Assembly (NCBI GenBank): GCA_021811325.1
Contig: JAJZPE010000011.1
Span: forward strand, 1-40,584
Origin: Bacillota bacterium
GTDB lineage: Bacteria > Bacillota > Sulfobacillia > JAJYWN01 > JAJZPE01
DNA: 40,584 nt
Reading direction: 5' to 3'
Below the pieces are notes generated by a model. That model worked only from the letters and a program-made list of their open reading frames with translations. It did no database searches and was not told where the DNA came from. Positions 1 to 40,584 of the stretch are shown here, piece by piece. The first letter of the stretch is position 1; each line of letters starts with the position of its first letter. The translations under genes and the position numbers were made by a program.

Positions 1-468
1 GTCGAACTCGGGGTTACTGGATACTATGATTGGCTTGTCCTTTTTGGCAATGACCGTCGCCGTGCTTTCTCCTACTTTGTTTCCCGCCTTGGTCACGATG
101 GTCAGACGCACGACGTAGGTGCCCTCACGGTTACCGATGGCCTTGACGAAAGGGGCCGCGGTAAGTGTCGTCTCGGTCGACATCAACACGCCTCCCAGGC
201 TCCACTGCGCCGTATAGATTTTAGTGTCGATTGCCTGACTATTAGCATTTGCGCGCAGCAACAGACTGGGTCTGTCAAGATCGACAGTCGCCTGCAGAGG
301 GAAAACCGAGACAATTGGGAATTTAGCGGGCCCCCCACTAAAAGGAACAGGGTCGTCGCTTTTCGCGGGCGTCTGCTTAGATGTGGCGGACCCCGTACAG
401 CCCGTGGCTGATAGGGCAACAACGATTAGAGCAATGAACAGCCTCTTTTTGGACCCGAGCCCATCCAT
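1..468 (-). CDS. Putative lipoprotein with Ig/PKD-like region, partial (3' end outside window)
   Basis: The frame opens at ATG 468 on the minus strand and stays open for 156 codons to the window edge, so only the N-terminal part is visible. An AGGGAG ribosome site lies at 479-484, ten bases upstream, and supports this start. Residues 1-24 form a lipoprotein signal: K7 K8 R9, a hydrophobic run at residues 10-21, and a lipobox-like A-T-G-C with Cys24 as the predicted lipid attachment site. A Ser/Thr/Pro-rich linker follows. After that comes a strand-rich region containing GTYVVRLTIVTKAGNKVG, which resembles Ig-like or PKD folds. The gene is AT-richer than its neighbours and diverges from the SCIFF locus. 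The product is probably an extracytoplasmic lipoprotein anchored to the membrane. Its function is not recognisable, and the assignment as a lipoprotein is inferred from the signal only. Confidence 0.7.
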   Translation of the reverse strand, partial: MDGLGSKKRLFIALIVVALSATGCTGSATSKQTPAKSDDPVPFSGGPAKFPIVSVFPLQATVDLDRPSLLLRANANSQAIDTKIYTAQWSLGGVLMSTETTLTAAPFVKAIGNREGTYVVRLTIVTKAGNKVGESTATVIAKKDKPIIVSSNPEFD

Positions 469-484
469 CCAGATATCACTCCCT

Positions 485-758
485 TGGATACCTATGCCTC
501 AGAGTCAACTGTATGTTACCTTTGCCCCATTGCGCAGTGTTTGCTTACACCCGCAAGTATCATGGCGCGAATCATCTGTCGCTCGGGGTGTATGGGTTCG
601 TTGTGGGGCGGCATACGACCTTTGGGAACTGCTGGAATCGTTCGACGCCAAATGACAAGACTGATCAGGGGCTAGGGGATGTTCAGCCGTGGAACCAGCT
701 CTTAGCACGGGCTCAAGCCTGGAAGGCAACACGGGTTGAATGCACCCGGCCGGGTCGG
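485..758. other. Intergenic region, no gene seen
   Basis: This stretch lies between the divergent lipoprotein and SCIFF genes. Short frames exist on both strands, but none has a ribosome site, a family motif or codon use like the real genes. I see no hairpin followed by a T-tract. Minus-strand promoter elements for the lipoprotein gene should lie here, but none stands out clearly. Confidence 0.5.
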
Positions 759-787
759 TGGACGGGACCACCGGCCTGTGCTATAAT
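759..787 (+). promoter_or_regulatory. Extended -10 sigma-A-type promoter of the SCIFF locus
   Basis: The -35 box is TGGACG (759-764), four of six consensus bases. A 17-base spacer leads to a perfect TATAAT (782-787), preceded by TG at 779-780, which makes an extended -10. The expected transcript start near 794 leaves a leader of about 39 bases before the SCIFF ATG at 833. Confidence 0.75.
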
Positions 788-832
788 TCAGGACGGCAAC
801 GATCCAGGACCTGTCGAGGGAGGAAGACGAGC

Positions 833-994
833 ATGATCGAGCCCAACAAGAACGAAGCCCAGAAGCACATCCGGACGGTCGTCAAGCCCTTCAAGCGGGT
901 GACCCCCGACGAGCGGTGCGCCAGTTGCCAGACCTCGTGCCAGTCGGCCTGCAAGACCTCCTGCACCGTCGGCAACCAGGTCTGCCCTCGCTGA
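833..994 (+). CDS. scfA: SCIFF ranthipeptide precursor (six Cys in forty-five)
   Basis: This 53-residue peptide is the precursor of the widespread clostridial SCIFF RiPP. Its six cysteines lie at residues 29, 32, 36, 40, 44 and 51, and the core CQTSCQSACKTSCTVGNQ matches the near-invariant SCIFF sequence. In this family the partner radical SAM enzyme joins Cys sulfurs to side chains of other residues by thioether bonds. The N-terminal leader, with the KHIRTV segment at residues 11-16, is longer than in the common 46-residue forms. A GAGGGAGG ribosome site lies about ten bases before the ATG. The maturase gene follows directly, separated by a terminator-like hairpin that would give the peptide more transcript than the enzyme. 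The biological role of mature SCIFF is still debated; links to quorum sensing have been proposed. The identification itself is secure. Confidence 0.96.
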   Translation: MIEPNKNEAQKHIRTVVKPFKRVTPDERCASCQTSCQSACKTSCTVGNQVCPR

Positions 995-1015
995 CCGAAC
1001 CCAGTCATCAGTCAG

Positions 1016-1049
1016 GCCCGTCCGCCAGCGGGACGGGCTTGTTCATTTT
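1016..1049 (+). terminator. Attenuating terminator between SCIFF and its maturase
   Basis: An 8-bp perfect stem, GCCCGTCC (1016-1023) with GGACGGGC (1031-1038) and a 7-base loop, is followed by a T-rich but interrupted tail (1039-1049). The imperfect tail suggests partial readthrough, so that precursor mRNA exceeds maturase mRNA. Confidence 0.65.
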
Positions 1050-1115
1050 CCGCCGGTCCGGTTTCGCCGCGTGAGCGGTGGCCGGACGGCGCGCCCCGGA
1101 GGACGGCGACGACCG

Positions 1116-2561
1116 ATGAGTGACAAGACGAGGCCCGGGCTTGAAGCCTGCCGGGCCGCACCAACTCCCCCGCGAGCGGGTCAGGGCCAGGTCCACCGCT
1201 TCGAATGTCAGGGCGAGCGCCTCGTCCTCGACGTCAACAGCGGGGCCCTGCATGTGGCCGACGCCGTCGCCTGGGACATCCTCGGCCTCGACGAGGCCGG
1301 CCTGGTCGACCTGGCGACGGCCGGCGAACGGCTGGCCGGGCGCCACACCGCCGTCGCCGTCGAGGCGGCCTGGCACGACCTGGCCGACCTGGTCCAAGAC
1401 GGCACCCTCTGGTCGCCCGACCCTTCCGCCGAGGAGCTTGCCGCCCTCAAAGCGCCGGACTCTCCGGTGGTCCATGCCCTCTGCCTCAACCTGGCCCACG
1501 ACTGCAACCTGGCTTGCCGCTACTGCTTCGCGGGCCAGGGGCCGTTCGGCGGGGAACGCGGGCTCATGCCGCGGGAGACGGCCAGGCAGGCCATCGACTT
1601 CCTCATCGCCGCCTCTGGGGACCGCCGCCGGCTCGAGATTGATTTCTTCGGCGGGGAGCCGCTCCTCGACCGCGAGGTCCTCTTCGACGTCGTCCCCTAC
1701 GCCGAGGAGCGGGCGACCGCGTCCGGCAAAGCTTTCCGCTTCACCCTGACCACCAACGCCACCCCGCTCACCGACGACGTCATCGACTTCCTTGACCGCC
1801 ACCACGTCGCCCTGGTCCTCAGCATCGACGGACGGCCGTCCGTCCACGACACGATGCGGCCGATGCGCAACGGGCGCGGGAGCTACGATGTCGTCCTCGA
1901 GCGGATAAAGAAGGCCGTCGCCGCCCGCGGCGGCCAGGACTACTACCTTCGTGGCACCTACACCCACCACAACCTCGATTTCACCGAGGACGTCAGGCAC
2001 CTCGCCGACCTCGGGTTCGGGCGTCTCTCCCTGGAGCCGGTCGTCGGCCTGGCCGGCGACGACTATGCCCTCACCCAGGACGACCTGGCCCGGGCGGAGG
2101 CCGAGTACGAGCGGCTCACGGCTTACTACCTCGAGCGCTTCGAAGCCGGGCGGCCGCTGGTCTTCTTCCACTTCGAGCTGGAGGACCAGGGTGGCCCGTG
2201 CCTGAAGAAGCGGGCCACGGGCTGCGGGGCGGGCCACGAGTATCTGGCCGTCACGCCCGACGGAGACCTCTTCCCATGTCACCAGTTCGTCGGCCGCGAC
2301 GGCTTCAAGCTCGGCGACGTCTGGCGCGGCGTCGAGCGCCACGACCTTGTCCGGACCTTTGCCTCCACAAACGTCTTCACCAAAGACGAGTGCCGCCGCT
2401 GCTGGGCCCGCTTCCATTGCGGCGGCGGGTGCAACGCCAACGCCCACCTGGCCGCCGGCGACATCACCAAGCCCTACGCGCCCGGGTGCCGACTGCAGAA
2501 GAAGAGACTGGAGTGCGCCCTCTATCTGCAATACCGAAAAGCCGAAAGCATCCCGCGGTGA
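1116..2561 (+). CDS. scfB: SCIFF maturase, radical SAM/SPASM thioether-forming enzyme
   Basis: This enzyme cross-links the SCIFF peptide through Cys thioether bonds. Numbered from ATG 1116 (481 residues), residues about 25-110 form the peptide-recognition (RRE/PqqD-like) domain. The radical SAM cluster motif is C130-x3-C134-x2-C137, and GGEP follows at 179-182. The C-terminal SPASM/twitch region carries Cys 362, 370, 388, 426, 429, 435, 439, 458 and 467, enough for two auxiliary [4Fe-4S] clusters. A GTG at 1071 would add 15 Arg/Gly-rich residues but has no ribosome site, whereas GGAGG at 1098-1102 precedes ATG 1116. I therefore prefer ATG 1116, with moderate certainty. The gene sits immediately downstream of the precursor and is expressed through the intervening weak terminator. 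Family assignment is very secure. Confidence 0.95.
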   Translation: MSDKTRPGLEACRAAPTPPRAGQGQVHRFECQGERLVLDVNSGALHVADAVAWDILGLDEAGLVDLATAGERLAGRHTAVAVEAAWHDLADLVQDGTLWSPDPSAEELAALKAPDSPVVHALCLNLAHDCNLACRYCFAGQGPFGGERGLMPRETARQAIDFLIAASGDRRRLEIDFFGGEPLLDREVLFDVVPYAEERATASGKAFRFTLTTNATPLTDDVIDFLDRHHVALVLSIDGRPSVHDTMRPMRNGRGSYDVVLERIKKAVAARGGQDYYLRGTYTHHNLDFTEDVRHLADLGFGRLSLEPVVGLAGDDYALTQDDLARAEAEYERLTAYYLERFEAGRPLVFFHFELEDQGGPCLKKRATGCGAGHEYLAVTPDGDLFPCHQFVGRDGFKLGDVWRGVERHDLVRTFASTNVFTKDECRRCWARFHCGGGCNANAHLAAGDITKPYAPGCRLQKKRLECALYLQYRKAESIPR

Positions 2562-2624
2562 TGGTCTGACGGGCGACGACGTCCCGGCCCTTATGCCCTT
2601 CGCGGGGCGCCTACGGACAGAAGA

Positions 2625-2657
2625 AAGCCGGATGGCTCAGAGCCATCCGGCTTTTGT
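2625..2657. terminator. Bidirectional terminator between converging genes
   Basis: A 13-bp perfect stem (2625-2637 with 2641-2653) and a 3-base loop are flanked by A-rich sequence on the left and TTTTG on the right. It can end both the SCIFF maturase transcript (+) and the LysM/M23 peptidase transcript (-). Confidence 0.85.
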
Positions 2658-2674
2658 GTCGGCGTCTCGGATCA

Positions 2675-3661
2675 TCAATCCAGGCGGGCCAGAGGGTTGA
2701 CCGGTTGCCCGTTGAGGCGAATCTCGAAATGGACGTGGGGGCCGGTCGAGTGACCGCTGGACCCGGAGTAGGCGATGACGTCCCCCTGGGAGACCTCCTG
2801 GCCCTCTTTCACGAGGAGCCTGGAGTTGTGCGCATAGAGGCTCGACACCCCGCCGCCGTGGTCGATGATCACGGCGTAGCCGTATCCGCTGATCCAACCG
2901 GCCCGGCTGATGGTCCCCGAACGGGAGGCGTGCACCGGTGATCCGTAGCCGACGGCGATGTCGATGCCGGTATGGATCCGTCCGTTGCGGGGTCCGAAGT
3001 ACGACGTGATGCTCCCGCGCACCGGCCAGATGAAACCGGACCCCGACGACCCGCTGGTCATCGGGCTGCGGCCGGTGCCCCGCGAGGCGACGACAACCGG
3101 CTGGGCCTTGGCGCCGGGGAGGAACAGCTCGGTCCCCACCGCTAGCGCGGCGTTGGCGTCAAGGTTGTTGGCCTTGGCGATGTCTTCGACCTTGAGCCCG
3201 TATCCCTTGGCCAGGTCCCACAGAGTCTGCCCGGACCTGACGGTGACCGCGAGGCCCGGCGCGGTCGGTATCTTTATCGTTTGACCTGGGCCGATGCGCC
3301 CCGACGAGGACAAATTGTTCGAACCGATGATCGAGTCAACCGTCGTCCCGAACTTGGCGGCGAGGTCCCAGACGGTATCGCCGGACTGGATGGTGTAGGT
3401 GACCATGGCCGGCTTCCCGGCTGGGGTCGAGACCTCCGATGCCGCGAACTGGCCGCCCGCGACCAACAGCCCCTCGGGGTCGGCCAGCGAAGTCGGGTCG
3501 GTGAAACCCGGGACACCCTTCGCGCCGGCCTCGGCCGCGGTCCTTCCGCCCAGCGTCTGCCGGGCCGGACGGCCCAGGGCGAAACCGGCGACGCCGACCA
3601 CGACGACGATCAACCCCACCAAGAGGATTCTCGTTAACCCGTGTGCTCTCAGGTGTTGCAC
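2675..3661 (-). CDS. Membrane-anchored LysM-LysM-M23 peptidase
   Basis: This is a predicted cell-wall endopeptidase of the LytM/M23 family (328 residues). Residues 1-9 are short and basic, and 10-30 form one membrane or signal-anchor helix. Two LysM peptidoglycan-binding modules lie at about 87-131 and 138-182, and an M23 domain at about 210-326. The zinc ligands are visible as H230-x3-D234 and the H309-V-H311 motif. All catalytic residues are present, so an active DD- or DL-endopeptidase is likely. The start is GTG 3661, preceded only by a purine-rich AGAGAGAG tract, so the exact start is less certain. The gene diverges from a second LysM/M23 gene at 3988, with about 325 AT-richer bases between them. 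Such proteins often act in sporulation or cell separation, but which role applies here cannot be told. Confidence 0.9.
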   Translation of the reverse strand: MQHLRAHGLTRILLVGLIVVVVGVAGFALGRPARQTLGGRTAAEAGAKGVPGFTDPTSLADPEGLLVAGGQFAASEVSTPAGKPAMVTYTIQSGDTVWDLAAKFGTTVDSIIGSNNLSSSGRIGPGQTIKIPTAPGLAVTVRSGQTLWDLAKGYGLKVEDIAKANNLDANAALAVGTELFLPGAKAQPVVVASRGTGRSPMTSGSSGSGFIWPVRGSITSYFGPRNGRIHTGIDIAVGYGSPVHASRSGTISRAGWISGYGYAVIIDHGGGVSSLYAHNSRLLVKEGQEVSQGDVIAYSGSSGHSTGPHVHFEIRLNGQPVNPLARLD

Positions 3662-3987
3662 CTCTCTCTCTGGCGCCGGGGCCGCACGACTGTTCGCCGC
3701 CGCCCAGGCGGGCGGGGTTTCCCGCCGCGGAGTTGGGCAAAGCTTTCCTCAGTTAGCAACCTGACCTGATATAGCTTTTACTCCCATTCGAAATCACCTT
3801 GGTGTAAATCATGGAAAGAGGCCAGCGCCGAGGGCACTTTTGGGGGCTTGTATGATTGTGACCGTTTTCAGCATAAAATACCACCGGGCTACACAATTTT
3901 CCTTAACTCTGATGGCAATGGTCAGGGAGGAAATAATCTGAAGCCGGTCGAAATGTCAGGCACAAGACTCGTCGTCGGGTGGTTACC
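3662..3987. other. Divergent intergenic region between two M23 peptidase genes
   Basis: The region is clearly AT-richer than its surroundings and must hold two divergent promoters. CATAAAAT at 3872-3879 resembles the -10 box of mother-cell sporulation sigma factors (CATACAnT), but no matching -35 is convincing. A GGGAGG at 3924-3929 lies far from any start in frame. Near 3690-3725 there are GC-rich inverted repeats (CCGCC/GGCGG) that would lie in the 5' leader of the minus-strand gene. No confident promoter call is possible. Confidence 0.4.
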
Positions 3988-5487
3988 ATGTCCATGATCA
4001 ATCTGCTCAAGAAACCTCAAGCCAAGATTATCGCGGCGGTGGTCGCGGCCTTCCTCGTGGTGGGCTGGACGGCCTATACAGTCATGGCCGGCAGAGCCAC
4101 CTACGTTTTGGAGGTCAACGGGCAGGCCCTTGGCGTGGTCCAGGGGAAGGCCATTGTCCGCGCGGCCCTAGCAGAACTGAAGGCCGAAGCGTCCAAGGAC
4201 CTCGGCCGACCGGTTCGAGCCGGGCGCCAAGTGGCCCTGGTCCGCTACACCTCGTCCGCGGCCGAGACGGAAGCCACCGCCCCAGGGACCGGCGCCGGCC
4301 AGACGGGTGGGAAGCCGGGTCAGACCAGCGCTGCGCAGGGACAGGCGAACGGCGCGGCGACCGCTCCGCAGGGACTGGCCGAGTTGAGCAACTCGGCGGC
4401 GGTGCGGGAGGCCCTGCGCACCCTGTCGCCGCTGGCCACCGATGGGTTCATGATCAAGATCGAGGGACAAGACGTGGTCGGACTCCTGAACAAGGACGAA
4501 GCCCAGGCGGTCGTCGATGAGCTCAAAGCCGAGGAAGCTATGCGCATCAAGCAGCGCGGTGGCTCCGTGGCCAGCCTGGAGATCGAGCAGAGGGTGACCG
4601 TCGAGGCGGCCCCGATCCCCCTCGACAAGCTGCGGGCCAAAGACGAGGCCAAGCGCATCCTGGCCCGCGGCACCGACAAGATCGAGACCTACGTGGTCTC
4701 CCGCGGCGACTCCCTCTGGACCATCGCCAACAGGCACGGAATGACCGTCGACACGCTGCTCAAGGCGAACCCGGAGATCCGCAATTCTGCAACCATCAGC
4801 CCCGGGCAGAAACTGAACCTCATCGCGGCCTCACCATACATCAGCATCGTCAGCGTCGAGGTCAAAACGGTCAAGGAATGGATACCCTTCCCCGTCCAGG
4901 TCGTCGAGGACGCCACCCTGTGGCCCTGGCAGGTCGTCGTCCAGCAGCCTGGTGTCGGCGGGCAGAAAGAGGTCACCTACCGCATCGAGCGGCGGACCTC
5001 CGACCGCCAGCAGAAGACGAGCGTCCTGAGCGAGCGGATACTCTCCGAGCCCAAGGTCCAGGTCGAGGTCCACGGCACCAAGCGGGCGCCGGACCTCGGC
5101 ACCGGCACCCTCTATTGGCCCGTCCCCACGGGCCGGCTGACCTCCGGCTTCGGCTGGCGGCGGCTTAACTACCATACCGGCATTGACCTGGGCGCCCCGC
5201 GCGGCACCGAGGTCTCCGCGGCCGACGGCGGGACCATTGTCTTCCTCGGCACGAAGGGCCGCTACGGCCGCACGATCATGATCGACCACGGCGGCGGCCA
5301 TATCGTGACCCTTTACGGACACCTCAACGGGTTCGCCGCCGGCCTGACCGAGGGCAGCACGGTCCAAAAGGGACAACTCATCGGGTACGTCGGCAGCTCC
5401 GGCAACAGCACCGGCCCGCACCTCCACTTCGAGGTCCGAATCGACGGCAAGCCGGTCAACCCACTGACCTATTACCCAGCCAGGTGA
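3988..5487 (+). CDS. LysM-G5-M23 cell wall peptidase
   Basis: Predicted secreted or membrane-anchored peptidoglycan hydrolase of 499 residues, numbered from ATG 3988. A single hydrophobic helix lies at about 13-33. A region at 38-230 includes an Ala/Gly/Gln-rich low-complexity stretch (about 95-130). A LysM module lies at about 233-279, a G5 domain at about 288-363 (containing VTYRIERRT) and an M23 domain at about 377-494. Zinc ligands are H396-x3-D400 and H478-L-H480. This order, LysM then G5 then M23, is common in spore-forming Bacillota. A GTG at 3979 and an ATG at 3994 are alternative starts; GGGTGG at 3976-3982 fits ATG 3988 best. A terminator hairpin follows at 5504. The gene diverges from the LysM-LysM-M23 gene, so the pair may share control. 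Confidence 0.9.
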   Translation: MSMINLLKKPQAKIIAAVVAAFLVVGWTAYTVMAGRATYVLEVNGQALGVVQGKAIVRAALAELKAEASKDLGRPVRAGRQVALVRYTSSAAETEATAPGTGAGQTGGKPGQTSAAQGQANGAATAPQGLAELSNSAAVREALRTLSPLATDGFMIKIEGQDVVGLLNKDEAQAVVDELKAEEAMRIKQRGGSVASLEIEQRVTVEAAPIPLDKLRAKDEAKRILARGTDKIETYVVSRGDSLWTIANRHGMTVDTLLKANPEIRNSATISPGQKLNLIAASPYISIVSVEVKTVKEWIPFPVQVVEDATLWPWQVVVQQPGVGGQKEVTYRIERRTSDRQQKTSVLSERILSEPKVQVEVHGTKRAPDLGTGTLYWPVPTGRLTSGFGWRRLNYHTGIDLGAPRGTEVSAADGGTIVFLGTKGRYGRTIMIDHGGGHIVTLYGHLNGFAAGLTEGSTVQKGQLIGYVGSSGNSTGPHLHFEVRIDGKPVNPLTYYPAR

Positions 5488-5503
5488 ACGCCAAGAGAAC
5501 ACA

Positions 5504-5535
5504 GAAGGCCGGGGCTGAAGCTCCGGCCTTCTCTC
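5504..5535 (+). terminator. Hairpin terminator after LysM-G5-M23 gene
   Basis: A 12-bp stem with one G-T pair (5504-5515 with 5520-5531) and a tetraloop is followed by TCTC rather than a clean T-tract. It probably terminates transcription, but less strongly than others in the window. Confidence 0.65.
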
Positions 5536-5555
5536 GTCGACGGGGGTGATTCCAG

Positions 5556-7565
5556 GTGAGCGGGGAAGAGCGGCGACGGGCGAGGACCGCGGCGGCGGCC
5601 GCCCTCGCTCTGGCGGTCTTGCTGGCGGCGGCCTTCTTCTGGTGGCGCGCGGCCGGGCGAGTCGCTCTGGGCTATCGCCCCTCGTCGCCGGCGGCCGCTC
5701 CCGACCTTGCCACGGCCTACTACTACCCGGCCGGCACGGCGGGTGAGCCGGTCATCGGCGGCCTGTTGGTGCCCATCAGCCGGCCATCGGCGCCGGTCAA
5801 GGCGCGGGCTTTCGAGGCCCTGTCCTCATTGCTTCAGTCACCCGCCCCCGAGCCCGGTCTGGTCTCGGCCCTTGAGCCCTCCCTGGCCCTGAAGAAGGTC
5901 GCCTGGCGCGGCGACCACGGGGTGGTCGAACTGGCCGGGAAGGACCTGGCCGCGCCGTCTGCCGGCGCTGCCGGCCGCGAAGCCGCCCTCATCCAGCTCG
6001 GTGAGACGTTCCGTGACGCTGTCCCCGGCCTGGCCCGCTGGACGGTGACCGAAGATGGGCAGCCGTGGGGCACGGCCCAGGCGACCGTCTCGGGGCGACG
6101 CCTGTACCTCCCGGTGTGGAGCGGCAATCGCGCCTATCTCGCCTGCAAAGCGATGGACCTGCCGAGCGGGGGCGATCAGGTCTCGCGCGGCAAGTCCGTC
6201 CTTGCCGCCCTGGCGGTCGAGCGGGAGGGGACGCGGACGACCGGCCTCCGTTCCGGGCAAGCCCGGGTCCGCGGCCTGCTGCCGAGGTCCGGGGAAGCCG
6301 TCCCGACGGCTTTCCGCCAGGGCACGCTGGCCGTCGAGCTGTCCCCCGAATACCTGGCACGGGTGACCGACCCGGCGGCCCGCGCGATGGTCCTCGACAT
6401 CATCGGGTTCAACCTGGCCCAGGGGTCGGAGGTCCAGGCGGTCCGTTTCGAAAGCCGCGGTCAACCGCTCGACCGGGTCTGGTCGGGGTCCCCGGCCACG
6501 CTCGCCTTCCCCCGCCGGCCCAACCCGCGGGAGGTGGATAAGGGCGCGGCCAAGACCGCGGCGCGGAGCTCCCCGCGGGCGGCGGCCCTCACCGTCATCG
6601 GCGACATCAGCTTGGCCCGCAAGGTCGACACCCTCATCCAGCAGCACGGCGTGGACTACCCATTGGGTTCGACCGCGGCCATCCTCAAAGCGGGCGACAT
6701 CACCGTGGCCAACCTCGAGGCGGCCCTCTCAGACCGCGGACGCCCGCTCCCGAACAAGCTCATTTGGCTTCGCGGAAAGCCGTCGAGCGCGGCGGCCCTG
6801 ACCAGGGCCGGCATCGACGTGGTCAACCTGGCCAACAACCACATCCTCGACTACGACACCGAGTCCCTCCTGCAGACCTTCGACGTCCTCGGGCAGAACG
6901 GCGTGGCCTATTTCGGCGCCGGTGAGGACCTGTCCCGGGCCCGCCGTCCCGCCTTCGTCGAGGCCAAGGGCGTGCGCGTGGCCTTCCTCGGCTACAACGA
7001 GTTCGCCCCCCTCTTCTTCAGCCGCGACTACCCGCGGAGTTTCGAAGCCACGGCCACCCAGTCGGGGACGCCGCCGCTGAAGCCGGCGATGGTCGAGGCC
7101 GATGTCCGCGAAGCCAAGAAGGTCAGCGATGCCGTGGTCGTCTACTTCCATTGGGGCGTCGAGGAGACCGACTTCCCTCTACCGACCCAGCGGACCATGG
7201 CCCGCGGGTTCATCGACGCCGGAGCCGATCTCGTCGCCGGCACGCACCCGCACGTGCTGCAAGGGGTCGAGTTCTACCGCGGCCGGCCGGTGTTCTACAG
7301 TCTCGGCAACTACGTCTACGACCAGCGCAAGCCGAAACAGGTGGAGAGCCTCATCTTCACCGCCACCGTGACCCCCGAGGGCCTGACCGACCCACGGATC
7401 ATTCCGGTGCGCATCGAAGAGGCTCAGCCGCGGCCGGTCACCGGCTCCGTCGCCGCCGCGCAACTCAAGCGTTTCGCCGACCTCTCGTCGCCGCTCGGCT
7501 CGGCCGTCGGCGAACCCGCCGCCCGCGACGGTTACCTGTCCGTGCCCGTGACTCCGCAGAACTAG
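5556..7565 (+). CDS. Two GerMN-like domains fused to a CapA-type metallophosphoesterase
   Basis: A 669-residue envelope protein. Residues 11-30 are one hydrophobic signal or anchor helix after a basic start. Residues about 50-172 and 180-312 each show the pattern of GerMN domains known from GerM (a long central helix, then a GVVEL-type strand and a final helix such as ARAMVLDIIGFNL). I infer a tandem pair. Residues about 344-620 form a CapA/PgsA-type (PGA_cap) calcineurin-like phosphoesterase: GD at 349-350, NLANNH at 424-429, HWG at 532-534, GTHPHVLQG at 562-570 and SLGNY at 582-586. CapA proteins take part in poly-gamma-glutamate export, but no pgsB/C partner is nearby. The start is GTG 5556 with GGGGGTGA seven bases upstream. 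The CapA assignment is strong and the GerMN assignment moderate. The combined function is unknown. Confidence 0.85.
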   Translation: MSGEERRRARTAAAAALALAVLLAAAFFWWRAAGRVALGYRPSSPAAAPDLATAYYYPAGTAGEPVIGGLLVPISRPSAPVKARAFEALSSLLQSPAPEPGLVSALEPSLALKKVAWRGDHGVVELAGKDLAAPSAGAAGREAALIQLGETFRDAVPGLARWTVTEDGQPWGTAQATVSGRRLYLPVWSGNRAYLACKAMDLPSGGDQVSRGKSVLAALAVEREGTRTTGLRSGQARVRGLLPRSGEAVPTAFRQGTLAVELSPEYLARVTDPAARAMVLDIIGFNLAQGSEVQAVRFESRGQPLDRVWSGSPATLAFPRRPNPREVDKGAAKTAARSSPRAAALTVIGDISLARKVDTLIQQHGVDYPLGSTAAILKAGDITVANLEAALSDRGRPLPNKLIWLRGKPSSAAALTRAGIDVVNLANNHILDYDTESLLQTFDVLGQNGVAYFGAGEDLSRARRPAFVEAKGVRVAFLGYNEFAPLFFSRDYPRSFEATATQSGTPPLKPAMVEADVREAKKVSDAVVVYFHWGVEETDFPLPTQRTMARGFIDAGADLVAGTHPHVLQGVEFYRGRPVFYSLGNYVYDQRKPKQVESLIFTATVTPEGLTDPRIIPVRIEEAQPRPVTGSVAAAQLKRFADLSSPLGSAVGEPAARDGYLSVPVTPQN

Positions 7566-7644
7566 CGGCCGCACGCCGTCGGCCGACCGACGGCGAACGG
7601 CGACGACCCGATGACCAGACCAATTCCGAAGCACGGTCCAAACC

Positions 7645-7669
7645 AGCGCCACGAGGCGCTTTTCTCTTT
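7645..7669 (+). terminator. Terminator after the CapA-fusion gene
   Basis: A 6-bp stem AGCGCC/GGCGCT (7645-7650, 7655-7660) with an ACGA loop is followed by TTTCTCTTT. Confidence 0.75.
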
Positions 7670-7796
7670 CTCACTTTGTCGAAAGACCGCATAAAGATGG
7701 AAGGAGATGCATGTAGCTGGGCGAATAACATAAGGAACAACACTGGCGGTCCGGGACGAGCACGTCTTCGGACTGACCCACCGAGGGTCCATTGAA

Positions 7797-8948
7797 ATGA
7801 AAAGGGTCCTGGCCGCAGCAATCCTTCTCAGCATCGTCGTCGCCGGGTGCGCGGCCCACAACGCCGGCGGCTTCACAGTCTCGTGGCCCTGGCATCGCCA
7901 CCCCGGGCAAGTGGCCGTCACGCCTCCGCCGTCGCCTCCGCCTCCGCCTCCGCCGTCGCCTCCGCCGTCGCCGAAGACCCCCGTTCACGTGCGTGGCCTG
8001 TACCTCACCGGATACACCGCCGGGTCCAGGGAGCGCATCGACGACCTGTTGGGTTTCGTCAAGAAGGCAGGGCTCAACGCGATGGTCATCGACGCCAAGG
8101 ATGACGACGGTCGCGTCTCCTTCCGGACCGACATCCCTCTGGCCGCCGAGATCGGGGCCAACTCGGAGAAGATCAAGGACCCGGTCGCGCTGATGCAAGA
8201 GCTGTCCGACAACGGCATCTACACCATCGCCCGCATCGTCGTCTTCTGCGACCCGCTCTTGGCCAAGAAGCGGCCGGACCTTGCCATCCTCAACGGCAAA
8301 TGGCACGACCCGCGCGGCCTCGGCTGGAGCGACCCGCTCAAGGAAGAAGTCTGGAAGTACAACGTGGACATCGCCAAGGCCGCGGCCAAAGCCGGGTTCA
8401 AGGAGATCCAGTTCGACTACGTCCGCTTTCCCGAACGCAAGCTGGCCGCGACCACCCTCGGGTTGTCACGAGAGAAGCGGGTCGAGGCCATCACCGGCTT
8501 CTTGGACTACGCGGTCAAGGAACTCCGACCGTACAACGTCTTCGTCTCCGCCGACGTCTTCGGCCTGACCACGACGGTTGAGGACGACATGATGATCGGC
8601 CAGGATTACGCGGAGATCGCCAGGTCCGTCGACTACATCTCGCCGATGGTCTACCCGTCGCACTACTCCCCCGGGAACTACGGGCTCGCGAACCCCGATG
8701 CCGCTCCGTATGAAACGGTATTGGCCTCCATCGAGAAGGGCAAGGCCAAGACCCCCGACCTGTCCGCCGACCACGTCCGCCCGTGGATCCAGGACTTCAC
8801 CCTCCGCCACCACTACGGCAAGACCGAGGTCGAGGCTCAGTTGAAGGCCCTGGCCAAGGTGGGCGTCCATCAGTTCATCCTCTGGGACCCGAAGAACCGC
8901 TACACGCGCGACGTCGACTTCAGCGTCCTCGAGGCCGAGGCCAAGTAA
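7797..8948 (+). CDS. Lipoprotein with DUF4015 glycoside hydrolase-like domain
   Basis: A 383-residue predicted lipoprotein. The signal peptide ends in the lipobox VAGC with Cys18 as attachment site. A Pro/Ser-rich linker at about 43-61 spaces the domain from the membrane. Residues about 65-380 match the DUF4015 family of TIM-barrel glycosidase-like proteins: VRGLYLTGYTAG at the start, then NAMVIDAKDDDG, FKEIQFDYVRFP, FVSADVFGLTT, YISPMVYPSHY and a final FILWDPKNRYT. The acidic residues in FDYVRFPE and SADVFG are the likely active-site region by analogy with related barrels. No substrate is known. The ATG at 7797 has only GAGGG nine bases upstream. A short frame (7697-7795) ends one base before the ATG and could couple translation, but nothing else supports it. 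Strong terminators flank the gene, so it is probably transcribed alone. Confidence 0.88.
   Translation: MKRVLAAAILLSIVVAGCAAHNAGGFTVSWPWHRHPGQVAVTPPPSPPPPPPPSPPPSPKTPVHVRGLYLTGYTAGSRERIDDLLGFVKKAGLNAMVIDAKDDDGRVSFRTDIPLAAEIGANSEKIKDPVALMQELSDNGIYTIARIVVFCDPLLAKKRPDLAILNGKWHDPRGLGWSDPLKEEVWKYNVDIAKAAAKAGFKEIQFDYVRFPERKLAATTLGLSREKRVEAITGFLDYAVKELRPYNVFVSADVFGLTTTVEDDMMIGQDYAEIARSVDYISPMVYPSHYSPGNYGLANPDAAPYETVLASIEKGKAKTPDLSADHVRPWIQDFTLRHHYGKTEVEAQLKALAKVGVHQFILWDPKNRYTRDVDFSVLEAEAK
7922..7976 (+). repeat. CCTCCG/CCGTCG triplet-phase low-complexity repeat
   Basis: Short imperfect GC-rich units repeat in phase with the reading frame and encode the Pro/Ser linker of the lipoprotein. Such tracts can change length by slippage without breaking the frame. 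Confidence 0.75.
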
Positions 8949-8960
8949 AGGCCAATAGAG

Positions 8961-8999
8961 ACGGCCGCCCGGTCAATCCGGGCGGCCGTTTGGGTTCTC
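8961..8999 (+). terminator. Strong terminator after DUF4015 gene
   Basis: A 12-bp perfect stem (8961-8972 with 8978-8989) and a 5-base loop are followed by TTGGGTTCT. Confidence 0.85.
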
Positions 9000-9062
9000 T
9001 GTACGGCGTCAAAGCCGCAGCTAAAGCAGGAATTACCACTTTTTCACCGCGGTTCAATCAGC

Positions 9063-9068
9063 TATAAT
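9063..9068 (+). promoter_or_regulatory. -10 box of the HExxH peptidase gene
   Basis: A perfect TATAAT lies 64 bases before the chosen TTG start at 9132. The sequence at -35 spacing (TTTTTC, 9040-9045) is a poor match, so an activator may be needed or the site may be weak. A start of transcription near 9075 would leave too short a leader for the upstream ATG at 9087, which supports the TTG start. Confidence 0.5.
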
Positions 9069-9131
9069 TGAAGCCGCAGTCGCGTTATGTCGCTTGTCGT
9101 CGCCCGCTCCGCTCAAAGGAGGTGGGCCAAT

Positions 9132-10031
9132 TTGATCAGTAAGAGCATTTTTTCAATCCATCTGCGGCAGGTGGCCTGGGCCCTCCTGGTCATCTTGCCG
9201 TTGACCGCGGCGGTCTACACCATCGCGACGCACCTCGAAGCCGCCAGGGCCTTCGCCTACGACCAGCTCCGCGAGCGGGGCAAGGCTGTGGCCCTATCGC
9301 GCGCACGGGGCTTCATGAAGCTCGAGAGCCAACACTTCACCCTAGAGTACGAGGCCCCCGATAGCGACGTGGCCCCGATGGTGCTTCGGGCGGCCGAGTC
9401 CTTCTATGGACCGGTCACCGGCGACCTTGGTTACACCCCGCCCGGGAAGGTCACGCTCATCCTCTACCCCGACCGGGAGGAGCTTCGCAACAGCTTCGGC
9501 TGGCCTTCGAACAATGACGCCATGGGCGTTTACTGGACCGGAGTCATCCGCGTCCTGTCGCCGAAGGCCTGGACGGGCACTGACGACCCGGTCAAGATGG
9601 AGAAGCTCTTCCGGAAGAACGGGCCGGTCGCCCACGAACTCACCCACTACGTCCTCGACTACAAGACCAGCGGCAACTATCCGCGTTGGTTCACCGAGGG
9701 CCTCGCCCAGTACGAGGAGCACCGTCTGACAGGCTTCCTGTGGATCGAACCCGAGTCGTCCTTCGACCAGAGCTTGTACACCCTGACTGATCTGGACACC
9801 CGCTTCGACAGCCTGGACAATCAGGCCCTGGCCTACCGGGAGGCCTTCACTCTTGTCAGCTTCATCTCCGAGCGCTTCGGGCCGGACCAGCTGAGCGCCA
9901 TCCTCGGTGACCTGGCTTCCGGGGTCAGCTTCGACCAATCCCTGCAACACCGGATCGGTCTGGCCGGTGACAATCTCCAAAAGGCTTGGCTGACGTGGAT
10001 TTACGACCGCCCAGATAGGTGGAATCAATGA
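9132..10031 (+). CDS. Membrane-anchored HExxH metallopeptidase (peptidase MA-like)
   Basis: A 299-residue gluzincin-like protein. The start is TTG 9132 because a near-perfect AAAGGAGGTG (9115-9124) lies seven bases upstream; an ATG at 9087 in the same frame has no such site. Residues about 12-33 form one membrane helix or signal anchor. Residues 65-295 match the peptidase MA-like family: FTLEYEAPDSDV, then H168-E-L-T-H172 (zinc and catalytic residues) and WFTEGLAQYEE with Glu189 as the probable third zinc ligand. The catalytic part would face the outside. Substrate is unknown. The gene ends about 130 bases before murA. Confidence 0.85.
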   Translation: MISKSIFSIHLRQVAWALLVILPLTAAVYTIATHLEAARAFAYDQLRERGKAVALSRARGFMKLESQHFTLEYEAPDSDVAPMVLRAAESFYGPVTGDLGYTPPGKVTLILYPDREELRNSFGWPSNNDAMGVYWTGVIRVLSPKAWTGTDDPVKMEKLFRKNGPVAHELTHYVLDYKTSGNYPRWFTEGLAQYEEHRLTGFLWIEPESSFDQSLYTLTDLDTRFDSLDNQALAYREAFTLVSFISERFGPDQLSAILGDLASGVSFDQSLQHRIGLAGDNLQKAWLTWIYDRPDRWNQ

Positions 10032-10090
10032 CTGGCGCTGAAGGAAAAGCTAACCGGGCGACGAATAAGACCGCAGCAGCCGCTTCGTGG

Positions 10091-10117
10091 ACGGCTCCAG
10101 AACGAATGGAGCCGTTT
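10091..10117 (+). terminator. Possible weak terminator before murA
   Basis: An 8-bp stem ACGGCTCC/GGAGCCGT (10091-10098, 10108-10115) with a 9-base loop is followed by only two further T residues. It may act as a weak terminator or mRNA-stabilising hairpin between the peptidase gene and murA. Confidence 0.4.
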
Positions 10118-10162
10118 CGGTGTGAACCGACAGTGAGCGGCGAGCAGGCGGGAGGACAAGAC

Positions 10163-11425
10163 TTGGCCAAAGTCATCATCACCGGCGGCCGGCGGCTGCG
10201 CGGCCAGGTGCGCGTCGCGGGCCGGAAGAACTCGGTGGTGGCCCTCATTCCGGCGACCTTGCTGGCCGAAGGCCCGAGCCACATCGAGAACCTTCCGGCC
10301 ATCGCCGACGTCGCGGTCTACGCCGACATCCTACGCCACATGGGCATAGCGGTCCGGCAGGACAGGGAGTCGATGAGCATCGACCCCTCGGGGCTCGGCC
10401 CCGGGGTCGTCCCACCCCAGGACCTCGTCCAGCGCCTCAGGGCCTCCTACTACCTTCTCGGCGTGCTGCTGGCCAAGTACGGGCGGGCCGAGGTGGCCCT
10501 GCCCGGGGGGTGCGATATCGGGCTACGCCCCATCGACCAGCACTTGAAAGGCTTCCGCGCCCTCGGGGCCGAGACGTCCATCGAGCACGGCATGGTCAAG
10601 GTGTGGGCGCCCCACGGCCTTACCGGTGCACAGGTCTACCTCGACGTCGTCAGTGTCGGAGCGACCATCAACATCATGCTCGCGGCGACCCTGGCCGAGG
10701 GCACGACAAATATCGAGAACGCAGCCAAGGAGCCGCACATCGTCGACCTCGCCGACTACCTGAACTCGTGCGGGGCCAAAATCCAGGGCGCCGGCACGGA
10801 CGTCATCCGTGTCCGCGGGATCAAGACCCTCACCGGATGCGTTCACGCGGTCATTCCCGACGAGATCGAGGCGGCCACGTTCATGATCGCCGCCGCCGCC
10901 ACCGGCGGGGACATCCTGGTCGACAACGTCATCCCCAAGCACCTCGATCCAATCACGGCCAAGCTCGTCGAGGCCGGGGCCGAGGTCACCAAGAACGGCG
11001 ATTCCCTCCGGGTCACCATGGCTCGCCCGCGGCCGAGGGCGGTCAACGTCAAGACCCTACCGTACCCCGGTTTTCCGACCGACGCCCAGCAACCGATGAC
11101 CGTCCTCCTGTCGGTCGGCGAAGGCACGAGCTACGTCACGGAGAGCATCTGGGAGGGCCGTTTCAAGCACGTCGACGAGTTGAAGAGGATGGGCACGAGC
11201 ATCCGGGTCGAGGGACGCACGGCGATCATCGAAGGGGTCCCCCACCTGACCGGGGCCCCCGTAAGGGCGACCGACCTGCGGGCCGGCGCCGCTCTGGTCA
11301 TCGCCGGCCTGATGGCCGAAGGACAGACCGAAATCAGCGGGGTCGAGCACGTCGACCGAGGCTACGAGCGGTTGGCGGACAAGCTCCGCGCCCTCGGCGC
11401 GAAGATCGTCAGGGTCAAAGAGTAG
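10163..11425 (+). CDS. murA: UDP-N-acetylglucosamine 1-carboxyvinyltransferase (MurA family)
   Basis: MurA transfers enolpyruvate from PEP to UDP-GlcNAc, the first committed step of peptidoglycan synthesis in the cytoplasm. The 420-residue length is typical. The start is TTG 10163 with GGGAGG seven bases upstream; it gives the usual MurA beginning (MAKVIITGGRRLRG). The K22-N23 pair of the active site is present. The PEP-reactive cysteine is C117 in GGCDIGLRPIDQH, so the enzyme should be sensitive to fosfomycin. FPTDAQQP carries the conserved catalytic Asp. In many Bacillota a murA gene lies beside the ATP synthase operon, and that arrangement is kept here with an MFS gene between. An MFS gene starts four bases after the stop. 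Whether this is MurAA or MurAB cannot be decided here. Confidence 0.94.
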   Translation: MAKVIITGGRRLRGQVRVAGRKNSVVALIPATLLAEGPSHIENLPAIADVAVYADILRHMGIAVRQDRESMSIDPSGLGPGVVPPQDLVQRLRASYYLLGVLLAKYGRAEVALPGGCDIGLRPIDQHLKGFRALGAETSIEHGMVKVWAPHGLTGAQVYLDVVSVGATINIMLAATLAEGTTNIENAAKEPHIVDLADYLNSCGAKIQGAGTDVIRVRGIKTLTGCVHAVIPDEIEAATFMIAAAATGGDILVDNVIPKHLDPITAKLVEAGAEVTKNGDSLRVTMARPRPRAVNVKTLPYPGFPTDAQQPMTVLLSVGEGTSYVTESIWEGRFKHVDELKRMGTSIRVEGRTAIIEGVPHLTGAPVRATDLRAGAALVIAGLMAEGQTEISGVEHVDRGYERLADKLRALGAKIVRVKE

Positions 11426-11429
11426 GCCT

Positions 11430-12689
11430 GTGGACCGCCTGCTCGGGTTCTCCCCGGCCCTCCTTGACCAGCGCACGAAGCGCAACTTCACCCTCGACGC
11501 CTTATCGGCCCTGCTCATCGGGGTCTTTGCGGCTATCATCAACCCGTTCGTCCAGGTGGTCGCGATTCGCCTGGGCGCGTCCAACACGGCCATCGGAGTC
11601 ATCGCCGCGGCCCCGTTTCTCGGGGCCCTCGCCTCCTTTTTCTGGGGACGGGTCAGTCACGACCGCCGGAAGCTGCCCTTCGTCTTCTGGCCGAACCTGC
11701 TTGGTCGCCTCTCCCTCATTATGGTGGCATTTACCCGCGCCCCTTGGGTTTACGCAATCATCATCTTGCTTTATAATCTCATTGTCGCCGTGCCCGGCCC
11801 GGCCTACAGCGGCCTGATGCAGAAGGTCTACCCGGCCGCGTACAGAGGCCGGCTGCTGGCGGCCATCCGGGTCCTCATGGGCATCAGTTTCGCCGCCGTC
11901 AGCTACTTCGCCGGGCGGGCCCTCGACCATTACGGCCACAGCGTCCTCTTTCCCATCGGCGTGCTTTTCGGCGTCGCCTCGATCCTCATCTTCGGGCGGG
12001 TCGACGAGCCGGCTGCGCCGCTCGAGGAGGCGGCCGAACGCACTGGCCAGGCCCCGCGCGGGTTCCTGGCCGTCGTCAAGACAGACCGTCTCTTCCTGAC
12101 CTACCTTATCGGCATGATGATCTTCGGCTCGGCCAACCTCTTCGTCTTCCCGCTCTACCCGGTCTTTCAGGTCCGCGTGCTGTACCTGAGCTACAGCCAA
12201 GTGGCTCTGGTCTCGGTGGCCTGGGCGCTCGCCTGGCTGACCGGATACCGCGTCTGGGGCTGGGTCGCCGACCGCGTTCGGCCGTCGGTCGTCCTCATCG
12301 CCACGGTCATCGGGTACGCGCTGGCTGCGCTCATCTACAGCCGGGCGACCTCTATCGCCCCGCTGCTCCTGGCGGCCGTCCTCATCGGCCAGGCCGACGC
12401 TGGGGTCGACGTCGGGTGGCTGGCCGAAGTGATGCGCCTCGCCGGCGACCAGACCTCGACCTACTTCGGCATCCACCTGACCCTGATGGGCCTGCGGGGG
12501 ACGTTGGCGCCCTTCCTCGCGACCTCCCTCTTGGCGGTGGTCCCTATCCGGACCCTGCTGGCCGCGGGCGGCGGGGTGATGTTCCTCGGGCTCATCCCAT
12601 TCATCGTCGCCGACCGGCTATCCACCGCCGCGACGGGGCGAGGGCCAGCATTGAGCGGCCCCGGACGGAAAAATATTGGCCTTGTCTGA
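11430..12689 (+). CDS. MFS transporter
   Basis: A 419-residue polytopic membrane protein with about 12 predicted helices and a central cytoplasmic loop near residues 190-215 (charged, EEAAERTGQ). GRVSHDRRKLPF near 75-85 corresponds to the loop 2-3 signature of the major facilitator superfamily. It starts at GTG 11430, four bases after the murA stop, and has no strong ribosome site of its own, so translational coupling to murA is likely. Substrate is unknown; its position suggests, but does not show, an envelope or drug-related role. A promoter for the ATP synthase operon appears to overlap its last codons. Confidence 0.8.
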   Translation: MDRLLGFSPALLDQRTKRNFTLDALSALLIGVFAAIINPFVQVVAIRLGASNTAIGVIAAAPFLGALASFFWGRVSHDRRKLPFVFWPNLLGRLSLIMVAFTRAPWVYAIIILLYNLIVAVPGPAYSGLMQKVYPAAYRGRLLAAIRVLMGISFAAVSYFAGRALDHYGHSVLFPIGVLFGVASILIFGRVDEPAAPLEEAAERTGQAPRGFLAVVKTDRLFLTYLIGMMIFGSANLFVFPLYPVFQVRVLYLSYSQVALVSVAWALAWLTGYRVWGWVADRVRPSVVLIATVIGYALAALIYSRATSIAPLLLAAVLIGQADAGVDVGWLAEVMRLAGDQTSTYFGIHLTLMGLRGTLAPFLATSLLAVVPIRTLLAAGGGVMFLGLIPFIVADRLSTAATGRGPALSGPGRKNIGLV

Positions 12690-12711
12690 GCAGGATTCCA
12701 AACTCTTTAAT
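12682..12711 (+). promoter_or_regulatory. Candidate promoter of the atp operon
   Basis: TTGTCT (12682-12687, four of six) and TTTAAT (12706-12711, five of six) are separated by 18 bases in an AT-rich patch just before the operon. The leader to atpZ would be about 125 bases. Confidence 0.5.
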
Positions 12712-12842
12712 GGAATAATGTTGTCTCGGTTGTGATTGTCTTAACAAGGCCATCCCTTTTCGGTGGCCTGACGAGAACCCGCGCCACGCCTGAATTTCCG
12801 CCGCGACCGGGACAGCCTGGCGGGGTGAAAGGCATCAACAGA

Positions 12843-13103
12843 ATGGATGACGAGCAAGGCCGGCGGAGGCTGACGGTTGGGGAGTACTTCTCGACCGCCT
12901 TCACCGCGGCAGCGACCCTGGCGGTAGCCTTTGCCATCGGCTTTTACGGCGGGCAATGGCTGGACCGGCGCCTGAGTACCTACCCCTGGCTGACCCTCCT
13001 CGGCCTCGGGCTCGGCGTCACCGCCGGGTTCCGCACCGTCCTGCGTGAGTTGGCCCCGGACCTCTTCCGGCGGCGGGACAAGCCCGGCAAGGACAAGCCA
13101 TGA
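12843..13103 (+). CDS. atpZ: AtpZ-type ATP synthase-associated membrane protein
   Basis: An 86-residue protein at the head of the ATP synthase operon, of the ATPase_gene1 family. It has two membrane helices (about 17-38 and 47-66) with the family pattern FYGGQWLDRRL then WLTLLGLGLGVTAGFRTV, and a basic tail. The family is linked to Mg2+ handling and to assembly of the Fo sector together with AtpI. ATG 12843 is preceded by AAAGG about ten bases upstream; a GTG at 12825 is an alternative. Its stop overlaps the atpI start by four bases (ATGA). Confidence 0.85.
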   Translation: MDDEQGRRRLTVGEYFSTAFTAAATLAVAFAIGFYGGQWLDRRLSTYPWLTLLGLGLGVTAGFRTVLRELAPDLFRRRDKPGKDKP

Positions 13104-13411
13104 CCGGAGTCATCATCGGGGCCGTCCTCGGCCTGGCCGTGGGGGCCCTGAACTACTGGCTGCTCCGTGTGGACATGACCGGCGGTCCGGTCACCGGCTC
13201 GGGTCCGGTCACCGGCTCCCGCCCGCCCAGCGCCCGGGGCCTGGTCCGGCGGATGCTCATCCGGACGCTGACCAACCTGGGCGCCCTGTTCGCGGCCTTC
13301 GTTCTCTTCCGCGACCAGTGGGTCATCCTTGGTACCCTTTTCGGCCTCTTGGTCTTTCCCACCGTTACCGTCCTGCAGCTCTACTACGAAGGGAGGGCTC
13401 GGCGAAAATGA
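13100..13411 (+). CDS. atpI: ATP synthase subunit I (AtpI)
   Basis: A 103-residue membrane protein. In related bacteria AtpI helps assemble the c-ring. About four hydrophobic segments are visible, the first from residue 3 (VIIGAVLGLAVGALNYWLL) and the last two near 60-95. An unusual insertion at residues 28-40 repeats GPVTGS twice in the loop after the first helix. Overlapping ATGA junctions with atpZ upstream and atpB downstream indicate tight translational coupling. Confidence 0.85.
   Translation: MTGVIIGAVLGLAVGALNYWLLRVDMTGGPVTGSGPVTGSRPPSARGLVRRMLIRTLTNLGALFAAFVLFRDQWVILGTLFGLLVFPTVTVLQLYYEGRARRK
13184..13218 (+). repeat. In-frame 18-bp tandem repeat in atpI
   Basis: The 17-base unit GGTCCGGTCACCGGCTC occurs at 13184-13200 and 13202-13218. 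The period of 18 keeps the reading frame and encodes GPVTGS twice. It looks like a recent in-frame duplication. Confidence 0.85.
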
Positions 13412-14133
13412 ATCCGCTCTTCCTGGCCGCTGAAGGCGCGGCTGAGCACTCCGACATCATCTTTGTCATCCCCGGCATCAACCTCCCGGTGACCAGCGCG
13501 GTCACCACCATGTGGGGGGTCATGCTGCTTCTCTTTGCCATCGCCTTCATCGGGACCCGACACCTCCAGATTGTCCCCCGGCGCCGCTCGCAGGCCCTGG
13601 TCGAGTTCATCGTCGACGGCCTGATGTCGTTTCTGGGGACGGTCATCGGGAAGAAGCGCGCCCGCCAGTTCCTGCCCATCCTGGCCAGCTTCTTCTTGTT
13701 CATCCTCTTCAGCAATTATAGCGGTCTCCTGCCCGGCGCGGGCCACGTCCGGGGACTGCGCCAGCCGACCAGCAACTGGGGCGTGACCGCCGGTCTCGCC
13801 GGCATCGTCTTCACCCTCGTCCTTTTTTACGGGATCAAGGAGCGCGGCTTCAGTTACTTCGCCCACATGTTCCAGCCCATTTACCTGGCCCCGCTCCTGG
13901 TGCCACTGGGGCTCATCGAAGAGCTCGTCCGGCCCTTCGCCCTCTCCCTCCGTCTCGTGGCCAACATGTTCGGCGGCGAGACCGTCGTCCTGGCCCTTTT
14001 GATGGCCGTACCGTACTTCCTACCCATCATCCCCATGGCTCTCGAGATCATCTTCGGGGCCATTCAGGCTTTCATCTTCACCTTCCTCACCGCCATCTAT
14101 CTCAGCACGGCGGTGGAGGAGGCGCACCACTGA
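13408..14133 (+). CDS. atpB: ATP synthase Fo subunit a
   Basis: This 241-residue membrane subunit forms the two proton half-channels beside the c-ring. The essential arginine is R182 in LRLVANMFGGE (equivalent to E. coli aR210). Further helices hold PLGLIEELVRPFALS and a C-terminal amphipathic helix ending FLTAIYLSTAVEEAHH. ATG 13408 overlaps the atpI stop (ATGA) and has GGGAGGG about ten bases upstream. A longer frame upstream is an out-of-family extension and was not used. Confidence 0.96.
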   Translation: MNPLFLAAEGAAEHSDIIFVIPGINLPVTSAVTTMWGVMLLLFAIAFIGTRHLQIVPRRRSQALVEFIVDGLMSFLGTVIGKKRARQFLPILASFFLFILFSNYSGLLPGAGHVRGLRQPTSNWGVTAGLAGIVFTLVLFYGIKERGFSYFAHMFQPIYLAPLLVPLGLIEELVRPFALSLRLVANMFGGETVVLALLMAVPYFLPIIPMALEIIFGAIQAFIFTFLTAIYLSTAVEEAHH

Positions 14134-14268
14134 GCTCCGCTTCAAGCCAGCCTTTCCTCCCCGGCTCGGGCCGGGCGGTCAGGGGAAAGCGGTCGTTTCG
14201 GAAGGGTCTTGGGGGTTTCAAGCCACATTGAGTCCGCACTTCGATTGACGGAAAGGGGGTTGAGTAGC

Positions 14269-14523
14269 TTGACTGCCGCTGTTGCTGTCGCGATCTTCGG
14301 TGCCGCTGCTTCTATCGCTATCGCCGCCGCCGCCATCGGCTCGGCCAGCGCTCAGGGCAAGGCTGCCGCTGCGGCCATGGACGCCACCTGGCGTCAGCCG
14401 GAGGCCGCCAACGACGTTCGTACGTCGATGATGCTGGCCCTCGTCTTTATGGAAGCGTTGACCCTGTTCGTGTTCGCTCTGATCTTCGTCCTCAACGGTA
14501 CCGTCGCTGGGGCCGCCCGCTAA
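14269..14523 (+). CDS. atpE: ATP synthase Fo subunit c
   Basis: The 84-residue c subunit builds the ion-driven rotor ring. TTG 14269 is chosen because AAAGGGGGT lies eight bases upstream and because the resulting length fits the family. Two helices (about 5-38 and 52-79) flank the conserved loop R42-Q43-P44-E45. The ion-binding carboxylate is E62 in FMEALT. TM1 carries Q29, but the second-helix Ser and Tyr typical of Na+ rings are absent, so H+ coupling is inferred, as in cyanobacterial rings with the same Q plus FMEALT pattern. Oddly, the GxGxGxG helix-packing motif reads GSASAQG (24-30), with two glycines replaced by alanine, and TM1 is very alanine-rich. This may alter ring size. It is separated from atpB by 135 bases and from atpF by a strong hairpin. 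Confidence 0.95.
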   Translation: MTAAVAVAIFGAAASIAIAAAAIGSASAQGKAAAAAMDATWRQPEAANDVRTSMMLALVFMEALTLFVFALIFVLNGTVAGAAR

Positions 14524-14573
14524 GGCGCGTCCTCACCGACCGACCGTCGGGCTCCGTTTCGTGGAGACATAAG

Positions 14574-14604
14574 GGGGCGGCCGGGCAACCCCTCCGGCCG
14601 CCCC
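14574..14604 (+). promoter_or_regulatory. Intercistronic hairpin between atpE and atpF
   Basis: An 11-bp perfect GC-rich stem (14574-14584 with 14594-14604) has no T-tract after it, so it is unlikely to be a full terminator. It probably stabilises the upstream mRNA end or marks a processing site. That would let the c subunit, needed in about ten or more copies, be made in excess. Confidence 0.6.
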
Positions 14605-14682
14605 TGCAAGGAAGACCCTTCGACCACCGATCGCAGCCCGCTGTGGGAGGCAATTTTCTTCCCGACAAAGGGGGGAGACCCT

Positions 14683-15171
14683 TTGGAATTCGGCAGAAAT
14701 GAACTCATCTGGGCGATCATCAACTTCATCATCTTCGCCACGCTCATGACCTGGCTGCTCTACAAGCCCGTCCTGAAGCTGCTCGACAGCCGGGCCGACG
14801 AGGTCGAAGGCCGCCTTTCCAGGGCCGAGAAGGCTCAGGCCGAGGCTGAGACCAACCGCCAGAAGCTCGAGGCCCAGTTGGCCCAGGCCGAAGCGCAGGC
14901 CCGCGACATCCTGGCCAAGGCCGCCCAGCAGGCCGACGCCAGCCGCGAGCAAGCCGTGGGCCAGGCCCGCCAAGAGGCCGAACGCCTCATCCAGAAAGCC
15001 CAGGAGACCATCACCCGCGAGAAGGACCGGGCAGTCGCCGAGCTGCGCGAGGAGATTGCCGGGCTGGCCACCATGGCCGCCGGCAAGATCATCGGCAAGA
15101 CCCTCTCGGCCGACGACCACAGGCACCTCGTGGACCAGGTGGTCGCGGAGATAGGGGAGCACAAGTCATGA
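14683..15171 (+). CDS. atpF: ATP synthase Fo subunit b
   Basis: A 162-residue stator subunit. One N-terminal membrane helix (about 7-27, IWAIINFIIFATLMTWLLY) is followed by a long charged, Ala/Gln/Glu-rich coiled coil (about 35-140) that links Fo to delta and F1. TTG 14683 has AAAGGGGGGAG (14668-14678) immediately upstream. It overlaps atpH by four bases. Confidence 0.94.
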   Translation: MEFGRNELIWAIINFIIFATLMTWLLYKPVLKLLDSRADEVEGRLSRAEKAQAEAETNRQKLEAQLAQAEAQARDILAKAAQQADASREQAVGQARQEAERLIQKAQETITREKDRAVAELREEIAGLATMAAGKIIGKTLSADDHRHLVDQVVAEIGEHKS

Positions 15172-15704
15172 CCGGCTCGGTGGCCAGGCGCTGGGCCGAG
15201 GCTCTCTTCGACCTTGCCCGCGAGAAGGGCCTCATCGAGCAGTTCCAGCGCCAGCTGATGCAAGTCGGCGCGCTCCTCGAGGGGCATCCGGAAGTCGTGG
15301 CGGTCCTCAATGACCGCCTGGTCTCCTCCCGCGACAAGAAGGACCTCGTTGACCGGGGCTTCCCGAAGCCCTTGCATGAGCTGGTCGACAACCTGCTGCA
15401 TCTCCTGATCGACAAACGCCGCGAGGAATACCTCCCGGAGATAATCGCTTTATTCGGGCGCCTTGTCGACGCCCACAACAACACCATCGAGGTCGAGGTG
15501 ACGTCAGCCGTCGCCCTCGACCAGGGTGAGCAGAACCGCCTCGGGCGGGCCCTCGAACGGGCTACCGGCCGGACGGTCAGGCTTCGGGCCAGCGTGGATA
15601 AGGACATCATCGGCGGGCTCGTGGCCCGGATCGACGACCGGCTCTACGACGGCAGCGTCCGCACCCAGTTGACCCAGTTGCGGCGCGAGATGGCCAGGGG
15701 TTAA
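15168..15704 (+). CDS. atpH: ATP synthase F1 subunit delta
   Basis: A 178-residue stator subunit joining the b dimer to the top of F1. The N-terminal helical domain ([16 protein letters not shown]) and the conserved C-terminal segment [21 protein letters not shown] are both present. The ATGA overlap with atpF indicates coupled translation. atpA starts 20 bases after its stop. Confidence 0.94.
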
Positions 15705-15724
15705 ACCAAGCTAGGGGTGAAGAC

Positions 15725-17293
<1,569 letters not shown>

Positions 17294-17323
17294 GCGAGGC
17301 TGGTCCAAAGGAGGTGAGGGACC

Positions 17324-18235
17324 TTGGCAGCCGGTGTCCGTGAACTTCGCAGGCGCATTCGCGGCTTCAAGAACACCCAGCAGATAACCAAGGCCATGAA
17401 GATGGTGGCGGCGGCCAAGCTCCTCAAGGCTCAGGAACGGGCGACCACCGCGCGGCCCTACGCCGAGAAGATCGACGCCATGCTCCGCCGGGTCCTGGCC
17501 GCCCACGGCGCGGCCGGTGGGAAGCTGGACGGCACCGGCGCGGTCGAGGCCCTGATGGTTGAGAGGCCCGTCAATAAGGTCATCTATGTCGTCCTGACCA
17601 GCGACCGGGGTCTCTCCGGGAGCTACAACGCCAACATCATCCGCTTGGCCGAGGCCCAAGTCAAAGAGCGCCAGGGCACGCCGACCGCGTCCATCGTCCC
17701 GGTCGGCCGGAAGGCCTTCGACTACTTCGCCAAGCGTCACTACGACATCGTCGCCAAGCATGTCCCCGTCGGCGACGAGGCCACGTTCGCCCAGGCCAAG
17801 CAGATTTCCAGCGAGCTGACCGCCCTCTATGCGAGCGGGACGGCCGACGAGGTCAACCTGGTCTACAGCGAGTTCGTCAACGCCATGACCTACCGGCCCA
17901 CGGTCTCCCGCCTGTTCCCCATCGGTCGTCCCGAGGGGGAGGCCGGCGAGAGGGCGGCTGCCCCGGCCGGGGCTGAAGTCGACTACATCTACGAGCCTTC
18001 GGGGCCCGAGGTCCTCAACGCCCTCTTGCCGCGTTACGTCCAGGTCCGCGTGTTCCGGGCGCTTCTCGAGGCCCGGGCCAGCGAGCACGGGGCCCGGATG
18101 ACGGCCATGGGGATGGCCACCGACAACGCTTCAGAGATGATCGAACGTCTCACTCTTGACATGAACCGCGCGCGCCAGGCGGCGATCACCCGGGAAATCG
18201 CGGAGATCGTCGGCGGGGCGGAAGCGCTCAAGTAG
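17324..18235 (+). CDS. atpG: ATP synthase F1 subunit gamma
   Basis: The 303-residue central shaft. The N-terminal helix begins RELRRRIRGFKNTQQITKAM, and the C-terminal helix contains ARMTAMGMATDNASEMI, both family hallmarks that form the antiparallel coiled coil inside F1. TTG 17324 is preceded by the full AAAGGAGGTGA site (17307-17317). An insert rich in Ala/Glu at about 205-220 is longer than in common homologues. The gene is followed after three bases by the ribosome site of atpD. Confidence 0.95.
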   Translation: MAAGVRELRRRIRGFKNTQQITKAMKMVAAAKLLKAQERATTARPYAEKIDAMLRRVLAAHGAAGGKLDGTGAVEALMVERPVNKVIYVVLTSDRGLSGSYNANIIRLAEAQVKERQGTPTASIVPVGRKAFDYFAKRHYDIVAKHVPVGDEATFAQAKQISSELTALYASGTADEVNLVYSEFVNAMTYRPTVSRLFPIGRPEGEAGERAAAPAGAEVDYIYEPSGPEVLNALLPRYVQVRVFRALLEARASEHGARMTAMGMATDNASEMIERLTLDMNRARQAAITREIAEIVGGAEALK

Positions 18236-19690
<1,455 letters not shown>

Positions 19691-19693
19691 GGC

Positions 19694-20161
19694 ATGGCCC
19701 CTGCCGGGTCGGGCAAGATCCGCCTGGAGGTCATCACCCCGGAACGGGTGGTCCTCGGCGAAGATACGGAGTCCATCATCGTGCCCGGCGCGCGGGGGTA
19801 CATGGGGGTCCTGCCGGGACACGCCCCGATGGTCGTCAACCTGAAGATCGGGGTGGTCAAGTTCAAGCAGGGCGGGTCCTATCGCCGGCTGTCCGTCAGC
19901 GGTGGCTTCTTCGAAGTCGCCGAGGACAAGGCGGTCATCCTGGCGGAGACCGCCGAACGCGGCGAGGAGATCGACGTGAACCGCGCCAAGGCGGCCCTCG
20001 AGCGGGCCCGGAAGCGTCTCGCGGCCCGGCGTGACGCGACCGTCGACGCGGCCCGGGCGGAAGCCTCGCTGCAGCGGGCAGTGACCAGGTTGCGGGCGGC
20101 CGGCGCCGCGCCGGAGAAGGTCTTTGGTCAGGCCGAGCGGGAGCGCCCAGAGCAGGAATAG
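19694..20161 (+). CDS. atpC: ATP synthase F1 subunit epsilon
   Basis: A 155-residue rotor subunit. The N-terminal beta-sandwich (residues about 8-92) carries PGARGYMGVLPGHAP. The C-terminal helical part begins EIDVNRAKAALERARKRLA, matching the I(L)DxxRA ATP-binding motif that in several bacteria lets epsilon sense ATP and block hydrolysis. The Arg/Glu-rich tail is somewhat longer than average. ATG 19694 follows GGGGGGAAGGTG. It ends the operon, with a terminator at 20204. Confidence 0.94.
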   Translation: MAPAGSGKIRLEVITPERVVLGEDTESIIVPGARGYMGVLPGHAPMVVNLKIGVVKFKQGGSYRRLSVSGGFFEVAEDKAVILAETAERGEEIDVNRAKAALERARKRLAARRDATVDAARAEASLQRAVTRLRAAGAAPEKVFGQAERERPEQE

Positions 20162-20203
20162 ACTCGACCGAGAACGGCCAAGTGAGGCAGAACAAAGTGC
20201 TTG

Positions 20204-20241
20204 CGCCCCGCCGCCACCCATTGGCGACGGGGCGTCGTTTT
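20204..20241 (+). terminator. Terminator of the atp operon
   Basis: A 13-position stem with one mismatch (20204-20216 with 20222-20234) and a 5-base loop is followed by TCGTTTT. Confidence 0.8.
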
Positions 20242-20283
20242 GCCGGGCCTGGCCGCGGGGCCGTCAAGCCCGCAAACCCGCGC

Positions 20284-20300
20284 TGTTAAAGGAAAGTTAA
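20284..20300. promoter_or_regulatory. OmpR-family direct repeat (WalR/PhoP-like) at htrA promoter
   Basis: On the plus strand TGTTAA-N5-AGTTAA matches the WalR pattern TGTWAH-N5-TGTWAH in 11 of 12 positions. Read on the minus strand it is TTAACT-N5-TTAACA, like PhoP boxes. It ends one base before the -35 box of the htrA promoter. The period of 11 bases is the usual spacing for tandem OmpR-type regulators. Confidence 0.55.
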
Positions 20301-20301
20301 C

Positions 20302-20330
20302 TTGCCCGAAGGCCGGTGGCGGCCTAGAAT
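20302..20330 (+). promoter_or_regulatory. Sigma-A-type promoter of htrA
   Basis: TTGCCC (20302-20307) and TAGAAT (20325-20330) are separated by exactly 17 bases. The expected leader is about 65 bases. Confidence 0.7.
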
Positions 20331-20401
20331 ATAGCTAGAGAGAAGCGAGCCCGCAAATGATCGGCCAGGGCATCCTACAGGGAAGGAAGGGGAGCTGACA
20401 G

Positions 20402-21559
20402 ATGAGCTACTTTTACGACGGCGCTCCGGACCTTCGCCGGAACCGGTGGTCGCCACTCGGCAAGACCATCGCCGTTGCGGTCGTCGCCGCCCTCTTGGGA
20501 GGCGTGGCCGGCGGCGTTTTCGCCTTGCGCTTCTCCGGCTGGTTCGGCCCGGCGCCGCGGCTAGGAGTGGCGGCCGGCGTCAATCCCAGGACGGTGAGCA
20601 CCGTCCCGGGCACGGCTTCGCCGGTCGTCCAGATCGCCGACCAGGTCGGCCCGGCGGTGGTCAGCATCACCAACCGGGCCCAGGTGACCGACTGGTTTCG
20701 CCGCACCTACATGGCGGACCAGGGGCGAGGCTCCGGCGTCATCTTCGACCCGCGAGGCTACATCGTGACCAACAACCACGTCGTCGCAGGGGCCGATGAG
20801 GTCTGGGTGTCCCTGGCCGACGGCCAGCACCCCGTCAAGGCCAAGCTCATCGGGGCCGACGCATGGAGCGACATCGCCGTCGTCAAGATCGACGCCCAGA
20901 ACCTCCCGGCGGCCACCTTCGGCGACTCGGATCAGCTCAAGGTGGGTGAACTGGCGGTGGCCATCGGCAACGCCGTCGGTGAGTTCGAGCGGACGGTCAC
21001 CGCCGGCATCATCAGCGGCCTCAACCGGAAAGTCTCGGTGCAGGACGACCGTTACGGGGAGAAGGAGCTGACGGTCATCCAGACCGACGCGGCCATCAAC
21101 CTGGGCAACAGCGGCGGCCCTCTGGTCAACGGCGAGGGACAGGTCATCGGGATAAACACCGTCAAGATCAACGCCACCGGCGTTGAGGGGCTCGGTTTCG
21201 CCATCCCGAGCAACACCGTCCGCCAGATCGTCAACGAACTGGTCGAGAAGGGCCGCGTGGTCTGGCCCTGGCTTGGCGCTCAGCTGGTCGACAAGGAACA
21301 GGCGGCTGTGCAGTTGCGGATGAACTTCGACCACGGGGTGCTGGTTTACCGGGCCGCGCCCGGCGGCCCCGCCGCCAAGGCCGGGATCCAGGACGGGGAC
21401 ATCATCCTCTCCATGGATGGAAAGGCCGTCGAGGCCGGCTCCGACATCAGGACCCTGATCCACACCTACAAGGTGGGCCAGAAGGTCGAGGTGACGGTCC
21501 TCCGGAACAACGCCAGGAAGACCTTCACCGTCACCCTGGAAGAGGCCCCGAACAACTAG
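20402..21559 (+). CDS. htrA: HtrA/DegP-like membrane serine protease with PDZ domain
   Basis: A 385-residue trypsin-like protease that degrades misfolded proteins outside the membrane. A short cytoplasmic N-terminus is followed by one helix at about 21-44. The protease domain spans about 75-280 with the full triad H126 (TNNHVV), D157 (DIAVVKI) and S237 (GNSGGPL). One PDZ domain fills about 285-385. AAGGGGAG precedes ATG 20402. The gene has its own promoter and a strong terminator, so it is a single-gene unit. It lies next to a heavily cysteine-containing secreted cytochrome, which could be a client, but that is only proximity. Confidence 0.94.
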   Translation: MSYFYDGAPDLRRNRWSPLGKTIAVAVVAALLGGVAGGVFALRFSGWFGPAPRLGVAAGVNPRTVSTVPGTASPVVQIADQVGPAVVSITNRAQVTDWFRRTYMADQGRGSGVIFDPRGYIVTNNHVVAGADEVWVSLADGQHPVKAKLIGADAWSDIAVVKIDAQNLPAATFGDSDQLKVGELAVAIGNAVGEFERTVTAGIISGLNRKVSVQDDRYGEKELTVIQTDAAINLGNSGGPLVNGEGQVIGINTVKINATGVEGLGFAIPSNTVRQIVNELVEKGRVVWPWLGAQLVDKEQAAVQLRMNFDHGVLVYRAAPGGPAAKAGIQDGDIILSMDGKAVEAGSDIRTLIHTYKVGQKVEVTVLRNNARKTFTVTLEEAPNN

Positions 21560-21605
21560 CCAGTCCTTAAGAAGGGTTCTCCGGCCGCAAAAATGAGCCC
21601 CCCAA

Positions 21606-21638
21606 GACCCCGGTTAGGGAAACCGGGGTCATTTTTTT
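21606..21638 (+). terminator. Strong terminator after htrA
   Basis: A 10-bp perfect stem (21606-21615 with 21621-21630), a 5-base loop and ATTTTTTT follow. An outer TGAGCCC/GGGCTCA pair flanks the whole structure. Confidence 0.92.
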
Positions 21639-21688
21639 GGGCTCAGGAGGAATTCCATGGGCGTCGTAGAAATACAATGGGCACGGCA

Positions 21689-21706
21689 ATGTGATAGTTG
21701 TCACAT
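21689..21706. promoter_or_regulatory. CRP/FNR-type palindromic operator upstream of the SLH cytochrome
   Basis: ATGTGA-N6-TCACAT is a perfect palindrome with exactly the half-sites and spacing recognised by CRP/FNR family regulators (TGTGA-N6-TCACA). TTGTCA (21698-21703) inside its right half is a five-of-six match to a -35 box, with a weak TCTAGC 17 bases on (21721-21726). The site could therefore activate or block that promoter. Confidence 0.7.
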
Positions 21707-22004
21707 GAACAAACATCAAGTCTAGCTGGGGAAATAACGGACCCCCGCCGAGCCACGGGGCAGCGCAATTGGAGCCATAAAGTGAAAGACCACACAACCG
21801 ATTGTGAAAAGCAGAGCAGCGGAAAGGATAACCGCTGCTATCGTGGCGTGCGGGAGAAGAGTTAGAAAAGCCGTCAACGCAAAAAGGGGCCCTACAGGCT
21901 CTTTCCCAAGTGTCCTGAAACCTTTGGGGCAAAGGAGGTGAAACAACACAGTGACCCACAACAGGTTGGACAACCACCAGACCATGACGAAAGGAGGCGA
22001 GAAA
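21707..22004 (+). other. Long leader region of the SLH cytochrome gene
   Basis: No gene is visible between the operator and the cytochrome start. GCAGCGG and CCGCTGC near 21811-21837 can form a stem. A full ribosome site AAAGGAGGTG (21931-21940) precedes an in-frame GTG at 21951, and a second AAAGGAGG (21990-21997) precedes GTG 22005. I could not match the leader to a known riboswitch. Confidence 0.5.
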
Positions 22005-24224
22005 GTGAAGAGAACAGTCCTCTTCCTCAGCATCCTGGTCCTCTCGGTGCTGGTCGTTTCGGGGGTCGCCCTGGCGAAGTCTGAATACCAGGGGTCCTTC
22101 ACGGCCAAGTATCCGGCGGCCAAAGGGAGCACACTCGACAGCTGCAACCTTTGCCACAAGTCCGATTTCAGCCAGAACCAGTACGCAAAGGACTTCGCAG
22201 CGGCCGGCCACGATTTTGCGGCCATCGAGGCGAAGGACTCAGACGGGGACGGCGCTAGCAATATCGCCGAGATCAACGCCAAGACGTTGCCCGGCGATGC
22301 CACGAGCAAGCCCGCCAGCTCCGGTGGCGGCAGCAGCTCGACCCCGCCCGCCCCTCCGACTCCCCCCAAGACCGTCGACAAGTCCGTAAAGTTCTGGGAC
22401 CTCGACGGGCATTGGGCTCAGGGGGTCGCGAAGAAGGCGGCCACCCTGGGCATTTTCAAGGGGCGTCCCGACAACTCGTTCGGCCCGGAAGCTAACATCA
22501 CCCGCGCTGAACTGGCGGCCATAATCCTCCGCACCTTCAACCTGCCTGAAGGCGGAGGCGCCTCCTTCAAGGATGTCTCGGCCAACGACTGGTTCGCTTC
22601 GAGCGTCGCCGGCGCGGCTCAGTTCGTGCCCGGCCTGCCCGATGGGACCTTCCGGCCGAACACCGCCGCGGACCGTCAGACCACCGTCGTCGCCCTCCTC
22701 CGGGCCTCCGGCCTAGAGGGCAGCGCGGTCGCGATGGATCCGAGCGAAGTGGCGGCCATCCTCGCCGGCTACAGCGATGCGAAGAGCGTCGCCGCCGACA
22801 AGGCTCCGTACTTCGCCTACGCGGTCCGTTCCGGGATCATGAGCGGCAACTCCAACAAGACGCTCACCCCGGCGGGCACCCTGACCCGGGCTCAGCTGGC
22901 TCAGATCTTCGTCAATCTCTACACCACCAAGGTCTCTCTCACTACCCTCGCCAACAACTACGTCGGGTCTGAGACCTGCAAGACTTGCCATTCCCAGAAC
23001 TACGCCGATTGGAAGACCACGGCCCACTCCAAGATGATCCAGGATCCCAAGACGCCGGGCGCCATCATCGGTGACTTCTCCACCAACACGAAGTTCACCG
23101 TGGACAAGGTGGCCATGGTCGTTGCCGGCCAGATGACCAGCCAGCGCTACCTCGAAAAGAGGGGCGATGAGTACTGGTACCTGCCGGCGGCCTGGAACAT
23201 CGAAACCAAGACGTGGTCCAATCTGAACCCGTCCAAGTGGAGCGGCTCCTGCACGGGCTGCCACGTCGTGGGCTACAACGCCAAGACCAAGACCTGGTTC
23301 GAGAACGGCGTAACCTGCGAGGCCTGCCACGGCGCCGGCGCTCAGCACGTCGCGTTCGGCGACAAGAGCGCGATCAAGAAGTCCGTCGGCGACCAGATGT
23401 GCTCTCGGTGCCACGGCGGCCAAGTGGCTGATCTCGAGAAGACCGGGCATGCCAGCTTCTTCAAGAGCCAAGTTGACGCGGTTGGCGGCCACTACGGCGA
23501 CGGCTGCATCAAGTGCCACTCGGCGACGGTCATCGTTGCTAAGTACAACGGTAAGACCGCTCCGAAGCTCGCCGACTTTAAGACCGGAGCCCTCCAGAAC
23601 GACCGCAACGGCATCACCTGCGTCGTCTGCCACGACCCGCATAAGCGGACCAACGAGGCTCAGCTCCGGAACACGGTCGCCGATACCTGCACGGTCTGCC
23701 ATACCAGCGACAAGGGTGGCGCGACCTATACCGCCGGCAGCGCGGTGCACCATCCGACCAAGGAGATGTTCCAGGGCGTCGGCGCCATCGACGTCCCGAA
23801 CATGCCCGCTCCGAAGGTCATCGCCTGCGCGGATTGCCATATGGCCGGTGGTAGCCATGCCTTCGTGCCCGGAACCCCGACCGTCACCATCGCCACCAAG
23901 CATGGTCCGGTCGAGGAAAACCCCTGCGCGAAGTGCCATACCAGCATGACCAAGGAGAAGGTTGAGGAGTTCCAGAAGGACATCGAGGCTCAGATGGCTG
24001 AGGTCAAGGGTCTGCTCGACCAGGCCAAGGCCAAGCTCGATGCGGCCAAGACAGCCGGCACCACGATCGACTCCAGCGTGGAGCTGCTCTACAAGCAGGC
24101 CTTCACGAACTACAGCTTCCTCGAAGCCGACAAGTCCAAGGGTATCCATAACCCGCCGTATTACCGCGAGATCCTCAAGGTCTCCAAGACCAAGCTCGAG
24201 GACTTCCTGAGCAAGGTCAAGTAA
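22005..24224 (+). CDS. Secreted S-layer-homology decahaem c-type cytochrome
   Basis: Numbered from GTG 22005 (739 residues). This start gives a classic signal peptide (1-24, cut near ALA-KS). Ten CxxCH haem sites are visible with first Cys at 47, 325, 416, 438, 466, 501, 539, 562, 608 and 641. The first site lies in a small N-terminal domain with a Ca-binding-like DSDGDGASN (78-86). A Ser/Gly/Pro linker (105-124) leads to three SLH repeats (about 128-172, 187-233, 252-303), which in this protein class bind wall polymers. The nine other haems form a domain resembling cytochrome c554-type proteins (YVGSETCKTCHSQNYADWK). Residues 650-739 are helical and haem-free. The likely role is electron transfer at or through the wall, for instance to extracellular acceptors, but reductase activity on a soluble substrate is also possible. 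Its own terminator and CRP/FNR-type operator suggest separate control. An in-frame GTG at 21951 with its own ribosome site could add 18 residues. Confidence 0.93.
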   Translation: MKRTVLFLSILVLSVLVVSGVALAKSEYQGSFTAKYPAAKGSTLDSCNLCHKSDFSQNQYAKDFAAAGHDFAAIEAKDSDGDGASNIAEINAKTLPGDATSKPASSGGGSSSTPPAPPTPPKTVDKSVKFWDLDGHWAQGVAKKAATLGIFKGRPDNSFGPEANITRAELAAIILRTFNLPEGGGASFKDVSANDWFASSVAGAAQFVPGLPDGTFRPNTAADRQTTVVALLRASGLEGSAVAMDPSEVAAILAGYSDAKSVAADKAPYFAYAVRSGIMSGNSNKTLTPAGTLTRAQLAQIFVNLYTTKVSLTTLANNYVGSETCKTCHSQNYADWKTTAHSKMIQDPKTPGAIIGDFSTNTKFTVDKVAMVVAGQMTSQRYLEKRGDEYWYLPAAWNIETKTWSNLNPSKWSGSCTGCHVVGYNAKTKTWFENGVTCEACHGAGAQHVAFGDKSAIKKSVGDQMCSRCHGGQVADLEKTGHASFFKSQVDAVGGHYGDGCIKCHSATVIVAKYNGKTAPKLADFKTGALQNDRNGITCVVCHDPHKRTNEAQLRNTVADTCTVCHTSDKGGATYTAGSAVHHPTKEMFQGVGAIDVPNMPAPKVIACADCHMAGGSHAFVPGTPTVTIATKHGPVEENPCAKCHTSMTKEKVEEFQKDIEAQMAEVKGLLDQAKAKLDAAKTAGTTIDSSVELLYKQAFTNYSFLEADKSKGIHNPPYYREILKVSKTKLEDFLSKVK

Positions 24225-24264
24225 TCACCGAGTAACTGGGTAAGTGGACAAAACCCCTTACATT

Positions 24265-24294
24265 CGGGCACCCGCGAGGGTGCCCGCTTTTTTT
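24265..24294 (+). terminator. Strong terminator after the SLH cytochrome gene
   Basis: A 9-bp perfect stem (24265-24273 with 24278-24286) with a GCGA loop is followed by GC and seven T residues (24288-24294). Confidence 0.95.
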
Positions 24295-24358
24295 GCGTTG
24301 GAGGGCGTGCAGGAGGACGGCCCGGGGGCGGGAATGATGGTGGGCGGGGAGGGAGAGC

Positions 24359-24838
24359 ATGCAGTTCAAAATCGTTGCCGTGGGCAAGGCGCGGGAACCC
24401 TTCATCCAGGCCGGGGCCGAGGAGTACCTCAAGCGATTGCGGCCATACGGCCGGTTCGCGGTGGCCGAGCTGGCCGATGAACCCCTCCCCGCCAGGCTGA
24501 CCCCCGGGCACGAAAAGAAAATCCTCGCCGCTGAGGGGGCGAGGATAAGGGAAGCCTTGCGCGACGGCGATTTCGTGGTCTGCCTCGACCGCCAGGGGAA
24601 GGCCCTGTCGTCAGAGGAGTTCGCCGCTTTCCTGGATGAACTGGCCGGGCGCGGACGCAGCAGTGTGGCCTTCGTCATCGGCGGGACCATCGGCCTCGAC
24701 CCGGCCCTTCTAAAGGAAGCAGGCATGAGCCTGTCTCTATCCAAGATGACCCTGCCCCACCAGCTCGCCCGCCTCTTCCTGCTCGAGCAGCTCTACCGGG
24801 CGTTCAAGATCAGGCGGGGAGAGCCATATCATCACTGA
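24359..24838 (+). CDS. rlmH: 23S rRNA pseudouridine-1915 N3-methyltransferase RlmH
   Basis: A 159-residue SPOUT-family enzyme that uses SAM to methylate pseudouridine 1915 in helix 69 of 23S rRNA on the assembled 70S ribosome. The trefoil-knot signature is present: VAFVIGGTIGLDP (about 105-117) and LSLSKMTLPHQLARLFLLEQ, and the protein ends with the family C-terminus EPYHH. GGGGAGGGAG lies just before ATG 24359. It appears to be a single-gene unit after a strong terminator and converges on the helicase gene. Confidence 0.96.
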   Translation: MQFKIVAVGKAREPFIQAGAEEYLKRLRPYGRFAVAELADEPLPARLTPGHEKKILAAEGARIREALRDGDFVVCLDRQGKALSSEEFAAFLDELAGRGRSSVAFVIGGTIGLDPALLKEAGMSLSLSKMTLPHQLARLFLLEQLYRAFKIRRGEPYHH

Positions 24839-25029
24839 CGGCGAAATGGTTCCGGGAGCTTGTCGGCCGGCTCTACCGCGGCAACCGGCCCAGGTGACGC
24901 CACCAGGGCAAGGTCGCCCACGACGGCGATCATCGTGCTGATGATGGTGATCAGGGAAGCCGATGGTCCACGGGTTGATGCCGGCGGCGCCGACCAGGCG
25001 TCGATGAGCCAGCTGAGGACGATGATTCC

Positions 25030-26655
25030 TCAATGGCCCGGCCGGGCGGGCTCGGCGTGAATCCCGCGACCCTGGATGGACGCGTGCTCCATGGCGTCCA
25101 ACACCGCCCGCGCCACCTCCTTGGGCACTTCGACGAAGGTGAAGTCGTCATAGATGTCGATGGCCCCGATCAATCCCCCGGAGATGTCCGCCTTGCGGGC
25201 GATGGTCCGGACGAAGTCGGCCGGTGTCACCCGGTGCCGCGCCCCGATGTTCATGAAAAGCCGCACATAACCTGGTTCGGCGCCGGTGTTCGGGAAGTCG
25301 TGCCCCTCAGGGACGGGCCCTGAGCCGAGCCGACCCGTCTCCGGCCCCGCGGCCCCCCGGTTCTCCGCCATGGCCGCCACCAGCGCGGCCACCAGACGGT
25401 CGGGCTCATGCTCTTCCAACAGACGCGCGGCCAAATCCATGAACCTCGATTCCTGCCCCGCTCCGCCGGTAACCAGGGAGTCGATGCGCTCCCCAAGCAA
25501 GTCCAGCGCCCGCTCGGCCACGTCGGTGGCCGTAGGCACGCTACGACGCTGGATTCGGGCCTGGGTCGCCCGTTCGATCAGCTTCAGATGCCGGAACTCA
25601 CGGGGGTGGATCAAGGTGAAGGCCATTCCCTCCCGCCCGATGCGCCCGGTGCGCCCGATGCGGTGGACGTGCGACTCAGGTGATTGGGCGATGTCATAGT
25701 TGATCACATGGGTGACGTTCTCGACGTCCAGCCCGCGGGCGGCCACGTCCGTGGCAATCAGCAGCTCGACCTGTCCCTCCTTGAAGCGGGCCAGGACGCG
25801 GTTGCGTTGGACCTGGTTCAGGTCCCCGTGAATGGCCTCCGCCAGATACCCCCGCGCCTGGAGAGCCGTGGCCAGTTCGTCACATTCCCGCTTGGTCCGG
25901 CAGAAGACGATGGCGCGGGAGATGGCCTCGTGGTCGACGATCCGGGTCAGGGCCTCCACCTTGTCCCTCTCCCGAATCTCGAAATAGGCCTGATCGATTG
26001 CCGGCGGGGCGGCGATTCCCCGACCGCCGAGGCTGATCCGCGCCGGGGTCCTGGTGTACCGCTCGGTGATCCGGAGGATGGGCTCGGGCATGGTCGCCGA
26101 GAAGCAGATTGTCTGCCGTTCCGCCGGCAGATGGCCGATTATCTCTTCGATGTCTTCGATGAAGCCCATGCTGAGCATCTCATCGGCCTCGTCCAGCACG
26201 AAGGCTCTGATCTGATCCAGCTTGAGCGTCCGCCGTTCGAGATGGTCCATGATGCGCCCCGGGGTCCCGATGACGACCGAGACACCGGCCCGCAGAGCCT
26301 TGATCTGTCGCTCGATGGGCTGCCCACCATAGACGGCCAGTTCCCGCACCCGTAGGCGTTTCCCGATCTTGCCAAACTCGTCGGCCACCTGCAGAGCCAG
26401 TTCGCGGGTCGGGGCCAGGACGAGGACCTGAGGCCGCGGCTCCTCCGGATCCAGGCGCTGCAGGAGGGGTATGGCGAAGGCGGCCGTCTTGCCCGTGCCT
26501 GTCTGCGCCTGCCCGACCAGGTCCTTGCCTTCTAACAGAAGGGGAATGGCGGCCGCCTGGATCGGCGAAGGCTCCTCGAAACCCATTTCATCCAGGGCCT
26601 CGATGATCAGCGGATTGACCCCCAGGGCCGCGAAACCTTGCGTCAGCTCTGTCAT
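25030..26655 (-). CDS. DEAD-box RNA helicase with DbpA RNA-binding domain
   Basis: A 541-residue ATP-dependent RNA helicase of the DeaD/CshA group, probably acting in ribosome assembly or mRNA turnover. Numbered from ATG 26655: Q-motif region EEPSPIQ (about 27-33), Walker A AQTGTGKT (50-57), PTRELA (82-87), DEAD (155-158), SAT (186-188) and HRIGRTGR (near 333). Residues about 455-535 match the DbpA C-terminal RNA-binding domain, ending VNVEPAR-like (IHAEPARP). The in-frame TTG at 26673 is part of the ribosome site TTGGAGG, so ATG 26655 is chosen. The stop is natural for the family. The 190 bases to rlmH hold no supported gene; the frame stays open past the stop by chance. Confidence 0.95.
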   Translation of the reverse strand: MTELTQGFAALGVNPLIIEALDEMGFEEPSPIQAAAIPLLLEGKDLVGQAQTGTGKTAAFAIPLLQRLDPEEPRPQVLVLAPTRELALQVADEFGKIGKRLRVRELAVYGGQPIERQIKALRAGVSVVIGTPGRIMDHLERRTLKLDQIRAFVLDEADEMLSMGFIEDIEEIIGHLPAERQTICFSATMPEPILRITERYTRTPARISLGGRGIAAPPAIDQAYFEIRERDKVEALTRIVDHEAISRAIVFCRTKRECDELATALQARGYLAEAIHGDLNQVQRNRVLARFKEGQVELLIATDVAARGLDVENVTHVINYDIAQSPESHVHRIGRTGRIGREGMAFTLIHPREFRHLKLIERATQARIQRRSVPTATDVAERALDLLGERIDSLVTGGAGQESRFMDLAARLLEEHEPDRLVAALVAAMAENRGAAGPETGRLGSGPVPEGHDFPNTGAEPGYVRLFMNIGARHRVTPADFVRTIARKADISGGLIGAIDIYDDFTFVEVPKEVARAVLDAMEHASIQGRGIHAEPARPGH

Positions 26656-26709
26656 TGATTTACTCGCCTCCAAAGTTGATTCAGGGTCTAGTTTCCCAGA
26701 CCCAGGGCC

Positions 26710-27023
26710 ATCTCAACCAGACCCACTCCGACGGTTGACGGCGACGGACACTCTCCGTTCACCTTTCGGAAGGATGGGAGGAAGTTCTTTCTGCGCTTCA
26801 ACCACCTCGACGAACGGAACCCGGCCCAGGTGGCGGATGAGGTCGGGCTCCTGAACCACCTCCTGGGGAAGGGCTTCCCCGTCACCCGGCCGATTCCCTC
26901 CGACAACGGTCAGTGCGTGCCGCCCTGCCAACCACCCGCGACAACTATGGCCTGATCCACTTCGACTTCGAGTCCGACAACCTGTCCTGGAACGGCAATG
27001 AGGTCTCGGCCCTGGACTTCGCC
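26710..27023 (+). pseudogene. Aminoglycoside phosphotransferase-like (APH) kinase, decayed remnant
   Basis: Two pieces of one kinase family survive in different frames. Bases 26740-26910 encode an N-lobe-like segment (FTFRKDGRKFFLRFNHLDE, then LLNHLLGKGFPVTRPIPS). Bases 26931-27020 encode the catalytic-loop region YGLIHFDFESDNLSW followed by SALDF, resembling HxDxxxxN and the DFD motif. Between them about 150 residues are missing and the frame shifts; the first piece meets TGA at 26953. No start codon or ribosome site precedes it. I infer an internal deletion followed by decay. It once encoded a small-molecule kinase such as an aminoglycoside, choline or homoserine kinase-like enzyme. Confidence 0.75.
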
Positions 27024-27404
27024 ATGACCGCTCCCGAACCGTCCAAGCCCCTCGGACCCAAGCGAGTCTCGCCAGCCTGGTCTAACAGACTGGGGTGGAC
27101 CGCCGTAGCCCTGGCGACCTTGGCCACTTCTTTCATGGCCATGTTCGCCGGTGGGGAGACCGTGGCTTGGGGGTGGGAGGCCATCGGCCACTATGGCCAA
27201 GTGCTGGTCCTCGTGGGCGTATCTCTGCTGGCGCTGACCGTGCCCTGGGGCGGGGTCGTCTTCGCCCTGCCGGGGTTGTTCTCGCTGGCACGCCTCCGGG
27301 GGTCGTTTGGCGTCATCTTGGGGCTGCTGCTCATCCTGACCGGGGTCCTGTTCGTCTTCGGCAACCCCCGCCCGCGGAGGGCCCGTTCCAGCAGACGGCG
27401 ATGA
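27024..27404 (+). CDS. Small multi-spanning membrane protein, possibly a fusion with the kinase remnant
   Basis: A 126-residue stretch in frame with the second part of the decayed kinase. After a polar start (about 1-25) it shows three or four hydrophobic segments (about 26-42, 55-90 and 96-113) and an Arg-rich tail. The layout resembles a family of small four-helix membrane proteins (DUF7670-like), but the match is by eye. ATG 27024 has no ribosome site, so it may be translated only as part of a degenerate fusion, or not at all. It overlaps the next fragment by four bases. Confidence 0.4.
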   Translation: MTAPEPSKPLGPKRVSPAWSNRLGWTAVALATLATSFMAMFAGGETVAWGWEAIGHYGQVLVLVGVSLLALTVPWGGVVFALPGLFSLARLRGSFGVILGLLLILTGVLFVFGNPRPRRARSSRRR

Positions 27405-27673
27405 GCTTCGTCGAAGGGCTCATCATCTCGCTTCTCTCCACGCTGTTCATGACCCGCGTCCAGACTCAGGCCCCGGCGGCCATGACCGGCCGGGTCTGGG
27501 GCCTCGCGTCGACCATCACCAGCGGCGGCGCGGTGACCGGCATCCTCCTCGCCGGCGCCATCGCCGGGCACAGCGGACCGCCGGCGGCCTAGCGCGCGTT
27601 TGGGGTCATCGGGCTGGTCCTCGTCCTCGGTATCGAGCTCGCCAGGAGGTCGAACACGCGTCCGGCCGGTTGA
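27401..27673 (+). pseudogene. C-terminal fragment of an MFS transporter with in-frame stop
   Basis: The frame from ATG 27401 encodes a typical last third of a drug-type MFS permease: SLLSTLFMTRVQTQAP, then GRVWGLASTITSGGAVTGI. It meets TAG at 27590-27592 inside the helix region, then continues in frame with RAFGVIGLVLVLGIELARR to TGA at 27671. The first two thirds of the gene are missing. With the kinase remnant it marks a small gene graveyard. Confidence 0.7.
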
Positions 27674-27736
27674 CTTCTCAGGCGGTTACCCTGACCCAGG
27701 GAGGGCAGGGGGATGCGCGACACGACGGGACAACAA

Positions 27737-27768
27737 GACCCCTGCAGTCCAACAGGACTGCAGGGGTC
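27737..27768 (-). terminator. Terminator of pepF
   Basis: A 14-bp perfect stem (27737-27750 with 27755-27768) and a 4-base loop lie 30 bases past the pepF stop. On the minus strand it is followed by TTGTTGT. Confidence 0.85.
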
Positions 27769-27797
27769 GTCGCATAATCCGGTGCTGCCGCGCGCGC

Positions 27798-29597
27798 CTA
27801 GAAGCTCTTCACGACCTCGTCCACCAGCGACCCGACGTAGGCCACGGCCTTCCTGATCGGGTCGGGCTTGGTCATGTCGACGCCGGCCAGCTTGGCCAGG
27901 TCGAGCGGCTTCAGCGTCCCGCCGGCCTCCAGGACCGACAGCCAGCGGTCCACCGCCGGCTGGCCTTCCTCGCGGATGGCCTGGGCCACCGAGGTGCCGA
28001 CGGTCAGGCCGGCCGAGTAGGTGTAGGGGTAGAGGCCGCGATAATAGTGAGGCTGGCGCATCCAGGTCAGGCGGGCGCCGTCGTCGACTTCCACCGTGTC
28101 GCCCCAGAACTCGGCCAGGACGTCGCCCTGGACCTGGCTCAGGGTGGTCGCCGTAATAGGCTCGCCCTTCTCGGCCCGGGCGAAGATGCGCCGCTGCAAC
28201 TCGCCTTCGATGAGGTGGCGGACAAAGTTGTGGTGGTAGGTGGCCAAGAACTGCATGATGACCCAACGCCGCATCCGCGTGTCGGCGCTCTTGGCCAGGA
28301 TGTCCTGACCGACGATGAGCTCGTTGATGGTCGACGGGGCCTCGACGAAGAACATCGAGGTGCGGGTGTTGGTCAGGCGCTGGTGGCGCTGGGCGGTGAC
28401 CCCGTGGCCGGCGTGGCCGAGCTCATGCGCCAGGGTGAGGACGTTGCGCATGTTGTTGGTCCAGGTGATGAGGATGTAGGGATGGACCCCGTAGAGGGAG
28501 TTGCAGAAGGCCCCGGTGGACTTGCCGATGTTGTCGGCCCGGTCGATCCAGCGGTTCTTGAGGCCGTTGGCGATGATCTCCACGTACTCCGGGCCGAGCA
28601 CCGCCAGACCCTTCAGGAGGATGTCCGACGCGGCCTCGAAGGTCGTCGGCGGGCTGAAGTCCGGGTCGAGCGGGGCTTCGATATCGCAGTAGAGCAGCTT
28701 GTCGAGGCCCAGCACGCGCTTCCGCAGCTCGGCGTAGCGCCGCATGTGCGGGGCAAGTTCCTTGAGGATGATGTCATGCAGGTTGTTGTAGACCTCGAGG
28801 GTCACTTCTTGCTGGGCCAGGATCATGTGGACCGCCGACTTGTAGCCGCGGAGGCGGGCCGTGACCACGCTCTTCTTGACCTCGGTGCCCCAGGTGGCGC
28901 CGTAGGTGTTCTTGTAGGCGTTGAGGCCCTTGGTGAAGGACGCGTAGGCATTGCGCCGCAGGGTCGTGTCGGCCGAGCGCTCGTAGCGCCCCTCGTACCC
29001 GGCGAAGGACATCGGATGCTGGTTGCCCTGACTGTCCGTGATCGGTTCGAAGGTCATGTCCGAACTCTTCGAGCGGTTGTAGATGAGCGACGGCGCGTCG
29101 AGGACCTCGCCCAGGGCGGCCAGGGCCATTTCGGTCTGGGCGTTGAGGACGTGCGGCTTCTCCTCCAGCATCCGCTCGATGGTCCGGCGGAACGAGGCCA
29201 GACCCGGCTCGGTCGCCAGGTAACGCTCGAGGGTGCCGTCGGGCAAGGCCAGGGACTCGGTCCGGATGAACGACGTCGCGGCCTGCATCTTCGCGGCCAG
29301 GGCGGCCACCCGTCCGGCCGCCACCTGATTCGCTGGCGAGGTGCCGTCGGACGAAAGGTTCAAAGAGGCATATGACATTACCTTGATGAACTGCTTTTGC
29401 AGGTCCTCCAGGGCGGTCAGACACGCCAAGAGGACGCCGGGACCCTCGCTCAGCTTCCCCTGGTGCTTGGTGACGTTGGCGATGTTCTTCTCGACCGCGG
29501 CCAGCTCGGCTTCCCAAGCCCCGGTCGTCGGGAAGATGTCGGCCAGGTTCCAGGTCTCTTCGACCGGCACCTCGGCCCGAGTCAGACGCTTTTGCAT
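27798..29597 (-). CDS. pepF: Oligoendopeptidase F (M3 family)
   Basis: A 599-residue cytoplasmic zinc peptidase that cuts short peptides. ATG 29597 is preferred over ATG 29603 because GGGAGG lies seven bases before it and only about one before the other. The M3B N-terminal domain is followed by the catalytic HELGHAGHG with H391-E392-x2-H395, and by FFVEAPSTINE with E419 as third zinc ligand. Length and architecture match PepF. It appears to be a single-gene unit with its own terminator. It likely recycles peptides or trims signal-peptide fragments. Confidence 0.95.
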   Translation of the reverse strand: MQKRLTRAEVPVEETWNLADIFPTTGAWEAELAAVEKNIANVTKHQGKLSEGPGVLLACLTALEDLQKQFIKVMSYASLNLSSDGTSPANQVAAGRVAALAAKMQAATSFIRTESLALPDGTLERYLATEPGLASFRRTIERMLEEKPHVLNAQTEMALAALGEVLDAPSLIYNRSKSSDMTFEPITDSQGNQHPMSFAGYEGRYERSADTTLRRNAYASFTKGLNAYKNTYGATWGTEVKKSVVTARLRGYKSAVHMILAQQEVTLEVYNNLHDIILKELAPHMRRYAELRKRVLGLDKLLYCDIEAPLDPDFSPPTTFEAASDILLKGLAVLGPEYVEIIANGLKNRWIDRADNIGKSTGAFCNSLYGVHPYILITWTNNMRNVLTLAHELGHAGHGVTAQRHQRLTNTRTSMFFVEAPSTINELIVGQDILAKSADTRMRRWVIMQFLATYHHNFVRHLIEGELQRRIFARAEKGEPITATTLSQVQGDVLAEFWGDTVEVDDGARLTWMRQPHYYRGLYPYTYSAGLTVGTSVAQAIREEGQPAVDRWLSVLEAGGTLKPLDLAKLAGVDMTKPDPIRKAVAYVGSLVDEVVKSF

Positions 29598-29765
29598 GTT
29601 CATTCCTCCCGTCTGCGGCGTGTTCCCACGTTACCGCTGCGGGAATATTTCTGCGCCCGAAGGGTTAGTCCTGCCACCGTCGAAAAAGCAAGTGCGGCGC
29701 CGAACGGTCACCGCCGCTGACGGTCTTGGTCCCGCCGCGACGCCACCGCGGCCATGGGGCCGCCC

Positions 29766-31739
29766 CTACTCCGGTTTCCCCTCGACGATCACCCGCTGTC
29801 CGTCAACGTGCTTCCGTCCCATATCCTTCATCAGCTTGCGCTCGGGCCAGGAGTTGAGGGCCACGCGCAGGTCGTAGTCCTCGGGATACAGGTGCTCCGC
29901 CGCGACGAGCAGCGTGACCCGCTTGTGGTTGACGGTGACGCGCTTGCCGCGGGTGAAGATGACCATCTCGCCCTTCTCGTTGGGCAGCTCGGCCACCACG
30001 CCACGCTGCCCTATCGTTTGCAGGATGACAGAATCACCGACCTGCCACTGGCGCGGCTTGGGGCGGCCGTCGCCGTCCGGGCGCGGGGCCGAAGCCGTTC
30101 CCGCGTCCGATGCTTCCACGGCGTTTTGCTCCTCCGGCTCGAGTCCGGCGGCCGCCGGGGCCGGGTCTGACTTGACTCGCACCACGGGCTTCTCAGGCTC
30201 CCTGCCCGCTCGCGCCCCCAGATGCTCCCGCGCCCGGGCCAGGACGCGCGGCCCGATGCCCAGCCGCTCGGCGATCCAGAAGGCGTTGCTGCTCCCGGCC
30301 TCGCCCATGACCAGGCGGTAGAGGGGCCCCAAAGTCTCGCGGTCGAAGTCCATCCGCCCGTTGATGAAGCCCGGGTTCAGGTCGGCCAGGCGCTTGACGT
30401 CGCTGTAGTGGGTCGTCGCCAGGGTCACCGCGCCGGCCTCGTGCAACTGCTCGAGGATGGCCATGGCCAGGGCCGCGCCCTCGGCCGGGTCGGTCCCCGT
30501 GCCGACCTCGTCCAACAGGACCAGGGTGGAACGGCCGGCCTCACGGAGGACGCCGGCGATCTGCCCGATGTGCGAAGAAAACGTGCTGAGGGACTGCTCG
30601 ATGCTCTGAGCGTCGCCGATGTCCGCCAGGACGCCCTCGAAGACGGCGAGATCGGTCCCCTCGCCGGCCGGCACGTGCAGGCCGGACTGGGCCATCAGGG
30701 TCAGCAGACCGACGGTCTTCAGGGCGACCGTCTTGCCTCCGGTGTTCGGGCCGGTGATGACCAGCGTCCGGTAACGCCGCCCGATGACCAGGTCGAGCGG
30801 GACCGCGCCCTCCCGGATGAGCGGGTGGCGGGCGCCGGAGATTTGGATGAAGCCCTCGTCGTTGACGTCCACCGGCCGGGCCCGCATGGCCAGGCTCAGG
30901 CGCCCCTTGGCGAAGGCGAAGTCATAGGCCGCCATGACCTCAAGGTCGGCCAGGATGGCCCGGGCTTCGGCGCCGACCAATCCAGATAGGGTGACCAGGA
31001 CCTGGTACTCCTCGGCCTCTTCGACGCCCCTGAGGACGGCCAGTTCATCCGCCAACTTGCGGACGGCCGCCGGTTCGATGAAGACGGTCATCCCGCTCCC
31101 CGAGGTGTCCACGACGACGCCCTGGACCTTGTGCCGCTGGCCGGCCTTGACGGGCAGGGCGTAGCGGCCGCCCTTGACGCTGACGAAGCTCTCCTGGAGG
31201 ACGTCGCGGTTGCCCGCGGCCGCCAGGAAGGACTGCAGCTTCGACTGGATGCGCTCCTCGGTGAGCTGTATCTCCCGGCGGATCTTGGACAGCTTGGGGC
31301 TGGCCGCGCTGGCCACGCGCGAGCCCTCGACGCACTGATAGATCTCGTCCTCGAGGGCCTTGAAGGTCACGATGGCCTCGGCATAGCGGCTCAGGGTCGG
31401 TGCGACCAGCCGCTTGCCTTCCATGTAACGCTTTAGTTCGCGACAGCCTCGCAGGCAGTCGGCCACCCGAAGGAGGTCGACCGGGGCGATGACCCCGCCG
31501 CGCTCGGCCTTGCCGGCCAGCTCGCGGATGTCCGACAGCCCCTGCGACGGGACCTGGGCGCCGCGCTCCAGGATGGCCCGAGCCTCGGTGGTCTCCTGCA
31601 GGGCCGCCTCGACCGCCGCTCGCTGGGTGAGCGGGCGCAAGCGGTCCACCAGCTCGCGCCCCAGGTTGCTCTGGGCCGTCTCGGCGAGCATCACCTTTAT
31701 CTTGTCGTACTCAAGAGTCGTCAGGGTCTTCGGGTTCAA
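29766..31739 (-). CDS. MutS2-like ATPase lacking the Smr nuclease domain
   Basis: A 657-residue protein of the MutS2 branch. TTG 31739 is chosen because GAGGGGGGTGG lies five bases upstream and the product then begins MNPKTLTTLEYDKI like other MutS2 proteins. The core lever and clamp regions are followed by the ABC-type ATPase domain: Walker A GPNTGGKT (330-337), Walker B STLVLLDEVGTGTDP and ATTHYSD. Full MutS2 is about 780 residues and ends in a Smr endonuclease domain. Here the protein ends instead with a short basic domain (GDSVILQTIGQRG, then HLYPEDYDLRVALN) and no Smr motif. Similar short forms exist in clostridia beside full MutS2. MutS2 acts in recombination control and on stalled ribosomes; this form should lack the nuclease step. 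A consensus promoter and a terminator-ended leader lie upstream. Confidence 0.88.
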   Translation of the reverse strand: MNPKTLTTLEYDKIKVMLAETAQSNLGRELVDRLRPLTQRAAVEAALQETTEARAILERGAQVPSQGLSDIRELAGKAERGGVIAPVDLLRVADCLRGCRELKRYMEGKRLVAPTLSRYAEAIVTFKALEDEIYQCVEGSRVASAASPKLSKIRREIQLTEERIQSKLQSFLAAAGNRDVLQESFVSVKGGRYALPVKAGQRHKVQGVVVDTSGSGMTVFIEPAAVRKLADELAVLRGVEEAEEYQVLVTLSGLVGAEARAILADLEVMAAYDFAFAKGRLSLAMRARPVDVNDEGFIQISGARHPLIREGAVPLDLVIGRRYRTLVITGPNTGGKTVALKTVGLLTLMAQSGLHVPAGEGTDLAVFEGVLADIGDAQSIEQSLSTFSSHIGQIAGVLREAGRSTLVLLDEVGTGTDPAEGAALAMAILEQLHEAGAVTLATTHYSDVKRLADLNPGFINGRMDFDRETLGPLYRLVMGEAGSSNAFWIAERLGIGPRVLARAREHLGARAGREPEKPVVRVKSDPAPAAAGLEPEEQNAVEASDAGTASAPRPDGDGRPKPRQWQVGDSVILQTIGQRGVVAELPNEKGEMVIFTRGKRVTVNHKRVTLLVAAEHLYPEDYDLRVALNSWPERKLMKDMGRKHVDGQRVIVEGKPE

Positions 31740-31965
31740 CCGGTCCACCCCCCTCGGGAAATGAAAAAGCCGTGGACACTCCACGGCTAAACCATCACGG
31801 TCTGGCGGTGTTTTTGCCCTCATCGAGTAGCGCGAAGCAGGGGGGTCATCAGATAAGCCTCATGCCCGGCGCCCTGTCCCAGCGACGCCACCCCGCTTAC
31901 GCGCCCATTTGATTCCCTCAGATGAGGACCGACACCGACATGAAAAATCCCCCTAGAACGAACCG
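31740..31965 (-). promoter_or_regulatory. Long leader of the mutS2-like gene, candidate cis-regulatory RNA
   Basis: The promoter at 31972-32001 implies a leader of about 225 bases on the minus strand. It can form several stems (for example CCTCA/TGAGG near 31918-31929 and GGCGC/GCGCC further on). It ends with an intrinsic terminator placed just before the ribosome site. No known riboswitch class fits by eye. Attenuation is inferred from the layout. Confidence 0.45.
31761..31788 (-). terminator. Terminator/attenuator just upstream of the mutS2-like gene
   Basis: On the minus strand a 9-bp perfect stem AGCCGTGGA/TCCACGGCT with a 3-base loop is followed by TTTTTCATTT. It ends only about 12 bases before the ribosome site, so readthrough would decide expression of the gene. 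Confidence 0.85.
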
Positions 31966-31971
31966 TCCATA

Positions 31972-32001
31972 ATTCTAAAGCCTGACCGCAGTTCCTGTCA
32001 A
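31972..32001 (-). promoter_or_regulatory. Consensus promoter of the mutS2-like gene
   Basis: On the minus strand a perfect TTGACA (32001-31996) and TAGAAT (31977-31972) are separated by 18 bases. This is among the best promoters in the window. Confidence 0.8.
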
Positions 32002-32037
32002 GCGAAGCTCTGACGGACTTGCGAAGCTCTGACGGAC
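32002..32037. repeat. 17-bp direct repeat abutting the mutS2 promoter
   Basis: GCGAAGCTCTGACGGAC occurs at 32002-32018 and 32021-32037 without mismatch, period 19. It begins directly upstream of the -35 box (minus strand), the place where activators bind. Confidence 0.85.
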
Positions 32038-32068
32038 GAGTCGGGGTCTCATCAGTCGTGGGACCAGG

Positions 32069-32371
32069 TTATTTCTTGCCTTCGGGGAAGGCGGCGTTTC
32101 CGGTCAGGAGGGCGTTCATCCCGGTGATGAGGTGGGCCAGGCGCAGGGTCTGGGCGATCTCGGCGTCGGAGGCGCCTAGGCCGCGGGCCTGGTTGGCCAG
32201 GGAGGTCACGCCCCCGGCGGCGCCGTGGGAGCAGTCGAGGGCCATCGTGATGAGGGTCCGCGTCTTGGCGTCCAGGGGACCGGAGTTGGCCGTCTGCCAC
32301 AGGTGGTCGACCGCCTCGGCCAGCGCGGGGTCGCGCGAGGTCAGGCTTTTCAGGAACGGGGGAAGGGTCAC
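32069..32371 (-). CDS. Carboxymuconolactone decarboxylase/AhpD-like protein
   Basis: A 100-residue all-helical protein of the CMD family. GTG 32371 has AAGGAGGTG nine bases upstream. The family core is seen as TLITMALDCSHGAAGGV then LGASDAEIAQTLRLAHLITG. AhpD-type members use a CxxC pair for peroxide defence. Here only Cys47 remains and the second position is Gly50, so disulfide-relay activity is unlikely. Its role is unknown. It lies just upstream of the mutS2 promoter, on the same strand, after a methyltransferase remnant. Confidence 0.8.
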   Translation of the reverse strand: MTLPPFLKSLTSRDPALAEAVDHLWQTANSGPLDAKTRTLITMALDCSHGAAGGVTSLANQARGLGASDAEIAQTLRLAHLITGMNALLTGNAAFPEGKK

Positions 32372-32392
32372 AGTCCCAACACCTCCTTGGAG

Positions 32393-32977
32393 TCAAGGGA
32401 GAACGGACCGACCGCGATCGGGCCACCGGTCCGTGACCGGGGGCCAAGCCCTCGATGGCATACCGGTCCCAGAGCTCCCGGGCCAGTTCGAGGGACTTCC
32501 GGCAATCAGGCACCTTGTCCAGCCGCCACGGTTGCTTGCGGACTCGGAACGTGATCCAGTTCCCGTCCGCCGACACGGTCCCGCCGAGGTAAGCGAAGCC
32601 TGCCGTGGGATGTCCCGGAGGTCGGTCAGGTCGGCGAGGCGGGCTTCCGCCGACCGCCCGAATCGCGCCAAGCGGGCCCGCGCCTTTGACACCGCCGACT
32701 CGGCGATGTCCAACCCGGTGTACCGGAAGCCCCGCTCGGCCAGGAGGACGCCGGCAAACCCCTCGCCACACCCGAACTCGGCCACATGCGCCGCCGGCGC
32801 GCCAGGTGCCAAGGCCGGCGGGGTCAGCCCCAAATCGGTCAGGAAGGAGTCGACGTCTCCGCGAACCGCGGCCAGTTCCTCGGGGTAGGCGCTCCAGTAG
32901 GTGACACCCTGCCCGTAGACCGAGCGGTAGCGCTCCTCATAGGCGGTGTAGTATGGCTTTCCCGGCCGTGGTCGCAC
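32393..32977 (-). pseudogene. Class I SAM-dependent methyltransferase, frameshifted or deleted
   Basis: From GTG 32977, which has GAGGAG about 11 bases upstream, the frame encodes a normal N-terminus: YYTAYEERYRSVYGQGV, then the SAM-binding motif HVAEFGCGEGFAG and YTGLDIAESAV. After DLRDIP near 32615 the frame loses family character. A protein-like C-terminal stretch continues in another frame (AYLGGTVSADGNWITFRV, then LARELWDRYAIEG). The usual middle part of the Rossmann fold (motif IV region) is missing, so a deletion with frame change is inferred. The product would be inactive. Confidence 0.65.
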
Positions 32978-33101
32978 CGATGACGCAACTCCTCTCCGCT
33001 TATTCAGCTTCAGCCCGTTACCCGCACTCTTCCTCAGCCCGGGGCGCGTTTCCTTCCGCTCGCTGAAGGAGTTGAGCGCGGCGCCGCGAAAGGAGAGCGG
33101 C

Positions 33102-34364
33102 ATGCGCCAAAACGACGACAGCGCCATCGATGGCCCCATCAAAGCACCAACCGTTGCGGCGGCCCCGCCCCCCCGGTCGTCCTCGGTCTTCTGGGTGGCG
33201 AGCGGGCATTTCCTGTCCGATTTCTACACCAACCTGTTGCCGCCGCTCATCCCGCTCATCGCGCCCGACCTCGGGTTTTCTTTGACGGCGGGTTCGGCCA
33301 TCGTTTCGGCTTCCACGGTCGCGTCATCACTGTCGCAACCGGTCTTCGGGTACTTCATCGACCGCATCGCCGGGGGCGCCCTGCTCATCCCGGCGGTCCT
33401 CTGGACGACCCTCTGGATCTCGGCCGTCGGCCTGACCCACAACTACTGGGCCATCATGGTCCTGGCCGTCCTGGGCGGCCTCGGGTCGGCCCTTTACCAC
33501 CCCCTCGGTTCGGTGACCATCGCCGGCCTCAGCGCCCGGCGTCGCGGGTGGCATATGTCACTCTACTCGACCGGCGGGAGCTTCGGCTACGCCCTGGCCC
33601 CGCTCATCGCCATCCCTCTCGAGGCGCGGTTCGGCCTCGGTGTCCTGGCCTGGATGTTCCCCCTCGGTCTCGTGGTCGCGGGGTTCATGCGCCTGGCCGG
33701 CATCAGCCGACTGCGGGCCAAGCCCCCCAACCTGGACACGGCGGGCTTCGCCGGGATCTGGAGGGCCGTCCGCGAAAGGTTCTCCACCCTCATCTGGCTG
33801 AACCTCATCGTCGGGGTCAGGGCCTGGGCCAGCTACTCCCTGACCTTCCTGGTCCCGCTCTACTATCTTCGCCTCGGGTACACCAAGGCGATGGTCAGCC
33901 TCCCACTCTTCATCTACCTCCTGGTCAGCACGGCCGGGGCGATGGCCGGCGGGTTCCTGTCCGACCGCTATGGGCGCCGGCGGACCATCGTCGGCTCGTC
34001 GCTGCTGACCGCGACGTTGTTCCTCCTCTTCCTGCGGTCGGGTTCCGGCTATCTCTCATGGGCCATCCTCGCCCTGGGCGGCGCCGCCTTCCAGGCGGCC
34101 TTCCCGGTCAGCATCGTCTTCGCCCAGGAACTCTTCCCGAGGAGCGCCGGCATGGCCTCGGGGATGATGATGGGCCTCGCCTGGGGCGTCGGTGGTCTCG
34201 GGCTCTCGGTCACCGGGTTCTTCAGCGAGCGGTTCGGACTGCTGCCGGCGTTGGTCGGGAGCCCGGTCCTGCTGGTCGTGGCGGCGGCCCTGTGCTACTT
34301 CCTGCCCGGCGAAGCGAGCCGCGCCGGGACCAGCCGGGGCAAGGGAGGTCAGGCTCATGGCTAA
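33102..34364 (+). CDS. MFS transporter, fosmidomycin resistance-like
   Basis: A 420-residue permease with about 12 helices. ATG 33102 is chosen because AAAGGAG lies six bases upstream; an upstream in-frame start at 33072 lacks a site. The first helix region FWVASGHFLSDFYTNLLPPLIPLI and LYHPLGSVTIAGLS resemble the Fsr/fosmidomycin-efflux group. SDRYGRRRT (near 295) is the second-half MFS signature. Substrate is inferred only from resemblance. Its end overlaps the next transporter gene by eight bases, so the two are co-translated. Confidence 0.85.
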   Translation: MRQNDDSAIDGPIKAPTVAAAPPPRSSSVFWVASGHFLSDFYTNLLPPLIPLIAPDLGFSLTAGSAIVSASTVASSLSQPVFGYFIDRIAGGALLIPAVLWTTLWISAVGLTHNYWAIMVLAVLGGLGSALYHPLGSVTIAGLSARRRGWHMSLYSTGGSFGYALAPLIAIPLEARFGLGVLAWMFPLGLVVAGFMRLAGISRLRAKPPNLDTAGFAGIWRAVRERFSTLIWLNLIVGVRAWASYSLTFLVPLYYLRLGYTKAMVSLPLFIYLLVSTAGAMAGGFLSDRYGRRRTIVGSSLLTATLFLLFLRSGSGYLSWAILALGGAAFQAAFPVSIVFAQELFPRSAGMASGMMMGLAWGVGGLGLSVTGFFSERFGLLPALVGSPVLLVVAAALCYFLPGEASRAGTSRGKGGQAHG

Positions 34365-35250
34365 AGGGCCCGCTTCCGGCGACGCGACCGGCGTCCTCCT
34401 GGCGGCAACCGCCACCGTCTTTTTCGCTTCAGCGGCCGTCCTCGTGCGCTCCGCGACCGGGCTGCCTCCCGCGGGCCTGGCCGCGGGCCGCTTGTTCATC
34501 GGCGCGGCCTTCGTCGGACTCCTCGGGGTCCTGACCCGCACCCCCATGGGCGTGGACCGCCGCGGCCTCCCGGTCCTCGCGGGCATCGCCGCCGTGGCCG
34601 CGCTGCACTTCCTCTTCTACATCCTGGCCCTCGGCCGGACGAGCATCGCCCACACCCTGGTCCTGGTCAACCTGTCGCCGGTCTTCGTCGCCCTCCTCAG
34701 CCCTTGGTGGCTCGGGGAGCGGCTCGGTCGCGGCCAGTCTATCGGCATCGCGCTGGCCATCGCCGGGTTGGCGGTGATGGTCGGCTACGAACCGCGGGTC
34801 ACCCTGACCTCCATCGGCGGCGATGCCTTCGCCCTCGGTTCCGGCTTGGCGTACGCGGTCTATTCGTTGGCCGGCCGGTCGGAGCGGGAGAGGCAGCCGC
34901 TCTTCCGCTATACGTTCTGGGTCTACTGCCTGGCCGCCTTGTTCCTGTTGCCGTTCGCCCGGCCGCCGGCGACCGTCGCCGCTCTCAAGGCGCCCAACCT
35001 CATCGCCCTGCTGCTCCTCGGACTGCTGCCGACCGGCCTCGGGCACACCCTCTACAACGCGGCGCTTCGTCGGACCCCGGCGACCACGGCCAACCTCATC
35101 GCCACCCAAGAAGTCACCGGCGGGGTGCTCCTCGGATACCTGGTCTTTCGTGAGGGCCTCACTGCCTCGGGCGCCCTCGGCGGAGCTCTTGCCCTGCTTG
35201 GAGTGGCACTGGTGACATCTTCGCGTTCCGGTGTCCGTGATTCGACATGA
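34357..35250 (+). CDS. EamA/DMT-family transporter
   Basis: A 297-residue membrane protein with ten predicted helices arranged as two EamA repeats (about 10-140 and 152-290). Typical features are GRLFIGAAFVGLLG, an early-half end VMVGYE, and TANLIATQEVTGGVLLGYLVF in the second repeat. Members export amino acids or other metabolites; the substrate here is unknown. ATG 34357 has GGGAGG about seven bases upstream, inside the end of the MFS gene. Confidence 0.88.
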   Translation: MAKGPASGDATGVLLAATATVFFASAAVLVRSATGLPPAGLAAGRLFIGAAFVGLLGVLTRTPMGVDRRGLPVLAGIAAVAALHFLFYILALGRTSIAHTLVLVNLSPVFVALLSPWWLGERLGRGQSIGIALAIAGLAVMVGYEPRVTLTSIGGDAFALGSGLAYAVYSLAGRSERERQPLFRYTFWVYCLAALFLLPFARPPATVAALKAPNLIALLLLGLLPTGLGHTLYNAALRRTPATTANLIATQEVTGGVLLGYLVFREGLTASGALGGALALLGVALVTSSRSGVRDST

Positions 35251-35323
35251 GGGAGGAAACGCCGCCGGACCGTCGAATACCAAGTGGACAAAATCTGGAT
35301 GGAGCCTCGGGGTGTGGTATTGG

Positions 35324-36517
35324 ATGAAAGAACCCCCTTCCGCCAAGGTCTATCAGGCGTCCATCGGAGCCATCGGCAGCCTGCTGATGCTCTTTTTGAC
35401 CCCGACGATTCCGTCTGGGTCGGGATGGTCCATCCTTTTCCTGACTCTGCTTTATGTCTTCTTCAGTCAACTCGTCGTCGCTCTGCCCTCGGGCGTCAGG
35501 ATTTCGGCCGCTTTCCCCATCGCCCTGGCCGCCGTAATCGCCCACGGACCGGCCGCGGCCATGTGGGTCACCTTCCCGGCCATCATCCTCTTCACGTGGA
35601 CCCAGAAGTTCTCGCCCTTGCACACGTTCTTCAACGTCGGCCATGTCGCGTTGTCCCTCACCGCGGCCGGCATCCTGTTCCGGGTCACCGCCGGGGGGTA
35701 CGGTCAGCTGACCTTGCCGTTTGGCTTCGTCCCTCTCTTCCTGGCCGCCATCGGTTTCGACCTTGTCAACATCCTGCTGGTCGGCGCGCGGCTGGCCCTC
35801 ATCGAGCGGCAGCGCGTGCTCCCCGTGGTCTACCGGACGCTGCGCGAACGCAAGAGCGCGACGCTCCTCTATTACGTCCTGGGGACGACCACGGCGCTGC
35901 TCTACGTCGACCGCGGTCCTTACGGTGCGCTCCTCGCCTCCGCCTCGCTGGTCGGCCTCAACCAGTTCTTCCGGGTCATCAGCGAGGTCGAGGAGGTCCG
36001 CCTACAGGCCGTCACCGACTGCCTGACCCACGTCTACAACTACCGCTACTTCGCGGACTGGCTGGAGAACCGATTCCCGGCCCTGACCAAGTTTGGCGAC
36101 CCGGTCTCGGTCCTCTTCGTCGACATCAACGACCTCAAGCTTTTCAACGACACTTATGGGCACCATGCTGGAGACCTCGCCCTGCAGACCGTAGCCCGGG
36201 TCATTCAGGGCTATACGCGCAACACCGACAAGGTCGTCCGCTACGGCGGTGACGAGTTCGTCGTCATCCTTCCCAAGACCGACTCCGAACTGGCCGAGAA
36301 GATCGCCGAGCGGATCCGCGATGTCCTCGTCGAGTCCCGGGTGGTCCTCGGAGACAACGAAATCCCCGTGGCCGTGAGCATCGGCGTCAGCAGTTACCCG
36401 ACGAACACCGCCGTGCCCGAGGAACTCGTCAAGGTCGCGGACCAGGCCATGTACCTGGCCAAGGCCAGGGGCGCCAACGTCATCTGCAACGCGGGGCAAC
36501 TCTCGCTCAAGTGTTGA
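35324..36517 (+). CDS. Membrane diguanylate cyclase (GGDEF)
   Basis: A 397-residue enzyme predicted to make cyclic di-GMP from two GTP. Residues about 10-215 hold six or seven hydrophobic segments, a membrane sensor domain of MASE-like type with unknown ligand. The GGDEF domain spans about 228-392: Mg ligand D267 in FVDIND, YGHHAGD, and the active-site GGDEF at 308-312. The RxxD inhibitory site is present as R299-N-T-D302, exactly five residues before GGDEF, so product inhibition is expected. ATG 35324 follows GGGGTG; upstream in-frame starts lie inside the EamA gene. Its 3' end is overlapped by the converging penicillin-binding protein frame. Confidence 0.92.
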   Translation: MKEPPSAKVYQASIGAIGSLLMLFLTPTIPSGSGWSILFLTLLYVFFSQLVVALPSGVRISAAFPIALAAVIAHGPAAAMWVTFPAIILFTWTQKFSPLHTFFNVGHVALSLTAAGILFRVTAGGYGQLTLPFGFVPLFLAAIGFDLVNILLVGARLALIERQRVLPVVYRTLRERKSATLLYYVLGTTTALLYVDRGPYGALLASASLVGLNQFFRVISEVEEVRLQAVTDCLTHVYNYRYFADWLENRFPALTKFGDPVSVLFVDINDLKLFNDTYGHHAGDLALQTVARVIQGYTRNTDKVVRYGGDEFVVILPKTDSELAEKIAERIRDVLVESRVVLGDNEIPVAVSIGVSSYPTNTAVPEELVKVADQAMYLAKARGANVICNAGQLSLKC

Positions 36518-38703
36518 CGCCCCACTGAAAGAACGAAAGCCCGGCCGGCGGCCGGGCTTTCTTGTCGCCTGGAAGTCCTTGCGGGAGCGGGGTCGTGGGG
36601 CAACGAGCCGGTCGTCGGCGGGATGTTGGTGGGCGGGACCGGCACTGTCGCCCCCTGGCCCGTGTCGAACTGGGTCGGTTCGGTCCCGGCGATGAAGACC
36701 TCAGACAGCGTCGGGCAATCATAACCGGGCAAGAGCCCCGAGTCCGCGCACACTTGCACGTCGATGATACCTGGCGGGCGGGCGAAGTCGTGGGGCGGGA
36801 CATCGGCCAGGGCCACCCGGAAGAAGTTGGCCCAGATCGGCCCGGCCAGCCAGCCGCCCGGCGCGGCGACGGGCACGCTCGGGTCGTCGTGCCCGACATA
36901 GACCACGGCCACGAGGTCGGGGGTATACCCGGCGAACCAGGCATCGCGGTAGTCCTCGGTCGTCCCAGTCTTGCCCGCCGCCGGCCGGTTGACGATCGGC
37001 GCCAGGTGCGACGCGGTCCCGCCCGGGCCGAGGACGCTCTGGAGGACGTTAGTCACCAGATAGGCGACGCGCGTGTCGATCACCTGGCGGATGGCCGGCC
37101 GGTTGTCCTCGATGATGCGCCCGGAACGGTCCTTTATCCGCAGGATGGAGAGCGGGGTCACCAGTTGCCCGCCGTTGGCCAGGGTCGAATAGCCGATGGC
37201 CATCTCCAAGGGCGTCACCTCGTAGGCGCCGAGGGCGATGGACAGATTGGCCTCGAGCGGGCTCTGGATGCCCATCAGGTGGGCGTAGCGGACCACCTGG
37301 TCCGGCCCGATGGTCTTGGCCCAGCGCACGGCGACGACGTTGTCCGAGATCCGCACCGCCTGACGGACAGTCAGGGGTGCGTAGTGATAAGGCTGGTGGC
37401 CGTAGTCCGCGGGCTCGTAGGGCACACCGCCGGCGCCCGGGAAACTCACGGGCTCGCACACTTGCTGGCTAACGACGGTGTAGCCGTGGTCGAAGACGGC
37501 CGTGTACAGGTAGGCCTTGAAGGACGAGCCGGGCTGGCGCTTGGCCTGATAGGCCCGGTTGAACTGGCTCTCGGCGAAGTCGCGCCCGCCGATGAGGGCC
37601 TTGATATAGCCGTTGGTCGGGTCGATGGCCACCAGCGCCCCCTGCGGCTGGGTGATGCCGTTCCGGTCCTTGCGTCCGCCGCCGAGGCCGGCCTTGAAGG
37701 CCGCCTCCGCCGCGTTCTGCAGGTTCAGGTCGAGGGTGGTCTCGATGGTGTAGCCCCCGACGGGAAGGTCCTTGACCAGGTCCGGATGGCGCGCGCTGAT
37801 CTGCCTCGTGACGTACTCGACGAAATATGGCGCGGCCTTCGGGGCCGCCTTGGTCGGGTTGAGGACCACTCGCTCGGCCTTGGCCTCGTCCGCCTGTTTC
37901 TTGGTGATGTAGCCCTGCACCACCAGCTTATCGAGGACCAGGTTGCGACGGCTGGTCGAGGCGGACAGGTTGTTGAAGGGGTTATAGGTCGACGGGTTAC
38001 GAATGATCCCGGCCAGCATGGCGCTCTGGGCCAGGGTCAGCGAGCGGGCGGATTTGCCGTAATACGTCTCCGCGGCCACCTCGACCCCATAGGCGTTCTG
38101 CCCATAGTAAATCGTGTTCAGGTACATACCGAGGATTTCTTTCTTGGTGTAGACCGATTCAAACTTGAGGGTCAGGAGGACCTCGTTGATCTTCCGTGTG
38201 AAGGTCCGGGTCTGGCTCAGGTAGAGGTTCCTGACGAGCTGTTGGGTGATGGTGCTGCCGCCCTCGACGATGCGGCGGGCGAGCAGGTCGCGGTAGGCGG
38301 CCCGGAGGATGGCCCGGAGGTCGATGCCGTGGTGGTAGTAGAAACGGTCGTCCTCAATGGCCACCACCGCGTTCTGCATATAAGGCGAGACCTCCGAGAG
38401 CGGGACCTCCTGCCGGTTCTCCACGGCCAGGCTGGCGATGAGGTTGCCGTTGACGTCCAGGAGCCGGGTGGCCAGCGAGGACTGCGGTTGCGGCAGGCGG
38501 ACGAGGAAGATGAGGGACAAGAAGGCGATGAAGATACCCGTGGCCGCGACGAGCAAGAGCGTCGGGATGACTCCGTTCGCCAGCCCACTCCAGCGCCAGT
38601 TGAAGCCCCGGCCGTGGCCGCCTTGACCGTCTGTCTGACCGATATGTTTCCGTGCTCGCCGCGGTCTCAAGACGTCACCACCCATCCCCGTTCGCGCTCG
38701 CAT
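36394..38703 (-). CDS. Class A penicillin-binding protein (transglycosylase/transpeptidase)
   Basis: A bifunctional peptidoglycan synthase of the PBP1A group, 769 residues from ATG 38703. The membrane anchor is at about 45-69. The GT51 transglycosylase domain (about 90-265) has catalytic E117 in AIEDDRFYYHHG and GGSTITQQLVRNL. The transpeptidase domain has S393-x2-K396, S453-D-N455 and K578-T-G-T. A Pro/Thr-rich tail follows at about 690-712. No ribosome site precedes ATG 38703 or 38685. TTG 38670 with GGTGGTGA four bases upstream is a good alternative start. Oddly, the frame has no stop before the shared terminator: residues about 715-723 are encoded by its stem and the last 41 or so are antisense to the cyclase gene. 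The original stop may have been lost. Confidence 0.92.
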   Translation of the reverse strand: MRARTGMGGDVLRPRRARKHIGQTDGQGGHGRGFNWRWSGLANGVIPTLLLVAATGIFIAFLSLIFLVRLPQPQSSLATRLLDVNGNLIASLAVENRQEVPLSEVSPYMQNAVVAIEDDRFYYHHGIDLRAILRAAYRDLLARRIVEGGSTITQQLVRNLYLSQTRTFTRKINEVLLTLKFESVYTKKEILGMYLNTIYYGQNAYGVEVAAETYYGKSARSLTLAQSAMLAGIIRNPSTYNPFNNLSASTSRRNLVLDKLVVQGYITKKQADEAKAERVVLNPTKAAPKAAPYFVEYVTRQISARHPDLVKDLPVGGYTIETTLDLNLQNAAEAAFKAGLGGGRKDRNGITQPQGALVAIDPTNGYIKALIGGRDFAESQFNRAYQAKRQPGSSFKAYLYTAVFDHGYTVVSQQVCEPVSFPGAGGVPYEPADYGHQPYHYAPLTVRQAVRISDNVVAVRWAKTIGPDQVVRYAHLMGIQSPLEANLSIALGAYEVTPLEMAIGYSTLANGGQLVTPLSILRIKDRSGRIIEDNRPAIRQVIDTRVAYLVTNVLQSVLGPGGTASHLAPIVNRPAAGKTGTTEDYRDAWFAGYTPDLVAVVYVGHDDPSVPVAAPGGWLAGPIWANFFRVALADVPPHDFARPPGIIDVQVCADSGLLPGYDCPTLSEVFIAGTEPTQFDTGQGATVPVPPTNIPPTTGSLPHDPAPARTSRRQESPAAGRAFVLSVGRQHLSESCPALQMTLAPLALARYMAWSATLTSSSGTAVFVG
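36535..36561. terminator. Bidirectional terminator between cyclase and PBP genes
   Basis: A 12-bp perfect stem GAAAGCCCGGCC/GGCCGGGCTTTC with a 3-base loop. Short A- and T-runs at the stem ends let it work on both strands. The PBP reading frame passes through it. Confidence 0.75.
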
Positions 38704-38753
38704 CCCAGCGTCAGGCGGTAAGTCTAGTATGCCCGGCGGCGGCGCGACTCAAG

Positions 38754-38795
38754 ACGCACGCCGCGACACGCACGCCACGACACGCACGCCGCCCG
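38754..38795. repeat. Three 14-bp tandem repeats between divergent PBP and aspS promoters
   Basis: The unit ACGCACGCCRCGAC is repeated at 38754-38767, 38768-38781 and 38782-38795 (the third diverges at its 3' end). It stops four bases before the -35 box of the T-box transcript. Confidence 0.8.
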
Positions 38796-38799
38796 CGGC

Positions 38800-38828
38800 T
38801 TGACAGCGCAGGTTTGGCGGTATAGAAT
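38800..38828 (+). promoter_or_regulatory. Consensus promoter of the aspS T-box transcript
   Basis: A perfect TTGACA (38800-38805), 17 bases, then TAGAAT (38823-38828), five of six. Transcription should start near 38835. Confidence 0.88.
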
Positions 38829-38835
38829 GGCGGCA

Positions 38836-39085
38836 AAGCTCTTCGGCCGATGACGGGGAGAGTAGCCCGCAAGCGAGGCACAGAGAGCCGGGGTTCGCTG
38901 AGACCCGGCCCGGCGCGGCGCGGTGAACGACAACCCATGAGGCTCGACGGTCGCCGGCTTCCGATACCTGGCCGGAAAGGTCGCCGCGGCGCCGGCTCGT
39001 TTTTCCCGGCCCAGCCGTACCCGGCGACTGAAGTTAGGGTGGCACCACGAGAAGCCCCTCGTCCCTGCATGGACGAGGGGTTTTT
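38836..39085 (+). promoter_or_regulatory. T-box riboswitch leader of aspS
   Basis: The leader carries T-box hallmarks: GGAGAGTA in the base of stem I (38857-38864), AGAGAG in the distal part (38882-38887), a specifier region around 38923-38936, and the T-box itself AGGGTGGCACCACG (39036-39049) followed by a terminator. The TGGC (39040-39043) can pair with a tRNA acceptor end whose discriminator base is G, as in tRNA-Asp and tRNA-Asn. In the specifier region GAC (38929-38931, Asp) is flanked by AAC (38926-38928 and 38932-38934, Asn). GAC followed by A fits the usual pattern best. Uncharged tRNA should stabilise the antiterminator and turn on the synthetase gene. Confidence 0.9.
39055..39085 (+). 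terminator. Terminator of the aspS T-box
   Basis: A 10-bp perfect stem CCCCTCGTCC/GGACGAGGGG (39055-39064, 39071-39080) is followed by five T residues. The T-box region just upstream can compete for its 5' arm. Confidence 0.93.
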
Positions 39086-39127
39086 GTCTGCCCGCGAGAG
39101 ATCGCCCGCGAGAGGAGAGTGCAGGAC

Positions 39128-40420
39128 ATGAGACGCGTCACGAGCCAAGAATTGGTCGCCCACGGCGGCCAGGTGGTCACGGTCGCCGGCTGGGTTCACC
39201 GGGTGAGGGCCCTCGGCCACCTGACGTTCGTCATCCTTCGGGACCGCCATGGGTTCATCCAAGTGGTCGCCGAGGGGCACAACGAACAGCTCGCCGCTGT
39301 CGCCAACGAGAGCGTCGTCGCCGTCACCGGTGAGGTCGCCCTCGAGGAACGCGCCCCTTCGGGGGCCGAGGTCCGGATGCGCGAGTTCGAAGTTATCGCC
39401 CCGGCCGACCCGGCCTTGCCCTTCGAGCTCCATAAGAAGGACCTCAACGTGGGGCTCGACCTCGTCCTCGACCATCGCGTCCTCAGCCTGAGGCACCCGA
39501 AGGTGCACGCCGTCTTCACCGTCCAGGCCGAGGTCCTGGCGGCGTTCCGGGACTTCTTACGGAGCCGCGACTTCACCGAAATCTCCACGCCGAAGATCGT
39601 CGCCTCCGGGACCGAAGGCGGCTCGGAGCTTTTCCCGCTACGCTACTTCGAGCGCCGGGCCTACCTCGCCCAGAGCCCCCAGTTCTACAAGCAGATGCTG
39701 GTCGGCGCGGGCTACGAACGAGTCTTCGAGGTCGGTCACGTCTACCGCGCCGAGGAGCACAACACCTCCCGCCACATCAACGAGTTCACCAGTCTCGACC
39801 TGGAGATGGGCTTCATCGACAGCGAAGAGGAGGTCATGGACCTCGAGGTGGCGCTCCTGGCCGAAGTCTTCCAGCGCGTGGGCCAACGGTGCGCCGCCGA
39901 GCTGGAGCTCCTTGGGGTGACGGTGCCCGGGGCCGTCGAGCCGCCCCGCCTGCCTCTGGCCGAGGTGCAGTCCATCCTGAAGGACCGCTATGGCAAGGGC
40001 AGCCCGCCCGAGGGGCTTGACCCGGAGGGCGAGCGGCTCATCGGCGAGCACGTGGCCCAATCCGGCCGTGGCGACCTGGTCTTCGTGACCCGCTGGCCGG
40101 CCGCCAAGCGGCCCGTCTACACCCACCCCGACGCCGCCGACCCGACCCTCACGCGGAGCTTCGACCTTCTCTTCCGGGGCCTCGAGATAACCACCGGCGG
40201 GCAGCGCATCCACCGGTATGATCAACTGGTCGGGAACATGGTCGCCTTTGGTCTTGACCCGGCCGCCTTCGAGCACTACCTCGAGGTCTTCCGCTTTGGC
40301 ATGCCGCCCCACGGCGGGTTGGCCATCGGCCTGGAGCGCCTGACCGCGCGCCTCCTCGGGCTGAGCAACCTGCGCGAAGCCTCGCTTTTCCCGCGCGACC
40401 GGACCCGCCTCGCGCCGTAG
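39128..40420 (+). CDS. aspS: Archaeal-type, probably non-discriminating aspartyl-tRNA synthetase
   Basis: A 430-residue class IIb synthetase that attaches Asp to tRNA. The anticodon-binding OB-fold (about 1-105) is followed by the catalytic core with TEGGSELFPLRYFE, RAEEHNTSRHINEFTSLDLEM (motif 2, split here) and the motif 3 region GLAIGLERL. The short length without a GAD insertion marks the archaeal AspRS type. By alignment to the Thermococcus enzyme, H24 takes the place of Trp26 and P77 that of Lys85. These are the replacements linked to non-discriminating AspRS, which also charges tRNA-Asn for later amidation by GatCAB. ATG 39128 has GAGGAGAG nine bases upstream; GTG 39119 is an alternative. 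The gene is under T-box control. Confidence 0.93.
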   Translation: MRRVTSQELVAHGGQVVTVAGWVHRVRALGHLTFVILRDRHGFIQVVAEGHNEQLAAVANESVVAVTGEVALEERAPSGAEVRMREFEVIAPADPALPFELHKKDLNVGLDLVLDHRVLSLRHPKVHAVFTVQAEVLAAFRDFLRSRDFTEISTPKIVASGTEGGSELFPLRYFERRAYLAQSPQFYKQMLVGAGYERVFEVGHVYRAEEHNTSRHINEFTSLDLEMGFIDSEEEVMDLEVALLAEVFQRVGQRCAAELELLGVTVPGAVEPPRLPLAEVQSILKDRYGKGSPPEGLDPEGERLIGEHVAQSGRGDLVFVTRWPAAKRPVYTHPDAADPTLTRSFDLLFRGLEITTGGQRIHRYDQLVGNMVAFGLDPAAFEHYLEVFRFGMPPHGGLAIGLERLTARLLGLSNLREASLFPRDRTRLAP

Positions 40421-40520
40421 TCCCGCCCCGTAGCCTCACCGCATAGTCCCACCGCCGTCGTCGGATAATGGAGATTGCGCCGGCCGGCGGCCGAGCGCGA
40501 GCGGGGAGGAGGGACTGCGC

Positions 40521-40584
40521 TTGTTGCCGACCCCGACGAAGGTCACCCTGGTCAGTGGTTCAGGGGTGGGAGAGACCGACCTGA
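40521..40584 (+). CDS. Probable pyruvoyl-dependent arginine decarboxylase, N-terminus only
   Basis: Twenty-one codons are visible before the window ends. TTG 40521 has GGGGAGGAGGG (40503-40513) seven bases upstream. The start LPTPTKVTLVSGSGVGETDL resembles the beginning of pyruvoyl-dependent arginine decarboxylases (xPTPxKxxLVxGSGxGxTxL), which convert arginine to agmatine for polyamine synthesis. The cleavage-site serine lies outside the window, so the call rests on this short stretch. The 100 bases before it hold a TCGGATAATGG that could be a -10 box, without a clear -35. Confidence 0.6.
   Translation, partial: MLPTPTKVTLVSGSGVGETDL

Follow-up and report, generated by a model that had tools for sequence, protein, structure and literature searches.

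Little is known of how electrons pass across and out of the thick Gram-positive cell wall; the surface reductases with solved structures are OcwA and OmhA. The locus studied here raises the question of whether a single polypeptide could both hold on to the wall and deliver electrons there, as an initial annotation had proposed. The window, i.e. the whole stretch of 40,584 nucleotides that was analysed, contains an open reading frame of 739 amino acids at positions 22005-24221 of the forward strand, closed by a stop codon at 24222-24224, that encodes a c-type cytochrome with SLH repeats and ten haem-binding motifs in one polypeptide (22005-24224 with the stop). All features of the locus given below are on this strand. 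The GTG start codon at 22005 lies 5 nt 3' of a ribosome-binding site, AAAGGAGGCG (21990-21999). The gene stands alone between htrA, coding for an HtrA-type trypsin/PDZ protease (20402-21559), and rlmH, coding for a SPOUT methyltransferase (24359-24838); an intrinsic-terminator-like hairpin follows on its 3' side (24265-24286), and there is no operon with other cytochromes. Both neighbours are syntenic, and the link seen between htrA and the cytochrome is one of position.

The ten CxxCH motifs start at residues 47, 325, 416, 438, 466, 501, 539, 562, 608 and 641, against about 0.016 expected from the amino-acid composition. A Pfam search with the protein finds SLH in three stretches (E = 1.2e-28), together with multihaem families. 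The N-terminus is a putative signal peptide, residues 1-24 (VKRTVLFLSILVLSVLVVSGVALA; 22005-22076), read from the sequence alone, hydrophobic and with ALA at its end. It precedes a monohaem domain (residues 25-105; 22077-22319) that carries CNLCH at 47-51, a candidate axial residue at position 69 and a DSDGDG loop at 78-83, where TSP3_bac and Temptin_C match weakly. The same domain is similar to NF041762 (diheme_GEGP) with an E value of 8.5e-18, at a score far below the family cut-off. Then come a Gly/Ser/Pro-rich linker (residues 106-127; 22320-22385), three SLH repeats, a nonahaem terminal-reductase domain (residues 316-650; 22950-23954) and a C-terminal three-helix bundle (residues 651-739; 23955-24221). 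The reading frame, the Pfam matches and the conservation across relatives all agree with the composition first read from the sequence: signal peptide, monohaem domain with its DSDGDG loop, three SLH repeats, nine further CxxCH and a helical tail.

The candidate axial residue of haem 1 (22209-22211) is His, Met or Lys among the members of the window-family alignment (A1). This makes an unusual three-way switch, all three being possible haem ligands.

In SpaA, residues of the Arg, Gly and Trp types build the grooves that bind pyruvylated ManNAc (PMC6081394). The window protein has the counterpart of SLH-Arg43 in all three repeats (Arg167, Arg224 and Arg295), as well as that of SLH-Gly29 (Gly153, Gly210 and Gly281), and the Trp13 site holds Trp in two repeats of three. 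Repeat 1 (22386-22517) contains W137, GIFKG at 149-153 and TRAE at 166-169; repeat 2 (22566-22712) contains W196, G210 and DRQT at 223-226, with Arg224 kept; repeat 3 (22767-22919) contains GIMSG at 277-281 and TRAQ at 294-297, with Tyr269/Phe270 at the Trp site. The wall-binding residues are thus not lacking. In a full-length model from 10 sequences (pLDDT 61, pTM 0.34, haem domains poorly modelled), the SLH part mostly reaches a pLDDT of 70-90, is predicted to adopt the trimer fold and matches the SLH structures of Sap and SpaA with a TMt of 0.7-0.8. This fold and the TRAE/TRAQ, GIIxG-type and Trp motifs are common to SpaA, Sap and the window protein (PMC6081394; PDB 6cwc, 3pyw). Contrary to SpaA and Sap, where SLH anchors structural S-layer proteins, the module here is placed inside a cytochrome and has DRQT in its second repeat.

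The genome encodes one polysaccharide pyruvyl transferase, CsaB, which scores 304.9 bits with TIGR03609 against a curated cut-off of 213.1. No Omp85 was found in the window genome and 60 relatives, 61 genomes in total, while the controls did match; this absence supports a single-membrane cell, and on the same ground we rejected a diderm plan with SLH bound to peptidoglycan beneath an outer membrane. Altogether, the SLH trimer is canonical and keeps its wall-binding residues, and the predicted wall anchoring put forward by the initial annotation is supported by these residues, by the modelled likeness to Sap and SpaA, by CsaB and by the lack of Omp85.

The nonahaem part has its nine CxxCH in the order of OcwA and is homologous over the full domain to surface reductases of the OcwA/OmhA type. 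Among solved structures, phmmer ranks OcwA (6i5b, E 1.4e-44) and OmhA (6qvm, E 1.9e-32) first, with all others far behind; a profile search gives E values of 7e-93 and 2e-76, respectively. Residues 306-739 were modelled with AlphaFold on the basis of 27 homologues (pLDDT 90.4, pTM 0.85). The fold predicted for them is of the 6i5b/6qvm type, three-helix tail included: Foldseek gives query TM scores of 0.77 with OmhA and 0.73 with OcwA, the next being MccA and NrfA at 0.4-0.5. A soluble enzyme family, nitrite reductase NrfA or sulfite reductase MccA, is therefore matched only weakly, by a shared fold, and is not the best match. A search of viral structures gave no match. The surface electron-transfer role first assigned from motifs is supported by homology, OcwA and OmhA, the closest relatives of solved structure, both being surface cytochromes.

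In OcwA, haems 1, 3, 4, 6, 7 and 8 have bis-His ligation and haem 9 has His/Met; the sites of haems 2 and 5 are open and bear His-His 281/282 and 380/381, respectively (PMC6703420). The OcwA chain and the published numbering differ by a constant 29, an offset that suits both His-His pairs. Outside its CxxCH motifs, the window protein has six invariant histidines, 341, 448, 482, 546 and 618 in the nonahaem domain and 715 in the tail; in the alignment, a distal His is conserved for all six bis-His haems of OcwA. His-His 582/583 is conserved too, at the open site of haem 5. The motif of the haem 2 open site is absent from the window protein, as the insert bearing 281/282 is missing in the window clade, and catalysis may therefore differ from that of OcwA. 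Having both motifs does not define the OcwA/OmhA group, because the OmhA orthologues vary at the haem 2 site: one has His-His and two have a single His. We propose that the nine C-terminal haems form a compact core of the c554-plus-NrfA type. The tail, initially described as haem-free and helical, is indeed the three-helix bundle typical of NrfA and OcwA proteins; the description needs correcting in that it bears the invariant His715.

No CxxCH is lost, and the domain order is the same, in relatives that are 83%, 77% and about 43-48% identical. By rank, identity is 83% within the genus, 77% within the family and about 48% within the order, and further families of the class also carry the layout. 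Whole-genome searches of the class for the same order found it, from signal peptide through a single haem (most members having a DSDGDG-type loop there), SLH and nine haems to the tail, in 11 of 154 genomes, counting two genes cut by contig ends (G031, G532) and one interrupted by unread bases (G021). Two further relatives, G004 and G006, lack the N-terminal haem; their SLH part precedes eight or nine haems. The dN/dS ratio is about 0.25 over the whole gene, near 0.2 in the haem 1 domain, 0.24-0.31 in SLH and 0.22-0.29 in the nonahaem part; the linker, with a ratio of about 1 against the nearest relative, is the only unconstrained part in that comparison. The cytochrome gene is thus conserved and under purifying selection. 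Its neighbourhood is kept as atpD-atpC-htrA-cytochrome-rlmH within the genus, as htrA-cytochrome-rlmH, on a short contig, in a second genus of the family, and as atpD-atpC-htrA-cytochrome in another family of the same order.

In family f28, which is more distant, a seven-CxxCH protein comes next after the SLH cytochrome (L009:2-1198 (-), L011:3727-4713 (+), L012:3603-4667 (+)). This protein has a conserved C-terminal hydrophobic segment and is a possible electron partner of the SLH cytochrome. In the second genus of the family, an extra fragment similar to the linker and SLH part of the cytochrome (residues about 96-168) lies at a contig end, upstream of htrA (L051:6762-6896 (-)); it may belong to a second SLH gene or be left over from assembly.

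Elsewhere in the genome, on contig C224, a b6-like gene for cytochrome b precedes one for a petD-like protein with a fused seven-CxxCH domain (L044:4218-6110 (+)); the pair looks like a menaquinol:cytochrome c oxidoreductase with a built-in heptahaem. Contig C242 encodes a ten-CxxCH protein (L045:6513-7679 (+)), and contig C1 a small protein with three CxxCH whose N-terminus is lipoprotein-like. For cytochrome-c assembly, the genome has two proteins of the CcsA/CcmF type; the genome search did not find ResB, nor, run as it was with no dedicated model, did it identify a clear through-wall cytochrome like CwcA. The ten-CxxCH protein is weakly similar to the ExtM/ExtN/ExtO proteins of selenite/tellurite operons, and its gene lies close to those for a YeeE-type sulfur transporter and a rhodanese protein.

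Judging from sequence, homology and models, the window protein is probably exported and belongs with OcwA and OmhA to one group of multihaem terminal reductases; it would be docked by SLH on a pyruvylated secondary cell-wall polymer and would discharge electrons to an extracellular acceptor. We infer its surface display, the direction of electron flow and the role of haem 1, as well as the acceptor, for which we draw on OcwA and OmhA only (PMC6703420, PMC7829351). In the mechanism that we envisage, menaquinol would be oxidised at the membrane and its electrons passed to the wall by other small multihaem carriers. They would enter the cytochrome by the N-terminal monohaem domain, whose haem may serve as entry port, and/or by the nonahaem core, and leave from surface-exposed haems to an Fe(III) mineral, an electrode or a shuttle. 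The SLH trimer would meanwhile keep the cytochrome bound to the pyruvylated wall polymer, on the surface of a cell with a single membrane.

The genome is a draft of 248 contigs, from which an assembly chimaera or a decayed gene fusion could arise; the chance of this is practically nil, and we consider it refuted by independent relatives with the same fusion. The fusion recurs in independent assemblies, the frame is intact, and both the low dN/dS and the conserved synteny of atpD-atpC-htrA-cytochrome(-rlmH) speak against it. In a strong form, the initial annotation's haem wire would make the molecule a direct conductor across the wall or S-layer, the SLH anchor having haem 1 on its inner side and the nonahaem part on its outer side. 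It is true that the two lie on opposite sequence sides of the trimer, in an order conserved in 11 genomes. However, haem 1 is 278 residues away from haem 2, parted from it by the Pro/Gly/Ser linker and the SLH module; the SLH part has no haem sites, and the haem 1 domain is missing in the two SLH relatives G004 and G006. With no SLH haem sites and a low-confidence linker (pLDDT about 30 in the full-length model), we rejected the one-molecule wire as unsupported and give it very little probability; this part of the initial reading is not borne out.

That the protein is displayed on the wall as an enzyme for a dissolved substrate in the manner of NrfA or MccA (nitrite, hydroxylamine, sulfite or another oxyanion), and not for a mineral or electrode, is favoured by its fold kinship to both and by the conserved His-His 582/583 at the open site; OcwA, too, is a slow reducer of nitrite and shows a reaction with hydroxylamine (PMC6703420). 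Against this, no enzyme comes nearly as close to it as OcwA and OmhA do, and the nitrite kcat of OcwA is just 1 per min (PMC6703420), which leaves such a role unlikely. Electrons could also flow inward or both ways, in uptake from Fe(II), metal or a cathode, or in exchange with a partner cell. Multihaem chains are reversible in principle, and Dethiobacter expresses homologues of OmhA under conditions of Fe(II) oxidation, and one of these under no others (PMC10376724). We nevertheless find this improbable: the search of the genome identified no gene set for Fe(II) oxidation or cathodic growth, and the cytochrome b/heptahaem pair present is of the quinol-oxidising type.

For the anchored terminal reductase that we prefer, the closest precedent in layout is OmhA. 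In C. ferrireducens it exceeds all other multihaem cytochromes in abundance, reaches its largest share in cells grown with ferrihydrite and was found on sheared cell surfaces (PMC7829351). The PDB entry 6qvm bears the title 'Undecaheme cytochrome from S-layer of Carboxydothermus ferrireducens', and OmhA has two N-terminal CxxCH (35 and 59), a haem-free stretch and nine further CxxCH from residue 229. Tikhonova et al. 2023 (Structure, doi 10.1016/j.str.2022.12.010) is reportedly the paper on this structure. The SLH columns of the window-family profile A1 align to OmhA 111-210, while Pfam SLH has no match in OmhA orthologues and hhalign of the SLH trimer with the central module of OmhA is weak (probability 10, E 0.003). 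The SLH identity of that module thus comes from the A1 alignment, the PDB title and the title of the cited paper, with no independent domain match. OmhA is thus a published precedent for the principle of setting an S-layer-type module between N-terminal haem(s) and a nonahaem reductase.

OmhA and the window protein have in common haems ahead of an S-layer-type module, the nonahaem domain, the helical tail, the core ligands and, probably, the function of a surface Fe(III) reductase. OmhA differs in having 11 haems, two of them N-terminal, whereas the window protein has 10, with a single N-terminal one in a different, DSDGDG-containing domain. Its central module has no Pfam SLH match, in contrast to the canonical trimer found here, and it retains a His at the haem 2 site where the window protein has lost the motif. 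The order of parts, first judged unusual, is so in its monohaem N-terminus and canonical SLH trimer, but OmhA already joins haems, an S-layer-type module and nine haems.

OcwA of Thermincola potens, a cell-surface reductase (PMC6703420), is like the window protein in its nonahaem core, six bis-His ligands, His-His at the haem 5 site and three-helix C-terminal bundle. It begins, however, at the nonahaem domain, with neither an N-terminal haem domain nor SLH, and bears His-His 281/282 at a second open site, a motif absent from the window protein. The archaeal MHC-A/B proteins of ANME resemble the window protein in concept, in that a multihaem cytochrome includes an S-layer domain so that electrons can be passed on or presented at the cell surface (PMC9012536). 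They are analogous only: they have 20-80 haems, a predicted transmembrane anchor and an S-layer domain of the DUF1608 type, unrelated to SLH and with a haem in its linker (PMC9012536).

In a tree of the nonahaem part with 27 sequences, the OmhA orthologues form one fully supported clade, and the window protein, with its 10 haems, is on a separate branch; it is not an OmhA orthologue. Nor is it an orthologue of OcwA, which groups with the nearly identical L072 and with L078, leaving the window protein outside. The window family falls within a third set, beside proteins that lack SLH and others with a Cu-amine-oxidase N-terminal domain before the nonahaem part, so the slot ahead of that part holds different modules by lineage. 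The layout of haem 1 and SLH takes two changes on the best tree, and its single origin is possible.

The Cu-amine-oxidase N-terminal domain (PF07833) takes the position of SLH in L063:1489-3669 (-), L061:964-2877 (+) and L078:1-2226 (+); in L063 it sits between the first CxxCH and the nine later ones.

The window protein is a variant of the OcwA/OmhA type and not a new class of system or a new principle. New are its monohaem, not dihaem, N-terminal domain, the canonical SLH trimer with Arg, Gly and Trp in a genome that has CsaB, the loss of one of the two open-site His-His motifs of OcwA, and the apparently exchangeable slot, filled by SLH or, in relatives, by the Cu-amine-oxidase N-terminal domain. 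It is conceivable, though we hold it rather doubtful, that Gram-positive surface reductases of this group have at large an exchangeable anchor slot between an N-terminal input-haem domain and the nonahaem part, with a canonical SLH trimer here, a diverged S-layer module in OmhA and the Cu-amine-oxidase N-terminal domain elsewhere, and that haem 1, on the wall side of the anchor, acts as an entry port tuned by the His/Met/Lys axial switch. Reductases anchored in this way are met with repeatedly in one class, so they are no peculiarity of Carboxydothermus. The clade offers a clean, canonical SLH-anchored terminal reductase in which the wall-binding residues can be recognised, so that its wall anchoring can be tested by single-residue changes.

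A Chloroflexota metagenome-assembled genome (JAADGC010000018.1; L036:1-8290 (+)) encodes a cluster of very large multihaem proteins, with 22 and 32 CxxCH, which adjoins tandem OcwA-like frames that seem partly duplicated.
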